Source of the DNA: Opitutia bacterium
GTDB lineage: Bacteria; Verrucomicrobiota; Verrucomicrobiia; Opitutales; UBA953
Assembly (NCBI GenBank): GCA_003569245.1
Contig: BGOM01000023.1
Location: 1 to 64,000 of the forward strand
Direction: 5' to 3'
Length of the DNA stretch: 64,000 nt
The translations under genes and the position numbers were made by a program. This document shows positions 1 to 64,000 of this stretch, in pieces. The notes beneath the pieces are model-generated. The model had not been told where the DNA came from and searched no databases. It was given only the letters and a program-made list of their open reading frames with translations. Each line of letters starts with the position of its first letter. The stretch's first letter is position 1.

Positions 1-841
1 GTTCGAGACGCCGTCCAGCGGCATCTCGGCGTCGAACAGCAGGAAGCCCGCGGCGCCGTTGTCGCACAGGCGGCCATCGGCGGTCAGCATCTCCATGACC
101 AGCTTGTCCCACGGCGCGTTGGCGGCAAGGCGGGCCTTCAGCCAGTCCTCGAAGGTGAAGGCGGGCACGCCCTTGTTGAAGGTATCCTTCACGCGGAGCA
201 GGTCGGCCATCCAGTTTGAACATCTGCATCGAGTACCCGGGCGAGTATACGAGCTGGTCGATGAGCTTGGCGCGCTTGTCGGGCGAGCGGTCGGCGAGGA
301 ACGCCTGCGCCTCCGCGGCGGTCGGGATGCGGCCGATGGCGTCGACGTAGAGCCGCTTGAGGAACTGCTCGTCGGACGTGAGCGGGTTCGGTTTGCTGGC
401 CATGCTTGGCGAGCACGCGCCGACCACGCGGTCGATCTCAGCCGCGGCGACCGCGACGGTGTTCTGGCCGAAGGTGCCTGACTTCGCCTTGGCGGCGCAC
501 TTCCGGGCGAACTCGATGTCCTCGGCGACAGGACGTTGCCGTTGAAATGGTAGACCTTGCCGTCACGACCTTGGAGGGTCAGGAACGGACCGGTCAGCGC
601 GCAGGAACATCGCGTCGACGCTGCGCCCTTGGTTGTCGCGCCAGGTATGCCAGATGCGTCAGCGGGGAATCGGGGCGACCGCGACCGGGGCCACCTTCGG
701 GGCGGGGACCGCGGGGGCGGCCGCGGCCGGTTCGTTGGCTTTGGCGGCTTTCTTGTCACCCTTGGCGGCGAAGGCCGGTGGCAAGACGCTGAGACCAAAG
801 GCGACCACGCAAAGGGCTAGGAGGCGCATGAAGGGGTTCAC
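1..841 (-). pseudogene. DUF1549-family secreted protein with SHD1-like domain, disrupted, runs off the left edge
   Basis: The start at 841 gives a clear signal peptide (MNPFMRLLALCVVAFGLSV, then PPAFAA). A segment resembling an SHD1 domain follows (TWRDNQGRSVDAMFLR, then LQGRDGKVYHFNGN). After it comes a DUF1549-type region (FLKRLYVDAIGRIPTAAE, then a stretch containing NWMADLLRVKDTFNKG) that runs in an open frame to base 1. Proteins of this family occur with DUF1553 and DUF1501 partners in Planctomycetota and Verrucomicrobiota; their biochemical role is not settled. The reading frame is broken by an in-frame TGA at 659-661 and by at least three frame changes near 598, 524 and 213. A compensating pair may lie at about 385-420, where the family-like LAKHGQQ is in another frame. 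This is denser damage than elsewhere in the window, so it may be a real pseudogene, though clustered sequence errors could explain it. Confidence 0.6.
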
Positions 842-881
842 ACTAGGATTAACCCCGGCTTAAGACCAGAGGTTTCAGCCT

Positions 882-1041
882 AGGGGTAGGGCCTGGGCAA
901 GGGCTAGGGCTAGGCTTCTAAACAATGAGGGTCAGGAGCACCAACTAACGATATGCCAGTAGATAGCCGCTTTCTGCAGTCACCTCTGCCCCTGACCCTG
1001 CCCTCCCCGGCCCTAGCCCTAGCCCTGTCCCCAACCCTATC
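882..1041. repeat. Intergenic G-rich/C-rich inverted repeat element
   Basis: A G-rich arm (882-914, five runs of three or more G) faces a C-rich arm (989-1041) across a loop of about 75 bases. The 15-mer at 900-914 (AGGGCTAGGGCTAGG) is the exact reverse complement of 1012-1026. The C-rich arm also carries CCCCTGACCCTG at 989-1000, a 12-mer found at other intergenic sites here. It lies between the PmoA-like gene and the disrupted DUF1549 gene, both on the minus strand. The G runs fit a canonical G-quadruplex pattern. It could act as a terminator or structural element, which is inference. Confidence 0.6.
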
Positions 1042-1113
1042 CTCCCTTCACTTCTTCGCCTTCGGCCGCCGTCACCTCAGCCTTGAGCTCGGTCACGGTC
1101 ACGGGCTCAGGCT

Positions 1114-2012
1114 TCACCCCGTGAAGGCGGCCTGCTCGGCTTGGATGACCTCGGTCGCGACCAAGCCACCGCGGGCGACCAGGAAGCGGTACTTCAGCGA
1201 AAGGGTTTCGCCCTTCTTGAGGTTGGCGCGCGGGTAAGCCCCGAAACGCGCGTAGTCCCGATAAGCGGACCAGCGGGTGCCGCGCGGGTTGGCCGGGTGG
1301 TCGATCTCCACGACGCCGAAGGTCTTCTCGCCGAGGGCGTAGGTCATGCCGACCCACGGGTAATCGACGTCTTTGTGCGGGAGCGGCTTGGCGACCGGAA
1401 AGTAATAATTCGTCTTGGCGGCGATGACCTCCTGCGGGGCGCGGTAGTGCACGCCGCCGTGCTCGGGGTCGGCCTCGAGCGCAAGGTCGCCGGCCTCGGC
1501 CTTGACGGTCGTCAGGAAATCGACCCGCAGGAAACCAGGGCCGCGAGCGGCGAGAGTTCGAGCGTGCGCTCTTCCGAAAGGATGAGCCGTCCCTTCTTAT
1601 CGCTCCACTCGATGGTCGAAACGAGTCGCGCCAGCCCGCGCTCGGCGGTCTGCTGCTTGAAACCCGTGTGCACCTGACGACCCGAACCCATCGACCAGAG
1701 GTCGAGCTTCTGGCCCTCGAGACCGACCCGCATCCAGCCGAAGAAGATCCCGCGGTGATGCGTGTACGTGCCGCCGGGCCCCTTGGTGATGGCCTGACCA
1801 TCGACCGGATCGACGACGCGCAGGTAAGGTTTGTAGGTCTCGTTGGCCCGGGCCGGGGTGGAGACGTCGTTCGCCGTCAGGTAGGCCGCGACGACCTTGC
1901 CGTCGACCAGGACCTCGAGGGCCCCCTCGCCGGGACGCAGGGAAACCTGCGGAGACTCCGCGGCAAAAGCGGACAAGGCGAAGAGCGAAGCAAGCAGCGA
2001 GGGGAGACGCAT
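1114..2012 (-). CDS. PmoA-like (DUF6807) secreted protein, frameshifted in this sequence
   Basis: The start at 2012 opens with a signal peptide (MRLPSLLASLFALSAFAAE). The two halves, 2012 to about 1512 and about 1512 to 1114, read as one protein. The N-terminal part has THHRGIFFGWMRVG and the C-terminal part DPEHGGVHYRAPQEV, both typical of the DUF6807 family that databases label PmoA-like and that is found in polysaccharide-degrading bacteria; its reaction is unknown. One missing C near 1520 (TCCTG where TCCCTG is expected) restores continuity and gives 299 residues. A second possible one-base loss in GGGG near 1118 would extend the protein with an acidic tail to a stop at 1037. The sequence error explanation is inferred from the homopolymer context. 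Confidence 0.7.
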
Positions 2013-2068
2013 CCCCTTCCCCTAGTCCACCCATCCACCCTCTGGCAACCCGTTTGACCCTTCTCCCC

Positions 2069-2135
2069 GCTCTCCCCCGTCCCTGTCCCTTTCCCTATCC
2101 CTATCCCCGGCCCAAGCCCAGGCCCTCCCCCTTCT
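2069..2135. repeat. C-rich degenerate tandem repeat between genes
   Basis: A pyrimidine-rich tract made of loose CCCTNT/CCCNGG units (for example CCCTATCCCTATCCCC) fills the gap between the SNF2 gene stop (2136) and the PmoA-like gene start (2012). It belongs by style to the other intergenic C/G-rich elements in this window but lacks a clear inverted partner arm. Confidence 0.4.
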
Positions 2136-4319
2136 CTACCCATTCCCTTCCTCCTCAATCAGCCTTTGCAATTCGGCGGCCGCCGGTGCCACCAAGCCGC
2201 CGCCGTCCACGGCCATCGCGCTGGCGGCCTTCACCGCGCTTTGCTGGGCATAGTCCTCGAACAGCTGCGCCTTCTGCTTGATCAGCAGGACCAGGTGCTC
2301 GTCGATCGTGCGCGCGGCGATGAAGCGGTGCGCGATGACCTTACGCGTCTGCCCCATCCGGCGGACGCGCGCGACGGCCTGGCGTTCGGTGGAGGGCTTG
2401 AATTGCGGCTCCATGAGGATGACGACCTGGGCCGACTGGAGGTTGATGCCGACGCCTCCCGCCTCGATCTGCAGGACGATGAGGCCGAAGCCGGTGCGGG
2501 CGGTGAAACGATCGATGACCGCCTGCCGCTGCTCGGCGGAGAGGTCGCCGTCGATACGGTCATGGTCGCCGGCGATGAGGCCGACGTCATCCAGCACCTG
2601 GCGGAAGAAGGAGAAGAGCACGACCTTGCGCCCTTCCTCCCGGTAATGGCCGAGGAGGTCGCGGAGGCGGTCATACTTGGCGGCCTGCCGGTCGCCGGCC
2701 CCGATGGTCGCCGCGAGCCGCTTCTGCATCAGGTTCATGGGCGCCTTGGCGTAGGCCTCGCGGTCCGCCGGCTCGAGCGGGATGACCTCGTCGATCTCCT
2801 GGAGGTCGGGCAACTCCTTGAGCACGTCCTTCTGGGTACGTCGCAGGTACACCGGGGCGAGCTTCAGGCGGACCTCGATGGGCTTGGGGCGGGCTTGTCG
2901 CAAGAGGCCGCCGAGGGACTCCTTGAGCCCGGGTTGCACCGTGAGGACGAGGTATTGCAGCTCCTCCAGGCGGTTCTCCAACGCCGTGCCGGTGAGGAAC
3001 GTGACGAATTCGGCGGTGGCCGCCAAGCGGGCGACGGCCTGGCTGCGCTGGGCTTCGGGGTTCTTGACGGAGTGCGCCTCGTCGACCGCGACAAGGTCGA
3101 CGGGTCCGATCCGGTCGACCAGCTTGCCGAGCGTCGCGAAGGTCGTGATGGCGACCCCGCCCTCCCGCCGCCATTGGTCCAGTTCGTCGTCGCGGTCGAA
3201 ACCGTGGATGACGATGGCCCCGAGTTTGGTGTGCTTACGGACCTCGCGTTCCCAGTTGATGAGCACCGCGTTGGGGGCCACGACGAAGCAGTGGCGCTTC
3301 CCTTGGGCGGCGAGGTGACACATGGCCGCGAGCACCTGCACGGTCTTGCCGAGCCCCATGTCATCCCCGAGCAGGGCGCGCCGCTGGTGGATGAGGTACT
3401 GCGTGCCGAACAGCTGGTAGCGCCGGAGCGTCGCGCTGAGAAGGGAGAGGTCCAGTTTCGTGGCCTCGACCGCATCGGCGATCTCGGCCGGGAGACCGCC
3501 GCGCTGATCCGCAGGGGCGACGGGTCGGATCGCCGGACCAGGCGACCCTGCGCCCGCGCCTTCGATGAGCGCGATGAAGCCGGCGGCGTTCTCGCCGTAC
3601 CGGCGCCAGACCTCGGCCTCATCGACCACGAGGTCGCGCGCGTAGCGGTTGAGCAGGCGGGCTTCGGCCAGCAACCCGGTGGCCTCGGAACGGAGCGTCG
3701 TCTCATGCGCGGCATGGGCGGCGCGCTTGGCCGCGGAGAAGAAATGCTCGCCGGGGACGGTGCCGTCCCGGAACAAGGCCACCTCCCGCCGGAGGGCCTG
3801 ACGTCGACGCTCGACCCCTTCGGCGCGGGCGGGAAATTCGCGGAGCAGGATCTCGTAACGCGCCACCGCGAGCAACAAAGCGGCGTCGCCCGGGCGACGC
3901 TCATCCGGATCCGGCATGACCCGCACCGCGGATCGCGCGTCATCGAGGAAGGCCTGGGTGGCGGAGACCGCCGCGGCGGCGGTGACTTCGCCGATACCTT
4001 CGCGGGCCATCAAGGAGGACAGACCCTGCCCCCGGAGTTCAGCCACGGTGCGAAACCCCGCGGCCTGGAGCGGCCCGCTCCGCGCGCCGAAATCCGCCAA
4101 GGCATCGACCGGGGTCGCGGCGGCCACGGCCGTCACGGTCGATTCGACGAGCGCGTCGCGGGCGGCGGTGATCGCCCCTTTCGCGGCCGGAATCACCCGC
4201 GCGACCTGAACGGCCTCGAGCTCCGCCGCCTCCGCCTCGCGGAAGAGCGGACCACGACCGCCCTTGGCCTGGTAGGCCGAGGAAAGCGCGGAGAGGTATC
4301 CGGAGAGCGGGCCGAACAT
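2136..4319 (-). CDS. SNF2-family DEAD/DEAH-box ATPase (helicase-like)
   Basis: A 727-residue protein with a complete SNF2 ATPase core. Walker A is GDDMGLGKT (318-326) and the Walker B/DEAH motif is VDEAHS (412-417). The C-terminal RecA lobe has FSFFRQVLDD, IDGDLSAEQRQ and the motif VI segment QAVARVRRMGQTR. SNF2 proteins translocate on double-stranded DNA using ATP. The first ~130 residues contain a helix-hairpin-helix-like stretch (GFRTVAELRGQGLSSLM, then EGIGEVTAAAAV), and residues 150-280 look helical. It starts four bases after the stop of the large secreted protein upstream (4324-8277), so it is probably co-transcribed with a functionally unrelated gene. The substrate is unknown; roles in transcription recycling, repair or defence are all possible. 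Confidence 0.88.
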   Translation of the reverse strand: MFGPLSGYLSALSSAYQAKGGRGPLFREAEAAELEAVQVARVIPAAKGAITAARDALVESTVTAVAAATPVDALADFGARSGPLQAAGFRTVAELRGQGLSSLMAREGIGEVTAAAAVSATQAFLDDARSAVRVMPDPDERRPGDAALLLAVARYEILLREFPARAEGVERRRQALRREVALFRDGTVPGEHFFSAAKRAAHAAHETTLRSEATGLLAEARLLNRYARDLVVDEAEVWRRYGENAAGFIALIEGAGAGSPGPAIRPVAPADQRGGLPAEIADAVEATKLDLSLLSATLRRYQLFGTQYLIHQRRALLGDDMGLGKTVQVLAAMCHLAAQGKRHCFVVAPNAVLINWEREVRKHTKLGAIVIHGFDRDDELDQWRREGGVAITTFATLGKLVDRIGPVDLVAVDEAHSVKNPEAQRSQAVARLAATAEFVTFLTGTALENRLEELQYLVLTVQPGLKESLGGLLRQARPKPIEVRLKLAPVYLRRTQKDVLKELPDLQEIDEVIPLEPADREAYAKAPMNLMQKRLAATIGAGDRQAAKYDRLRDLLGHYREEGRKVVLFSFFRQVLDDVGLIAGDHDRIDGDLSAEQRQAVIDRFTARTGFGLIVLQIEAGGVGINLQSAQVVILMEPQFKPSTERQAVARVRRMGQTRKVIAHRFIAARTIDEHLVLLIKQKAQLFEDYAQQSAVKAASAMAVDGGGLVAPAAAELQRLIEEEGNG

Positions 4320-4323
4320 GGTC

Positions 4324-7300
4324 TTACTCGACGATCAGCACGCCGCGCATGATCTGCGCGTGGCCGGGGAAGGTGCAAAGGTACGGGTAACGGCCCGGGG
4401 TCCGGGGGGCGTTGAAGTAGACCGTCGTCCGCTTACCCGCGTCAAGGAGACGCGTATGGCAAAGGATGTCCGGCGAGTCAGGCACGTAATGACGCGAGTA
4501 GGCGTCCGGCTCCGCCGCCATCCTGGCGGAGAGCAACGACACCGCCTCCAAGGCGTCCGGCTTGGTCAGCACCCAGTTATGCGGCATCGAATCGGGGTTC
4601 ACGACGGTGAGCGCGACCCCGCGGCCGGCCTTCACGCGGAGTTCCTTCTGCGCGAACTGCAGGCCGGTCGCGGTCTCGAGGGTGAGCTCCTGCGGGGGAT
4701 TGCCGCAGACTTCCGTCTCCCAGCGGACCGGGCGCATCATGCCGGCGGCGCCGGCGTTCACCGCCGGGCTGGCGTGCGCATGGGCTTGCTTGGGGATGGC
4801 CGCGTAGCCCGGGAACTCCTTGAAGGGCTCCGCCAAGGCATGGGCCGTCAGGAAGATGTCGGTGTTGCGGCCCGGGACGAGCGCCAGGTTGAGGTGGATC
4901 TGATGCGCGACGGTGAGCTGCGGGATCTCGACGAAGAGCTCGCGCCCATCCCCGAGCACGTGCGCGCTGCGGACCTCCAGCACGTCGTGCCCCACGACGC
5001 CGGGGTGAGCGACGGAGAACTCGGGCGAACCATAGGCGGCGGCGTAGCGGTAATTCCAGGTCTGCGCGAAATGCCCGGCGGCGCGACCGGCGGACCGGCC
5101 GTCCAACGCCGCGTCGAAACGTAGCCACACCCCGTTGTCCCGGACCTCATGGGCGACGAGCACAGGCGTGCCGCCGACATGCCGGAGTCGCTGGAAGCAA
5201 CCGTCATCCGTGGTGTAGGTCTGCCAGCCGGCGATACCGGTGACATAGAGATGGCCGTCCTTGGGGTTGAACCGGCCTTGCTGCGAGCCCGACAGGAAAT
5301 CCGCGGCGATCCGTTGCGCGGCCCCCTGCCACTGTCCGCCGACCTGCTGGCGCGTGACCATCAGCGCGGCGCCGGCGCCGAAGGAGAGGTGGACCAGGTT
5401 CCCGGCCCCGCGGAGGGCCGGCCAGGCGGCGTCCCCGAGGAAGACCTGCCCGGCGCTGGAGTTATCCTCCCCACGAGGAAGGTAGAGCAAAGGCGGCTTC
5501 GGGGACTGCCCGCCCTTCGGACCGCCGTAACCGAAATGCGCGCCCTCGTCCTTGCCCAGTTCGACCTGCACGATCGCGGAGGCCGGGGTCCAGTTGCCTT
5601 CCTGCAGGCTCGAGGTGAAGAACCGGTCGTCCGGCGAGAAGCCGGTGCCGTTCGGGTTGCGCAACCCGGTCGCCAGCACCTCGACGCCCTGGCGCCCGCT
5701 CAGCCGCAGCATGCCTTGGTTGCCCGAGGACGTGTAGAAGCGACCCTGGGCATCGGCCTCGAGGCCGATGACGTAATCGTGGCCGCCCTGGGACGTCGCA
5801 TACCCGTTCGTCACGCACTCGTAGAAGTCCGCCTCGTCGTCGCCGTTCAGGTCATGCAGACGCGTCACCTGATCGCGACCGAGCACGTGCACCCGGCCCC
5901 CGATGACCTTGACGCCCAGCGGCTGGTGCAGCCCCGTGGCGAAACGCTTCCAGCGCACCTGACGCAGTTCCGCGTCGAGACCGCGCACGAGCCAGACCTC
6001 ACCCGTCATCGTGCAGACCGCCGCGGTGCCATCAGGCAGGAAGTCGAGCCCGGAGAGGAACATCAGCGCGCCATAGGGATTGGCGAAGGGCACGGGGATC
6101 GTGTCCGTGGCGAACGGCTTGCCCTGTCCGACCGAACCCTTCGTCTCGATCCAGGTCGGCCATTGCGTCGGCCCGCCCTGGGTCAGGTGCGCGAGCTTCG
6201 TAGGCTCCTGCGGTCCGTCCCACGCCGTGGCGAGGAACTCGCGACCGCCGACGGAATAGCTGAAGACCGTCTGCGACCCATGGCGGTAGAAACCATGGTA
6301 GACGCCGTCCGGGGCAGGCACGCCGGGGGAGCCGCGCCGCACGACCTCACCGAGGAGACGCCCGCCGTCGTTGAAGCCGTGGCGCATCTCGCCCAGCCGC
6401 ACGAACCCGCCCTTCCACTCCAGCGGAAAGGACAACGTCGTCGGATCGAAGCAAGCGCTGCGGTCGCCTTCATGGACGCAGACCGCCTTCGGGACCGTCA
6501 GCCCCTCGCCGCGGAAGACGCCGGAGAACAACGACCCTTTATCTGCCTGCTCCCAGCGCCGGTCGCGCCAGGTCACCTGGTCGTTCTGATTACCCTGATG
6601 GCCGTAGAGTCCGCCATCCAAACCTGGATACTCCGGCAGCAGCGTCGGCGCGGTGCCGCGAAAAGCCGCCGCCTGCTTCGCGTAGAAATCGTAGATGCGG
6701 TCGCGATTGACGAAAGCCTTCCAGAGACGTGTCTCCTCGGGATGCAGCGGCGGCTTGGCCGGGCGGAACTCCGCCGCGACCGGAGCGGCCGCGAAAGGCT
6801 CCTCAAAAGACCATAGGCCCAAAGTCGGCCCCCCGCTCGTGCGCGGCCCCGTGGAACGAACCGGCGCGCCTTCGCCGCGGGAGATCCGCACATCATCGAT
6901 GACGCCGTCACAACCGATCGAACCATCGACGAGCCGACCAACCGCCAGCTGCTCCGTCTTCGCGGCCGGACGCTTCGTCTCGGGCGGCAACGGACGGTCG
7001 AGCACGAGCTCACCGTCGATCCAGACGCGTACCCGGTCGACCCCGATCGTCGCGGCGTAGTCGTGCCACTTGCCATCGACCACCGGACGCCCCGTCGGAA
7101 ACTCGCCACCCCGCCCGGGGATGTACAAGCCGAAGGCGCCGGTGCGGGGGTCGGTCTTGAACTCCCAGTGCCCGAGCTCGGGTTTGTGATTGCAGGCGAT
7201 GAGCACGTTGTAGCCGGCCTTACCATCGAGGCGCGCCCGGCATTCGACCGTGATCGGCCAGGCATGGAACTCCGGCTTACCCGGGAACACCAGACCACCC

Positions 7301-8277
7301 GCCAGGGCCGAACCGAACTCCGGCGACAGCGAAGGCACGGCCTGGGCGCCGGCGCGCCGACGTTTCGCGGCCGGCTCACTCCAGGTGCGGTAACGCGGCG
7401 CGGGCGGAGCGACCGGCCCGTCCAGCTGGGCCGTCAACCAAGCCAGCCCGTCGAGATTATCCTGCAAGCGACCTTCGGCGTCGGCGTCCGTGTGGTTAAG
7501 GATCCCGATCGGCCCGCGGTAACCGCTGGCGCGGATCTGCCGCAGCAGGGCCAGATCCAGATGCCCCGACCCCAAGGGCTTGATCTTCCGTCCCGCGGCC
7601 TCGCCGTCGGCGTCCATCCCGTTGAGGTTCAGGCAGAGCAGGTAGGGCAGCAGTTGCGGCAGGAACTTGTCGAACCGCTCGATGACATCATGGGCGTGGT
7701 GCAGGTTATAGACGATCCCCACGTTGCGGACCCCTTCGGCGCGTAGCGCCTCGACCACGGCGACCAGGTTCTCCGGGCGACCGAACCAACCGCCATGGTT
7801 ATAGAGGGCGACCTCGCAGCCCTGGGCCGCGCCCGCCTCGCAGATCGGCCGGAGTCGGGCGACCTCGGCGACGACGCGGGCCCGCTGGTCGGCCGCATCC
7901 TTGACGGCGACCGGGCCACCCTGCCCCATGACCCAGAGCCGCGGGCGGACGTCATGCCGGCGAAAGAGCGCGAGCGCGGCCTTGGCCTCGTCGTTCAGGA
8001 CCGTCGGGAACCACCACCCCTCGAGCTTGATCCCGTGCTTCTTCAAGGCCGCCAGTTCGGCGTCCCACTGCGGCACATGCTCGGCGCGGTAGTCGTAGAC
8101 GAAACGACGGAGCCCCAGACGCGCGAGCATCTCCGCCCGCTCCTCCGGCCCGCGCTTCTTGGCGTCGAACGGCACGATGCACCACGCCACCAGGTTGTCC
8201 CGCTCGAACAACGGCTCGGCCGCCGGCAAGGCCAGCCAAGTCAGAAGAAGGACGATGAGCGCACGCATCGGGGTCAC
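4324..8277 (-). CDS. Large secreted multidomain protein: TIM barrel, LamG, DUF6797, beta-propeller, azurin-like copper domain
   Basis: A 1317-residue protein with an N-terminal signal peptide; an alternative start lies three codons in (MRALIVLLL). Domains in order: a xylose-isomerase/AP-endonuclease-like TIM barrel (about 20-290, with LYNHGGWFGRPE and LNLNGMD); a LamG-like lectin domain (about 325-470, with WHDYAATIGVDRVRVWIDGE); a DUF6797-like region (about 510-700); a PQQ-dehydrogenase-type beta-propeller (about 740-1040); and a C-terminal type 1 copper domain. The copper ligands appear intact: H1233 in MPHNW, then C1301, H1306 and M1310 in CTFPGHAQIM. It probably acts outside the cytoplasm in sugar oxidation or electron transfer. 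The substrate cannot be read from sequence. Confidence 0.82.
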   Translation of the reverse strand: MTPMRALIVLLLTWLALPAAEPLFERDNLVAWCIVPFDAKKRGPEERAEMLARLGLRRFVYDYRAEHVPQWDAELAALKKHGIKLEGWWFPTVLNDEAKAALALFRRHDVRPRLWVMGQGGPVAVKDAADQRARVVAEVARLRPICEAGAAQGCEVALYNHGGWFGRPENLVAVVEALRAEGVRNVGIVYNLHHAHDVIERFDKFLPQLLPYLLCLNLNGMDADGEAAGRKIKPLGSGHLDLALLRQIRASGYRGPIGILNHTDADAEGRLQDNLDGLAWLTAQLDGPVAPPAPRYRTWSEPAAKRRRAGAQAVPSLSPEFGSALAGGLVFPGKPEFHAWPITVECRARLDGKAGYNVLIACNHKPELGHWEFKTDPRTGAFGLYIPGRGGEFPTGRPVVDGKWHDYAATIGVDRVRVWIDGELVLDRPLPPETKRPAAKTEQLAVGRLVDGSIGCDGVIDDVRISRGEGAPVRSTGPRTSGGPTLGLWSFEEPFAAAPVAAEFRPAKPPLHPEETRLWKAFVNRDRIYDFYAKQAAAFRGTAPTLLPEYPGLDGGLYGHQGNQNDQVTWRDRRWEQADKGSLFSGVFRGEGLTVPKAVCVHEGDRSACFDPTTLSFPLEWKGGFVRLGEMRHGFNDGGRLLGEVVRRGSPGVPAPDGVYHGFYRHGSQTVFSYSVGGREFLATAWDGPQEPTKLAHLTQGGPTQWPTWIETKGSVGQGKPFATDTIPVPFANPYGALMFLSGLDFLPDGTAAVCTMTGEVWLVRGLDAELRQVRWKRFATGLHQPLGVKVIGGRVHVLGRDQVTRLHDLNGDDEADFYECVTNGYATSQGGHDYVIGLEADAQGRFYTSSGNQGMLRLSGRQGVEVLATGLRNPNGTGFSPDDRFFTSSLQEGNWTPASAIVQVELGKDEGAHFGYGGPKGGQSPKPPLLYLPRGEDNSSAGQVFLGDAAWPALRGAGNLVHLSFGAGAALMVTRQQVGGQWQGAAQRIAADFLSGSQQGRFNPKDGHLYVTGIAGWQTYTTDDGCFQRLRHVGGTPVLVAHEVRDNGVWLRFDAALDGRSAGRAAGHFAQTWNYRYAAAYGSPEFSVAHPGVVGHDVLEVRSAHVLGDGRELFVEIPQLTVAHQIHLNLALVPGRNTDIFLTAHALAEPFKEFPGYAAIPKQAHAHASPAVNAGAAGMMRPVRWETEVCGNPPQELTLETATGLQFAQKELRVKAGRGVALTVVNPDSMPHNWVLTKPDALEAVSLLSARMAAEPDAYSRHYVPDSPDILCHTRLLDAGKRTTVYFNAPRTPGRYPYLCTFPGHAQIMRGVLIVE

Positions 8278-8335
8278 CCATAGACAAACCAGGACCGCAC
8301 AGGTTGCCAGAGTAATGGGCTAGGCTAAAGCGAAG

Positions 8336-8438
8336 ACTAGGGGGGCCGGGGCCAGGGCTTGGACTCGACTTTGGACTCATCTCGGCGATTCATTTATCTT
8401 TAATACTACTCCCAGCCCCGGCCCCGGCCCTAGCCCTC
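8336..8438. repeat. Inverted G-rich/C-rich element between divergent genes
   Basis: A G-rich arm (8338-8360, containing GGGGGGCCGGGGCCAGGG) and a C-rich arm (8411-8437, containing CCCCGGCCCCGGCCCTAGCCC) are reverse-complementary over about 11 bases and flank an AT-richer centre (about 8361-8410). The element lies in the 171-base gap between two divergently transcribed secreted-protein genes, so it must overlap or border both promoters. The AT-rich loop (TTCATTTATCTTTAATACT) is the most promoter-like sequence in the gap, but no confident -35/-10 pair was found. Confidence 0.5.
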
Positions 8439-8448
8439 TTGATTCATC

Positions 8449-9651
8449 ATGCGCCTCCTTTCCCTCCTCCTCCCGCTCGCCCTCCCCGCCGCGACTTACT
8501 TCCCTCCGCCCGACAGCCAAGGAGGCTGGCGGACGACCAAGGACGCCGCCGAGGCCCGGGCGTTGGCGGGCATCGACCTTGAGCGGCTGGAAGTGGCGGC
8601 CCGCGCCGCGGAGCGTTCCAACGCGGATAACGGCGGGTTGCTGGTGGTGAGCAAGGGCTACCTGGTCCTGGAACGTTATTACGGCAAGGCCCACCGCAAC
8701 GCCAACCCGGACATGGCCTCCACGGGCAAGGCTTTCACGAGCATCGCCTGCGGGCTCATGTTGCAGGAGTTCAAGGCCAAGCTGCCCGACGGGCTCGACA
8801 CCAAGGTCTACACCCGGGAATTCCTGCCCGAAGCCTTCCCGCTACGCGACCCACGCGAGGCCGATATCCGCCTCGGGCACCTGCTCTGCATGACCTCGGG
8901 GCACAATGGCGAGGGCGCCGCTCCTTCGGCGGTCGTGCGCGGCGTGACGCAGCCGCTGAAACCGTCCAAGGGCCAGGATATCCGCGACGTCGACGGCTCC
9001 TCCTTGCGCACGCCGCTTTGGGCCGCCCCCGGCGAAGGTTATTCCTACTCGTCCCCCGCCCCGCACATCGCATCGATGGTGCTGCGGCGCGTCACCGGCC
9101 AGGAACTGCCGGCCTACATCGAAGAGAAGTTCGCCCGCCCGATGGGCTGGGGGCCCTGGGGCTACTGTCTCTACCGCGGCGAGGTCACGATGGCGCACGC
9201 CAACGGCGCCGGGTCGATCGCGCTCCGGGCCACCGACACCTTGCGCTTCGGCTACTGCCTCGCCCAAGGCGGCCGCTGGCAGGACCGTCAGCTGGTCCCG
9301 GCCGACTACCTCCGGCTTTGCCGGCAGGCCTCGCCCTACAACCCGCACTTTCCCTTCAGCCTGCAGTTCGAGCATAACCAGGCCGGCCAGATCCTCGGGG
9401 CGCCGCGCGACGCTTTCTACAAGACGGGCGCCAATGGCTTCTGCCTCTACATCGTGCCGTCCCTCGACCTGGTGATCTACAAGTTGGGCGGCAAGGATGG
9501 GCAGTGGAACCCCGACCTGACGCGCCTCCCGCAGCCGGCCGATAACTTCGGCACGCACACGAACCCGCCCGTCGCGCCCAAGAACGGCGCCTACGAGAAC
9601 TACAGCATCCCGCGCATCCTCGAGCTGGTGTGCGGGGCGACGGTGCGCTGA
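8449..9651 (+). CDS. Serine hydrolase, beta-lactamase/class C family
   Basis: A 400-residue protein with a short signal peptide (MRLLSLLLPLALPAAT). The SxxK catalytic motif is S91-T-G-K94 and the second motif is the YSYSS segment near residue 200. The family contains penicillin-binding-protein-like peptidases, esterases and 6-aminohexanoate-dimer hydrolase relatives. In secreted form here it most likely hydrolyses an ester or amide outside the cytoplasm; no specific substrate can be assigned. It stands alone on the plus strand and ends two bases before the stop of the convergent oxidoreductase gene. Confidence 0.85.
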   Translation: MRLLSLLLPLALPAATYFPPPDSQGGWRTTKDAAEARALAGIDLERLEVAARAAERSNADNGGLLVVSKGYLVLERYYGKAHRNANPDMASTGKAFTSIACGLMLQEFKAKLPDGLDTKVYTREFLPEAFPLRDPREADIRLGHLLCMTSGHNGEGAAPSAVVRGVTQPLKPSKGQDIRDVDGSSLRTPLWAAPGEGYSYSSPAPHIASMVLRRVTGQELPAYIEEKFARPMGWGPWGYCLYRGEVTMAHANGAGSIALRATDTLRFGYCLAQGGRWQDRQLVPADYLRLCRQASPYNPHFPFSLQFEHNQAGQILGAPRDAFYKTGANGFCLYIVPSLDLVIYKLGGKDGQWNPDLTRLPQPADNFGTHTNPPVAPKNGAYENYSIPRILELVCGATVR

Positions 9652-9653
9652 GC

Positions 9654-10802
9654 TCAGCGCAGCGGGTGCCCGCGGTCGACCAGCGGCAGCGCGACCTTGC
9701 GGCCGCCCGCGGCGAAGGACGCGAATACGGCCAGGGTCAGCTCGACGGTCTCCCGTCCGGCGAGGGGTCCGCAGAGGGGCTCGCGTTTTTCATCGATCGC
9801 CGCCAGCAGGTCCCGCACCGCGCCGAGGTGCCCGCCGTTGAGAAGCTTGATGTCCGTCATCGGCTCGGCCTGACCGAGACCGGCGGTGGTGATCGGGGTC
9901 TTCCGGCCATCGCGCTCGAGGATCGCCAACGGCTCCTCGTCCACCTGCAGGGAGATCACCCCCTTGGCGCCGATCAACCGCGCGCCGAACGGCATGCCCT
10001 TGGTCCCGCTGCCTTGCTTGGAATCAAAATATAAAGGGACACCGCTCGTCGTCTCATAACGCGCCCGGATCTCATCACCGACGATCGGCCCCACCCCCTC
10101 GTCGCCCGGATGGACGTCAGCCTTCGTCGCGGGACGTCCCTCGACGAGGATGGTCGCCTCGCAGGAGACGGCCGGACCGGTGAAGAGGGTCGCCAGGTTG
10201 AAGCCGTGGCCGCCGAGGACCCAGAGATCCAGTCCACCGCCGCGCTGGTCCTGCTTGCCGCGCACGCGGACTTCCGTGAGTTCACCGATCTCACCCGCCG
10301 CGACCAGCCGCTTCACGACGTCGAGGACGGGGTGATAACGGTTGCGATGGGCGATGGCGAGTTTCACGCCCTTCTCCGCGCAGAGCTTCACCACCTCGTC
10401 GGCCTCCGCCAAGGTGCGCACGAAAGGCTTCTCGACATAGATGCCCTTCACGCCGGCGGCGATGGCCGCCACGATCATCGCATGGTGTTCATGGACGTGA
10501 CGCGGGCAGATCGCGACCAGCTCGGGCCGGACCTCGGTCAGCATGGTCTTGTAATCCGCGAAGGCCCTCACCCCACCCAGTTTCCGCGCCTCGGCCGCCC
10601 GCCCCTCCGGGTCCGCGTCGGCGACGGCGACCACCGTCGTCCGCGGCACCTTGAGCCAGACCAGGTCTTCCCCGTGGCCATAATTACCCTGCCCCGTATG
10701 CCCGATGACCGCGACGGTCAGGCGTCGGCCGGCGGGCTCCGCGCGCAGGAGCGCGGCGGTCAGGGCGAGCACGGAGGCTCCGAGGAAGTCGCGGCGATGC
10801 AT
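9654..10802 (-). CDS. Gfo/Idh/MocA-family oxidoreductase with Tat-type leader
   Basis: A 382-residue protein. The leader MHRRDFLGASVLALTAALLRAE has an RRDFLG twin-arginine motif, so a folded, cofactor-loaded protein is probably exported. The NAD(P)-binding fold starts with VAVIGHTGQGNYGHG, and the EKP motif that carries the family's conserved lysine is in YVEKPFVRT. The family oxidises or reduces sugars and inositols, and some members are glycosidases. It begins one base after the stop of the sialidase-like gene upstream, so the two form an operon and may act on the same glycan. Confidence 0.88.
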   Translation of the reverse strand: MHRRDFLGASVLALTAALLRAEPAGRRLTVAVIGHTGQGNYGHGEDLVWLKVPRTTVVAVADADPEGRAAEARKLGGVRAFADYKTMLTEVRPELVAICPRHVHEHHAMIVAAIAAGVKGIYVEKPFVRTLAEADEVVKLCAEKGVKLAIAHRNRYHPVLDVVKRLVAAGEIGELTEVRVRGKQDQRGGGLDLWVLGGHGFNLATLFTGPAVSCEATILVEGRPATKADVHPGDEGVGPIVGDEIRARYETTSGVPLYFDSKQGSGTKGMPFGARLIGAKGVISLQVDEEPLAILERDGRKTPITTAGLGQAEPMTDIKLLNGGHLGAVRDLLAAIDEKREPLCGPLAGRETVELTLAVFASFAAGGRKVALPLVDRGHPLR

Positions 10803-10803
10803 G

Positions 10804-13800
10804 TCAGCGGGCGGAACGAGGGTTCTTCAGGAAGTAGAAGCGGCCATCCTCGGCCCCGCCGACGAAATCCGGGACGCCGTCGGCGTCGAAATCGACCACG
10901 GCCGGGCTGACGTCATGACCCTCGATGTTCTGCTTCACGAGCGGGCCTTCGTCCCGGAAACGCCAGGTGCCCGCTGGCCCCTCGACCTGCCGCAGGAGAT
11001 TGGCGCTGGTGGAATTCAGGAGCAGGTCGAGTTTGCCGTCGCCATCCCAGTCGACCACGCAGAGTTTGCGCCGACCGCTCGCGCCGGCCTTGCCCTTGCT
11101 CAACTGGAGCGGCTGCCCCTGCTCATCGCAGAACGCCCGGCGGGGCGACTTCAGCACGAGACGTCCGTCCACCTGAGCGCGCTCGAAATACGCCAGGTAG
11201 CCTTGCTGGTCCAGCATCACGAGGTCGGTGAGCCCGTCCTTGTTCCAATCGATGGCAAGCGGGGTCGTGCGCCACTGCGTCAGCAAGGCCTTGCCCGACG
11301 GCTTTTTCCAGCCCCAGGCGAGCGTCGGCTGCGCGCCCTCCCACTCGACCTCGATCGGCTGGGCGGCGGCGAGTTGCGGTGCGCGGCGGGTGCCGATGTT
11401 CCGATACCAGACGACCTCCCCGAGGATCGAGTTCAACACCAGGTCCGGCCGGCCATCGCCGTCCCAATCCGCCACCGTGAAGGTCGTGTAGCCCCACTTC
11501 GCCTCAGCCGGCCCCTGGATGCTGCCGTTCTCGCCGGCCATGATCCGCAACGGCTGGCCTCGACCGCGAGCAACACCGGGGCCGCGAACTTCGGTTTAGC
11601 CACCCCGGCGCCGCTGAGATTCTCGAAGAAGCCCACGTAGCCCGCGGTGTTCCCGCTCAGCAGGTCGATATCGCCGTCCCCGTCCCAATCAAAACCCACC
11701 GGCGTGGCCAGGGCGCCGAATTTCAACTCGTCGGCCTGCTGCTGGAAATAACGGGGAGGCAGGAAGATCGGCGTCCGGTCGGCGGTGAAATCACCGGTAT
11801 TCCGGAGGAAGGCCACCCGTCCGTCCTCATCGCCCACGATGAGGTCGGGCTTCCCGTCCCGATCCCAATCGCAGACCACCGGGGTGATCATCTCCAGATC
11901 CATCGTCAGCGGCGTGGCGCCCGTCGGGGTCTCGCGTACCGCCTTCCAGGCCGCCGGTCGGGCCAACGAGTGATGCCCGGGAGGGACCGTGAGCCGTCGG
12001 CCGGCGGCATAGCGGGGCGCCGCCCGCGTGCCGACGTTCTCGAAGTAAGTGAACCCATCGAGGAACTCCCCGCAGAGCAGGTCGAGATCCCCGTCGCCAT
12101 CGAGATCCGCGAAGTTCGGGGATGGCCAGCCGAAGACCTCGAGATCCTTGCCGGCCGCCTGCACGCGCTCGGCGGGCCGATACTTCGGGGCAGCGTCGGT
12201 TCCTTCGTTGCGGAGCCAATAGACGAAGCCGCGCAGCGGGCCCTTGGTCCAGACACCCTGGGCGTCATAGCCGTTATCCCAGCCATAGTCGGTCCAATCG
12301 CCGACGCCCACGATCACATCGGTCTTCCCGTCGCCGTCGTAGTCGACGACTTTCCACATATTCGCCCGCACCTTGCGCGGGTGGATGTTCGCGGGTAGCG
12401 GTAGTTTCTGGCCGACCTCGAGCCCGGTGCGCGCGAAGTCCGGGTACTCGACGCCGGGAGAAAGCACGCGCGGCTTGCCGTCGGCGCCCACGCTGACCTC
12501 GACGTTCTGCAGTCCTTTGCTGATCCGGACGCCGGGCGCGAAAACCGGCAGCGGCTCCTTGGCGGTGTCGGCACCGGACTTGAACACATACACCCCGTTC
12601 GAGGGCTTGTCGGGGCAGTTCACGACCAGATCGAGTTTACCGTCGCCATCGATATCCATCGGGAGCGGCCAAGCCCAGAGGCCGACGCCCAGATCCACGA
12701 CCAAGCCCGGATGATTGTATTTCAGGCGCTCGAGCTGGCCCTGCCCGGAAACTTCGGAGGCCGCCTTCGGCCAAGCCGAGCCCTCCATCGGGCGAGCGAC
12801 GAGTTTAGCCGGGTCGATGACCACATGCTTGGCGAGTTTGCGCTTCCAAGTATAGGTCACGTGCACGAGACCGTCGGCCGACTGGATAATGGCCGGATAA
12901 CTGAACTCGGCCTTGGGTTCGTCCTCCAAGACCAACGCGGCCTCCCAGACGACCCCGTCCCTGCTCACGGCGAGGTTGAGCGGGCTACGACCCTTGGTGG
13001 TATGGTTATAGATCAGGAGATGACGTCCGTCCTTGAGCGTCACGGCGTCGGTACCTGAGTTCGGGTTGGGCAGGTCGGTCAGCCCGACCTTGGACCAGGT
13101 CGATCCTTGGTCCCGGGAGATCGCGCTGAAAACCTTGGCGTCGCGGGTCCGGCCGACCGACAGGAGTCCGCCATCCTTGAGCAAGAGGATGCTGGGCTGG
13201 ATCGCGGCGGGACTGCCCGGGCCTTGCTCAACACCGAGCTTCTCCCAGGTGACGCCGTTGTCGCGACTACGCTCGAAATGGATCTGCCAGCTTGGGCCGG
13301 CTTTCAACCCTTCCGCGCTGCTACCGGACAGGATGGTGCCGTCGGCCAGCTGCACGGGCTTGTTCTTGATCGGTCCGAGGATGCCGTCGGGCAACCGGCG
13401 TGGCTCCCCCCACGTCCGGCCGTGGTCCTGGCTGAGACGCTGCACGCCCCACCACTCGACCGGATTCGGCCCGACCTTGTAATAAAGTTGCAGCGGGCCT
13501 TCCTTGGGCTGGAACAGCACGGGATTCCAACACGGGAAACGACGGCCATCCGGCTGCGTGCCTTCGGCGAGCTTGACGGGCGCCGACCACCGGCCGTCGA
13601 CGTGACGGGCCGACCAGATCGCGACGTCCGGTTTCCCCTCGGCTTCCCCGGCGAACCAGGCCGCGACCAGTGCGCCATCCTTGGCCTCGACGATGGTCGT
13701 CGCGTGACAGCTCGGCTCAGGGTTGCTCGCGAAGATGAACTCCGCACGGACCAAGCCCGGCTGAGCCGCGAGGGCGGGGAGTCCCAGGCTGAGGAACGCG

Positions 13801-13820
13801 AGCAGGCGCGACAGGGGCAT
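10804..13820 (-). CDS. Sialidase-like BNR protein with FG-GAP/VCBS repeats, frameshifted in this sequence
   Basis: The start MPLSRLLAFLSLGLPALAAQ (13820) gives a clean signal peptide; an upstream ATG at 13844 adds eight residues that do not improve it. Residues 25-340 form a sialidase-type propeller with Asp-box motifs (SQDHGRTW, SRDNGVTW, SRDQGSTW). The rest carries at least eight FG-GAP-like calcium-binding repeats (for example DIDGDGKLDLVV, DLDGDGDLDLLC, DWDGDGRPDLVL). The frame changes near 11555, where VLLAVE should continue into GQPLRIMAGENG. Adding one G there (GAGGCC to GAGGGCC) joins both parts into a protein of about 1005 residues. Exo-sialidase activity is plausible but not shown; many such secreted proteins act on other sugars. 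Confidence 0.78.
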
Positions 13821-13929
13821 GTCTCTTGGTAAGAAGAATATCAACCCATGGGAAGGGGTTTGTTGCCGCCAACCGGCCGCTCGGCCGTTTTTCCTTCAGT
13901 CCGCCGACGGCCGCGCCCATCCTCAGGCC

Positions 13930-14805
13930 ATGAAACCCCTCCTGCTCCTCCTCGCCCCTCTCGCGGCCTGGGCGGCCGATGCCTCCGCCCCGCTGGCGCC
14001 GACCAAGGCGGACGTCCCTTATGCCGGCACGACGGATTTCCGGCAGACGCTCAACGTCTACGCGCCGGCGACCAAGCCGGCCAAACCCGCCCCGGTCATC
14101 TTCTGGATCCATGGCGGCGGCTGGCAGGGCGGCGAGAAGACCAACGTCCAGCTGAAGCCGAAGTTCTTCACCGACCTGGGTTACGTCTTCATCTCGACCA
14201 ACCACCGCTACGTGAAAGCCGTCCCGATGAGCGAAATTTTCGCCGACCTCGCGAAGTCGCTCCGCTGGACCCATGACCATGCGGCGGAATTCGGCGGCGA
14301 CCCCGCGCGGATCGTGATCATGGGACACTCCTCCGGTGCCCAACTCGCCGCCTACCTGGCCATCGATGAACGCCCACTGAAGGCCGAGGGACTGTCCCTG
14401 AAGATGTTCAAGGGCTGCGTGCCGGTCGACGCCGACACGTTTGATGTCCCGGCGGTCATCGCCCTCGCCACGGCGAATCGAAAAGCCGCCGGCAAGCCTG
14501 AGCCGAAATACGGCCATCGCGAGATCTTCGGCGGCCAGCCCGAACGGTGGACCGACTACTCCGCCGTCACGCACGTCGCCGCCGGCAAAGGCATCCCGCC
14601 CTTCCTCATCCTCTACGACGCGGCCGCCGCCCTCACGCCCGACCAGGCCAAGCGCCTCGAAAGCGCGCTGACCTCGAAAGGCATCCCGGCCCGGGCCTTC
14701 GGCGCCCAGAATACCAATCACGGCAAGATCAACACCGACCTCGGCCTGCCGAACGACCCCTCGACCGCCGAACTCCTGGCGTTCCTCAAGTCGATCCTGC
14801 CCTGA
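13930..14805 (+). CDS. Secreted alpha/beta-hydrolase (esterase/lipase type)
   Basis: The start at 13930 is chosen because it opens directly with a signal peptide (MKPLLLLLAPLAAWAAD); the frame extends upstream without coding character. The 291-residue protein has the oxyanion-hole motif HGGGW (61-65), the nucleophile elbow GHSSG (132-136, Ser134) and a late NTNHGKIN segment supplying the probable catalytic His. This matches the BD-FAE/carboxylesterase group, which often removes acyl groups from polysaccharides. It is divergent from the sialidase-like gene, sharing about 110 bases of upstream DNA. Confidence 0.85.
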   Translation: MKPLLLLLAPLAAWAADASAPLAPTKADVPYAGTTDFRQTLNVYAPATKPAKPAPVIFWIHGGGWQGGEKTNVQLKPKFFTDLGYVFISTNHRYVKAVPMSEIFADLAKSLRWTHDHAAEFGGDPARIVIMGHSSGAQLAAYLAIDERPLKAEGLSLKMFKGCVPVDADTFDVPAVIALATANRKAAGKPEPKYGHREIFGGQPERWTDYSAVTHVAAGKGIPPFLILYDAAAALTPDQAKRLESALTSKGIPARAFGAQNTNHGKINTDLGLPNDPSTAELLAFLKSILP

Positions 14806-14918
14806 CCGGACAGCGTCGGGAAGGCGTCGCGAGCCGACCGGCTCGGCATCGCCTGCGAAAGGCGCAACCCACTCTGCGCTCGATACCCGGTCCCGCGTCT
14901 GCTTGATAAGGAAAGACC

Positions 14919-16148
14919 ATGCCATCCCGCCGCCACATCGCCGTCATCGGAGGAGGAGCCGCCGGCTTCTTCGCGGCGATCACCTGCGCGGAGGCCTTGG
15001 GCGGACACGGGGAGGTCACGCTCCTCGAGGCGACACCCCACCTGCTCTCGAAGGTCAAGGTCTCCGGCGGCGGCCGCTGCAACGTCACCCACGCGTGCTT
15101 CGAGCCGGCCGAGCTGGTGAAACGCTACCCCCGCGGCGGCCGCGAGCTGCTCGGCGCGTTCCACCGCTTCCAGCCGCGCGACACCATCGCCTGGTTCGCC
15201 GCCCGCGGCGTGGCCACCAAGACCGAGGAGGATGGCCGCATGTTCCCGATCACCGACGACTCCGCCACGATCGCGGACTGCCTGCTCGGAGCCGCCCGGC
15301 GCGCCGGCGTCGACATCCGCGTCCAGACTACCGTCCGTTCGGTCGAACGGACCGCGCTCGGCCTGAAGCTCACGCTGGGCGCGGGCGAGCCCCTGCTCTG
15401 CCACCGGGTCATCATCGCGACGGGGGGTAACAAGGCCTCCGGCGGTATGGCGATCGCCGAATCCTTCGGCCACACCATCGTCCCGCCGGTCCCTTCGCTC
15501 TTCACCTTCAACATCAAGGACCCGCGGCTGGCCGACATCTCCGGCGTCTCCGTCGAGCAGGTCGCGGCCTCGCTCACCGGCACCAAGCTCCGCACCGACG
15601 GCCCGCTGCTCGTCACCCATTGGGGTTTGAGCGGGCCCGCCATCCTCAAGCTCTCGGCCTGGGGCGCCCGTGAGTTCGCCGACCGCGGCTACCGTTGCGA
15701 GGTCGCGATCAACTGGGTGCCGGGCGCCAAGCGCGAGGCTATCCTCGCCCAGCTCACGCACCTCCGCCAAGCCGAGGCCCGCAAGCAAGTCGGCACCTTC
15801 AGCCCGCTGCCCCTCCCCCAGCGTCTCTGGGAGAAGCTCGTCGTCGCCGCCGGCATCCCGGCCACGACCCCGTGGGCGCACGTCACCAACGCCACGTTGC
15901 AGGCGCTCGTCGCGCAACTCGTCGACGGACGTTTCGCCGTGGATGGCAAAAGCACTTTCAAGGATGAGTTCGTGACCTGCGGCGGCGTGAAGTTGTCCGA
16001 GGTCGACTTCAAGACGATGGAGAGCCGGCTCTGCCCGGGCATCCATTTCGCCGGCGAAGTGCTCGACATCGACGGTGTCACCGGCGGCTTCAATTTTCAG
16101 AACGCCTGGACCACGGGTTACCTCGCAGGGACGGCGGCAGCGAAGTAA
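14919..16148 (+). CDS. HI0933-family NAD(P)/FAD-dependent flavoprotein
   Basis: A 409-residue protein without a signal peptide. It has the N-terminal dinucleotide-binding motif (HIAVIGGGAAGFFAA), the family-specific KVKVSGGGRCNVTH segment near residue 50, and a C-terminal FAD-contact region (GIHFAGEVLDIDGVTGG). This is the HI0933/TIGR00275 family of cytoplasmic flavoproteins. Most members have unknown function; the BaiN branch acts on bile-acid derivatives. There is no contextual clue to a substrate. It is 113 bases downstream of the esterase gene. Confidence 0.9.
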   Translation: MPSRRHIAVIGGGAAGFFAAITCAEALGGHGEVTLLEATPHLLSKVKVSGGGRCNVTHACFEPAELVKRYPRGGRELLGAFHRFQPRDTIAWFAARGVATKTEEDGRMFPITDDSATIADCLLGAARRAGVDIRVQTTVRSVERTALGLKLTLGAGEPLLCHRVIIATGGNKASGGMAIAESFGHTIVPPVPSLFTFNIKDPRLADISGVSVEQVAASLTGTKLRTDGPLLVTHWGLSGPAILKLSAWGAREFADRGYRCEVAINWVPGAKREAILAQLTHLRQAEARKQVGTFSPLPLPQRLWEKLVVAAGIPATTPWAHVTNATLQALVAQLVDGRFAVDGKSTFKDEFVTCGGVKLSEVDFKTMESRLCPGIHFAGEVLDIDGVTGGFNFQNAWTTGYLAGTAAAK

Positions 16149-16164
16149 AGGGATAAAGGCACTC

Positions 16165-16300
16165 GGCAGGGACAGAGTCAGGGTCAGGGGAAGGAATGTT
16201 GGAAAGGACCCTCACCTCCAACTTGGCTGTGCAAGATCAAGGGCAAAGCCCGTGCCTATTCCTGTCACTTACCCTGCCCCTGACCCTGTCCCTTCGCCTG
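16165..16300. repeat. Intergenic inverted repeat carrying the shared 12-mer
   Basis: CAGGGTCAGGGG at 16179-16190 is the exact reverse complement of CCCCTGACCCTG at 16277-16288. Flanking GGGACAG and CTGTCCC units extend the pairing imperfectly. The same 12-mer occurs at 989-1000 and 43888-43899. The element fills the gap between the flavoprotein stop and the following acidic-protein gene. Confidence 0.6.
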
Positions 16301-16360
16301 TCCGCATCCTGCATCGACAATCCTCTCGCCCTCCTTCCCTTTCCGCCCTCTCCTGCTGCC

Positions 16361-16819
16361 ATGACTTCCGCGGACTCCTTCGAAGGCCCCAAGATCGGCG
16401 ACACGCTGGACGGCCAGACGCTCGTGGCCGTCGGCATCGACTTCACCTTCACGGAGGTCCACCCCGACCACGCGGCGGCCTTCAAACTCCTCGACCAATG
16501 GATGAGCGGTATCCGCCTGTACGACCTCGAGGACGCCTTCGACCTCGACGCGGTCCTTTGGGACGAACTGCTCGACTGCGGGTACGAGGTCGGCGAGGGC
16601 GAGATCGACGGCGAGACGCCCGATAAGCCGATGGTGACGGTCTTCGATGTGTGGGTGGACGCCGCGAATCCCCGCGGTCCGCTTGCGGCCGCCGAAGCCC
16701 GGCTGACCGAGCTGAAGGAAATCGCGGCCGACCTCCTGCCCGTCGGCCTCCGTGGCGCCGTGGCCTCGCACGAGACCCCGCTGGAGACGCTGAAACTCAT
16801 CGCCCAGCTCGCGGAATAA
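16361..16819 (+). CDS. Small acidic protein of unknown function
   Basis: The start MTSADSFEGPKIGDTLDG (16361) is preferred because an upstream start at 16196 would run through the C-rich repeat arm. The 152-residue product is strongly acidic, has no signal peptide or membrane segment, and contains LYDLEDAFDLDAVLWDELLD. It is not recognised as any family. It lies just upstream of the glucarate operon, separated by about 70 bases. Confidence 0.6.
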   Translation: MTSADSFEGPKIGDTLDGQTLVAVGIDFTFTEVHPDHAAAFKLLDQWMSGIRLYDLEDAFDLDAVLWDELLDCGYEVGEGEIDGETPDKPMVTVFDVWVDAANPRGPLAAAEARLTELKEIAADLLPVGLRGAVASHETPLETLKLIAQLAE

Positions 16820-16888
16820 GGTCGGCGGCCGACCAGTCCGGCGTTGCCACTCCGGGGACGCTCGCTTTGCCTCGGGGGCGTACCGACC

Positions 16889-17800
16889 ATGTCCCCCCAA
16901 GAGCTCAAGCAGACGATCTCGCACGGCCTGCTCTCCTTCCCGATCACCGACTTCGCGGCGAACGGCGACTTCCGCGCCGACACCTATGCGAAGCGCCTCG
17001 AGTGGCTGGCCCCGTACGGCGCCACCGCGCTCTTCGCCGCGGGCGGCACCGGCGAGTTCTTCTCCCTCGAGCCCAAGGAATACTCGCAGGTCATCCGCAC
17101 CGCCGTCGACACCTGCGCCGGCGTCGTCCCGATCCTCGCCGGCGCCGGCGGCCCGACCCGCGTGGCGATCCAATACGCCCAGGAAGCCGAGCGCCTCGGC
17201 GCCAAGGGCATCCTCCTGCTCCCGCATTACCTCTCCGAAGCCAACCAGGATGGCGTCGCCGCGCACGTCGAGCAGGTCTGCAAGTCGGTGCAGATCGGCG
17301 TCGTCGTCTACAACCGCAACGTCTGCCGCCTGCAGGCGCACCACCTTGAGAAACTCGCGGCCGCCTGCCCCAACCTCATCGGTTACAAGGACGGCCTCGG
17401 CGAGATCGAGCTCATGGTCTCCATCCGCCGCCGGCTCGGCGACCGCTTCAGCTACCTCGGGGGTCTGCCCACCGCCGAAGTCTACGCGAGCGCCTACAAG
17501 GCGATGGGCGTGCCCGTCTACTCCTCCGCCGTCTTCAATTTCATCCCGAAGACCGCGATGGAGTTCTACCGCGCCGTGGCGGCCGACGACCACGCGACGG
17601 TGAACCGGCTGCTGGACACCTTCTTCCTGCCGTACCTGGAGCTGCGCAACCTCAGCGCCGGCTACGCCGTCAGCATCATCAAGGCCGGCGCCCGGATCGT
17701 CGGCCACGACGCGGGCCCCGTCCGTCCGCCCCTGCTCGATCTCAAGCCGGCCGAGAGCGAACGCCTCGCCGCGCTCATCACCAAGCTCGGCCCGCAGTAA
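16889..17800 (+). CDS. kdgD: 5-dehydro-4-deoxyglucarate dehydratase
   Basis: The start [18 protein letters not shown] (16889) is chosen over an upstream ATG at 16844. This 303-residue member of the DHDPS/NAL superfamily has the conserved Tyr141 (VVYNRN) and the Schiff-base Lys167 (IGYKDGLGE), plus the early GGTGEFFSL motif. KdgD converts 5-dehydro-4-deoxy-D-glucarate to 2-oxoglutarate semialdehyde, water and CO2. It is the first of three tightly spaced genes with an MFS transporter and glucarate dehydratase, which makes the assignment within the superfamily firm. Confidence 0.9.
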
Positions 17801-17809
17801 GCATCGCTC

Positions 17810-19096
17810 ATGAGTGATGCCGCCGCCACCTCCGCCCCCGACGCCCTCGCGTCCGCGGTGCGCAAGGCGCGTTGGCGGCTGCTGCCCATCTTCGTGGTCA
17901 TGTTCATCGTGAACTACGTCGACCGGGTGAACGTCAGCTTCATCAAACCGCAGCTGGAGGCCAGCCTCGGGATCGGCGCCACCGCCTACGGCCTCGGCGC
18001 CGGCCTGTTCTTCTGGGGCTACGCGCTCTTCGAGGTCCCCGCCAACCTCGCGCTCGAGCGGATGGGAGCGCGCCGCTGGCTGACGCTCATCGCGGCGGTC
18101 TGGGGCGCGCTGGCCGCCTTGCTCGCTTTCGTACGTACGGCGGAGGAGTTCTACACCCTGCGCTTCCTGCTCGGCGCGGCCGAAGCCGGCTTCTTCCCCG
18201 GGGTCGTCTACACCTTCACGCGCTGGTTCCCAGCTGCGGAACGCGGCCGGGCCATGGCGGTCTTCCTGAGCGGCTCGGCCATCGCCTCGGTGATCTCCGG
18301 TCCGCTGTCGGCCGCGCTGCTGGGCATCCAAGGACTGGGCCTCCAAGGCTGGCAATGGATGGTGCTGCTCGAAGGAATCTTCTCGGTCGGCATGGCCGGT
18401 GTGCTTTGGTGCTGGCTCGACGCCCTTCCCGCCGACGCGCGCTGGCTGGAGCCCGCCGAACGCGCGGCGCTCACCGCCGCGGTGGAGTCCGAGCGGGCCG
18501 CCGCGATCACCCGACCCAAGGCAGGCCTGGGTGAGCTCCTGCTCGACCCGCGGTTGCTGTTCTTCTGCTGGGTCTACTTCGCGATCCAGCTGACCATCTA
18601 CGCCGTGACATTCTGGCTGCCGGAAATCATCCGCGGCATGGGTGGGCTCTCGGACTTGCAAGTAGGCCTCTTCAACTCGATCCCTTGGCTGATCTCGATC
18701 GTCGGGATGTACCTCTTCGCGATCGCGGCCGCGCGCCGCCCCGGCCAGCAAGGCTGGGTGGCGGTCGCGCTCATCGTGGCAGGCCTCGGGATGTTTGCGG
18801 CGACCCTCGGCGGCCCGGTCGCCGGCTTCGTCTGCATCTGCGTCTCCGCCCTCGGCTTCAAGTCCGCCGCCTCCCTGTTCTGGCCGCTCCCCCAGAAGGA
18901 ACTCGACCCCCGCATCGCCGCCGCGGGGATCGCCCTCATCAACTCCCTCGGCAATCTCGGCGGCTTCGTCGCCCCGGCCACTTTCGGCTGGATCAAGGAG
19001 ACCACCGGCAGCGTGACGTGGGGACTCCACGGTCTCGCCGCCTCCTCCCTGCTGACCGCCGTGCTCGTGCTCCTCGTCCGCTTCCGCCGCGCCTGA
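17810..19096 (+). CDS. MFS transporter, ACS family, probable glucarate/galactarate uptake
   Basis: A 428-residue polytopic protein with about 12 membrane segments. The first helix region ([20 protein letters not shown]) is typical of the anion:cation symporter branch that contains the hexuronate and glucarate transporters. It starts nine bases after kdgD and ends ten bases before gudD, so it probably imports D-glucarate or a related aldarate by proton symport. The substrate is inferred from the operon. Confidence 0.87.
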
Positions 19097-19106
19097 ACTT
19101 TTCCCG

Positions 19107-20432
19107 ATGTCCGTCCCCTTGATCCAATCCCTCCGCGTCGTGCCGGTCGCCGGCCACGACAGCATGCTGCTCAACCTCAGCGGCGCGCATGGCCCGTTCT
19201 TCACGCGCAACATCGTCCTTATCCGGGACAGCGCCGGCCGGACCGGCCTGGGCGAGGTGCCGGGCGGCGAGAAGATCCGCCAGACCATCCTCGACGCCAC
19301 CGAACTGCTCGTCGGCCAGCCCATCGACCGCCGGGCGGAGCTGATGACGCGCGTCGGACAGGCCTTCGCCGACCGCGATGCGGGCGGGCGCGGCCTGCAG
19401 ACGTTCGACCTGCGTACGACGATCCACGCGGTGACGGCGATCGAGTCGGCCTTGCTCGACCTGCTGGGTCAGGAACGCGGCGTGCCGGTCGCGGCCTTGC
19501 TCGGCGGCGGGCAACTCCGCACCGAGGTCGAGATGCTCGGCTACCTTTTCTATGTCGCCGATCGTCGCAAGACGACCCTGCCCTACCGCGACGAGGCGGG
19601 CTCCGCCGTGGCCTGGCATCGGCTACGCAACGACGAGGCGCTGACCCCGGAGGCCATCGTGCGTCAGGCGGAGGCGACGCAGGAGCGCTTCGGTTTCCAG
19701 GACTTCAAGCTCAAGGGCGGTGTGCTGCCGGCCGACGAGGAGGCCGCCGCGGTCAAGGCGCTGGCGAAGCGCTTCCCGCAGGCGCGCATCACCCTCGACC
19801 CCAACGGCGCCTGGTCGCTGACCGAGGCCATCCGCGTCGGCCGCGACCTCAAGGACACGCTGGCCTACGCCGAGGATCCTTGCGGAGCCGAAGGCGGCTT
19901 CTCCGGGCGCGAGATCATGGCGGAGTTCCGCCGGGCCACCGGGTTGCGCACGGCCACGAACATGGTCGCGACGGATTGGCGCCAGCTGGAGCACGCGCTG
20001 AAGCTCGAGGCGGTGGATATCCCGCTGGCCGACCCGCATTTCTGGACGATGGAGGGCTCGGTACAGGTGGCCGCGACGTGCGCGAAGCATGGGCTGACGT
20101 GGGGCTCGCACTCGAACAACCACTTCGACATCTCCCTCGCGATGTTCACCCACGTCGGCGCCGCGGCGCCGGGCGACGTGACGGCGATGGATACGCATTG
20201 GATCTGGCAGGAAGGCCAGCGCCTGACCCAAGAGCCGCTGCAAATCCGCGCCGGCAAGGTCGCCGTCCCCGCCCAGCCGGGTCTCGGCGCGACCATCGAC
20301 GAGCGCCAGCTGGCCGCCGCGCACGACCTCTACCTGAAACTGCCGAGCGGCGCCCGCGACGATGCAGTCGCGATGCAGTTCCTGCTCCCCGGCTGGAAGT
20401 TCGACCCGAAGAAACCCTGCCTGGTACGCTGA
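19107..20432 (+). CDS. gudD: Glucarate dehydratase
   Basis: A 441-residue enolase-superfamily protein. Visible active-site elements are the KxK motif (K201-L-K203), metal ligands in DPNGAW (D231) and AED (E256), N285, and the catalytic His region [11 protein letters not shown] (H335 and H339). Glucarate dehydratase removes water from D-glucarate or L-idarate to give 5-dehydro-4-deoxyglucarate, the substrate of kdgD. No oxoglutarate-semialdehyde dehydrogenase is visible in the window, so the last step must be encoded elsewhere. Confidence 0.92.
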
Positions 20433-20439
20433 CCTGACC

Positions 20440-21621
20440 ATGTCGAACGCCGCCCCGCCCGCGCCCCGCCTCGCCTCGCTCGACGCCCTGCGCGGTCTGG
20501 CGATGCTCTTCATGGCGACGGGTGGGCTGGGCTTCGCCGCGATCGCCGCCGAGCACCCGGACTCCGCGTTCTGGTCGTTCCTGAAGTACCACACGACGCA
20601 CGCCGCCTGGCTGGGTGGCGGCGCCTGGGACCTGATCCAGCCGGCCTTCATGCTCATGGTCGGGGTCGCGATCCCCTACTCCCTCGCGAGCCGCCGTCGG
20701 GTCGGCGAGAGCTACCAACGGTCGCTGCTCCACGCCATCGGCCGCGCCGCCCTGCTGGTCGCCCTGGCCATCTTCCTGACGACCGGCGACCGGCCCCGAC
20801 CGGAGTTCGCCTTCCACAACGTCCTCGCGCAGATCGGACTCGGCTACGTGTTCGTCTTCCTGCTGGCCGACCGGGGCTGGCGCTGGCAAGTCGGCGCGAT
20901 CGTCATCCTCGCCACGGCCACCTGGGGCGCGTTCGTCCTGCACCCGCTGCCCGGACCGGGCACGAATTTCCGCGACTTCGGCGTGACGGGTGAGAAGCTC
21001 CGGCAATGCGTGCTGCCGGGCTTCCTCGGGCACTGGAACATGGGCACGAACGTCGCGGCCCACTTCGACCGTTGGTTCCTCAACCTCTTCCCGACCGCCA
21101 AGCCCTTCGTCTTCAACGGGGGCGGCTACCAGACGCTCAACTTCGTCCCGGCGATCATCACGATGACGCTGGGGTTGATGGCGGGCGAGGTCCTGCGCGG
21201 CGAGCGCACCCCGCGCGGCAAGACGCTCTGGCTGGTCGGCGCCGGGGCGACTTGCCTCGCGCTCGGTTGGCTCGCGGGCGCGACGGTCTGCCCGATCGTC
21301 AAACGCCTGTGGACGCCTTCCTGGGCGTTGGCGAGCGGCGGCGTGGTCCTCTGGCTGCTGGCGGCCTTCCACCACGTGATCGACGTACGCGGTCACCGCG
21401 CGTGGGCCTTCCCGCTTACCGTCGTGGGGATGAACTCCATCGCGCTCTACGTCGCGCATTCGCTCTTCGCCGGGCCGCTGGCCGGCATCGGGCGCACTTA
21501 TCTTGGTCAGGCGACCTTCGCCGGCACCTACGGCCCGCTCTGGTCCAGTTTGTTCGTCACGGGGATGCTCTGGCTCTTCTGCTACTGGCTCTACCGGCGG
21601 CAGATTTTCCTGAAACTGTAG
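20440..21621 (+). CDS. Membrane acyltransferase, COG4299/heparan-glucosaminide N-acetyltransferase-like
   Basis: The start MSNAAPPAPRLASLDALRG (20440) is seven bases after gudD. The 393-residue product has about ten membrane segments and the N-terminal RLASLDALRGLAML signature of the acyltransferase-3/HGSNAT-like superfamily. Other conserved-looking elements are WDLIQPAFMLMVGVAIP and NSIALYVAHSLF. Family members transfer acyl groups across membranes to sugars; the bacterial substrates are unknown. It may simply be the last gene of the glucarate operon. Confidence 0.75.
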   Translation: MSNAAPPAPRLASLDALRGLAMLFMATGGLGFAAIAAEHPDSAFWSFLKYHTTHAAWLGGGAWDLIQPAFMLMVGVAIPYSLASRRRVGESYQRSLLHAIGRAALLVALAIFLTTGDRPRPEFAFHNVLAQIGLGYVFVFLLADRGWRWQVGAIVILATATWGAFVLHPLPGPGTNFRDFGVTGEKLRQCVLPGFLGHWNMGTNVAAHFDRWFLNLFPTAKPFVFNGGGYQTLNFVPAIITMTLGLMAGEVLRGERTPRGKTLWLVGAGATCLALGWLAGATVCPIVKRLWTPSWALASGGVVLWLLAAFHHVIDVRGHRAWAFPLTVVGMNSIALYVAHSLFAGPLAGIGRTYLGQATFAGTYGPLWSSLFVTGMLWLFCYWLYRRQIFLKL

Positions 21622-21702
21622 AGGCCGGCCGGCGCCGGGGGCGATTTCGCCGATAAATACCCTTCACCCAAGGGCTTAAACCCTATTGAGTGACCCTTCC
21701 CC

Positions 21703-23910
21703 ATGGAAGCCCCGGGCCCGACCAAGACCACGCACCAAGCCGACACCCTCCGGCTGGAGCTGGCGCAGGCTCAGGCGGAGACCGACCGCCTGAAGCATGC
21801 GGCCCTCGATCTCCGCAAATTGGAGGATGCCCGCCGCCGCCCGACGCACGCGTGGACGGAGGCCGCCGAACGGACCTTGGCCGAGTGGGAACGGGCAACG
21901 GAAGCCGCCGAGAAGCGCGCCGCCGCCGGCTTCGTCACCGTGACCTGTGTCGCCGCGACCATCCGCCAGGCGGAGGCGATGCTCGACCTGGCCGAGTCGA
22001 CCGGGGCGCTCAAAAACATCCCGGGCGCCTCGCCCAAAGACCTGCTGGTCCTGCGCCTCGCGGGCGCGACGGAAGACTCCCCGCTGGAACCGGCGGCTCG
22101 CCGCGCCTTCTTCGGACAGGCGGATACCTTCGAACTGCACGCGACCATGCGCGGGGCGAAGTCACGTCAACCCGGCCTCCGGGTGGAACGGGTCTGCGCT
22201 TTGCGCAGCAAAGGCCTGCTGGTGGTTCGCAAAGCCGTGCAAGCCTACGCGCCGGGCGAGGCCGCCCCGCCCGCCGACCCGACGGAGCGACAGCTCGAGG
22301 ACGGCGACCCCGTCTTCCTCACGGGGCGGATCGCGCGTGGCCACCTCACCCGCCGACTCATCGCCCTCCGTCGCTTGCGCGAACATTGGCAAGCCTCGCA
22401 CCTGCCGCTGCTGCAGTTGTTCAACCCCGAAGCGCGGGGCTGGGGCGAAGCCCAGATGGTCAACCAAGGTGACCAGGACGCCGATTGGCGCCTGCTGACC
22501 GGGGCGACGTCCCTGACGACCGCCGGCCGTGCGTTCGTCCGCAAGGCGATCGGCACGACCGACTTCACCTTGCTCGAAGCCCCCGCCGGTCCGGCCCGCC
22601 GTACCGCGGTGCTGGAACTGATCCTGCAGGCCATCGCGCGTGGGCAACGCCTGCTGGTCGTCGCCGCTGACGCCCCCGAACTCGACGAACTGCTGGCCGC
22701 CGGCGCGGCGCTCTCCGGCTGGGCGGAGCAGGTCGCGGCGGTCCGGCTCACCGACCCCTGCGAACCGACCGCGCCCGCCGCCCAGGCCTTCGACCTCGAC
22801 CGCCAGGCGGCGCTCCTGACCGGCGCCGTCGCTCCGCTGAGCCGCGGCCGCCGTCCCCGGGAGGTCGCCTCCACCCTCCTGCTCGACACCTGTAATCTCG
22901 TCGGCCTGCCCCTCACGGCGCTCGGCGCGCATCCCTCCTTCCGTGCGGCCGCCCTCACCCGGGATCCGGCGGACTTCGACCAGCTGATCGTGCTCGGGGC
23001 CGAACGACTGGGCTTCGCCGATTTCCTGGTGCCCGCGGTACACGCGCGTCGCTGGATCCTGGTCAGCGACCCGAACGCGCCCACCACCGACACCGACCTC
23101 GATGAGCTGGCGGAGCAGGTGGTGGTCGAGGCCTCGCGGGTACGGCTGCTCGACGAGCTCCAAGCCGAGCTGGCCTTCAAGGCGTGCGTGGGCAAGGACG
23201 GTTCGGCTGACGACGAGGATTCCGATATCCCCGACGCCCACGGACGCCGCAAGGTCCTGCTGGTCCTCGACGCCCCGGTCGACGAGGCCCGTTCGCTCGC
23301 GACCGCCCAAGCGTACCTGCGTCAGCGTCAACTGCAGACGGCGACGGTGGCGACCGGCGAAGTCGCCGCGTTCGACCCGGCGGCGCTGAGCCCCGACCTC
23401 AACGTGCTGATCTGCGCCCGCACCGCGTTGACCGGGACCGAGCTGGCGCTTCGCCTGCCGCCGGAATTCCGCCTGATCGTCGGTCACCTCGAACCCGAAC
23501 TGCTGGAACCGCTCGCCCGCCGCGTGAAGTTACCCAAGGCCCGGGGTAAGGCCTCCGCGACCACCCGGGGCAAACCGCGTCCGCTCATCTTCCTCGACTG
23601 GCAACGCCGCTGCGCCGCCAACCTGCAAGGCCTCTACGACTGCCGGCGCCCGGGCCAGGAAGAAGAACGTAGCCGCCACATCCGGGCGCTCTTGCTCGAC
23701 CTCAAGACCCTGCACCCCTTCGAGAAGCCGCTGTGGGAGCCGCAAGCCTTGCTGCGATTGAAGGAGCAGGAGCTCTGCGCGATCTTCGAGGCGCTCCAGA
23801 ACGGCGTCCGCGAGAGCAACGCCCCCGACCGCTCCGAAAGCGTCCATCACTCCGGCCTGCCGCGCCCCCTCGGACTGTCGTCTCGCCTCGAACGCCTCCC
23901 CGGCGCCTGA
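21703..23910 (+). CDS. Catalytically degenerate SF1 (COG1112/UPF1-like) helicase homologue
   Basis: A 735-residue cytoplasmic protein. Residues 1-75 are probably coiled coil. Residues 262-460 line up with the first RecA lobe of COG1112-type helicases: AGRAFVRKAIGTTDFTLLE precedes Walker A, DTCNLV corresponds to the usual D(S/T)ANLV segment, and FADFLVPAVHARRWILVSDP to the segment after motif II. The catalytic residues are gone. Walker A reads EAPAGPARRT (292-301) where EGPPGSGKTT is expected. Motif II reads VLGAER (430-435) in place of a DEAS-type box. Motif III has lost the GDPRQL pattern. No motif V or VI was found in the C-terminal 250 residues. The family assignment and expected motifs are from memory of the family. 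It is first in a three-gene operon. Confidence 0.7.
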   Translation: MEAPGPTKTTHQADTLRLELAQAQAETDRLKHAALDLRKLEDARRRPTHAWTEAAERTLAEWERATEAAEKRAAAGFVTVTCVAATIRQAEAMLDLAESTGALKNIPGASPKDLLVLRLAGATEDSPLEPAARRAFFGQADTFELHATMRGAKSRQPGLRVERVCALRSKGLLVVRKAVQAYAPGEAAPPADPTERQLEDGDPVFLTGRIARGHLTRRLIALRRLREHWQASHLPLLQLFNPEARGWGEAQMVNQGDQDADWRLLTGATSLTTAGRAFVRKAIGTTDFTLLEAPAGPARRTAVLELILQAIARGQRLLVVAADAPELDELLAAGAALSGWAEQVAAVRLTDPCEPTAPAAQAFDLDRQAALLTGAVAPLSRGRRPREVASTLLLDTCNLVGLPLTALGAHPSFRAAALTRDPADFDQLIVLGAERLGFADFLVPAVHARRWILVSDPNAPTTDTDLDELAEQVVVEASRVRLLDELQAELAFKACVGKDGSADDEDSDIPDAHGRRKVLLVLDAPVDEARSLATAQAYLRQRQLQTATVATGEVAAFDPAALSPDLNVLICARTALTGTELALRLPPEFRLIVGHLEPELLEPLARRVKLPKARGKASATTRGKPRPLIFLDWQRRCAANLQGLYDCRRPGQEEERSRHIRALLLDLKTLHPFEKPLWEPQALLRLKEQELCAIFEALQNGVRESNAPDRSESVHHSGLPRPLGLSSRLERLPGA

Positions 23911-23913
23911 CCC

Positions 23914-25110
23914 ATGGCCCTCCCTCCCCTCATCCTCCGCCGCCCCATCGCCGTGCGCTTCGTCGACGCGATGGCGGTCGTGCGCACCTCGGGTGAGTCG
24001 GCCGAATGGCCGGCGTTGCTGCGGCTGGCTGCCGACTCGGAACGGCAAGAGGGCGGACTCACCGCCGAGGCCGCACGCGCGCTGCTGCCCTTGCCGCTCC
24101 CGGCGGCCCGCGCCCTGCTCCGCCAAGGCGTCGAGCTCGGGATGCTCAGCCGCGACGGTGAGAAGTTCCGCCTGACCGCGCTGGGTCGCGCCTGCCTCCG
24201 TCAGGACGTGGGCATGGACGGACATCATGGCCTGTTCCGCTTCGCCGTGACGGACGAGCCCTTGCTCGCCGGCCGCCAGCTGCTGCATGTCGAGGAGCGT
24301 CGCGACCTCACCGACCTCGAGGAGACGACGCTGGAAGAAGCGGCGGATGCCCTGCACACCGAGCCGGATGCGTTCTTCAGCTCGGTGGCCCAGCGCGGCC
24401 TGCTCTTCTCGGTCCTCCGCACCTCCGCGCAGATGCGACCGGTGCCGCGCAAACAGGATCTCTCCTTGATGATGGAGGTCGAGATCCGCCCCGGCCAGGA
24501 CGGCCCCTTCAACCTCCGCCTGACCGGCCAGTGGCCCGCGGGCAAAGGCACGGGGCGCGACCGCACCGGCGGCGCCATCGACGTCCGCCTGACGTCCGCG
24601 CAGCCGCGTCGTCCCGACCAAGGCTACGCCGACCTTTTGCAGATGGCGGCCGCGGCAAGCGGTCAGGACTTCCTCGCCTCCCCCGGCGGCCAGGCTGACC
24701 TCTCCACGGGTTACCCGACGCGTTTCGCCGACGCGCCCACGGAGGCCCGCGTGCATTTCCGCCTGCGCGTGCCGAAGATTCCCAAGGTGCAGTTCAAGGT
24801 GCCGGGGCAGTTCGATCTCGGGACGTTCGAGGTGGAGGCTTTCGAGGTGCCGATCACCCCGGCGGCCGGCGACGAGGATCTCTGGGGCCAGTGGCTGCAA
24901 TGCCACTTGCTGGGGCCGGACAAGTCGCCGGGTGGCCCCGCCCGCGCCGGCGAGGCGGTGCGTCAACGCCTCCCTTCCTACCAACCGCGCAGCGGAGCCG
25001 AACTGGCCCGCCTCGCCCTCGGCCGCAGCCCGCTCGGCCGGGATGTCCCGCAACGCGCCACCTTGCTCGAGGCGCATGACCTGCTCCTGTGGGAGCCGAC
25101 CGACCGATGA
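23914..25110 (+). CDS. Unknown protein with possible winged-helix domain, middle gene of pseudoenzyme operon
   Basis: A 398-residue protein that starts three bases after the helicase-like gene and overlaps the next gene by four (ATGA). Residues 60-95 (AARALLRQGVELGMLSRDGE, then KFRLTALGRACLRQD) resemble a winged-helix fold. A beta-rich C-terminal half (for example KVQFKVPGQFDLGTFEVEAF) follows. No signal peptide, membrane segment or catalytic motif is visible, and the protein is not recognised. The tight coupling suggests a stoichiometric complex with its neighbours. Confidence 0.6.
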   Translation: MALPPLILRRPIAVRFVDAMAVVRTSGESAEWPALLRLAADSERQEGGLTAEAARALLPLPLPAARALLRQGVELGMLSRDGEKFRLTALGRACLRQDVGMDGHHGLFRFAVTDEPLLAGRQLLHVEERRDLTDLEETTLEEAADALHTEPDAFFSSVAQRGLLFSVLRTSAQMRPVPRKQDLSLMMEVEIRPGQDGPFNLRLTGQWPAGKGTGRDRTGGAIDVRLTSAQPRRPDQGYADLLQMAAAASGQDFLASPGGQADLSTGYPTRFADAPTEARVHFRLRVPKIPKVQFKVPGQFDLGTFEVEAFEVPITPAAGDEDLWGQWLQCHLLGPDKSPGGPARAGEAVRQRLPSYQPRSGAELARLALGRSPLGRDVPQRATLLEAHDLLLWEPTDR

Positions 25111-26591
25111 TCCCCGCGCTGCGCAAGACGTCCGAGCCCTTCCATTACCACGAGCGGGTGATCGGTGATGTCTGGCGGAAACTCGACGCCCCGGAGCCGG
25201 TAGCCGGCCAGGCTTGGTCGACCGTGCTCGCCGCCCTCGACTCCGCCCGGCACACGCTGCACATCGCGACGCCGCTTCTCGGCGCGCCCGCCTTCAACGA
25301 GGCCGTCGTGCGCGCGCTGAGCCAGCACCGCGTCCGCGTCTACATCCTGACGACCGATGGGTTGGCGCCTCAGTTCGACGCGCTTAAGAAGCAGGCTCAC
25401 GCCGAGGCGTTGGCGAAGCTTTCCGCGGCCGGCGCGATCCTGCAGAGTTCCGCCCAGGTCCACGCCCAGTTCATCGTCATCGACGCCGGAGAGCCGACGG
25501 CCCAGGCCCTCCTCTGTCCGGCCGGCCTGCCGACGCCCGAGCAGCCGGCCCCGGTCCATCGTCTGCCCCAACACGCACGCGCGCTGCAGGAGGTCTTCGC
25601 GCTCGCCTGGTGGCGACTCTCGGTGGAACGGCTGACCAAGCAGGGACCCGCGAAAGCCGAGCCGCAGCCAAATTACCCGCTGGACCGGCCGATCGAAGGC
25701 TTGGCGGTCAATCTCCAGTTCAGCGCAAAGCCCAAGGCCGAGACGCCCGCGCGTCTGGAAATCACGCCGCGGATCAAGACCTTGCTCGAGCCGGCCCAGA
25801 CCCGCCTCTGGTGCGCGGTACCTCAGCCCGAGACCCAGGCCTTCCTCATCGAAGCGCTCCTCGCCAAGGCCACCGCCGGCGCCGATGTGCGCCTGCTGAC
25901 CTCGCACCGCCCCGTCGCGGTCGAGACCCTGCGCAAGCTCGCGCTCGGCGGCGTCAAGGTCCGCCTCGGCGCGGATGTCCGCGCCACCTCGCTGATCGCC
26001 GACAGCCAGGCGCTGCTCCTCGCCGTCGGCACGGGCGCGAAGGACGAAAAGCCCGGCCTCGAGCTCGCCCCGCACCTGGTCGGCGAAAGCGCCGATGCCT
26101 TGGCCGCGAGCTTCGAGACCACCTGGTCCGAGGCCCTGATGGAACTCCACCCTCAGGCCAAGCTCGGCGCCCTGCGCGGCGCCTACCAGAAGCTCGCGAC
26201 CGGTCCGCTCGGCCCTTGGCTACCGCCGCCCGTGGAGTCCAAACTCGTCGTCCTGGAGACCCCTTGGATCGCGGCCTCGGCGACGGACCTGGCGAATAGC
26301 CCGCCCCATAAGGAAGCCAAGGACGACCCCGCCTGCGGGGCGCTCACGCTGGTCTACCAATGGACCGTGGTGCCGCCCAAGCTACCCGCGGACGTGAAGG
26401 AGGAGTTCATGACGGCCGAGGAAGCCGCCAAGCTCGGTCTGCCAGCGACCCGGGCGCCGTTCGACCCCCGTCGCTTCAGCCGCGGCAAGGAGCTGTTCCT
26501 CCTGGCCGAACGCAACGACCCGATCTACCTCGGCTGGCTCCGACAGGTCGCCGTCGAACTCAAGGCCCGCGTGGTGATCCCGCGCGCCTGA
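25107..26591 (+). CDS. Phospholipase-D-like protein lacking both HKD active sites
   Basis: The start ATGATCCCC (25107) overlaps the upstream stop codon as ATGA, implying translational coupling. The 494-residue protein has two PLD-like halves. In the first (about 35-145) the active-site position reads VHAQFIVIDAG (H119-A-Q121), so the catalytic Lys of HxK is Gln. In the second (about 225-340) VRATSLIADSQALLLAVG occupies the place of HAKLLIAD, with His and Lys both replaced (R292, T294). PLD-fold proteins in such operons are usually nucleases; this one is predicted to be inactive and may bind nucleic acid or scaffold. Family placement is from fold pattern, not a search. Confidence 0.65.
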   Translation: MIPALRKTSEPFHYHERVIGDVWRKLDAPEPVAGQAWSTVLAALDSARHTLHIATPLLGAPAFNEAVVRALSQHRVRVYILTTDGLAPQFDALKKQAHAEALAKLSAAGAILQSSAQVHAQFIVIDAGEPTAQALLCPAGLPTPEQPAPVHRLPQHARALQEVFALAWWRLSVERLTKQGPAKAEPQPNYPLDRPIEGLAVNLQFSAKPKAETPARLEITPRIKTLLEPAQTRLWCAVPQPETQAFLIEALLAKATAGADVRLLTSHRPVAVETLRKLALGGVKVRLGADVRATSLIADSQALLLAVGTGAKDEKPGLELAPHLVGESADALAASFETTWSEALMELHPQAKLGALRGAYQKLATGPLGPWLPPPVESKLVVLETPWIAASATDLANSPPHKEAKDDPACGALTLVYQWTVVPPKLPADVKEEFMTAEEAAKLGLPATRAPFDPRRFSRGKELFLLAERNDPIYLGWLRQVAVELKARVVIPRA

Positions 26592-26594
26592 GGC

Positions 26595-27077
26595 TCACTC
26601 CCAGCTGATCACCGGCACGCGGACGCAGGCGCCGCGGAGCAGCTCCACGACGCGGTCCATGTCGTCGCCGGCGGCGGCCACCTGCGGGCGGAGCGCTTCC
26701 GGGGCCAGCTGTTGCAGGCGCCACAGGGCGACGTCCTGGATCTCCTTGAAGGCCGCCTTCACGGCGACGCCCTCGGCGTCCTCGGCCCAGAGCGAGAAGC
26801 GCGGCGGCTCGCCCGCCCCTTCCGCGACCTCGAGGCGCAGACCGAGCACGAGCGTCCAGAGCTCGTCCTCGTCGTCGGCGCCATCGACCAGGGCGCGCAC
26901 ATGACCGCCCAGGTCCTCGGCGGCGATGTCGAGTTCCATGAAGCCGAGCGAGATATCGCCCACCCACGGAACGGAGTCGGTGAAATCGTAGAAGTCGTCG
27001 ACGACCCCCACGCCCACGCATGTCCAGCCCTCGGCCTGCTCGCCCACCTTCGCGTCGATTCGCATCCGCGCAACCAA
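26595..27077 (-). CDS. Small acidic protein of unknown function
   Basis: A 160-residue acidic protein; the start could also be MRIDAKVGEQAEGW at 27065. It has no signal peptide or membrane segment and is not recognised. Its stop is three bases from the stop of the convergent PLD-like gene. It lies downstream of the GIY-YIG-like gene, with a 27-base gap, so the two may be co-transcribed. Confidence 0.6.
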   Translation of the reverse strand: MVARMRIDAKVGEQAEGWTCVGVGVVDDFYDFTDSVPWVGDISLGFMELDIAAEDLGGHVRALVDGADDEDELWTLVLGLRLEVAEGAGEPPRFSLWAEDAEGVAVKAAFKEIQDVALWRLQQLAPEALRPQVAAAGDDMDRVVELLRGACVRVPVISWE

Positions 27078-27103
27078 GCGGACGGCCCGCTGTTTGGCGA
27101 GCC

Positions 27104-27559
27104 TCAGTTCGAGATGACGTAGAACCCTTGGGCGCGCAGCAGTTCGGTCAGCGCCTTTTCCCGCTTCCCCGGGTCGCCGTTACTGCGTCGAGCCAGCCGC
27201 CAAGCCGCCTTGATCGTATCGGCGGACACCGCCACCCCGAAGTCAGGTTTCCACTCGTCGACCTTGATCAGCTGCTGGCCATGCTTCTCGACCCAGCGAC
27301 TCGCGCGGTAACCTTGGAGATGGTTCTCGTAGCGCTTCCATGCGGGGAGCCTCGTCTGGCCAACGTAGAAGACGGGCGCCTTCTTCCGGGCCAGCGGGTT
27401 GAGCTCATCCAGTTTCGCCTGCTTCGCGGCCGGGAAAGCCCCGAAGTAATCCAACCGGACGACGTAGAGAATCGTCCCGCGGAGGGTAGCATCCGGGGTA
27501 TGGCCACCTTCGTTGTCGGGAGGGGTGACGGGGCTATCAGGGGTGAGGTCGGTGATCAT
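27104..27559 (-). CDS. GIY-YIG-like small protein
   Basis: A 151-residue protein. The segments TILYVVRLDYFG, then APVFYVGQTRLPAWKRYENH and YRASRWVEKHG, resemble the core of GIY-YIG nucleases: the paired strands ending in YVG, a following Arg, and the helix with H. This resembles the group of small GIY-YIG-like proteins of unknown function rather than UvrC or homing enzymes. It may cut DNA or only bind it; the distant catalytic Glu is not certain. It sits just beyond the pseudoenzyme operon on the opposite strand. Confidence 0.55.
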   Translation of the reverse strand: MITDLTPDSPVTPPDNEGGHTPDATLRGTILYVVRLDYFGAFPAAKQAKLDELNPLARKKAPVFYVGQTRLPAWKRYENHLQGYRASRWVEKHGQQLIKVDEWKPDFGVAVSADTIKAAWRLARRSNGDPGKREKALTELLRAQGFYVISN

Positions 27560-27739
27560 GGGTGGCGGTGGTCGGGTGCTCCCATCATACCCGAGGTTCC
27601 GGTTTTCGCACCCCGCCGGGAGGGGGTCGCCGCCCTTACCTACGGTAGATTTTTGATATTTCGGCTTGGCACCCCCACGGAAAGCCCGGGTTTGAAGGTT
27701 TCTTATTTACCCTCTGCCGGGCTGGCCTAGTCCTTACCC

Positions 27740-28696
27740 ATGCGCCGCTTCCTGCCCCTCCTCCCGCTCCTCCTGCTCGTCGGCTGCGGCCAACCCAAGA
27801 CCAAGGCCCCGCTGACCCAGGGTCTCCCCGTGTCGACCAACGTGTGGGCCCAGTTGTCCCTCGTCGCGGACAGCAAGCAGGCCAACAAGGCCAGCGCCGA
27901 CTTCCTCCAGGGACTCGAAGCGTTGATCCAAGCCAACCCGGAAGCCCGACGCAACCTCGCCAAGCTCAACGAGGTCCTCGGCGCGATCAAGGACGCCGGC
28001 TTCGGCGACCTCGCGAAGGGCGACCTCAAGTCCGTCACCCTCGGCGCCACGCTGCCGAAGAACGCCGCGCTCATCGGACCCTCGCCGGCCGACCTCCAGC
28101 TCGTCCTGATCCTCCGCGGCAACTTCAACCCGGCGCGCCTCGCGGAGTTCGCCAAGAACAACAGCCTCAAGCAGACCGAGGTCGGCGGCGCCCCCACCTG
28201 GGCCCTCGTCGAGCTCGTCGGCAAGATCGCCAAGGAGAAGGAAAGCAGCCCGGACCCCTTCGGCTTCGGCCTCACCGCCGTCGATGAGCACACGCTCGTG
28301 ATCGCCACCCCGACCGTGCTCACCCACGCCGTCGCCGCGCTCCAGGGCAAGGAAGCCTCCTTCATCGCCCCGCGCCTCAGCGTGCTCGACGCCTACCAGG
28401 ACTGGCAGCTCCTCGTGGTCTTCTCGGACCGCGACCTCATCGACAACGCCGCCGCCGAGGGCTCCAAGGGCCAGCGCACGGCCGCGCTCGTGAAGGCCTA
28501 CCTCGACGCCCTCCCCCACGACCACATCGTGGCCATCACCGGACAGCGCGGCGACCAGAGCGCCTTCGGCCTTTACGGCGTCAACGCCACGACCCAGGAA
28601 AGCCTCAGCTACGGCGCCTCCATGTCGACCAGCCTCGCGCCCAAGTTCGTGGAACTGGCCGCCAAGCTGGTGAAGTTCGCCGCCGAGGACAAGTAG
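27740..28696 (+). CDS. Putative lipoprotein of unknown function
   Basis: A 318-residue protein with a lipoprotein signal (MRRFLPLLPLLLLVGCGQ; lipobox LVGC, lipidated Cys16), so it should be membrane-anchored after export. The rest alternates helices and strands (for example LKSVTLGATLPKNAALIG and LQLVLILRGNFNPARLAEFA). It has no recognised domain. The 180-base region upstream holds no gene. Confidence 0.7.
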   Translation: MRRFLPLLPLLLLVGCGQPKTKAPLTQGLPVSTNVWAQLSLVADSKQANKASADFLQGLEALIQANPEARRNLAKLNEVLGAIKDAGFGDLAKGDLKSVTLGATLPKNAALIGPSPADLQLVLILRGNFNPARLAEFAKNNSLKQTEVGGAPTWALVELVGKIAKEKESSPDPFGFGLTAVDEHTLVIATPTVLTHAVAALQGKEASFIAPRLSVLDAYQDWQLLVVFSDRDLIDNAAAEGSKGQRTAALVKAYLDALPHDHIVAITGQRGDQSAFGLYGVNATTQESLSYGASMSTSLAPKFVELAAKLVKFAAEDK

Positions 28697-28760
28697 CCCC
28701 GGGCGGCGCGGCCGCCTTCATGCTTCCCTCCCGGCCCGATTGCGGCTTAATCAGCCCCAC

Positions 28761-28833
28761 GGGCCTATAGCTCAACGGTTAGAGCAGGGAACTCATAATT
28801 CCTTGGTTCCCGGTTCGAATCCGGGTGGGCCCA
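28761..28833 (+). tRNA. tRNA-Ile2 (anticodon CAT)
   Basis: A 73-base cloverleaf. The acceptor arms GGGCCTA and TGGGCCC pair; the D arm is GCTC/GAGC; the anticodon stem is GGGAA/TTCCT with loop CTCATAA; the T arm is CCCGG/CCGGG; A is the discriminator. The 3' CCA is not encoded. The anticodon is CAT. The anticodon-arm region (ACTCATAAT, CTTGG) resembles E. coli tRNA-Ile2, in which C34 becomes lysidine to read AUA, more than elongator tRNA-Met. The identity between those two is the main uncertainty. Confidence 0.88.
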
Positions 28834-28912
28834 TTTTACTTGGATACTTGAAGGCAGCGCACGAGGAGCCAGGAGGACTCAGTAAACAGCAGCGATAACT
28901 GACCCCGTCAGG

Positions 28913-30325
28913 CTATCTCACGCCGATAACATCCTTCGGCAGGACGAGCGCTTCCTGGATTCCATCCACCATCGGTCGCGGGCTCGGCATACCATGGCCG
29001 CAAATAAACACGACATGGGGTCGCATGGCGCGGATTTTAAACCACCTCGCAGCCTCGGCGAAATCCTTGGTTGTTCCGTCACCCAGGAAACACATCACTC
29101 CAACGTTAAACAAGGAGGTGGCATGCCCTTGCTCCGCCGCCTTTCGCCACCACTTGAACGCTTCGACCTGATCCTTCGGCACGCCTTCGCCAGCGTGATA
29201 ACACTTCCCCAAGACGTATTGGGCCTGCGCATGCCCGTTTTCCGCCGCCTTGCGAAACCACTTCACCGCTTCGACGAGGTTCTTAGGAACACCAATCATC
29301 GAACTAACAACAAGCTGATCAGAAATGATCCTGTGCATCTCGGTTTTGCCGCGACGGTAATAGCACCCCAGATTGTATTGAGCCTTGGCGAAACCTTGGT
29401 CAGCAGCCTTGCCATACCACTTGACGACTTCGTCATGGTCATACGCGATGTCATGGCTACGCCATTCATAAAAGTAACCCAGAAGAAATTGGGCGGGAGC
29501 ATAACCACCTTGGGCTGACCTGCGGTACCACCTAATGGCTTCATCCGGATCCGATGCCGCGCCTTCGCCGTTTTCATGACACCATCCCAGCTCATACTGG
29601 GCATGGGCGTCACCTCCCTCGGCGGCCTTAAGCCATGAAGACGCCGGCGGGGCTTGATTGGACGGGGAGAAGCCGGCGCGCGCAGGACATTCCTCCCTCG
29701 GGAAATATCGTTCCACAGTCTCCCTCTGCAGAGCGAGGTTGAAGAACCACTTAGCGGCTTCAGGGCAATCCTTCGGCACACCATCGCCTGCTTCAAGGAT
29801 GAATCCGAGGTGACGCTGCGCCTTCGCCTCACCCTTGGCGGCGGCCAGACGAAGCCACCTGACCGCCTCGACCGAATCCTTCGCCACGCCCTCACCTTTG
29901 TAATAACAATAGCCGAGATTAGATTGCGCATAGACATCGCCCTGCTCGGCGGCCTTGCGGAACCACCTCACCGCCTCCGCCTTGTCCTGCGCGAGGATTC
30001 GGCCCTGATAAAGAAGACAGCCCATCAGATCTTGTGCTTGTGCGTACCCTTGCGCGGCCGATTTGCGGATCCAAAGCAGGCCTTTGGCTTCATCGGCATC
30101 CAGATTCGAATAAAAGTCGCCGTAGAGATACAAGAAGCCGAGGGAAAACTGCGCCTCGGCGTCACCTCGCTCGGCTTTCTGACGATGAAACTCGGTCTTT
30201 TCGTTTTCAGCCGAAAACCCGAGGACGACGCCATCGTTTTGTCGAACCTGTGGAAACGCTTTTGAGGCAAAAGAAACAAAAGCAATCAGAACTAAAAAAG
30301 CCTGAACGAAGGGGTTGGTTCGCAT
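28913..30325 (-). CDS. Sel1-repeat secreted protein
   Basis: The start MRTNPFVQAFLVLIAFVSFA (30325) gives a signal peptide; an upstream ATG at 30340 adds five residues. Most of the 470 residues are Sel1-like repeats of about 36 residues (for example QSNLGYCYYKGEGVAKDSV and EAVRWLRLAAAKGEAKAQRH), at least eight copies. Sel1 repeats form helical solenoids that mediate protein-protein contacts, often at the cell surface. Base composition is visibly lower in GC than in the surrounding genes. It lies 80 bases from the tRNA and is one of three Sel1 genes in this stretch. Confidence 0.85.
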   Translation of the reverse strand: MRTNPFVQAFLVLIAFVSFASKAFPQVRQNDGVVLGFSAENEKTEFHRQKAERGDAEAQFSLGFLYLYGDFYSNLDADEAKGLLWIRKSAAQGYAQAQDLMGCLLYQGRILAQDKAEAVRWFRKAAEQGDVYAQSNLGYCYYKGEGVAKDSVEAVRWLRLAAAKGEAKAQRHLGFILEAGDGVPKDCPEAAKWFFNLALQRETVERYFPREECPARAGFSPSNQAPPASSWLKAAEGGDAHAQYELGWCHENGEGAASDPDEAIRWYRRSAQGGYAPAQFLLGYFYEWRSHDIAYDHDEVVKWYGKAADQGFAKAQYNLGCYYRRGKTEMHRIISDQLVVSSMIGVPKNLVEAVKWFRKAAENGHAQAQYVLGKCYHAGEGVPKDQVEAFKWWRKAAEQGHATSLFNVGVMCFLGDGTTKDFAEAARWFKIRAMRPHVVFICGHGMPSPRPMVDGIQEALVLPKDVIGVR

Positions 30326-30640
30326 AAAGTCCGAGACCAAAATAACGCGCTTTGATTGTTCGGCAAAGAGAAAGTCGCGACATGATCAAAGTCAGCAACC
30401 TTCACCTTCTCCGGGAACGGTAATTACCCGCGGATGACGCACGGGAAGATTGTGACATCCCAGGCCTGACGGCGCCAGCGCACAGGTTAAACCCTGCTCT
30501 CATACCCTGACACCTTCCGCAGTTTTTAACTACCTTCTTGCTCTTTAAGTCTAAGGCGCGCAACTCACGGCGCCTCTCGCCAATCGACCTATTTTCAAGG
30601 GAGGCAGCAGACTTGAGGCGAAACCTACCGGCTGATTTCC
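30326..30640. other. Non-coding gap upstream of the first Sel1 gene
   Basis: About 315 bases between the second Sel1 gene's stop and the first Sel1 gene's start, both on the minus strand. It is lower in GC than the rest of the window. No convincing ORF, RNA, repeat or promoter pair was seen. It probably contains the promoter of the 28913-30325 gene. Confidence 0.4.
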
Positions 30641-31648
30641 TCAGCGCAGATGCTTCGGACGTCCGCGTTCCGCCTCGTTCCGGGCGATGATCTTCCGGTA
30701 GTGCTGCACGCGTTCCTGCGCAAGGGCCAGCTCCGACGGGGTGAGGCTGGCCTGCAGGTCGGCTAAGGCTTGGACGGCCTTGGCGTCACGCGGACCTGCC
30801 AACAGCCGAAGCGTACAGGCTTCCACCAGGTCCTTAGGGACGCCTTCGCCTCGCTGATAAGCGCCGGCAAGCATGTCCTGCGCGCTGGCGGAGCCTTGCT
30901 CAGCGGCCTTGCGCCACCAGCTGGCGGCCAGGATGGGGTCCTTGGCCACGCCGAGACCATAGCCATAGCAAAGTCCTAGTCTGGCTTGCCCCGTGGCCAC
31001 CCCTTGGTCGGCCACCTTACGCCACAGGGCGAAGGCGGCCGGCAGGTCCTTGGCGACACCCTTGCCGGTAAAAAAGCGCATGCCGAGTTCTTCCTGCGCG
31101 GAGGCTTCGCCCTGCTCGGCAGCCTTGCGATACCAGGCCACGGCTTGTTCATCCCCGCCGGGCACGAGACCTTGGGCATAAGCCTCGCCCAGGAAATACT
31201 GCGCCCTCGCTTCCCCCATCTCGGCGGCGCGCCGCCAGAGGGCGACGGCCTCGGCGGAGTCGGCACGCACGCCCTCGCCACGTTGGTAGCAGGAGCCGAG
31301 GTTGACCATGGCCCGGGGGTTGCCCAGTTCCACCGCCTTGCGGTACCACGAGACCGCGGCGGCATGATCCTGCGGGACGCCCTCGCCGTTGCGGTAAGCG
31401 TGGGCCAGGATCATCTGGGCATCGGAGTCCTTGACCGCCGCACGGCGCAACCAAAGGAACGCTTTTTCGTAATCCTGTTCGACGCCTTGCCCTACGAAAT
31501 AACAGAACCCCAGCATGGACTGTCCTTGCGCCTCTCCGGCTTCGGCCCGGAGCCGACACTTCTCGAAATGCGCCACCTCGGCGGGGGTCACTCCGGCGCA
31601 AGCCCACGCGCTCAAGAGAAGCAAGAAGCTACGGACAAGGTAACGCAT
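30641..31648 (-). CDS. Sel1-repeat secreted protein
   Basis: A 335-residue protein with a signal peptide (MRYLVRSFLLLLSAWACAG). About seven Sel1-like repeats follow (for example QSMLGFCYFVGQGVEQDYEK and QEELGMRFFTGKGVAKDLPA), then a short charged C-terminal helix. It is a probable scaffold in the periplasm or at the surface. The partner is unknown. Confidence 0.87.
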   Translation of the reverse strand: MRYLVRSFLLLLSAWACAGVTPAEVAHFEKCRLRAEAGEAQGQSMLGFCYFVGQGVEQDYEKAFLWLRRAAVKDSDAQMILAHAYRNGEGVPQDHAAAVSWYRKAVELGNPRAMVNLGSCYQRGEGVRADSAEAVALWRRAAEMGEARAQYFLGEAYAQGLVPGGDEQAVAWYRKAAEQGEASAQEELGMRFFTGKGVAKDLPAAFALWRKVADQGVATGQARLGLCYGYGLGVAKDPILAASWWRKAAEQGSASAQDMLAGAYQRGEGVPKDLVEACTLRLLAGPRDAKAVQALADLQASLTPSELALAQERVQHYRKIIARNEAERGRPKHLR

Positions 31649-31699
31649 GCAGCAATTAAACTGAACAAACCGACCGCTAGGTCAACCCCTTGCGAATCC

Positions 31700-32905
31700 T
31701 CACCCCGCCGACCGGATGCGCTCCCAGAACGGGAAATACCCACGGGTGGCGTGCGGGAAGAGCGTCGTATCCCAAACCCGACGGCGCCAGTGCACCGTGA
31801 TGCCGGCCTTGGCCAGAGCGGCCTCGATGGCTAGGGCCTCCGTCAACCAAGGGCCGATAAAGGGACGGTACGCTACCACTGCGTAGAGCTTTCGAGTCTG
31901 GACCCATTCCACTATCGCCGTGGCAAGATCAGACGACTCGGTGGCGACAACTTCAGTCCCAAAGTGCTTACCAACCCGCGAGGCACCTTCGCCCAAGGCA
32001 GCACGCGTCCACTCCGCGACCTTAGGCGACCAGCCCGCAGCGGTGGCGATACCGGCCGGCCAGGAGGCGTTGATGGACTCGAAACGAAGGCCCGCGAGTT
32101 CGCCCCGCTCGACGGCGAGGTCTTCCGGGTGTAACCAAAGCCCGACCCTTCCCTGCTCGAGGGCCGCCGCGGCCGGAGCCTCGCTCCAGGCCGGAACTTT
32201 GGGCAGCGGCTCCTCGGTGATCGGGAAAGGCTGCGCAGCCAATCGGCCGGCATCTGGCACGTGACGGCCCACGGTGTAGTGGGCGATGTTGTCGGCCCTC
32301 GCCACGTAGGTCTTACCCGGGGTCTGCAGCCCGGCGACCCAGCGCCAGGAGAGCGTGTTACTGGCCACATCGCCATCCAGCAGGTGCTCATAGAAGAAAG
32401 CCGCCCCAAGTTCCCAGGGGAGCTTCAACGTGAAGATCCAGATCGAGGCGAACCACATGCGGGCGTGGTTATGCAGATAACCGGAGGCGACCAGCTCCTT
32501 GGCCCAGTCGTCGAAACCTGCGATGCCCGTCCGGCCGGCACAGGCGGCCACCCAGAGCTCCTGCTGCTCACCCGACAAGCCAGCCCGGAGGCGCGGCACC
32601 GACTCCTGCCAGCGCGACCAGGCCGCCGGGCGCTGCTCGAGCCAGCCTTTCCAGTAAGTACGCCAGTAAACCTCTTGGACGAACTTCTCGACCTCCGGGA
32701 AAGACCACCGCTCCCGGACGGCGGCCACCACCTCCTCTTCGAGAATCAACCGCTTCTGCAACCATGGGGAAACCCGACCGACATGATCGTTGCCGGGGCG
32801 GACGAAGTTCCGCTCAGCCGCATACCTCCCGGCGACCGGCAGAAAAGCCTCAAGCCGCGCCAAGGCGGCGGCACGGGTCGGAGTGAATTCCGGGTCGAAG
32901 GACAT
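31700..32905 (-). CDS. Photolyase/cryptochrome-like FAD-binding protein with the usual N-terminal domain missing
   Basis: A 401-residue cytoplasmic protein. Residues 1-230 match the FAD-binding helical domain of photolyases and cryptochromes: SGYLHNHARMWFASIWIFTL and DGDVASNTLSWRWVAGLQ are the conserved FAD-contact segments. In classical photolyases this domain is C-terminal to an antenna-binding alpha/beta domain; here it is at the N-terminus. The C-terminal ~170 residues look alpha/beta (VVAYRPFIGPWLTEALAIEA, then DTTLFPHATRGYFPFWERI). This is a reordered or truncated architecture. It may repair DNA or sense blue light. It lies between two Sel1-repeat genes. Confidence 0.75.
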   Translation of the reverse strand: MSFDPEFTPTRAAALARLEAFLPVAGRYAAERNFVRPGNDHVGRVSPWLQKRLILEEEVVAAVRERWSFPEVEKFVQEVYWRTYWKGWLEQRPAAWSRWQESVPRLRAGLSGEQQELWVAACAGRTGIAGFDDWAKELVASGYLHNHARMWFASIWIFTLKLPWELGAAFFYEHLLDGDVASNTLSWRWVAGLQTPGKTYVARADNIAHYTVGRHVPDAGRLAAQPFPITEEPLPKVPAWSEAPAAAALEQGRVGLWLHPEDLAVERGELAGLRFESINASWPAGIATAAGWSPKVAEWTRAALGEGASRVGKHFGTEVVATESSDLATAIVEWVQTRKLYAVVAYRPFIGPWLTEALAIEAALAKAGITVHWRRRVWDTTLFPHATRGYFPFWERIRSAG

Positions 32906-32965
32906 CCCCAGACCTAAACGGAACCGCCGCCCGGCGCAAATGCGCGGTACCTATCAAAGGGAGTC

Positions 32966-33999
32966 CTAGTAAAAGACATTGAACTTGCGGGTAAGATTGC
33001 GTTCGGCGACACGTGCCTGCACTTCCTCCTCCAACTTCTTGGCGCGAGCCTTGGCTCGCTCACGCGCCACCTCCGTCATCCCGGCATTCACCCGGGCGAG
33101 CAAATCACGCGCAGAGGGAGTAGATCGGGCCGCTAGAGTCAGGTATGCGCAGCCCTCGACTTCATCCTTGGGAAGTTTCATCAACCCGGTCGCGTAGCAC
33201 AACCCGAGCAAATTCTGCCCCCGGGGATCCCCCTGTTCCGCGGCCTTGCGCATCAAAGCGATGACGGTCTCTTCATCGCCGCCGACGCCTTCGCCGGAGG
33301 CATAACAGTCGGCTAGTTGCACCTGGGCTTCGACTAAGCCCTGATCCGCGGACTTACGGTACCAAGATACCGCTTGGGCCAAGTCGCGTTTCACCCCGAC
33401 ACCATCGGCATAGAATTTCGCGAGGTTATACTGGGAGACAGGCTCTCCCTGTTCCGCCGCTTTCCTGATCCAGACAACCGATTGGGCGATGTCTTGATCG
33501 AGAAGGTCAGTGCCAAGCATGGACTGCGCATCCGCCAAACCCTTCTCGGCCGAGCCCCTGATGAGGGCGGACGCCTGGCTGGAGTCCTTGACGACCCCGA
33601 AACCATTGCGATGACAAACCCCTAGGTAGTACTGCGCATGGCTATCGCCCCCTGCGACGGCCTTCCTATACCAAGAAACCGCTTGGACCGGATCGCTGGC
33701 CACACCCTCTCCGATGGCGAAGCAAGCCCCGAGGTCGAACTGCGCCCGCGGCAATCCCTTGTCTGCCGCCTTGCGGAACCAGAACACCGCCTGAACCGGA
33801 TTCCGCTCCACCCCGACGCCCTTCAAAAGCAGATTCCAAGGTCGCACTGTGCCTCGGGAAGACCCTGTTGGGCCTTCGACTGGATCGCGGCGAACTTTTG
33901 CCGCTCCTCGGTCGTAGTGCCCGCATAAACGACCAAGGTCGACAGCGACCCCAAAACCAAGATACAGGAAAGCAACCAACAGTGGCGTCGGGTAGGCAT
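32966..33999 (-). CDS. Sel1-repeat secreted protein, frameshifted in this sequence
   Basis: The start MPTRRHCWLLSCILVLGSLS (33999) gives a signal peptide, then EERQKFAAIQSKAQQGLPEA. The frame breaks near 33835 at CDLGICF, where LKGVGVERNPVQAVFWFRKA should continue. Adding one T to the local T run restores a single frame of about 344 residues, exactly one base longer than the sequence here. About seven Sel1 repeats follow. Its paralogues at 28913 and 30641 are intact, which favours a sequence error. Confidence 0.8.
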
Positions 34000-34167
34000 G
34001 GAAAAACTTTCATCCAGTAGATACCCCCTGTCAAACCGAGAGAACTTCCTTACCAATCACAGGGACAGAGCCAAATTGCACCAAAGGAGTGGCGTAAATA
34101 GCGATTAGAAACCTTTTAAACAACCCATTCCCGGTGCTACGGCCTGACCCTTTTTTGACGGAAGCCC

Positions 34168-34899
34168 CTACTTCTTCCGCATCTCGTCCCGCAGTTCCTT
34201 GATCTCGGCGTGCAGGGCCCGCACCTCGCGGCGCATCTCCTCGTGGTCCTTGGTTTCCTTGGGAAGGATCAGCTTGGAGGTGATGATAGCCGACATCGAA
34301 CCGAAGAGGGCGATACCGACGAGCATGAGGACGGCGGCAATGACGCGACCTTCGCCGGTGACGGGGTAAGTATCTCCATAGCCCACGGTCGTGACGGTGG
34401 TGAGCGCCCACCAGAGCGCGTCGCCACCGGTCTTGATGGTGGCGTCGGGGGCGTGGCGCTCGGCCTCGAGCATCAGGGTGGTCGAGAAGAGCACCATGAC
34501 GAAGGCCACCCCGGGCAGGGCGAGGAGCTTCTCGGTGAGCGAGGTGCCGGTCGCGACTTCCTGGAGCTTATACAGGGCGCGGAGGACGCGGATGATCCGG
34601 TAGATGCGCACGAGCTGCAGGGTGCGGAAGGCGGCGTCGAAAGGGATGCTCGCCAGCACGTCCAGCCAGCCCCACTTCCAGAAGCCGCGGGACCAGCCCT
34701 CGCGCCGCCAACGGACGACGACGTCGACCAGGAAGATGCCGCAGGCGAAGCGATCGACGACGACAAGAGCATGGAAAGTCGCGGGCGACAGCAGGACGAA
34801 AGTCTCGATGATGACGAGGGCCAAGGACAACACGGCCACGCCGAGCACGAACCAATCCCACGGGCGCAGCTTCTGCCGGAGTTCCTGCTGGATGGTCAT
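34168..34899 (-). CDS. Voltage-gated-type potassium channel
   Basis: A 243-residue protein with about six membrane segments. An S4-like stretch (RTLQLVRIYRIIRVLRALYK) carries regularly spaced Arg. The pore loop TTVTTVGYGDTYPVTG holds the K+ selectivity filter TVGYGD, so the permeant ion is clear. A C-terminal cytoplasmic coiled coil (KETKDHEEMRREVRALHAEI) probably assembles the tetramer. Confidence 0.92.
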   Translation of the reverse strand: MTIQQELRQKLRPWDWFVLGVAVLSLALVIIETFVLLSPATFHALVVVDRFACGIFLVDVVVRWRREGWSRGFWKWGWLDVLASIPFDAAFRTLQLVRIYRIIRVLRALYKLQEVATGTSLTEKLLALPGVAFVMVLFSTTLMLEAERHAPDATIKTGGDALWWALTTVTTVGYGDTYPVTGEGRVIAAVLMLVGIALFGSMSAIITSKLILPKETKDHEEMRREVRALHAEIKELRDEMRKK

Positions 34900-34990
34900 A
34901 CGTCACCTTGGCCGAGGGTCCGGGCCGACTCAAACGGAAAGGCGTCGGCTCGGCTCTTGCCTCGGTCGGGCGGACGGCTTTCCTGCGGGC

Positions 34991-36001
34991 ATGGCCTCCC
35001 TGCCCTCCTCCCGTCGCGAATTCCTCGGCGCCGCCGCCTTCACGCTGGCCGGCCTGGCCGCCGGCTCCGCCCGTCTCGCCGCCCAGGACGCCCCCAAGGC
35101 GCCGGTCAAGCGCCCGCCCAACCCCTACGTCTACAAGTTCAAGATCGGTGCCATCGAGGCCTTCTCCATCAGCGACGGCCACATGCTCTTCCGCGAAGGG
35201 CTCAACCTGATGTGGCCCGAGGCGGACCGTCCGAAGATGAAGGAGTCGATGGTCTTCAACCGCGAGCGCCTCGACGCCCTGCCCCTTTATATCAACATCA
35301 TGGGCCTGCGGATCGGCGACGAGGTCGCCCTGATCGACGCGGGCTTCGGCGAGCGCCACCCGAACGTGAACTTCGGCTGGATGGAGGAAGGCCTCCGCTC
35401 CCTCGGTATCAAGCGCGAGCAGGTCACCGCCGGCTTCCTCAGCCACTCGCATTCCGACCACCTCGACGGCTTCGTCGATCGCGATAAGCCGGCGTTCCCC
35501 AACGCGAAGATCTACCTGCTGCAGGAGGAATATGATTTCTGGCGCGGCCCGAACCCCGACTTCTCCAAGTCGAAGCGCGACAAGAAGCCGCTACCGAACA
35601 TGGTGAAGACGGTCTGCCGCAACTTCGACATCCTGAAGGACCAGCTGGTGATCGCCAAGGACGGGCAGAAACTCTTCCATGACGCCGTGGAGGTGCTCGC
35701 CGCGCCCGGCCACACCGACGGCCACGCCTGCTTCGAGATCCGCTCCGGTACCGAATCGCTGGTGCACATCAGCGACGTGGTCCACCACCATGTGCTCATG
35801 TTCGAGAACGTCGGTTGGACCGTCGCGATGGACCATGATCCGGAGACCGCGGTCAAGACCCGCCAGAAGCTCTTCGCCCGCATGGCCGCCAACAAGTCGC
35901 GCGCCTTCGGCTTCCACCTGCCGTGGCCGGGCATCGGCACGGTCGTCCCGAAGGGCGACCAGTATGCCTGGGTGCCGGAACGCTGGAGCTGGGGCTCGTA
36001 A
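34991..36001 (+). CDS. Metallo-beta-lactamase-fold hydrolase with Tat leader
   Basis: The start MASLPSSRREFLGAAAFTLA (34991) has a twin-arginine SRREFLG motif, so the folded, metal-loaded enzyme is probably exported. The 336-residue protein has the metal-binding HSHSDHLDG motif, a later His in AAPGHTDGHAC, and an Asp in HISDVVHHH. The family includes lactonases, phosphodiesterases and sulfatase relatives, so the substrate is open. It is divergent from the K+ channel gene. Confidence 0.88.
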   Translation: MASLPSSRREFLGAAAFTLAGLAAGSARLAAQDAPKAPVKRPPNPYVYKFKIGAIEAFSISDGHMLFREGLNLMWPEADRPKMKESMVFNRERLDALPLYINIMGLRIGDEVALIDAGFGERHPNVNFGWMEEGLRSLGIKREQVTAGFLSHSHSDHLDGFVDRDKPAFPNAKIYLLQEEYDFWRGPNPDFSKSKRDKKPLPNMVKTVCRNFDILKDQLVIAKDGQKLFHDAVEVLAAPGHTDGHACFEIRSGTESLVHISDVVHHHVLMFENVGWTVAMDHDPETAVKTRQKLFARMAANKSRAFGFHLPWPGIGTVVPKGDQYAWVPERWSWGS

Positions 36002-36022
36002 GCCCGGCGAGGGCCCGCCGGC

Positions 36023-39000
36023 TCAGCGCTTGGACGGGAACTGCTTGAGGAGTTCGGCCGGGTTCAGGAAGCCTTCCTGAGCCTTGGTGGCGGCGCGCTG
36101 CTCGGCGACCTGCGCCGGGGTGATGGGCGCGGCCTGATTACCGAAGGAATTGCGGACGTAGGTCAGGACGCCGGCGAGTTCCTGGTCGCTGAGGCCTTTG
36201 AAAGCGGTCATCGGGACCTGACCGGGATACTTCACGCCGTTGACCTCGATCGGGCCCATGAGGCCGTGCAGGGCAAGGCGGATGAGGCGCTCGGGGCTGC
36301 CCGTGACCCATTCGGACTTGGCGATGGGCGGGAACTGGGCGGCCGGCAGGCCCTGGCCATCGGCCTGGTGGCAGGTGATGCAGTGGGCCTCGCGGCGATA
36401 GACCTCGGCGCCGAGCTCGAAGAGGCGCTTGGCGTCACCGGTCAGGGTCGTCACGGCCTTGGGGCCTCGGGCGCCTGCACGGAGCCGCCCTTCTGGTAGG
36501 TCTCGGCGGCGGCGAAGACCGGCTTGAGCCAGTTATCCTCGGGCTGACGGCGGGCCTCCGCGAGCACGGCGAGGGCGAGGTCCTTGCCGAGCCAGGTCGC
36601 GGCGTTCACGGCCTCGAGGCGGACGCGTCCATGGGCGTCGGCGGCGGCGCGCTTCAGGAGCGCGGCGTGGTCGGCCACGACGCCGGTGTTGTAGCGGAGC
36701 ACGCGCACGGCGGCGGCGCGGACGCGGTGGTCCTTCGCCTGCAGGAGCTTGGTGAGGAGCGGGACGGACACGCGATCGACCCCCCAGGTGGCCCAGAGGC
36801 CTTCCAGCTGATGGCGTTCGAGGTTCGGGTCATCCGACTTCAGCGAAGCAAGGTAGCCATCGAGACCGCGGAGCACGTCGGCGGCGGGATGATTGCGGAG
36901 CTCGAGGCGGCTGCGGGAACGGGCACGATCCTCGGGGAGGGTCAGGTTGGCGAAGAGCGCGGCGACCGAGGCACCGGCGATGACGGGCGGGGTGACGAGC
37001 GGGCGGGCCGGATAAGTGATGCGGTAGATACGGCCGTGAGTGTGGTCGCGCATCGGATCGCGGGCGCTGTGCTGCATGTGACCGATGAGCGCATTATGCC
37101 AGTCGGCGAGGTAGAGCGAGCCGTCCGGGGCGAACTCCATCGAGACCGGCCGGAAGTTACCGTCCTTGGACTGCAGGAGGTTATGGCGGAAGGTCAGTTT
37201 GAAGCCCGTGCCCTCCTCCGCGACCGCGTGCTGCTTGGTCCCCAGGAAGCCGATGGTGTTGTTGATCAGGATGTCGCCCTGGACGTCGTCCGGGAAATGG
37301 CGGCTGCTGACGAACTCCAGGCCGGCGGTGGGGCGGACCATCTGGGCCTTGGGCACGAGGTTGGGCGGGAGCGGGGCGAACTCACCGAACGGCACGCGCA
37401 ACGTGGCCGGGGACATCCAGCGCAGGTTGGGGTCGGACGTATCCGCGAAGAAGTCCTGACCATAGGCGTCGAAGGCGATGCCCCAGGGGTTGGGGATGCT
37501 CACACGGGCGGTGCGCTCGAGCTGGCGGCGCTGGGGCGAGTAGCGGAAGAAGCCGCCGTTGGTGCTGCGTTCGACCCCGTAAGCGGTCTCGACGTGGCTG
37601 TGCAGGAACGTGCCCTCGGCCAGGTAGAAGGCGCCGGAGGGATCGGCCCGGAAGGCGCTGATCGCGTGGTGCGTGTCGTGGTCGTCGAAGCCGCTCAGGA
37701 CGACCTCCGAGCGGTCGGCGCGGCCATCGCCGTCGGTGTCGCGCAGCAGGACGAGGTGGCTGCTCTGCGGGATATAGACGCCCTCGGGGGCGAACTCGAA
37801 GGAGAGCGGCAGGTGCAGGCCGCGGGCGAAGACCGTCTGCTTGTCGGCCTTACCGTCGCCGTCGGTGTCCTCGAAGATGAGGATCTTGTCGTCGGGCTTG
37901 GCGTCGCCCGGGCGCCACTGCGGGTAGCTCGGCATCGTGGCCACCCAGAGGCGACCGCGGTTGTCGAAGGTCAGGCGGACCGGGTTGGCGAGGTCGGGGA
38001 ACTTCTCCTCGGACGCGAAGAGCTCGACCTTGTAGCCGGCGGGCACGGTGAAGGTCTTCACGGCTTCTTCGCCCGGCAGGTAGTTCGGCGAGCCGTTCTT
38101 CGTGTTGCCCGCGGAGTAGTTGGTTTTCACGGGGGGCAGCACCGTCGTCTGCGCGTCGGCCGCGGCCACGTCGAACGTCGCTCCCTTGGCGGCGGCCCAG
38201 ACGGCGCGGTCGCGGATCAGCACCAGCTCGTCGAGCTTCTTCAGCTCGGCCGGGAAATTATCGGGGCCGAAGGGCTTGTGACGGCGGCCGAACACGTGGA
38301 CGCCATTCGGCACCTTGTAGAGCTTCTCCCAATACCAGTTCTTGTCGTCGATCGCGGCGCTGAGCGCGGCGAGGTCGACCTTGGCGGCGGAGCCCGCGAC
38401 GAAGGCGCCGTCGACGAGCGTCCGGGCGACGTCGACCGAACCGGCGGCGTGCAGATCGACGAGCGGGAGCTTGCGGGCGGAGGCGACGTCCTTGATGACC
38501 TGGGCGTAGAGGGCGACGTTCGCGTTGACGGCGGCGGCCGCGGCGGAGCCCTGCGGGGCGGTGGCGACGTCGAGCGGACGCGGGGTGATCAGCACGACCT
38601 GCGGGGCGGCCTTGCCGTTGTATTTCTGCTGGGCGGTGTGATCGAGCCAGGCTTCGAGCTCGGCCTTGAAGGCGGGCACGCCCTCCTTGCCCTGGAAAGA
38701 CTCGGCGAAGCCGAACCACGCGAGGATCACGTCGGCCTTGAGGCCTGTCAGCCACTGGTCGGGCGACTGCGCGAAGCCGGAGCCAGCATGGCCGGAGCCC
38801 CAGAAGTCCTTGGCCTTGGAGAGCGGGTAGAACTTCTCGGCGCCCGGGAAGGCGAAAGGCGAGTTGCGCCCAGAGTGATCGCGATATCCAGGAGTGTCAC
38901 CGTCGTCGCACAGGTTCCGGATCGTCAGGTCACGCCCGGCGAAGCGCCGCTGGAGCTCGACCTCGAAGGCCGCATCCCGGAGCAGTCGCTCACCCTGGCC

Positions 39001-39117
39001 GCCGCCGACAAGCACGATGACGCCGCCTTGGGCGGGTTCGATGGGACCGGCGGCGAGCAGAGGGAGGCTGGCGACGGTCAACGTGGCGAGCAGGAACCAA
39101 AGACGGGCGATACGCAT
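36023..39117 (-). CDS. PVC-type SGNH-propeller-HEAT-cytochrome c protein, frameshifted in this sequence
   Basis: The start MRIARLWFLLATLTVASLPL (39117) is a signal peptide; an ORF extension upstream to 39255 is not used. Domains: an SGNH/GDSL-like N-terminal region (about 20-330), a beta-propeller of the membrane-bound dehydrogenase type (about 370-720; LANPVRLTFDNRGRLWVATM, FEDTDGDGKADKQTVF), and helical HEAT-like repeats (about 760-900). The frame then ends at 36451, while a cytochrome c domain (REAHCITCHQADGQG, heme motif CITCH) continues in another frame to 36023. Adding one C to GCCCCAAGG near 36456 joins them as EAPKAVTTLTG and gives about 1031 residues. The paralogue at 58350-62654 has the same order of domains unbroken. 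It probably oxidises a sugar and passes electrons to its heme. Confidence 0.8.
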
Positions 39118-39266
39118 GGCGAAAGGCAGGCATCGTGATTTGCACCCCCGCCCTGTCCAGCCTGACCCTCCGAGTCCGCCACCATTACCCTTCAAATACC
39201 GCAGAGGCCGCCTTGGGCATCCGCCTCGGCTTTTGCTTTGAAACCCCGCCCTCACCCCCTTGTCTG

Positions 39267-42200
39267 ATGCTTAGCCCCATGCTCTCCGCCCTGCGACCCC
39301 TGGCGTTCCTCGCCCTACCCTTGTCCGTGCTCGCCGCCGAGGAGGTGCGCTACAACCGCGACATCCGCCCCATCCTCTCGGAGAACTGCTTTTCCTGCCA
39401 CGGACCCGACGATAAAGCGCGCAAGGCAAAGCTGCGGCTCGACCTGTTCGCCGAGGCGACCAAGGAATACAAGACGGGCACCCCGATCGTGCCGGGCGAC
39501 CTGAAGAAGAGCGAGGTCTGGACGCGCATCACCAGCGACGACGAGGACGACGTGATGCCGCCGCCGAAGTCGCACCTGAAGCTTTCCGCCGCGGACAAGG
39601 CGAAGGTGAAGGCCTGGCTCGAGCAGGGCGCGAAGTACGAGGCGCATTGGGCCTTCCTGCCGCCGCGTCGCCCGGCCCTGCCTGCCGACCTCAAGGGCTC
39701 GCCGATCGATGCGCTCGTCGACCAAGGGCTGCGTGCTTCCGGGCTCAAGGCCAACCCCGAGGCCGATCGCGCCACCTTGCTGCGCCGGCTATCGCTTGAC
39801 CTGACGGGTCTGGCACCCTCGGCCGAGGAACTGGAAGCCTTCCTGCAGGATCGCTCCGCCGGCGCCTATGAGAAGCAGGTGGACCGCCTGCTGGCCTCGC
39901 CGCACTTCGGCGAACGCATGGCGCTCGATTGGCTGGATGCCGCCCGCTACGCGGACACCAATGGTTTCTCGATCGACGGCGGCCGCCATCTCTGGCTCTG
40001 GCGCGACTGGGTGATCCAGGCTTTCAACGACAACAAGCCCTACGACCGCTTCCTGCTCGAACAGCTCGCGGGCGACCTCCTGCCGAACGCGACGGACGCC
40101 CAGCTGATCGCGACCGGATTCCAACGGAATAACATGAACACCCACGAGGGTGGCACGATCCCCGCCGAAAACCTGCTGAACTACAACGCGGACCGCGTGA
40201 AGACGCTAGGCGAGTCGGTGCTGGGTCTGACGCTGGCCTGCGCGCAGTGCCACGACCATAAGTTCGACCCGATCAGCCAGAAGGATTACTACCAGGTCTT
40301 CGCTTACTTCAACACGCTGGGCGACGCCGGTCTGGATGGTAACGGCGGCAATAACTCGGGACCGGCCGTGTCCAAGAAGACCGTCCTGCGCACCGACGAG
40401 GAGGGCAAGCTGACGGCCCGCATCGCCGCCCTGCGCCAGACCTTGGCGACGCGCGATGATGCCGTGCTCGCGGCCTGGGTGAAGGAGCAACGCGCCTGGC
40501 TGGCGGACCGGACCAAAGGCACCCGGCTCCACCCGATCAACCTGACGAAGATCTCCACGCCGAACAGCGGCGGCGGCTTCACCGTCGAGGGCAACACTTT
40601 CAAGGGCCTCGGTGGCGCGGCTTACGACCTGCTCGGCGAACTCCCCCAGACCACGGAGCCGATCATCGCGCTGCGGCTGGTCTTCCAGGCCAAGATGACC
40701 CCGGGCGGAAAGCCTGCGCCGAAGAAGGGTGCGGCCAAGGACGCCAAGCCGGAGCCCGCGACGCCGCCCGCCCCGAGCGCTTACCAGGTCTCGGCCGTCG
40801 ACGTGACGGTCGACAAGGTGCCGGGAGACCAGGTCAACATCCACAAGCTCCAGAAATTCAGCCGCGTGACCGCGAGTTCTTTCGACCCGGCCCACCCTCC
40901 GGGCAACGTCCGGGCGATGAACCAGCGGCTGGCCTGGCAGCCCGACATGAAGGCACCCGGCGATCAGTCGCTCACGCTGACCTTCGCCAAGCCGCTGTCC
41001 GCCACCGAGACGCCCGCGATCACCACGCAGGTCTACTTCGGTACCGGGCGCCCGCCGCTGCAGGGCCAGCTCTTCGCCGTCACCGGCCATGATGACGGCA
41101 CGGACCTGCCGCCCGACATCATCGCCGCCGTCCAGACCGCGGACGACCGCCGCACGCCCGAGCAGACCAACCTGCTCTGGGCCTATGTCGCCAAGTACGG
41201 CGAGGCGCTGCGCCGGGTCCGGGTCGACCTCGCCAACGCCGAGGAACGCCTGGCCACGCTGACCCAGCCGCAGTCGACGATGGTCATGAACATCGCAGCG
41301 AAGCCCCGCGAGACCTTCATCCTCCATCGCGGCGACTACAGCCAACCGACGACCAAGGTCGGCCCGGGTACGCCCGCCGCCCTGCCCCCGCTGCCCGTCG
41401 GCGCCCCGGCCAACCGCCTCGGTCTCGCCCAGTGGATCGTGATGAAGGAGAACCCCTTGACCGCCCGCGTGGCCGTCAACCGACTGTGGAAGACGCTCTT
41501 CGGCACCGGACTCGTCGCGTCGGCGGCGGACTTCGGCCTGCAAGGCGAATGGCCGAGCCACCCCGAGCTGCTCGACTGGTTGGCGGTCGAGTTCGTCGAG
41601 AGCGGCTGGGACATCAAGCGCCTCACGCGGACGATCGTCACCTCGGCCACCTATAAGCGGAGCAGCACGGCCACGGCTGAGATGCTCGCGCAGGACCCGG
41701 CCAACCGACGCCTCGCCCGCGGCGCCCGCTTCCGCCTGCCCGCCGAACTGATCCGCGACAACGCCTTGCGCGCCAGCGGCCTGCTGGTCCCGCAGCTCGG
41801 CGGCCCGAGCGTCAACCCTTACTCACCGTTCGACCTGTGGCGCGAGGTCAGCCACTACGGCTCGACCCCGGCCACCGCGCAGAACTTCGTACAAGACCAC
41901 GGTGACAAGCTCTACCGCCGCAGCCTCTACACCTACTGGAAGCGCACGGCCCCGCCCGCGAACATGATGGCCTTCGACGCCCCGAACCGCGAGGTGTGCA
42001 CAGTGACACGCGGCAACACGACGACTCCGCTCCAGGCGCTCGTCACCCTGAACGACGTCCAGTTCGCCGAAGCCGCCCGCGTCCTCGCGGCCCGGACGCT
42101 CGGCCGACCCGGCGATGACGAGGCCCGCCTCCGCTGGGCCTTCCGCGAGGTGGTCTCCCGCGACCCCTCGGACCGCGAGCTCGCCGTCGCACGCCGCACC

Positions 42201-42365
42201 TTGGCCCGCGAGCGACAACGCTACGCCGCCGAACCCGCCCGCGCCACCGCAGCCTTGCAGGTCGGCGAGGCCCCGGACGCGCCCCTGCCCGCCCCCGAGC
42301 AAGCCGCCTGGATGCAGGTCGGCGTCCTTCTCCTCAACCTCAGCGAAACCGTCACCCGTAACTAA
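39267..42365 (+). CDS. DUF1549/DUF1553 protein with N-terminal planctomycete-type cytochrome c
   Basis: The start MLSPMLSALRPLAFLALPLS (39267; second ATG at 39279 equally possible) is a signal peptide. A heme c motif CFSCHGPD (41-48) lies in the PSCyt1 domain. The DUF1549 region follows (LLRRLSLDLTGLAPSAEEL, and CAQCHDHKFDP as a second CxxCH). The C-terminal DUF1553 region includes NRLWKTLFGTGLV and DAPNREVCTVTRGNTTTPLQ. The 1032-residue protein is secreted and contains two potential heme sites. In this phylum it is always found next to a DUF1501 protein, as here. Its reaction is unknown, though it is linked to glycan or sulfated-sugar use. It is divergent from the large cytochrome-propeller gene. 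Confidence 0.9.
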   Translation: MLSPMLSALRPLAFLALPLSVLAAEEVRYNRDIRPILSENCFSCHGPDDKARKAKLRLDLFAEATKEYKTGTPIVPGDLKKSEVWTRITSDDEDDVMPPPKSHLKLSAADKAKVKAWLEQGAKYEAHWAFLPPRRPALPADLKGSPIDALVDQGLRASGLKANPEADRATLLRRLSLDLTGLAPSAEELEAFLQDRSAGAYEKQVDRLLASPHFGERMALDWLDAARYADTNGFSIDGGRHLWLWRDWVIQAFNDNKPYDRFLLEQLAGDLLPNATDAQLIATGFQRNNMNTHEGGTIPAENLLNYNADRVKTLGESVLGLTLACAQCHDHKFDPISQKDYYQVFAYFNTLGDAGLDGNGGNNSGPAVSKKTVLRTDEEGKLTARIAALRQTLATRDDAVLAAWVKEQRAWLADRTKGTRLHPINLTKISTPNSGGGFTVEGNTFKGLGGAAYDLLGELPQTTEPIIALRLVFQAKMTPGGKPAPKKGAAKDAKPEPATPPAPSAYQVSAVDVTVDKVPGDQVNIHKLQKFSRVTASSFDPAHPPGNVRAMNQRLAWQPDMKAPGDQSLTLTFAKPLSATETPAITTQVYFGTGRPPLQGQLFAVTGHDDGTDLPPDIIAAVQTADDRRTPEQTNLLWAYVAKYGEALRRVRVDLANAEERLATLTQPQSTMVMNIAAKPRETFILHRGDYSQPTTKVGPGTPAALPPLPVGAPANRLGLAQWIVMKENPLTARVAVNRLWKTLFGTGLVASAADFGLQGEWPSHPELLDWLAVEFVESGWDIKRLTRTIVTSATYKRSSTATAEMLAQDPANRRLARGARFRLPAELIRDNALRASGLLVPQLGGPSVNPYSPFDLWREVSHYGSTPATAQNFVQDHGDKLYRRSLYTYWKRTAPPANMMAFDAPNREVCTVTRGNTTTPLQALVTLNDVQFAEAARVLAARTLGRPGDDEARLRWAFREVVSRDPSDRELAVARRTLARERQRYAAEPARATAALQVGEAPDAPLPAPEQAAWMQVGVLLLNLSETVTRN

Positions 42366-42369
42366 AACC

Positions 42370-43836
42370 ATGGATCCCCGCGCTGAATTCACGAACCACC
42401 TGACCCGCCGGACCTTCCTCGGGCAGACCGCCCGCGGCGTCGGCGGCCTCGCCCTGGGAACGATGCTCATGCCCGAGCTACTCGGCGCCAGGCAGGCCGG
42501 TGGCGGCCGCGTGGCCGGCCTGCCCGGCCTGCCGCACTTCGCCCCCAAGGCCAAGCGCGTGCTCTGCCTCTTCCAGTCCGGCGGCCTCTCGCACGTCGAC
42601 CTCTTCGACCACAAGCCGATGCTGAAGCAGATGGCCGGCAAGGACCTGCCGCCTTCCGTGAAAGGCACGCAGCGCCTGACCGGCATGACCAGCGGCCAAG
42701 GCAGCTACCCGTGCACGCCGGCGCTCAAGGACGGCAAGCTTTGCGGCAAGAACGGCCTCTGGATCAGCGACCTGCTCCCGCACCTGCAGACGGTCGCCGA
42801 CGAATTGTGCTTCATCAAGAGCCTCCACACCGAGGCGATCAACCATGACCCGGCGATCACGTTCATGAACACGGGCAACCAGCAGCCGGGATACGCCAGC
42901 ATGGGCGCCTGGGCGAGCTATGGCCTCGGCACCGAGAACGCCAACCTCCCCGCCTTCGTCGCGATGGTCTCGCAAGGCACAGGCAAGAACCCGGGGCAGC
43001 CGGTCTTCTCGCGCCTCTGGGGCAGCGGCTTCCTGCCCTCCAGCCACCAAGGCGTCGGCCTGCGGCCGGGCGCCAACCCGGTGCTCTACCTGCAGAACCC
43101 GCCCACCGTCGACGGCGAGCAGCGCCGCGCCTTGCTGGACGACCTGGCCGCCCTCAACGAGGAGCGGGCCAAGGAGATCGGCGACCCGGAGACCGTCACC
43201 CGCGTGAAGGCTTACGAGATGGCCTTCCGCATGCAGACCTCGGTACCCGAGCTGACCGACATCTCCCAGGAATCCCGCGAGACCCTGGCGGCCTACGGCC
43301 CCGAGGTCACCCGCCCCGGCTCGTATGCGGCCAACTGCCTGCTGGCCCGCCGCCTGCTCGAACGCGACGTCCGTTTCGTCCAGCTCTTCCACCGCGGCTG
43401 GGATCAGCACATCGCCCTTTCCCGCCAGCTACCCAACCAGTGCCGCGACATCGACCAGCCGACCGCCGCCCTGATCAAGGACCTGAAGGCACGCGGCATG
43501 CTCGAGGACACGCTCGTGGTCTTCGCGACCGAGTTCGGCCGCACGGCGTTCAGCCAAGGGGGCTTCGGCAACCCGGGCGCGGGGCGCGACCATCACGGCC
43601 GCTCCTTCACCGTCTGGCTCGCCGGCGGCGGCGTGAAGGCCGGCTACGAGCACGGCGCCACGGATGAGTTCGGCTATAACATCGCCAAGGACCCCGCGCA
43701 CCTGCGCGACCTCCACGCGACCATCCTGCACTGCCTGGGTATCGACCACGAACGCTTCACCTTCAAGTTCCGCGGACTGAACGTGAAACTCACCGGCGTC
43801 GAGGAAGCGCACGTGATCAAGGGAGTGTTGAGCTAG
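42370..43836 (+). CDS. DUF1501 family protein with Tat leader
   Basis: The start at 42370 is four bases after the DUF1549/DUF1553 gene, so the two are co-transcribed. The leader has an RRTFLGQTARGVGGLALG twin-arginine motif. The 488-residue protein has the family's alkaline-phosphatase-like/sulfatase-like features (FQSGGLSHVDLFDHKPML, GRDHHGRSFTVWLAGGG). DUF1501 proteins pair with DUF1549/DUF1553 partners across Planctomycetota and Verrucomicrobiota; the shared function is not established. Confidence 0.9.
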   Translation: MDPRAEFTNHLTRRTFLGQTARGVGGLALGTMLMPELLGARQAGGGRVAGLPGLPHFAPKAKRVLCLFQSGGLSHVDLFDHKPMLKQMAGKDLPPSVKGTQRLTGMTSGQGSYPCTPALKDGKLCGKNGLWISDLLPHLQTVADELCFIKSLHTEAINHDPAITFMNTGNQQPGYASMGAWASYGLGTENANLPAFVAMVSQGTGKNPGQPVFSRLWGSGFLPSSHQGVGLRPGANPVLYLQNPPTVDGEQRRALLDDLAALNEERAKEIGDPETVTRVKAYEMAFRMQTSVPELTDISQESRETLAAYGPEVTRPGSYAANCLLARRLLERDVRFVQLFHRGWDQHIALSRQLPNQCRDIDQPTAALIKDLKARGMLEDTLVVFATEFGRTAFSQGGFGNPGAGRDHHGRSFTVWLAGGGVKAGYEHGATDEFGYNIAKDPAHLRDLHATILHCLGIDHERFTFKFRGLNVKLTGVEEAHVIKGVLS

Positions 43837-43840
43837 AGCC

Positions 43841-44265
43841 AGGGCTGGGACTAGGGCTGGGGCTACTTTAAGGGTCAGGGACAGGAGCAGGGTCAGGGGA
43901 AGGAGATACAGAAGAAGGCCGAGGCATCAGGTGCGCCTCTGGCCAACGATTCAACCGATCAACTAATCCCCATATCCGCGGACCAGCAGGGACGCTGGTC
44001 CCTACCTGCGCGGGACGTGCGCGGACTCAGAGGCAGTCAGGCATGCATCGACTCAGCACTCGATGCAGCACTCCGCACTCCGTACTCTGTACTCTATACT
44101 CTGTCTGCCAGGCAGGGCTGACCGTCCTCGGTCGGCCGGGAGTTAAAGGCATTAGGGACAGGGACAGGCGGCAGGGTCAGGGAAAGGAAAGAGACTCCAC
44201 CGGAGGCTACATCTGCCCCTCTGGTCAACTGGCCAACCGTTCAACTGATCAACTAACCCCGGCCC
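43841..44265. repeat. Repeat-rich intergenic region with a duplicated composite element
   Basis: No gene is supported in these 425 bases. Two copies of one composite element are visible: 43869-43971 and 44150-44261. Each begins with GGGACAGG/CAGGGTCAGGG units and ends with a 30-base stretch (43941-43970 and 44231-44260) that matches at 26 of 30 positions. Just upstream of the first copy, 43841-43863 has four G runs spaced for a G-quadruplex. Between the copies lie a hairpin around 43980-44001, another with GCATCGA/TCGATGC arms (44045-44066), and five heptamers at 44069-44103 (CACTCCG twice, TACTCTG, TACTCTA, TACTCTG). A 79-codon ORF across the region (44043-44282) is not credible. Confidence 0.6.
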
Positions 44266-46311
44266 TTACCTCGTCAGCGTAGCGCTGGAAACCTTGTTCT
44301 TGGCGGGGTCGTAGACGTAGCCGGTCAACACGACATTGGTGACGGTGTAGGTCTGGGTGCCCTTGGTCGTGGAGGAGAAGCGCGGGGTGTTGAGCGTGAC
44401 CTGACCGCGGGAATTGGTCCGGGCCGTGACCGTTCCGGCGAAGAGCCCGGTCGCCTCGATGGTCACATTGGCGTTCGGCGCCGGCTTGCCCGCCTGGTCA
44501 AGAATGGTGACGGTACCCGTGATATAACCCGAGATGCTGGTGCTCTTCACCCAGGCCATCGTGATCGCCGACACGTTGACGGACTTCAGGGTCGTAGGCG
44601 GCGGCGTGGCGCCCACGGCGATCAGCAGGGTCGCCGTCGCGGTGGCCCCGGCGTTATCGGTGACGGTCAGCTTGGCGGTGTAATTACCGGCGGCCTGATA
44701 AGTCTTGGTAACGTTGGACAGGATCGAGGTGGTGCCGTCACCGAAGTCCCAGAGGTAGCTGGCGATGAGCCCGTCCGGGTCGCTGGAATTATTACCGACG
44801 AAGTTGACGGTGAAAGGCGCGGTGCCGGAAATACCACCGGTGGCGGAGGGCGCGGGACTGGTCCCGGCGGTGGAGGCCACCGGGGGCTGATTCACGACGA
44901 CGGCGGCCGGCCAGCTGCCGGAGAGGCTGAAACGGCCGAGGGAGGCGTAGTCGGTGTAACCGGTCAGGGGGTCATTGGTGCTGCCCTTGCCGTCGACCAC
45001 GATGTAATAGGTTCCTCCCGTGACAGGCACCGAGAGATTCGCGCCGAGCCCGGCGGCGGTGCCCTGCGCCAGCACGAGGCCGTTGGCGTCGACCAGGGAA
45101 AGCGACAGGTTGAGATTGGGCGAGGGCTGGGCCACGAGCCCGGAGACGTTCACCGTACCGGCGCCGGCGGTGATCCGGAACCAGTCCTGGTCGGCGCGAT
45201 CGGCGATGATGCCGCCGGCGGTGAAATCGGCGCCGGCCACCACGGCGGCGGTGGTCGCGGAGGATCCATGCTCGTCGGCGACGCGGGGGATGCGCCCGGA
45301 GATCAGGGCGACCTGGTCCTGGGTGTTGTTGGAGAGCGGATAATCGCCGCGAGTCCACTGGACCACGTTCTTGTAGTAGCCGACCCCCATGATCGGGGCC
45401 CAGTCGGCATGCCCGGCGTAGTACTCGACGCCGGTGGTCTGTCCGGAGTGGTAGAGGCCGAGGGTGTGGCCGACCTCGTGCGAGGCGGCCTCGGCGATGT
45501 AGCGGCCGCTATTGCTCAGCTGCTGGGAGAAGACAAAAGCCGGGACATCGTTGATGGTCGTCGTCGCGGAAACGATGCCGCCGAAGGAGCCGACGTAGGC
45601 GACCCCGCCCGCGGAGGCGCCGAGCCATTGGGTGCTGGAACCGCCGATGACGCAACGCACCCCATGGGCGGCGTCAGAGGAGGCGGTGCGGCGGAGCTTC
45701 TCCACGCCCGGGTCTTCCGTCGTGACGTCCACATCCCAGGCGGCGTAGTCCTCCGCGACGCGACGCCAGACATCCTGGATGACCGTACGCTCGGCGTCGG
45801 AGAACGCCGCGGGATTGCCATCGGTGTCGAAGGCCGGGGTCACGATCGGAGCGCCCGCGGCATAGGCGCTATTCCAAGAGGTGCCGGTCGTCGTGTGGCC
45901 GTCAAAATCCAGGTAGATCACCTTGGCCGCGCCCGGGCGCGAGTGCAGGAGGAAGGTGTTGGCCAGCGGCTGGTTCGCCGTCGCGGTGTAGGGCGTGGTA
46001 TCCGGACCGACCTGCGCCTGGGCGCCTAGACAGATGAAGTGGGCGCGGTTGGAGCGATCGAAGTAAAGGTGCTTATGGTTACCGCAGGCTCGGTCGAAGT
46101 CCACCCGCTCGACCCCCGACTCATCAGCCGCGCGGTCGCGTTCGGCGCGCGTCGTCTTGTCGGCGGGACGACGGGAAGTGTTAGTGCCGTTATTGGTCGA
46201 GGTGACGTTCGGGTTCGTCGAGGTCGCGGCACCGGCCGGGGCGGGCTGGGCGTCCAAAAGCGAAAGGGCCAAACCGGCGGCGACGAAAGCCGAAAGCAAG
46301 CGGGAGTACAT
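44266..46311 (-). CDS. Secreted metzincin-type zinc metalloprotease with PKD domain
   Basis: A 681-residue protein with signal peptide (MYSRLLSAFVAAGLALSLLD). The zinc site HEVGHTLGLYH (278-288) has the metzincin HExxHxxGxxH pattern, followed by the Met-turn segment PIMGVGYY. A PPC-like beta domain follows (about 355-460, ADQDWFRITAGAGTVNVSG), then a PKD domain (about 470-560, DPDGLIASYLWDFGDGTTS) and a C-terminal Ig-like domain. The protein is predicted to be secreted and to digest extracellular protein, using its extra domains for binding. It is divergent from the sulfatase gene with 90 bases between. Confidence 0.88.
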   Translation of the reverse strand: MYSRLLSAFVAAGLALSLLDAQPAPAGAATSTNPNVTSTNNGTNTSRRPADKTTRAERDRAADESGVERVDFDRACGNHKHLYFDRSNRAHFICLGAQAQVGPDTTPYTATANQPLANTFLLHSRPGAAKVIYLDFDGHTTTGTSWNSAYAAGAPIVTPAFDTDGNPAAFSDAERTVIQDVWRRVAEDYAAWDVDVTTEDPGVEKLRRTASSDAAHGVRCVIGGSSTQWLGASAGGVAYVGSFGGIVSATTTINDVPAFVFSQQLSNSGRYIAEAASHEVGHTLGLYHSGQTTGVEYYAGHADWAPIMGVGYYKNVVQWTRGDYPLSNNTQDQVALISGRIPRVADEHGSSATTAAVVAGADFTAGGIIADRADQDWFRITAGAGTVNVSGLVAQPSPNLNLSLSLVDANGLVLAQGTAAGLGANLSVPVTGGTYYIVVDGKGSTNDPLTGYTDYASLGRFSLSGSWPAAVVVNQPPVASTAGTSPAPSATGGISGTAPFTVNFVGNNSSDPDGLIASYLWDFGDGTTSILSNVTKTYQAAGNYTAKLTVTDNAGATATATLLIAVGATPPPTTLKSVNVSAITMAWVKSTSISGYITGTVTILDQAGKPAPNANVTIEATGLFAGTVTARTNSRGQVTLNTPRFSSTTKGTQTYTVTNVVLTGYVYDPAKNKVSSATLTR

Positions 46312-46401
46312 GAGGTTTAAATTATGGCTTTCGGAACGACCGACAACCCCATTGTGGAGGTTTCACTTGTGCCTAAGGCCGTCCGCCCCTAGGTCGGGGG
46401 T

Positions 46402-47847
46402 ATGCGCCCCACCACGGTCAAAAGTCTCTTTTTGAGTCTATTTATGAGTTTTTCAGGGGGCCTGCTGGTTGCCGCGGAAAGCACCCCCGCCCGCCCGCCG
46501 AATGTCATCGTCATCCTGGTGGACGACATGGGGCAGACGGACGCGGCCTGCTATGGTAGCCGCCTGTACGCGACTCCCCACATCGACCAGCTGGCCAAGG
46601 ACGGCGTCCGCTTCACGGACGGGTACTCCGCCTGCACGGTCTGCTCCCCCACCCGGGCGGCCCTCCTGACCGGCAAGTACCCGGCCCGGCTGCACCTGAC
46701 CGACTGGATCGCGGGTCACGAGAAGCCCAAGGCAAAACTCAAGATCCCGGCGTGGCAGAAATTCCTGCCGCTCGAGGAGATCACCCTGGCCGAACAGCTT
46801 AAGGCCGCCGGCTACGCCACGGCCAGCATCGGCAAATGGCACCTCACCCCCGGCCTCAAGGAAGGCGACCAAGCCTACTACCCCGAGAAACACGGCTTCG
46901 ACCTCAACGTGGGCGGCTACCACCGAGGCCAACCGCCCACCTACGTGGCGCCCTACAACATCCCCACCCTACCCGAAGGACCGAAAGGCGAATTCCTGAC
47001 GGACCGCGAAGCGGCCGAGGCGGTGAAGTTCATCGAGGCGAACAAGGACAAGCCGTTCTTCCTCTACCTGCCGCACTACGCGGTGCACACCCCGATCGCA
47101 GGCAAGCCCGAGGTCGTGGACAAGTTCAAGGCGAAGGTGCAGGCGGACCCGACGCTCAAGCAGCGCAACGCGACCTACGCGGCGCTCGTGAGCAGCGTCG
47201 ACGATGCGCTGGGGACGATCCGCGCGAACCTCCGCCGCCTCAAGCTCGAGGAGAACACGGTAATCTTCTTCACCGGGGACAACGGCGGCCTGCTGCCGAT
47301 CACCGAGAACAGCCCTTACCGAGCCGGCAAGGGTTCCGCCTACGAGGGCGGGGTCCGCGTGCCGTTCATCGCCTATTGGCCCGGGGTGACCAAGCCGGGC
47401 GTCGTCGAGGCCACCCCAGCCATCACGCTCGACCTCTACCCGACCGTGCTGGAGATGACCGGGGTCAAGCCGCTCGCTTCCGTGGTCGACGGCCGGAGCC
47501 TGGCCCCGGTGCTGCGCGGCGGCAAAATCGACCGCGACACACTTTACTGGCACTACCCGCACTATCACCCCGGCGGCGCCACGCCATACAGCGCGATCCG
47601 CAAGGGCGACTTCCGGCTGGTCCACTTCTACGAGGACAACCGCGACGAGCTCTACGACCTGTCCCAGGACATCGGCGAGACCAAGGACCTCGCGAGCACC
47701 CAGGCCACGCGCGCGAAGGCGATGCGCGAGCAACTGGAGGCGTGGCTGAAGTCGGTCGACGCGCAACTGCCCACGCCCAACCCCGACTTCGACCCGAACG
47801 CGGGCAAGGCCAAGGGCGGTGAGGGCAAGAAGAAGGCCGCGAAGTAA
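46402..47847 (+). CDS. Formylglycine-dependent sulfatase
   Basis: A 481-residue protein with signal peptide (MRPTTVKSLFLSLFMSFSGG). The metal-binding start NVIVILVDDMGQTD (D41, D42) and the CSPTRAALLTG signature (C81) are intact; C81 would be converted to formylglycine. Further family elements are GKWHL and the metal-site FFTGDNGG. It cleaves sulfate esters outside the cytoplasm, probably from sulfated glycans; the position specificity cannot be read. The C-terminus is Lys-rich. Confidence 0.92.
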   Translation: MRPTTVKSLFLSLFMSFSGGLLVAAESTPARPPNVIVILVDDMGQTDAACYGSRLYATPHIDQLAKDGVRFTDGYSACTVCSPTRAALLTGKYPARLHLTDWIAGHEKPKAKLKIPAWQKFLPLEEITLAEQLKAAGYATASIGKWHLTPGLKEGDQAYYPEKHGFDLNVGGYHRGQPPTYVAPYNIPTLPEGPKGEFLTDREAAEAVKFIEANKDKPFFLYLPHYAVHTPIAGKPEVVDKFKAKVQADPTLKQRNATYAALVSSVDDALGTIRANLRRLKLEENTVIFFTGDNGGLLPITENSPYRAGKGSAYEGGVRVPFIAYWPGVTKPGVVEATPAITLDLYPTVLEMTGVKPLASVVDGRSLAPVLRGGKIDRDTLYWHYPHYHPGGATPYSAIRKGDFRLVHFYEDNRDELYDLSQDIGETKDLASTQATRAKAMREQLEAWLKSVDAQLPTPNPDFDPNAGKAKGGEGKKKAAK

Positions 47848-47850
47848 GGG

Positions 47851-50630
47851 TCACTTCGCGCCTTTGGGCGCTTCGTCAAACCCGGGCAGCTCGCCCGTGT
47901 GGGTCAACTTGATCTCGGCGATGCGGCCGGCGAAGCCGGCGCCGAGCAGGACCTGCGGGCTCGCCGCGGGATTACGGGCGCGCGTCTCCGCGAAGAGACA
48001 AGTGAGGGGAAGTTCCGTCCGCTCCGCCGCGATCTTACGCCCGTCGACGAAGATCGCGGCCTCGCCGTCCTTGAACGTGAAGCCCATCCGGAACCAGCGA
48101 CCGGCGGGCAAGCGGGCCTTCCCTGACAAAGCCAGACCGCGGGCGGATGACTTGTCGCGCGGATCCCCGCTCTGCAACTGGAGCCAGACGTCGTCCTTGT
48201 TCACCTTGAAGGATAAGACCGTGCCGGAGCTCTCGTCCGAGGCGGCGTCGGCCTCGAGCAGGCTACCACTAAGGACCGTCGCATCCACGGGAACGAACAC
48301 CAAGGCCTCGAAACCGAGGTTGGCGGCCGCCAGCACATGGCCGCCCACCTGCAACCCCGGGGTGTGAGGCCGGAGGGACGACACCGACCCGTCGCGCGCA
48401 AACTCCGGACCGGTCTCGCGCGGGGCCCTTTTCAACAGCACGGCGTCCGCGTCACCCACCAGGTCGCGGACGAACGGCGCCTGCGCGCCGTCGAACTTCC
48501 AATGGGCGTAGAGACCGCGATTGTCCGCGACTTCCTTGGGCTTCTTCAGGAGGTCCGCGTTGAGGTAGCCGTAGAACAGACCGCGATCGAAGCGCGGGGT
48601 CTTGCAACCGGAGAAATGCACTTCGAGGTCCTCGGCGAACATCGCCGTGCCCGTGACCTCGGTCGTCGGCGAGAGGTGGACCTCCCCGAAGCCGCGGATC
48701 ATGACATCGCCGGAGACGACGCCTTCGCCGTCGACGGTGGCGTACTCGAGCAGCTGGGCGCGACCGGAGAGCACCGCCTTGCCGGAAAGCTTGGCGTAGC
48801 CGCCGACATGCGCCTGGCCTTCGACGCGGGCGCGGTCGCCGACCCGGGCCAGGCCGCTGACGACGGCGTCGTCGCCGACCTGCGCCGACTGGCGGACGAT
48901 GGCTTGGCCGCAGATGCGAGCCCGACCGGTGACCCGGGCACCATCGAGGACCCGCGCGCCCGGGGCGACGTAGGCCGTCGCCTCGACCTTGGCGGACTTG
49001 GCGACGAAGCCACCACCGTTGGGATGCGGGGCGCCGGCCACCTTCGGCGGGGCCTCGGCGAGCGGCGGTCCAGGCGGTGTCGCGCCGGTGACGGCGATGG
49101 AATAAGGGTAGCGACGCTTGACCGCGAAGCCCGGACGAAACTCCTGCGGCACGTACTTCGTGGGTGTCGCCGCCACCGCCAAGGCGACCCGCTCCCCGGA
49201 CCGGACCTCCAAGGTCACCCGGCCGCGCCGGACCGTCGGACTGTAGCGACAACGGCCGAGCGCATCCGTCGCGACCAAGGTCGCGCGCCAATCCCCGGCC
49301 TCGGTCGGGTCGACCTCACCGGCGAAATCGACCTCGATCGCCTTCGCCCCGGCGCCGGTTCAAGCCAGACGATGTTCACGCCATACTGCTTGGGGGCCTG
49401 CGAATGCAGCGGGTACCAGCGCCGGTCCCGCCCCTGCTCAAGGACGGTGCCCAGGCTGGAGACCCGTCCGGTGTCGCGCTCGAGCCGGCGGATCTCCTTG
49501 AGGTGGAAGTATTGGTTCTGGAAATCCCAGCCGACCATGCGGGCGGCGAGTTCGCCGATCGTGTCGCCGAAACCTTCGACGCCGTCCTTCCAGATCTTGC
49601 GCTCGACGCCGACGCGCATGATCGCCTGGAACGGATCCTCCAGGGCGCCGTCGCGTTCATTCCGACGGCAGGCCGGCCAGAGGTCATAGGGGAAGGACCA
49701 ACCGAAGCGCGGATCCTCGGCCAGCACCTGCAGGAAGGGCCAGGAGCCGTAGTTGTGACGGCTGGAGTTGAGTTCGTAATGCGCCCGCTCGGCGTAATGA
49801 CCGAGCACCGGCGGGTAAGCCGGCATGAACTGGTGTGTGCTCCAGTTGGCGTGACACTCCCAGAACCAGCCGACCAACGGCGAATCGCGGAAGCCTTTGG
49901 AGTAGTACTGCACCGAATGCGTGAACTCATGGATGACCACGCTGCTCCCGTCGCCCAGCGCGCCCGGGTGCATGATCACGTCGGCTCCGCCGAAGGCGAA
50001 ACCGTCCTTGTGCTTCGCCAGACCCGTGCCCGTCACGAAAACATTCAGCTTGTGCGGCGACGGATCGGCCGCCATCGGCAGCGGGGCGCCCAGCTCATCC
50101 AAGTGGGTCCAGACCTTCTCGAACCACTCCTTCTGCCGCTCCAGGAAACCGGGCGCGAAGGCCTTCTTCCCCGAGCCGGCCTTGTCGGGACCCGTGTAGA
50201 AGGCGAAATGCGGACTCACCGTGACGTCCGCCGTCTCCTTCGTGTACCCCTTCATCACCAGCGGGTACTCGGTGCGGGGCTTCGGGGAAATCTGCAGGCG
50301 GCGCTTCGCCTCAAGCTGCTCGGCGAGGGCCCGATCGGCCGGGGAAAGCAGCTTGGCCGGATAACTGCGCAGGCGGTAGTCGTCCCGCAGCAGGATCAGC
50401 GCGGCGGAAGAAAACTCATGGTCCTCGCAACGAAGCTCGACGAACGCGCCCTTCACTTCCTTCGGCCAGTCCGCCATCGGCGTCGGGAACGCCGCGAAGG
50501 ACCACGTACGCATCTCGCGGCCCACGGCCATCCGCCGCCCTTCGGCCAGGCGCAAGGCCTCGGTCTCCTGCACGGAGGCGAGGAGCGGCGCCAAGGACAG
50601 CAGGCCGAGCAGGAAGACGCGCAGGGACAT
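47851..50630 (-). CDS. DUF6055-like putative metallopeptidase with beta-helix and LamG regions, frameshifted in this sequence
   Basis: The start MSLRVFLLGLLSLAPLLASV (50630) is a signal peptide. Residues 150-400 resemble the DUF6055/Svx-AvrXca-like family, with a zinc-type HEFTHSVQYY motif at about 233 and WECHANWSTHQ after it. A hexapeptide-like left-handed beta-helix region follows (ARVTGRARICGQAIVRQSAQ and similar, about 590-720) and a LamG-like C-terminal domain. The frame breaks near 49355 in CGGGGC: with one more G, NIVWLEPAPGAKAIEVDFAG continues and the protein is 926 residues. It probably degrades or binds extracellular polymers; catalysis is inferred from HEFTH only. Confidence 0.68.
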
Positions 50631-50679
50631 GGGTTCGTTCTACCCCGCCCCCGAGCCTCGCCAACCCGAAACCTCGGGC

Positions 50680-52251
50680 CTACTTCGCGCCTTCGGCCTT
50701 CTTCTTGGCGGCGTTCTTCGCGGCCTTCGCCTGCCGCTCGCGGTGCGTGCGCTCGCCGGTGGCGTCCGGGTCGTCGACGTCGGGCACCAGCAACTCGGTC
50801 CGGAGGCGCTTCAGACGCGCCTCGAGGTCGGCCTGGATGGCGGCGTACTCCGGCTGACCCGCGAAGCTCCGCAACTCCCGGGGGTCCTTGGCGGTGTCGA
50901 ACAGGTCGACCGCGTCATGACCGACGCCGTAGTAATGCACCAGCTTATGCTTGTCGGTGATGATGCCGTAATGGGGCGAGACGTGGTGCGGCTCGGGGTA
51001 CTCGTAATAGTGGTAATAAAACTCCTGGCGCCAGTCCGGCGGGACCTGACCGGCGAGGAGCGGACGGAGGCTGCGCCCCTGCATGTCGGCCGGGGCCGGG
51101 ACGCCGGCCATGTCGAGGAAGGTCTGGGCGAGGTCGACGTTCGCGACGAGGGACTTGTTGACCGAACCCGCGGGGGTGACGCCGGGCCAGCGCACGAGCA
51201 GCGGCGTGCGGACGGACTCCTCGAAGATCCAGCGCTTGTCGAACCAACCGTGCTCGCCGAGGTAGAAGCCCTGGTCGGCCGAGTAGACGACGATGGTGTT
51301 CGCGAGCAGTCCCTCCTCCTCGAGGTACTTCAGGACGCGGCCGACGTTGTCGTCGACCGACTTCACGCAGCCGAGGTAATCGTGCATGTAGCGCTGGTAG
51401 CGCCACTTGACCAGGTCCCGGCCCTGGGGCTTCGTCCGCTGATAGGCCTCGTTGATGGGACCATAGTAGGCGTCCCAGACCTTGGCCTGCTCGGGCGTGA
51501 TGCCGGGCGGGTGGACGAGCTTCATGTCGAGCGGGCTGATGGTCTTGGCCAGGGTCATGTCCTGGTCGCCGACCGCGTGGGCGCGATTGGCGTAGTCATC
51601 GAACAGCGTCTCCGGCTCGGGATAGACGCGCCCTTTGTCCCAGCCGAGGTCGGGAAGATTGGGCGACCATTCGCGGTGCGGGGCCTTCTGCTGGCACATC
51701 AGCAGGAAGGGCTTGGACTTATCGCGCTTGGCCAACCAACCGAGGGAGACGTCGGTGGTGATATCCGTCACGTAACCCGAGGTCTTCACGATACCGCCGG
51801 CCGTCTTCATCGGCGGGTTGTAGTAGATGCCCTGCCCCTGGAGGATCTGCCAGAAGTCGAAACCGGTCGGGTCGGTGTTGAGGTGCCACTTGCCGACCAT
51901 CGCGGTCTGGTAACCGGCCGCCTGCAGGAGTTTCGGGAACGTCGTCTGGGCCCCGTTGAAGACGGAATTGGTGTTGTTGTAGAAACCGTTCCGGTGGGAA
52001 TACTTGCCGGTCAGGATCACCGCGCGGCACGGGCCGCAGATGGAGTTCGTGACCAGCGCCCGGTCGAAGCGCATGCCTTCCCGGGCGATCCGGTCGATGT
52101 TCGGGGTCTGGATAAGCTTCCGCTCGTCGCCGTAGGCGCTGATGGCCTGGTAGGCATGGTCATCGGAGTAGATGAAGACGATGTTCGGGCGCGTCGGTTC
52201 GGCGGCGAAGGCCGTGGCGCACCAGGTCAGCAAGGCGAGGAAACGGGGCAT
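50680..52251 (-). CDS. Formylglycine-dependent sulfatase with a CGPCR active site
   Basis: A 523-residue protein with signal peptide (MPRFLALLTWCATAFAAE). Metal ligands begin in NIVFIYSDDHAYQA, and the active-site signature is SICGPCRAVILTGKYSHRNG. The C-x-P-x-R pattern is kept (C72, P74, R76), but the residue before Arg is Cys, not the more usual Ser or Thr. The metal-site SADQGFYLGEHGWFDKR is also present. The C-terminus is Lys-rich, as in the other sulfatase. It is separated by 49 bases from the DUF6055-like gene downstream. Confidence 0.9.
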   Translation of the reverse strand: MPRFLALLTWCATAFAAEPTRPNIVFIYSDDHAYQAISAYGDERKLIQTPNIDRIAREGMRFDRALVTNSICGPCRAVILTGKYSHRNGFYNNTNSVFNGAQTTFPKLLQAAGYQTAMVGKWHLNTDPTGFDFWQILQGQGIYYNPPMKTAGGIVKTSGYVTDITTDVSLGWLAKRDKSKPFLLMCQQKAPHREWSPNLPDLGWDKGRVYPEPETLFDDYANRAHAVGDQDMTLAKTISPLDMKLVHPPGITPEQAKVWDAYYGPINEAYQRTKPQGRDLVKWRYQRYMHDYLGCVKSVDDNVGRVLKYLEEEGLLANTIVVYSADQGFYLGEHGWFDKRWIFEESVRTPLLVRWPGVTPAGSVNKSLVANVDLAQTFLDMAGVPAPADMQGRSLRPLLAGQVPPDWRQEFYYHYYEYPEPHHVSPHYGIITDKHKLVHYYGVGHDAVDLFDTAKDPRELRSFAGQPEYAAIQADLEARLKRLRTELLVPDVDDPDATGERTHRERQAKAAKNAAKKKAEGAK

Positions 52252-52340
52252 GGTTCATTCATCTCCTAAACCCGGGGGTCGTAAACAGAAAACCAGCCCG
52301 AACGGACGGAACCCGCCCCCCGCCCACCTGTCGGGAGACC

Positions 52341-53609
52341 ATGCGGACGCTCCTGCTCCTCGCCCTGGCCTGGGGCGCCTCCCTCCGGGCCGGACCGGAC
52401 CGCACCCCGTACCCGACCACCCCTTCGCCCAAGGGCCTGCAGGTCCAGATGGTCGATGACGCGATCGAACTGGGCATCCACCACGCCGGACTCAACGTCA
52501 ACCTCACCGCGCTCCTGCGGCCGGAACCGCAAGCCGGCCAGCCCAGCGCCACGGTCGACGGCTTCACGTTCGGCTTCAACGAGAACTACGCCCGCAGCCT
52601 CGATCGCTCGATCAAGCGGCTCTCGGACCGCGGTATCGTCGTCACCTTGATCCTGATCCACTACCGCTCAGCCGACCCCAGGGTGAACGCGATGGCGCTC
52701 CACCCGCAGGCGGACCCGATGAAAGGCACGACGATCGCCGCGAATACCGTGACCCCCGAAGGCCGCGCCTGCTATCGGGCCGTGACCGAATTCATCGCGG
52801 CGCGCTGGAGCTCCGCCGACCGCGCCCATGGCCAAGTCTGGAACTGGGTGATCAGCAACGAGGTGAATTCGCATCAGGAGTGGCACCAGATGGGTCCGGC
52901 CACCGTCGAACAGGTCGCCGCGCAATACGAGGACCAGGTCCGGATCGCCTGGACGTCGCTGCGCAAGCACTCGGCTTTCGCGCGCGTCTACCTTTCCCTC
53001 GAGCACCATTGGACGGCGACCTACCGGAAAGACCCGCGACTCGCCTGCGGAGGGCGCGCCCTGCTGGAAGCCTTCGCCAAGCAGGCCCGGGCCCGCGGTG
53101 ACTTCGACTGGAACCTGGCGTTCCACCCCTACCCGACCAACCTGCGCGACTCCCGCACCTGGCTAGATAAGGTGACCTTCGACGACGCGACGCCGAAGGT
53201 GACGTTCAAGAACCTCGAGGTGCTGACGCGCAAGCTAGCGACCCCTGAACTCACCTTCGAGGGCCGGCCGCGCCGACTGAGCCTGACCGAACAAGGCTTC
53301 GACCTCGGCAATCGCCCCGACTCCGCGCAAGAACAGGCCGCCGCGTATGCCTACGCTTGGGAGAAAATCCGCCGACTCGAGGGTTCCATCGACGCCTTTC
53401 TCTACCATCGGCACGTCGACCACGCCAAGGAAGGCGGCCTGCGGCTTGGCCTGTGGAGCAACCAGCCCGGCAGCATCGCCGACCCCGACCAGAAGCGCCC
53501 GATCTGGTTCGCGCTCCAGGCCGCCGGCACGCCCGCATGGAAGGCCACCGCCGAACCTTACCTGAAGACGTGCGGGCTGCAGAGTTGGGAGGAAGTGAAT
53601 CCCAGGTGA
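52341..53609 (+). CDS. DUF5722-like secreted protein (glycoside-hydrolase-like)
   Basis: A 422-residue protein with signal peptide (MRTLLLLALAWGASLRAG). It looks like a TIM-barrel hydrolase: VWNWVISNEVNSHQEWHQMG resembles the acid/base strand end of GH clan A enzymes, and RRLSLTEQGFD may hold a second Glu. The family link to DUF5722 is from memory. It is divergent from the CGPCR sulfatase and could act on the same glycan. Confidence 0.68.
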   Translation: MRTLLLLALAWGASLRAGPDRTPYPTTPSPKGLQVQMVDDAIELGIHHAGLNVNLTALLRPEPQAGQPSATVDGFTFGFNENYARSLDRSIKRLSDRGIVVTLILIHYRSADPRVNAMALHPQADPMKGTTIAANTVTPEGRACYRAVTEFIAARWSSADRAHGQVWNWVISNEVNSHQEWHQMGPATVEQVAAQYEDQVRIAWTSLRKHSAFARVYLSLEHHWTATYRKDPRLACGGRALLEAFAKQARARGDFDWNLAFHPYPTNLRDSRTWLDKVTFDDATPKVTFKNLEVLTRKLATPELTFEGRPRRLSLTEQGFDLGNRPDSAQEQAAAYAYAWEKIRRLEGSIDAFLYHRHVDHAKEGGLRLGLWSNQPGSIADPDQKRPIWFALQAAGTPAWKATAEPYLKTCGLQSWEEVNPR

Positions 53610-53612
53610 CGA

Positions 53613-53725
53613 GCGGTAAGCGGTTAGCGGTTGGCGGTTAACATAGCCGCGAAGGCCACCGTCCACACTTCCCGTCGCCTTCCTCCAACCGCCAGGCCCT
53701 AACCCTAGCCCCGGCCCTAGCCCCC
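53613..53725. repeat. Heptamer array and C-rich repeat arm
   Basis: Four heptamers at 53613-53640 read GCGGTAA, GCGGTTA, GCGGTTG, GCGGTTA. CCAACCGC at 53685-53692 pairs with GCGGTTGG at 53627-53634, making an inverted repeat. A C-rich tract with CCCTAACCCTAGCCCC follows at 53696-53725. The element fills the gap between the DUF5722-like gene and the kinase-HAD fusion. Confidence 0.5.
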
Positions 53726-53738
53726 GCTCTCCAACTTC

Positions 53739-55859
53739 ATGCATTCTTTTGTCATCGGTATCGACCTCGGGACCAGCGGCGTGCGCGCCGCGGCGGTCGA
53801 CGTGAACGGGAAGGTGCTCGGGCTGGGCACGGCGAAGCTGCCGCCGACCTTGGCGCTGGGCGCGCGACGCGAACAGCACCCGGATGACTGGTGGGTCGGC
53901 GTGAAGGTCGCGTTGCGCGAGCTCGGCCAGCAGGTCGACCTCTCCCGGGCCCGCGCGCTCGCGGTCGACGGGACGTCGGGCACGATCGTCCCGGTCGACG
54001 CCAGCAACCAACCGCTGGCGGCGGCCCGCCTTTACGACGACGCCGACACGGGCGAGCGCGCGGCCCGGATCCGGGCGCTAGCCCCGCGGGAGAGCGCGGC
54101 GCATGGAGCGACCTCGCCGGCGGCGCGCGCGCTCGACTGGCTCGGCCTGCCCGGGCTGCATCGCATCATCCACCAGGCCGATTGGTTGAACCGGCAACTC
54201 GGGGCGACCGATTACGTCACCGACGAGAACAACGCCTTGAAGACAGGCTACGACCCGGTGGCGCGCGTCTGGCCCGCCTGGTTGAAGGAATTCGGCCTCG
54301 ACCCGGTCTGGCTGCCCACGGTGGTACCGGTCGGCACGCCGATCGGCACCTTGGCCTCCGCGCCGGCCAATGCGCTCGGGCTGCCCGTCGGCATCCCGCT
54401 CGCGGCCGGCACGACCGACGGGTGCGCGACCTTCCTCGCCAGCGGCGCCCAGGAAGTCGGCGAAGGCGCCACCGCCCTCGGCTCGACGCTCGTGATCAAG
54501 CTACTCTGCGACCGGCCGATCTTCGCCCCCGAATACGGCATCTACAGCCATCGGCTCGGCGATCGCTGGCTGGCGGGCGGGGCCTCCAACTGCGGCGGGC
54601 GCACGCTGGCTGGCTTCTGGTCGCCGGAGGAACTCGCCGCGCTCACCGCGCAGACGAATCCGGAAACCCCGACTAGGCTGGACTACTACCCGTTGCCCGC
54701 GACCGGCGAGCGTTTCCCGATCGCCGATGCGACGCTCGCCCCGCGGCTGACCCCGCGCCCGCCGGAGGACGCGCGCTTCCTGCAAGGCATCCTCGAAGGC
54801 TTCGCCGCGGTCGAACGCCTCGGCTATGAAAGACTGCGGGAACTCGGCGGGCCGGCCCTGCGCTCGGTGCGGCACGCGGGCGGCGGCGCGCGCAACCCCG
54901 CGTGGATGAAACTCCGCGCCCAGGCGCTCGGCCTCCCGTTGAGCGAGGCCACCAGCGAGGAAGCGGCCGCCGGCGTCGCGCGCCTCGCTTGGCAGGCGCT
55001 CGGCCAGACCGTGGGCGGGCACGTCGGATCGCTCCGTTCGCACCCAGGCCTCGCCGCCTTGGCCAAGTCCTACGACGTCCTGCTCGTCGACCAGTTCGGC
55101 ACCCTGCACGACGGCCAGAAAGCCTATCCGGGCGCGGCCGAGGCATTGCGGCGCTTCCGCGAGGAAGGCGGCAAGGTCGTGGTGCTTTCCAACTCCGCCA
55201 AGAACGGGGCGGACAACCGCGCGCGGCTCGCGAAGTTCGGGTTCGGCGCAAAGCACCTCGATGCCGTCGTCACGTCCGGCGATGCGGCCCAGGCCGCCAT
55301 CCGCGAAGGCCGGCTCGGCCGCGCGTTCAAGACCGGAGCCCGCGTACACCTCTCCGGCAAGCCCGGCGATGATTATGGCTTCGGCTCCCTCGGCCTAAGG
55401 TTGGTCGGCCCCGACGCCTGCGAGGCGATCATCCTGACCGCGAGCGTGGAACCCGACCGACCCTGGACGGAACAGGTCGCCGAACTCGCGGGCGCCGCCC
55501 GCCGCGGCGTCCCCGTGCTGGTCGCCAACCCCGACCTCGAGATGCTGACCCCCGCGGGCGTCCGCGCTTCGGCCGGCGCCGTGGCGCGCGAACTGGAGAA
55601 ACTCGGGGCTCGTCTGCTCTGGTTCGGCAAACCCCACGCGGACATCTACCGGGTCGCGCTGGCGGCCGCCGGCGACCCCGACCGCTCGCAGGTGCTCGCG
55701 ATCGGCGACAGCCCCGAGCACGACCTGGCGGGCGCCGACCGCGCGGGCATCGCCGGCGCGCTGCTCGGCACGGGCATCCTGGCCGGAAAAGACCCGGCGC
55801 AACTGACGGCCCGCCTCCCGCTCGGCGAGTGGTCCTGGCTGCCGGAACTGCGCTGGTGA
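53739..55859 (+). CDS. FGGY-family sugar kinase fused to class IIA HAD hydrolase
   Basis: A 706-residue cytoplasmic protein. Residues 1-430 are an FGGY kinase (GIDLGTSGVRAAAVDV, ALAVDGTSGTIVPVD, LRSVRHAGGGARNPAW), close in style to D-ribulokinase-like members. Residues 440-706 are a HAD phosphatase of the TIGR01459-like type: DVLLVDQFGTLHDG (motif I), VVVLSNSAKN (motif II), FGKPHADIYR (motif III Lys) and IGDSPEHDLAGADRAGI (motif IV). A kinase joined to a phosphatase of a similar sugar is unusual. The enzyme may phosphorylate one pentose or pentulose and dephosphorylate another. Confidence 0.85.
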   Translation: MHSFVIGIDLGTSGVRAAAVDVNGKVLGLGTAKLPPTLALGARREQHPDDWWVGVKVALRELGQQVDLSRARALAVDGTSGTIVPVDASNQPLAAARLYDDADTGERAARIRALAPRESAAHGATSPAARALDWLGLPGLHRIIHQADWLNRQLGATDYVTDENNALKTGYDPVARVWPAWLKEFGLDPVWLPTVVPVGTPIGTLASAPANALGLPVGIPLAAGTTDGCATFLASGAQEVGEGATALGSTLVIKLLCDRPIFAPEYGIYSHRLGDRWLAGGASNCGGRTLAGFWSPEELAALTAQTNPETPTRLDYYPLPATGERFPIADATLAPRLTPRPPEDARFLQGILEGFAAVERLGYERLRELGGPALRSVRHAGGGARNPAWMKLRAQALGLPLSEATSEEAAAGVARLAWQALGQTVGGHVGSLRSHPGLAALAKSYDVLLVDQFGTLHDGQKAYPGAAEALRRFREEGGKVVVLSNSAKNGADNRARLAKFGFGAKHLDAVVTSGDAAQAAIREGRLGRAFKTGARVHLSGKPGDDYGFGSLGLRLVGPDACEAIILTASVEPDRPWTEQVAELAGAARRGVPVLVANPDLEMLTPAGVRASAGAVARELEKLGARLLWFGKPHADIYRVALAAAGDPDRSQVLAIGDSPEHDLAGADRAGIAGALLGTGILAGKDPAQLTARLPLGEWSWLPELRW

Positions 55860-55863
55860 ACGC

Positions 55864-56724
55864 TCAACCCGCCTCCGTGGCGGTGTTGCCGCGGCCCCTC
55901 GGCTTGCCGCCGAAACAGTGCGGGCAGGACTTCTCGTAGACGTAGCGCTCATCCCGCTGCTCCGCGAGGGTCAGGGGCATCTGGCAGTTGAAACAGACCA
56001 CCGAGCGGGTCGGCCGCAGGGCAGCGTCCACGCCGACGCGTTCGTCGAAGACGAAACACTCGCCGTCGTAATGGGCCCCGCCGACCTCCTCGAAGTATTT
56101 CAGGATACCGCCGTCGAGCTGGTGGATATCCTTGTAGCCGAGGCTTTCCATATAAGGACCGGCTTTCTCGCAACGGATGCCGCCGGTGCAGAACATCACG
56201 ACGGGCCGGTCCTTGAGCTCGGCCGGAAGGTCGGCGGCCGCCCGCGGAAAGTCCCGGAAATTCCAGATCGGCGGCGCCAGCGCCCCGCGGAAGGTCCCCA
56301 TGCGCACCTCATAGACATTACGGGTGTCGAGCAGCACCACCGGGCGCCCTTCGTCCAACCAGCGCTTCAGCTCCGTGGCCTTGAGCTTCGGGGAAGGTGC
56401 GCGGGCGGGATCGACCCCGGGCACGCCGAAAGCGATGATTTCCTTCTTCACCTTCACGAGCATCCGCTTGAACGGACGGTCCGATGACGGGCTCTCCTTC
56501 GGGGCGAGGTCGGCCAAACCCGGCATGGCGCGCAAGACCTCGAGCACGGCGGCCAACTGCGTGCGCGTACCGGCGAGGAAGAAATTGATGCCCTCGGGGG
56601 CGAGCAGGACCGTCCCTTTCAGACCGTGCCGGGCGCAGGCCTCGCGCAGGACCTCCCGACGCGCCTCCAAGTCGTCGAGCGGCGTGAACTTGTAGCAGGA
56701 AAGATTAAGGATGGCTTCCGTCAT
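55864..56724 (-). CDS. trhO: tRNA uridine(34) hydroxylase, rhodanese-like
   Basis: The start MTEAILNLSCYKFTPLDDLE (56724) is chosen over an ORF extension to 56895 with no family match. The 286-residue protein has the N-terminal acylphosphatase-like region (GTVLLAPEGINFFLAG) and the rhodanese loop CTGGIRCEKA with catalytic Cys179. The C-terminal CxxC pairs (VCFNCQMPL, CPHCFGG) probably bind zinc. TrhO hydroxylates U34 in certain tRNAs. It is convergent with the kinase-HAD gene, with four bases between stops. Confidence 0.92.
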   Translation of the reverse strand: MTEAILNLSCYKFTPLDDLEARREVLREACARHGLKGTVLLAPEGINFFLAGTRTQLAAVLEVLRAMPGLADLAPKESPSSDRPFKRMLVKVKKEIIAFGVPGVDPARAPSPKLKATELKRWLDEGRPVVLLDTRNVYEVRMGTFRGALAPPIWNFRDFPRAAADLPAELKDRPVVMFCTGGIRCEKAGPYMESLGYKDIHQLDGGILKYFEEVGGAHYDGECFVFDERVGVDAALRPTRSVVCFNCQMPLTLAEQRDERYVYEKSCPHCFGGKPRGRGNTATEAG

Positions 56725-56746
56725 CACCGCGGGACCGGAGCGGGGC

Positions 56747-57319
56747 TCAGGGCACCCGCCGGCAGACCGCCGGCAGGACCTGCTCGTTCTGGTCGACCCC
56801 TTGGAACTGGATGGACAGCGTGCGCTCGAGCAAGGCGCGACGCTTGGCGGGATCCCGCTCCACCGTCGCGAGGTCGAACGAGGTACCCTTGGCATGGAGG
56901 TAGGCCTTGAGGTAGCCGATCGCCTTGCCCTCGGCGTTGAGGAGGCGGACGTGACAGAGCGCCTCGGCCTTGCCTTCCACGCCGGCCAATTTCACTTCCA
57001 GGAAATCCCGGGGGCCGCGCGCGACAAAGCCGGCGAGCAGGACCTGGATGCCTGGGTAGTCGGCCCGGACCGACGCTTCGTTCGCGAATTTGGCCAAGGC
57101 GACGGCCGCCGGCTCCGACTCCTTGCCCGCCTCCGCTTTCGCCGGTTCCGCCTTGCCGGTCTCTTTCTTGGCGACGGGCACCGGGGCCACCGGGGCAGGC
57201 GCGACCGGGCGAGCCGGGGTCGCGGGGGCCGCGGGCTTCGAAGGGGCCAGCGAGGGCTTGAGGTCGAGGCCCAAGGCCGAACCGGCCAACAGCAGGCAGA
57301 TGAAGGTGGGGCTCCGCAT
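56747..57319 (-). CDS. Secreted Pro/Ala-rich protein of unknown function
   Basis: A 190-residue protein with signal peptide (MRSPTFICLLLAGSALGLDL), then a Pro/Ala-rich linker (about 25-70) and a globular C-terminal part (FANEASVRADYPGIQVLLAG, FDLATVERDPAKRRALLERT). It is not recognised. Its stop is 22 bases upstream of the trhO start, so the two may be co-transcribed. Confidence 0.6.
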   Translation of the reverse strand: MRSPTFICLLLAGSALGLDLKPSLAPSKPAAPATPARPVAPAPVAPVPVAKKETGKAEPAKAEAGKESEPAAVALAKFANEASVRADYPGIQVLLAGFVARGPRDFLEVKLAGVEGKAEALCHVRLLNAEGKAIGYLKAYLHAKGTSFDLATVERDPAKRRALLERTLSIQFQGVDQNEQVLPAVCRRVP

Positions 57320-57373
57320 GACTCCTTTATGAGGACTCGATGCAGAGGGTCAACCCCGAGTCGGGCCGCCCCG

Positions 57374-57418
57374 GCTCTTGCCTTTCGCCTCCCCCGCCCT
57401 AGCCCTCAGTCCTAACGC
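57374..57418. repeat. Short C-rich intergenic tract upstream of trmO
   Basis: CCGCCCTAGCCCTCAGTCC lies just before the GTG start of trmO, in the same style as the other C-rich tracts. No inverted arm was seen. It might be a member of the family or part of the trmO leader. Confidence 0.3.
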
Positions 57419-57427
57419 CTCGCACCC

Positions 57428-58243
57428 GTGTCCGACGACGAGCTCATCCTCCGCCCCATCGGCTTCATCCGCACGGAGAAGAAGCCGTTGAAATTCGACG
57501 CCCGTCACCAGCCGGACGAACGCCAGGCCGAGACCAACCGCCTGGAACTGCTGCCAGGGGATAAGTACCAGAAAGCCCTGAAGGACCTGGCCGGCTTCGA
57601 CCGCATCTGGCTGCTCTGGTGGTTCCACCGCAATAAGGACTGGCGACCGGAGGTCTTGCCGCCCCGCGGTCCGTCCAAGCGCCGCGGGGTCTTCGCGACC
57701 CGCTCCCCGCACCGTCCGAACCCGCTCGGCATCACCCCGGTGCAACTGCTGGCGGTCAAGAAGGGCTACCTGCTGCTCGGGCCGTGCGACCTCGTCGACG
57801 GGACCCCGGTCTTCGACATCAAGCCGTACATCCCCGCCTACGACTCCTTCCCCGACGCAAAGTCCGGCTGGATCGCCGAAGTCGACGCCGCGCTGGCGGC
57901 CCCGCCCGCCTTCCGCGTGGCCTTCACCGAAACGGCGAACGAACACCTCGCGTGGCTGCGCGACTCCTGGGGCATCGACTTCCGCGACCGCATGACGGAG
58001 ATGCTGGCGCGCGACCCCTCACCGCACCGGACCCGCCGGATCCGCAGCCGGCACGGCGACTTGTTCGATATCGGCTGCGGAGCGTGGTTCGCGGTCTTCC
58101 AGGTCGAGGGCGATCTGGTCACCGTGCGGCACCTGAAGCCGGCCTTCCCCTTGAAATTCCTGACCGACCCCGCCCGGCCGGTGATTCCTGATAAGGAAGC
58201 CCAGTTGGCCTTCCGCGAGCGTTGGCCGACGTTCGTCGACTGA
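57428..58243 (+). CDS. trmO: tRNA (t6A37) methyltransferase TrmO
   Basis: The start is GTG at 57428. The 271-residue protein opens with the family's PIGFIRTEKK segment and has the defining RRGVFATRSPHRPNPLGITP motif that forms the SAM site. TrmO adds a methyl group to t6A at position 37 of some tRNAs. The ~130-residue C-terminal extension is longer than in the core family. There is no tight operon partner. Confidence 0.92.
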   Translation: MSDDELILRPIGFIRTEKKPLKFDARHQPDERQAETNRLELLPGDKYQKALKDLAGFDRIWLLWWFHRNKDWRPEVLPPRGPSKRRGVFATRSPHRPNPLGITPVQLLAVKKGYLLLGPCDLVDGTPVFDIKPYIPAYDSFPDAKSGWIAEVDAALAAPPAFRVAFTETANEHLAWLRDSWGIDFRDRMTEMLARDPSPHRTRRIRSRHGDLFDIGCGAWFAVFQVEGDLVTVRHLKPAFPLKFLTDPARPVIPDKEAQLAFRERWPTFVD

Positions 58244-58349
58244 AGCGGGTTATACGGCGTTTTTTGGCGGGACGGAATTGGCAACAACTTCCCGGGCGGG
58301 GGGTCTAAAGTCGGCTCGCCACCTCGGCCAAATCCCTTCCAATCCGACC

Positions 58350-61300
58350 ATGCCCCGCCTCCCCCTCCTCGCGGCCCTGTGCGCCTTCGCCACGGGTCTC
58401 CTCGCCGCCGAACCCGCGCTCGTCCTGAACGACGGCGACCGTGTCCTGCTGATCGGCGACGTGCTCATCGAGCGCGAGAACAACTACGGCCACCTCGAGG
58501 CCCGCATGCGCCAGCGGTTCCCCGGCAAGAACTTCGCCGTGCGCAACCTCGGCTACAGCGGTGACAGCCCGCTCGGCGCCTCGCGCGCCAGTTTCGACCC
58601 CGTCACCAAGGGCGTCGACAGCCTCCGCGAGCAGCTCGCCGTCGTGAAGCCCACCGTCGCGGTCCTCGGCTACGGCATGGCCGCGAGCCTCGACGACCTG
58701 ACCTACCGCCGCAACGACCCGGTCCTGAACCCGGATCCCGCCCGCTACGGCGTCGACCACAGCCCCGCGAAGTTCCGCCGCGAACTGACCGAGCTGATGG
58801 AGCTGATCGTGAAGGCCAGCCCGCAGGGCCAGGTCCGCTTCGTGTTCGTCGGCCCGATCCGCCACGAAGACCTCCGCGCCACGCGCCCCGGCCTGCCCGA
58901 CCCCGCCGAGCATAACGCCCTGCTGGCCCAGTATGAGCAGGTGCTGCGCGAGCTGGCGGCCGAGCGCAAGGCGCCCTTCGTGCGCGGGGATTGGAAGGAC
59001 GCCGGCGTGGAGCTCGCGCACGGCACGGACAACGGCATCCACCTGAACGAGAAGGGCTATCGGGCGCTGGCCGCCTCCTTCGCCCGTCAGCTCGGCTGGC
59101 GCGACGACGTCGCAGGCTGGGACGCCGAGACCAAGGCGCAGGCGGAACTACGCGCCGAGATCCTCCGCAAGAACTCCCTGTTCTTCCACCGCAGCCGCCC
59201 CGCGAACTACACCTACATCTTCGGCTTCCGTCGCGGCGAGCAGGGGCGTAACGCCGTCGAGATCCCGAAGTTCGACCCGCTGGTGGACAAGGCCGAGGCC
59301 AACGTGATCGGGCTCTCCGCAGGCCGGCCGAGCACCCTGCCGCCGGAACCGAAGTCCGAGCCCAAGCTCGCCGCGCTGCCGCCCCTCCCGAAGCCCGACT
59401 TCAAGCTCGAGCCCGGTCTGGATATCTCGCTCTTCGCCGAGAATCCCTTCCTCGAGAAGCCCGTCCACATGAGCTGGGACGGCCTGGGTCGTCTCTGGGT
59501 CGCCACCTCCAACACCTACCCGCAGGTCAACCCCGACGACCTCGGCGCGCAGATGGAAGGCAACTCCGCGAAGTTCGGCCCCTCCACCGGTAACGACAAA
59601 ATCATCCTCCTCGAGGACACGAACAAGGACGGCGTGGCCGAGACCTCGCGCATCGTCGCCGACAAGCTGCTGATCCCCGCGGGCGTGGCGCCGGACGGCG
59701 ACGGCGGCTGCTTCGTCGGCGCCAGCACCGAATTGCTCCACCTGACCAAGCCGGGCGCGGACGGCCTGCTCTCCGAACGTCGGATCGTCTTCAGCGGCTT
59801 CGGGACCGAGGACACCCACCACATCATCCACGGCCTCCACTGGGGCGTCGACGGCCGGCTCTACTTCCACCAGACGATCTATATCCACTCCCACATCGAG
59901 ACGCCGTGGGGCCTGATCCGCGCCAACTCCGGCGTGGCTTTCGCCTATGACCCGGCCCGCGAACGCCTCGAGGTCCACTCCAAGGGTCTCGTCAACGCCT
60001 GGGGCCAGCAGGAGGACCTCGCGGGGCAGACCTTCCTGACCTCCGGCGCCGACGGCAACGGCGTGAGCTGGGGCTTCCCCGGCGCGGTCCTGCCGCCCTC
60101 CGAGGGCGCCCGTCGCACGATCACCAGCATCAGCCCCGGTTCTTACCCCAAGTTCTGCGGCCTCGAGCTCGTCCAGAGCCCGCTCTTCCCGGCCGAGTGG
60201 CAGGGCAACGCGATCACGAACGACTTCCGCGCCCACCGCATCGTCCGTTTCGCCTTCAATGACTTCACCGCCGACGCCAAGCCGCGCTCGGGCTACATCA
60301 CGAAGACGCAGCCGGACGTGGTCCGCACGAGCGACGCCGCCTTCCGCCCGATCGGCCTGGCGATGGGGCCGGACGGCGCGCTCTACGTGGCCGACTGGAC
60401 CAACCCGATCATCAACCACGGCGAGGTCGACTTCCGCGACCCGCGCCGCGACAAGCAACGCGGCCGTATCTGGCGCATCGCCCCGACCGGGAGCAAGCCG
60501 CTGGCCTGGCAACCGCTGGTCGGACGGCCGATCGAGGACCTGCTCCCCCGGCTGACCTCCGCGAGCCGCTGGGAATTCGAGCAGGCGCGTCGCGAGCTGC
60601 TCCGGCAGTTCTCGCCGCAACGGCTCAACACCGCGCTCACCAACTGGGCGAAGGACGACATCACCCGACGGCACGCGGCGTGGTTGCTGAGCGGACGCGT
60701 CGACCAGACCGCCGACCTCGTCGCCCTGCTCGGGAGCGCCGACCCGGTGAACGTGCAGGTGGCCCTGCGCGAGCTCGGCAAGGCGCACGCGCAACTGCGC
60801 GCCGGCGACCTCGCCCTGATCGGCGCCCAGCTGCGCCATGCCAACCCGCGCGTGCAGCTCGAGGCGTTTCGCGCCCTGGCCCGCATCCCCTCGCCCGCCG
60901 CCGCTGAGCTGATCCTCGAGAACCTGCCGGCCAACCCCGAGGACTCGTTCCTCGATTTCGCCGCCTGGACGAGCGTGAACGACACCGCCCGTTTCTGGCT
61001 GGCCGACCTCGCCGCGCACCCCGACAAGGTGGCCGGCCGCGAGGCGAAGCTGGAGCGGATCGTCAAGATCGCCGACCCCGTCGTGGCCGCGCCCTACATC
61101 AAGCAGTTGTTCGCCGGCCGCCAGCTGGACGCCGCCGGCACCGGTCCCTGGATCGAGCTGATCGGCCGCTCCGGCGGCCCCGCGGAACTGACCATGCTCT
61201 TCGCAGCGGTGACCAAGGAAGGCGCGCTGCAACCCGCGGCCCGCGTCCGCGCCGCCGCCGCGCTCGTCGACGCGGCCGTGAGCCGCAACGCGCGGCCCGA

Positions 61301-62654
61301 AGGCGACCTCGCCGCGCTCGGCGCCTTGTTCAAGTCCGACAACCGCGACCTCCGCGTCGCCGCCGTCCGCCTCAGCGGTGCCTGGAAACTCGCGGCCTTC
61401 GTGCCGCCGATCGCGACCCTCGCCGGCCAGAACGCCGACGGCGGCCTGCGCGACCTCGCCTTCAAGGCGCTGCGTGACATCGGCCAACCCGCCACGGTCA
61501 ACGCGCTCAAGACGCTGTCCGCGGAGACCCAGCCTCTGGCCGTGCGCCGCGGCGCCCTGCTCGGGCTGTCCGTGCACGCGCCGGCCGAGGCGCTCCAGCT
61601 GCTGCCGAGCGTCTTCGCGCAACTGAAGAAGGATGACGCCGTGCGCACCTGGCAGGAACTCTTCACCAACGCCGCCTTCGCGGGACGTCTCGCCAAGAAG
61701 TTCCCGGCGGACCTGAGCCCCGACACCTACGCGGCCGCCCTGCAGGCCGCCCGCGGCATGGGTCGCGGCGGCAAGCCGCTCGTCGACGTGCTCACACCCC
61801 TCACGGGAGCCAAGGCCGGCGCCCGCGATCACGCCGCGGAAGTCAACGCGATGGTCGCGGCCGTCAAGAAAGGCGCCGACCCGACCGAGGGCGAGATGGT
61901 CTACCGCCAGAACGGCTGCGCGCTCTGCCATGCCATCGGCGGCGCCGGCGGCAAACTCGGCCCCGACCTCTCGAGCATCGGCGCCAGCGCCCCGCTCGAC
62001 TACATCATCGAAAGCGTCCTCAATCCCGCCGCCAAGGTGAAGGAGGGCTACCATGGCTTCGCCTTCACGATGAAGGACGGCAGCGTCTTCAACGGCATCC
62101 CTGCCCGCGAGACCGCGACCGAGGTCATCATCCGCCCCGGCCCCGGCGTCGAGCTGCCCGTGACCAAGGCCAACATCGTGAAACGCGAGAACATCGGCAG
62201 CCTCATGCCCGCCGGCCTCGTGGACGGTCTCGCCTACGTGCCCAAGCGCAGCCTCTTCGCCTTCCTCGGCGAGATCGGCAAGCCCGGACCGTTCGACGCC
62301 AGCAAGGCGAACGTCGCCCGTCTCTGGCTCTTCGACGACCAGCCGCCCGGCGCGCTGGCGAAGTCCGCCGCGCCCACGCCGGTCTACACCCTGATCAACG
62401 GGCAGCTGCCCAAGGCCTTCAACCCGGGCCGCCTCTACGCCAGCGCCCGCCTCACGGCCTCCGCCGCCGCGACGAAGCCCTTGCTGCTCACCGGCGCGAA
62501 GGCCGCGTGGCTGGACGGCAAGCCGCTGGAACTCGCCGCCGGCACGGCCAAGGCCACGATCGCCGCGGGCAATCACACGCTGACCGTCGAGGTCGACGGC
62601 GCCGCGCCTTTCTTCAAGGCGCAGTGCGACGACGTCACCTTCCTCGGCGACTGA
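58350..62654 (+). CDS. PVC-type SGNH-propeller-HEAT-cytochrome c protein
   Basis: The start MPRLPLLAALCAFATGLLAA (58350) is a signal peptide; an upstream ORF extension to 58278 is not used. Domains of the 1434-residue protein: an SGNH/GDSL-like N-terminal region (about 20-290; DRVLLIGDVLIERENNYGHL, LAHGTDNGIHLNEKGY), a membrane-bound dehydrogenase-type propeller (about 375-730), long HEAT-like helical repeats (about 740-1160), a heme c domain with CALCHAIGGAGGKLGPDL (about residue 1189), and a C-terminal beta domain. It is probably a periplasmic dehydrogenase-like protein that moves electrons through heme. It is the intact paralogue of the gene at 36023-39117. Confidence 0.88.
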   Translation: MPRLPLLAALCAFATGLLAAEPALVLNDGDRVLLIGDVLIERENNYGHLEARMRQRFPGKNFAVRNLGYSGDSPLGASRASFDPVTKGVDSLREQLAVVKPTVAVLGYGMAASLDDLTYRRNDPVLNPDPARYGVDHSPAKFRRELTELMELIVKASPQGQVRFVFVGPIRHEDLRATRPGLPDPAEHNALLAQYEQVLRELAAERKAPFVRGDWKDAGVELAHGTDNGIHLNEKGYRALAASFARQLGWRDDVAGWDAETKAQAELRAEILRKNSLFFHRSRPANYTYIFGFRRGEQGRNAVEIPKFDPLVDKAEANVIGLSAGRPSTLPPEPKSEPKLAALPPLPKPDFKLEPGLDISLFAENPFLEKPVHMSWDGLGRLWVATSNTYPQVNPDDLGAQMEGNSAKFGPSTGNDKIILLEDTNKDGVAETSRIVADKLLIPAGVAPDGDGGCFVGASTELLHLTKPGADGLLSERRIVFSGFGTEDTHHIIHGLHWGVDGRLYFHQTIYIHSHIETPWGLIRANSGVAFAYDPARERLEVHSKGLVNAWGQQEDLAGQTFLTSGADGNGVSWGFPGAVLPPSEGARRTITSISPGSYPKFCGLELVQSPLFPAEWQGNAITNDFRAHRIVRFAFNDFTADAKPRSGYITKTQPDVVRTSDAAFRPIGLAMGPDGALYVADWTNPIINHGEVDFRDPRRDKQRGRIWRIAPTGSKPLAWQPLVGRPIEDLLPRLTSASRWEFEQARRELLRQFSPQRLNTALTNWAKDDITRRHAAWLLSGRVDQTADLVALLGSADPVNVQVALRELGKAHAQLRAGDLALIGAQLRHANPRVQLEAFRALARIPSPAAAELILENLPANPEDSFLDFAAWTSVNDTARFWLADLAAHPDKVAGREAKLERIVKIADPVVAAPYIKQLFAGRQLDAAGTGPWIELIGRSGGPAELTMLFAAVTKEGALQPAARVRAAAALVDAAVSRNARPEGDLAALGALFKSDNRDLRVAAVRLSGAWKLAAFVPPIATLAGQNADGGLRDLAFKALRDIGQPATVNALKTLSAETQPLAVRRGALLGLSVHAPAEALQLLPSVFAQLKKDDAVRTWQELFTNAAFAGRLAKKFPADLSPDTYAAALQAARGMGRGGKPLVDVLTPLTGAKAGARDHAAEVNAMVAAVKKGADPTEGEMVYRQNGCALCHAIGGAGGKLGPDLSSIGASAPLDYIIESVLNPAAKVKEGYHGFAFTMKDGSVFNGIPARETATEVIIRPGPGVELPVTKANIVKRENIGSLMPAGLVDGLAYVPKRSLFAFLGEIGKPGPFDASKANVARLWLFDDQPPGALAKSAAPTPVYTLINGQLPKAFNPGRLYASARLTASAAATKPLLLTGAKAAWLDGKPLELAAGTAKATIAAGNHTLTVEVDGAAPFFKAQCDDVTFLGD

Positions 62655-62712
62655 GCGCCGGCCCATAATCCCGTTGCGACCCCGCCCCTCCCAGGGCAGG
62701 CTACCGACACCG

Positions 62713-63453
62713 ATGTCCCCCCGTAGACTCCTCCCCGCCTGCGCGGCCCTCCTCGCCTTGCTCGTCGGCTGCACGCCGACCCTCGATGGTCCGGCCGAAC
62801 TGCGCATCGTCGCGGAAGACCTGCCCCTGCGACTCACCCAGGAGATCGCCAAACGGACCACCGAGGGCGCCCCCGCGCGCCTCGCCGAGGTCGAGCGCGA
62901 CGTGCGCCACATGCTCTCGCGCCGCCTGCACCGCACGGCCGAGAACCTCCGCAAGCGCGCGCAGTACCTCGAGACACTCGGTCGTATCCATGCCGAGCAG
63001 GGTGATTTCGCCGATGCCGAGGCCGCCTACCGCGACAGCGTCGAAGCCTGGCGCTCCCTCCCCGCCGCCGACGCCGAGGCCTTCGCCAACGCGCTGGTCC
63101 AGCTCGCGGGCATCCACTACCGCCTGAACGACTTCGCCCGCGCCTCGGGCGGCTATGCGGAGGCGATCGCCCTCGAGGAGACCCGGCTGGGCGCCGACCA
63201 CGACGACCTCCTCGGTTTGCTGAGCATCCGGGCCGGCCTGGAGCTCAAACTCGGCCACGCCGTCGAAGCCGAACGCCTGCTGCGCCGGCAACTCGACACG
63301 ATCGTCCGGGTCCGCGGGGTCGACCGCCGCGAGGCTGCTTCCGTGATGGACCACCTGGCCGAGGCGCTCTCCTTGCAGGACCGGAAACCGGAGGCGGCGG
63401 AACTTCGCCAAAAGGCCAAGGAAATCCGTCGCAAGCTGTGCGACGAGTGCTGA
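62713..63453 (+). CDS. TPR-repeat lipoprotein
   Basis: The start MSPRRLLPACAALLALLVGC (62713) gives a lipobox LVGC with lipidated Cys20; an upstream ATG at 62674 would spoil the signal. The 246-residue protein has TPR-like repeats (YLETLGRIHAEQGDFADAEA, AGIHYRLNDFARASGGYAEA). It is likely a membrane-anchored periplasmic scaffold. Confidence 0.8.
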   Translation: MSPRRLLPACAALLALLVGCTPTLDGPAELRIVAEDLPLRLTQEIAKRTTEGAPARLAEVERDVRHMLSRRLHRTAENLRKRAQYLETLGRIHAEQGDFADAEAAYRDSVEAWRSLPAADAEAFANALVQLAGIHYRLNDFARASGGYAEAIALEETRLGADHDDLLGLLSIRAGLELKLGHAVEAERLLRRQLDTIVRVRGVDRREAASVMDHLAEALSLQDRKPEAAELRQKAKEIRRKLCDEC

Positions 63454-63492
63454 AAAGGTCGCACGCACGCCAACCGACTGCCGGTGAGGGAC

Positions 63493-63509
63493 TTGGCAGG
63501 CCCCCTGCT
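63493..63509 (+). promoter_or_regulatory. Weak sigma-54-like promoter match upstream of dnaG
   Basis: TTGGCAGGCCCCCTGCT matches the -24/-12 sigma-54 consensus at all but two positions, with the required GG-N10-GC spacing, about 105 bases before the dnaG start. In GC-rich DNA such matches can arise by chance. Confidence 0.2.
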
Positions 63510-63614
63510 TGACGAAGGGGTACTGCCGGGCAGACCACCTGAGGAACAAACCTCCGCCGATTGGGAACTCATTTCCATTGCCCTGCCCCCCTTGACACGC
63601 ACCCCTTGACAGCC

Positions 63615-64000
63615 GTGGCCCGAATTTCCCGCAGATCCATCGACGACCTCCGCCAACGCGCGGACATCGTCGCGTTGGCGGGCGACTACACCCAGATGAA
63701 GCAGCGCGGGCGCGACTGGTGGGGCCTCAGTCCGTTCAAGTCCGAGAAGAGCCCCTCGTTCAAGGTGAACCCCGAGACCGGGCTGTGGTACTGCTTCAGC
63801 ACCCAGCAGGGCGGCGACGCCTTCAAGCTGGTGATGGCCCGCGAAGGCCTGGACTTCCCCGAATCCGTCGAGCGCGTCGCCACCCGCTTCGGCTTCCAGC
63901 TCGAATACGAGAACGGCGGAGCCGACGCCAACGAACGCTCGCTGCGCGGCCAGCTGCTCGAGATCCACGGACTGGTGGCCGACTACTGGCGCCGCTGCTT
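63615..64000 (+). CDS. dnaG: DNA primase DnaG, partial at right edge, zinc ligands altered
   Basis: The likely GTG start at 63615 (an in-frame TTG at 63606 is possible) gives ARISRRSIDDLRQRADIVAL, typical of the DnaG N-terminus. The zinc-binding domain keeps its outline (SPFKSEKSPSFKVNPETGLW, then YCFSTQQGGDAF). Three of the four CHC2 zinc ligands appear lost: C39 is Ser, H42 is Lys and C63 is Thr, leaving only C60. DnaG makes replication primers, and this domain normally contacts template DNA. The catalytic TOPRIM part lies outside the window. Confidence 0.85.
   Translation, partial: MARISRRSIDDLRQRADIVALAGDYTQMKQRGRDWWGLSPFKSEKSPSFKVNPETGLWYCFSTQQGGDAFKLVMAREGLDFPESVERVATRFGFQLEYENGGADANERSLRGQLLEIHGLVADYWRRC

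Follow-up and report, generated by a model that had tools for sequence, protein, structure and literature searches.

A probable non-catalytic derivative of a helicase, winged-helix and tandem-PLD module in a freshwater Opitutia bacterium

Described helicase–PLD systems and the Opitutia operon

Mokosh systems join a Ser/Thr kinase with a COG1112 helicase and a PLD protein. Passages on Mokosh are found in PMC11291487 and PMC12926258. In the portions of PMC11090510 used here, CoCoNuT CnuH helicases are typically accompanied by downstream wHTH-effector genes, the Type III-C effector consists of two PLD domains, and helicase activity is described as coupled to nucleases. In a freshwater Opitutia bacterium we detected three coupled genes at 21703–26591 on the plus strand of the window, by which we mean the whole stretch of 64,000 nucleotides analysed:

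21703–23910, plus strand: gene A, Upf1-like SF1 pseudohelicase, 735 aa
23914–25110, plus strand: gene B, predicted winged-helix protein, 398 aa
25107–26591, plus strand: gene C, degenerate tandem PLD protein, 494 aa

The tight coupling noticed from the letters alone was confirmed, with 3 bases between A and B and an ATGA overlap between B and C in the window; such an overlap is kept at the B–C junction in 8 of 8 genomes and found between A and B in 5 of 8.

The operon resembles CnuH/CnuE of Type II and III CoCoNuTs and relatives, as far as the portions of that source go, in that an Upf1-like helicase precedes an effector-linked wHTH protein, but here the wHTH and PLD proteins are separate genes and the catalytic residues are lost. 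The order of a helicase followed by a wHTH-effector is present in a form split over two genes, with the wHTH call coming from a modest model, and tblastn with P0007 found no McrB beside the operon in the window or in loci L026, L017, L018, L019 and L022. Likeness to Mokosh, which had been proposed as the parent, is limited to a distant PLD relationship, C matching MkoB weakly (7.8e-6), and to MkoA matching the helicase core of an intact relative of the operon (8.4e-82). Against this, no kinase was found in A, B or C at E<=1, A had no PADLOC match, and the active sites are missing; we rejected Mokosh as the parent because the similarity is at the domain level only and the closest intact relatives found are plasmid systems. 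The PLD family of PADLOC and NCBIfam nearest to P0011, the intact relative of C, is DrmC of DISARM, but no other DISARM family was matched in A, B or C, and C itself gave no match to DrmC in PADLOC at E<=1. A module in the same genus, at locus L024 of genome G311, comprises an SF1 helicase, a wHTH-like protein, a PLD protein and an EVE-McrB, and by reading shares its first three protein types with the operon. Its helicase motifs are intact, however, it has an McrB partner, and the proteins of the plasmid systems are closer to A, B and C than its own are. We rejected it as a direct parent, since its helicase matched at E 1.6e-15 but B and C reached only 0.048 and 7e-4, and the plasmid system fits better. 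Our literature search found no paper joining a pseudohelicase with defense.

Intact relatives on plasmids

The closest intact relatives found were on Vibrio aerogenes pLMG19650, Vibrio rumoiensis plasmid 2 and Pontibrevibacter nitratireducens unnamed4, where the gene order is helicase, unnamed protein, double PLD and RtcR-like CARF regulator. A, B and C pair one to one and in the same order with the first three of these genes, with hhalign scores of 227, 54 and 125, respectively, whereas the best of 40 column shuffles reached 31, 23 and 29, reversed controls 19, 13 and 14, and six wrong pairings 13–20. The corresponding E values were 1.4e-28 for A over 470 columns (residues 195–721 of A against 180–679 of 908, with 28% identity over the aligned part), 3.9e-6 for B and 3.3e-16 for C. 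Computation shows, at the level of these alignments, that each operon gene shares descent with its intact plasmid counterpart in the same order. Both systems share the accessory region of A and, in part, the C-terminal region of C, but the three aligned plasmid copies retain Walker A, DEAS, GDPKQL, RecA2 and both HKD sites, and the operon has no counterpart of the fourth gene.

Among the fourth genes, P0012 is an RtcR_PspF1 CARF-AAA-HTH protein (4.5e-209); P0016 is RtcR-like (1.3e-30), and the V. rumoiensis fourth gene is RtcR-like by annotation only. The CARF part gave no match in the window or in 8 loci of 7 relatives, some on partial contigs. The matches to P0012 listed for the 55 genus genomes (54 genomes) all begin at residue 150 or later and so cover the AAA part only. 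No kinase was shown by Pfam in the plasmid systems, a near DNA search with the Vibrio genes gave no match in E. coli genomes, and we found no published name for the four-gene system.

Motifs and domains of the three proteins

A is homologous to the RecA1 domain of Upf1-like SF1 helicases across the region of motifs I, Ia, II and III, with further matches to SMUBP-2 (4.8e-6) and, by Foldseek, to Ighmbp2 (4.6e-8). Its parts are as follows:

21703–23910, plus strand: domains of A, namely an N-terminal helical part and probable OB/stalk (judged from the model and by reading), dead RecA1 and accessory region
22576–22605, plus strand: Walker A remnant EAPAGPARRT, residues 292–301 (GPPGSGKTT in intact relatives)
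22990–23007, plus strand: motif II remnant VLGAER, residues 430–435 (DEAS in intact relatives)
23083–23907, plus strand: accessory region, the C-terminus of A, lying between RecA1 and RecA2 in intact plasmid relatives
23179–23220, plus strand: conserved block KACVGKDGSA(D/E)DED, mostly gap in intact relatives among the matches listed

Alignment with the plasmid relatives, among the rows listed and with the partial G026 omitted, places both remnants at the true motif positions, as the sequence-only reading had them. All 7 alignable copies carry the P-loop A-x-x-G-x-A-R, in which Lys has become Arg and two of three Gly have become Ala; the Asp-Glu of motif II is replaced in all 7 (G021 has Val-Asp there), and an intact Walker A and DExx occur in none. 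Because the intact plasmid helicases place the C-terminal stretch of A between RecA1 and RecA2, A appears to end before RecA2, which suggests a motor lacking its second half. RecA2 queries gave no match in the window or in 8 loci of 7 relatives, some on partial contigs, and motifs V and VI are absent from A by alignment. This apparent loss is an addition to the earlier account, which did not see it. The low-confidence model of A (pLDDT 60) has a TM score to helicases of only about 0.2, and since its Foldseek alignment is stretched over two-RecA proteins, the accessory region may represent a decayed RecA2 and no separate domain. Residues 515–600 were considered as a degenerate RecA2 and dropped, since this stretch lies between RecA1 and RecA2 in the plasmid helicases.

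B had no significant Pfam, NCBIfam or PADLOC family, and its model is of low overall confidence (pLDDT 58), with one better-modelled part:

24004–24204, plus strand: predicted winged-helix domain of B (AF2 pLDDT 82–90 per block of 10)

Foldseek matched winged helices such as 2h09, IdeR, MntR, MepR and SelB with prob 1.00 and rmsd of 1.6–2.0 A over 57–71 residues, though the best E among these was only 0.048; others fit worse, and the top row was an unrelated methyltransferase at prob 0.08. B is predicted to be a winged-helix protein, a call resting on a modest model.

C belongs to the PLD superfamily by fold homology (PLDc_2 2.7e-9; Nuc 1byr 0.0019), with three notable stretches:

25461–25484, plus strand: first HKD remnant HAQFIVID, HAQ being residues 119–121 (intact HAKAVVID)
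25980–26003, plus strand: second HKD remnant RATSLIAD, RAT being residues 292–294 (intact HAKAIVVD)
26160–26585, plus strand: conserved C-terminal region of C (KDDP...PPKLPAD...PRRFxRGKE), the first part of which aligns to intact relatives

The earlier claim that both HxK sites are replaced holds for the HAQ and RAT of the window, but among the rows listed (with the partial G014 omitted) the His (H119) and Asp (D126) of the first site are present in all 7 aligned copies and its Lys in 1 of 7, the C of G151, whose HAK (HAKFLVVD) makes the sole complete first site; the site therefore died piecemeal. At the second site His and Lys are lost and Asp is kept in all 7 copies, and C does not carry two HxK(x)4D motifs. 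No intact Walker A, DE(A/S/T)x, GDxxQ or HxK(x)4D was found elsewhere in A, B or C of 8 genomes, some of them partial, the lone pattern match being the HAKFLVVD of G151, and the positive controls (4 intact helicases and 3 intact PLD proteins) all matched. The losses in 7 of 7 aligned copies support the view that the operon is a pseudoenzyme version of a helicase–PLD module.

We considered whether chemistry may persist in another form. A new active site might lie in, for example, the KACVGKDGSADDED block of A, a candidate new functional site, or in the conserved C-terminal region of C, and the first PLD His and Asp of C might still be used chemically. With overall identity of about 47% among the matches listed, the Cys, Lys and acidic residues that are invariant in both clades are in keeping with such an enzyme, as is the invariance of H119 and D126. 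Neither the family searches nor those of solved-structure sequences matched these places to any enzyme, however, and the conservation may be structural; we regard a new active site as improbable and rate continued use of the His and Asp no higher. In Nuc-type PLDs each subunit contributes a single site, and the original activities might survive by an unusual route, with R299 replacing the P-loop Lys of A and C pairing its single His site between subunits. The fixed Arg and the remnants of the first PLD site would suit this, but RecA2, the acidic pair of motif II, the second PLD His and Lys and conserved Asn residues are all missing, leaving it very improbable.

Occurrence, selection and proposed role

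The A-B-C order recurs in 8 of 79 family genomes, all of one genus, and in 8 of the 55 genomes of that genus, many of which are incomplete; such recurrence is more than chance would give. Upstream MFS and racemase genes and a downstream K-channel gene are common to the window and G315 (matches of at least 60 aa, among those listed). A promoter scan found 0 sigma-70 sites in the operon region, and terminators there were no more than the chance level. No clean empty site appeared in the stretches fetched from operon-less genomes; the comparison was set aside, as the racemase and channel genes lay on different contigs in 16 of 16 such genomes having both, and because these assemblies are fragmented the two genes could still be adjacent.

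With the operon's own A, B and C as queries, no intact version was found in the 79 family genomes except the distant McrB-linked module of G311, which is 61% complete and in which no copy of the operon was found; the suggestion that the operon regulates an active copy is left with no candidate. A match on contig 114 of G009 (E 2.5e-4) was rejected because by reading it lies inside an unrelated large protein, and weak PLD matches in G262, G632 and G521 were taken as generic PLD proteins. Among 50,697 phage records none matched A and one matched the intact helicase P0013 in part, and a pattern-limited search found no A3 in viral contigs. P0005 gave nothing in 387 phylum genomes or plasmids, P0004 nothing in 387 phylum genomes (limit 1e-20) or viral contigs, and P0003 nothing in plasmids; two of these searches covered no genome known to match, so that their emptiness shows little.

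The three genes are kept by purifying selection and are not simply decaying. Within clades, dN/dS is 0.04–0.28 (8 listed of 28 possible pairs per gene), not near 1. Differences between the window and G014 at codon positions 1, 2 and 3 number 25/9/113 for A, 8/2/65 for B and 15/8/49 for C, the last over only the 684 bases present on the G014 contig. No internal stops occur in the stretches used from 8 genomes (for A of G021, the larger piece only). Slow erosion of a defence module that had already lost its activity in the ancestor of the genus would fit the catalytic losses, the patchy presence, the frameshift that splits gene A in G021 and the higher dN/dS across clades (0.52–0.56, above the 0.18–0.43 of the flanks), but the absence of stops, the conserved overlaps and the within-clade values speak against it. 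As judged from these alignments, the dN/dS result strongly disfavours slow decay, which we find scarcely credible.

Between the window and G315, dN is 0.47–0.55 for the operon proteins and 0.13–0.25 for their neighbours. This faster divergence, the loss of catalysis while non-catalytic regions stay, and the location of the intact relatives found on plasmids, 1 in 3 of them typed conjugative, would also suit a dead chromosomal module that interferes with intact plasmid or phage versions by poisoning or mopping up their components or targets, which we think unlikely; that the host thereby tolerates or blocks elements carrying them is similarly doubtful. We hold it just as tentatively that a whole defence module has become, in this genus, a stable all-pseudoenzyme complex, its motor halved, which guards against elements with the intact system as an ATP-independent decoy or a dominant-negative. 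Such a decoy has no opponent in sight, since searches with A, B and C detected no intact version in the genus and the phage records gave no more than the one partial match to P0013, and cross-assembly of intact and dead versions is doubtful because identity is only 28% over the aligned part of A.

We consider it reasonably probable that the operon derives from an Upf1-like helicase/winged-helix/tandem-PLD module and has long been retained in a catalytically dead state, now serving as a non-catalytic complex. Modules like the parent are associated with antivirus defence, and a new job needing no catalysis is probable, as catalysis seems to have been lost while selection preserves all three genes. 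By analogy with an intact helicase, wHTH protein and nuclease, A, B and C would still form a complex; it would act without ATP hydrolysis or cutting and would most likely bind some form of nucleic acid, with A contributing its probable OB/stalk and B its winged helix, in the role of a scaffold, a sequestering agent or a regulator. Patchy presence, higher cross-clade dN/dS, low-confidence models, the G021 frameshift and the partly kept first PLD site weigh against this reading, and we favour it with that reserve.

Single inactive enzymes maintained by selection are well known. Here the motor and the nuclease of one module have both become catalytically inactive, and the order and coupling of the genes were retained. 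Should the complex work, it would show that such systems, once assembled, have value even without their catalytic part, and the operon would offer a natural ATP-free version for studying recognition apart from cutting. The operon further leads to an intact plasmid system that carries an RtcR-like CARF regulator and is directly testable.

Gene content, distribution and genomic location

Gene calling placed the three genes of the operon, and we detected one further row of genes beside it, as follows:

21703-23910, plus strand: gene A, Upf1-like SF1 pseudohelicase, 735 aa
23914-25110, plus strand: gene B, predicted winged-helix protein, 398 aa
25107-26591, plus strand: gene C, degenerate tandem PLD protein, 494 aa
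28913-33856, minus strand: row of Sel1-repeat paralogues between the operon and a channel gene, missing there in the relative G315

The tight coupling claimed in the sequence-only reading was borne out, with a gap of 3 bases between A and B and an ATGA overlap between B and C. Library searches matched A to AAA_11 (E 0.017) and, at residues 269-333, to TIGR00376 IGHMBP2 helicases (2.1e-7), each under its family cut-off, and to PLuB_AAA (5.6e-4). PLDc_2 was assigned to C above the family cut-off (2.7e-9), similarity of C to MkoB/MkoC was weak, and B had no significant library family, its top match lying at 0.071 and a wHTH family at 0.098. Neighbouring genes encode an MFS transporter, a mandelate-racemase-type enzyme, an HGSNAT/DUF5009-type membrane protein, a Sel1-repeat protein and an ion channel, and three small flanking genes had no family match in the library scan; the surroundings are no evident defence island.

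B and C each matched 8 of 79 family genomes, counting the one from which the window comes; A matched the same set and, through a distant helicase, also G311 (9/79). All positive genomes belong to one genus, sampled with 55 genomes. Protein query P0001 gave six matches among 57 relatives and P0003 two among 273 genomes of the order, none beyond the genus, and a C profile run against 387 phylum genomes returned only the own genome and three weak partial PLD matches. A pattern-limited scan of named genomes yielded seven loci, every one from already-known relatives; nothing convincing emerged beyond the genus in the genomes searched. Gene order, proposed earlier as a check, is conserved wherever contigs permit: A-B-C is uninterrupted on one contig in the window, G151, G315, G009 and G021, truncated by a contig end in G014 and G026, and on two contigs in G017. 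The B-C ATGA overlap occurs in all eight copies, and five of the eight also have one between A and B. A frameshift, either an assembly error or real, divides gene A of G021 (L022, 10935-11225).

The MFS-racemase pair upstream of A is common to the window and G315, and the channel gene lies directly 3' of C, convergent, in G315, G009, G021 and G026. In the window and in G151, C and the channel gene are separated by extra genes, namely Sel1 repeats plus some small ones, with a tRNA also among them in the window. Upstream of A in G009, G017 and G021 is a different long minus-strand frame; the very long G009 frame (L019, 1791-8009) directly adjoins A and has counterparts in G017 and G021. We take these arrangements to reflect a single ancestral site from which the operon was passed on vertically and in some lineages lost, with horizontal steps possible.

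Intact plasmid relatives and lost motifs

A search of 72,556 plasmids with A (tblastn) matched two records, one from Vibrio aerogenes (pLMG19650; E 8e-16, 26.8% over 66% of A) and one from Pontibrevibacter (E 3e-9); a locus on Vibrio rumoiensis plasmid 2 was picked up with the intact helicase P0004 as query. All three loci (L069, L070, L071) carry the same intact four-gene cluster, which comprises, in order, a helicase, a hypothetical protein (365-369 aa), a double PLD protein (506-510 aa) and a protein annotated as a sigma54-interacting regulator. The fourth gene is a clear PADLOC RtcR_PspF1 CARF-AAA-HTH member in V. aerogenes (4.5e-209) and RtcR-like in Pontibrevibacter (1.3e-30). Profile comparison linked A to the plasmid helicase (E 1.4e-28), B to the hypothetical protein (3.9e-6) and C to the PLD protein (3.3e-16). 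The scores for A/B/C were 227/54/125, against 31/23/29 for the best of 40 column shuffles, 19/13/14 for reversed profiles and 13-20 for six wrong pairings; the unnamed second plasmid gene is therefore a homologue of B. Among the matches listed, the libraries and literature searched gave no system name for this cluster.

We also observed that next to the V. aerogenes cluster lie cas2 and a cas1 gene of unusual length (3012 bases), and that a match listed for Klebsiella plasmid CP052287, near 45984, indicates an unannotated B-type gene fragment with 55% coverage and 79% identity relative to the Vibrio gene. Within the window's genus, G311 holds a distinct intact helicase/wHTH-like/PLD/EVE-McrB module (L024, contig C208, 14-8118) with a HEC-07-like gene upstream.

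Motif losses were scored on a joint alignment of the intact relatives and seven alignable copies. Where intact helicases have the P-loop GPPGSGKTT (GPAGSGKTT in P0004), DEAS and GDPxQL, and a RecA2 domain with QHRM, TVDxxQG and NRxNVAxTRA, the seven A proteins read AxxGxAR followed by a variable residue at the P-loop, replace the motif II Asp-Glu by L/V and G/S/D, and are gapped at each of the nine RecA2 positions examined. The P-loop changes are common to both clades and thus probably ancestral. Homology in A stops at residue 721, equivalent to residue 679 of 908 in the intact plasmid helicase P0009, whose RecA2 (683-877, Pfam) starts just past that point. Neither the window nor eight loci from seven relatives, some of them partial, gave a match to two RecA2 and two CARF domain queries (tblastn), which did recover the positive control locus L069. 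In C, the first PLD site retains H and D in 7/7 copies and K solely in G151, the second retains Asp and lacks His and Lys in 7/7, and the Asn downstream of each site is lost; from the alignment, the first lysine was lost repeatedly unless it was regained in G151. That intact motifs might lie elsewhere in these proteins, raised as a test of the inactivity claimed earlier, found no support, as a pattern check detected no displaced copy in A, B or C.

AF2 models built from 7-sequence alignments were modest (pLDDT 60.3 for A, 58.2 for B). Foldseek neighbours of A were Ighmbp2, Sen1, Upf1, SETX and Dna2 (best E 4.6e-8, TM ~0.2), with alignments extending across two-RecA proteins; by this span, the accessory region of the modelled A could be a ruined RecA2, but the sequence alignment with intact relatives argues otherwise. 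The N-terminal model of B resembled winged helices (2h09, IdeR, MntR, MepR, SelB; probability 1.00, rmsd 1.6-2.0 A), with a lowest E of 0.048 and several poorer fits.

Selection and divergence

Simple decay would bring dN/dS near 1, and the values within clades did not approach it (0.04-0.28 overall; Nei-Gojobori, eight printed pairs per gene): A 0.07-0.28, B 0.04-0.22 and C 0.10-0.25. Every region of A is constrained between the window and G151 (0.07-0.22), most strongly at residues 461-525. Against G014, the nearest relative, differences at codon positions 1/2/3 numbered 25/9/113 in A, 8/2/65 in B and 15/8/49 in C. Shifted sense frames gave ratios of at least 1.5. One antisense frame likewise fell under 1 (0.15-0.25), which is expected of a frame whose third positions line up with those of the sense frame. 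Between clades (window-G315), dN/dS was 0.52-0.56 and dN 0.47-0.55 for A, B and C, figures that count against the evidence for constraint. The flanking MFS, racemase and channel genes gave dN/dS of 0.40, 0.18 and 0.43 and dN of 0.25, 0.13 and 0.24, which puts divergence of the operon at roughly two- to fourfold that of these neighbours.

Proposed working of the operon

The individual parts of the operon are of already known kinds; in the part of one open library covered, a conserved inactivated helicase-wHTH-PLD module was absent among the matches listed. According to published analysis, wHTH-effector genes typically lie downstream of CnuH helicases, and a wHTH-helicase contact is modelled there (PMC11090510); by analogy, A, B and C would assemble into one complex. 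A, lacking RecA2, the P-loop lysine and motif II, should not pump, and C, lacking the second PLD site, should not cut. Selection would then preserve binding, either to nucleic acid, among the three proteins themselves or to another partner. A role as decoy or dominant-negative seems to us unlikely, and a new enzyme somewhat less likely still. With moderate confidence, we favour the reading that A-B-C forms a complex that neither pumps nor cuts and may be kept in this genus for binding.
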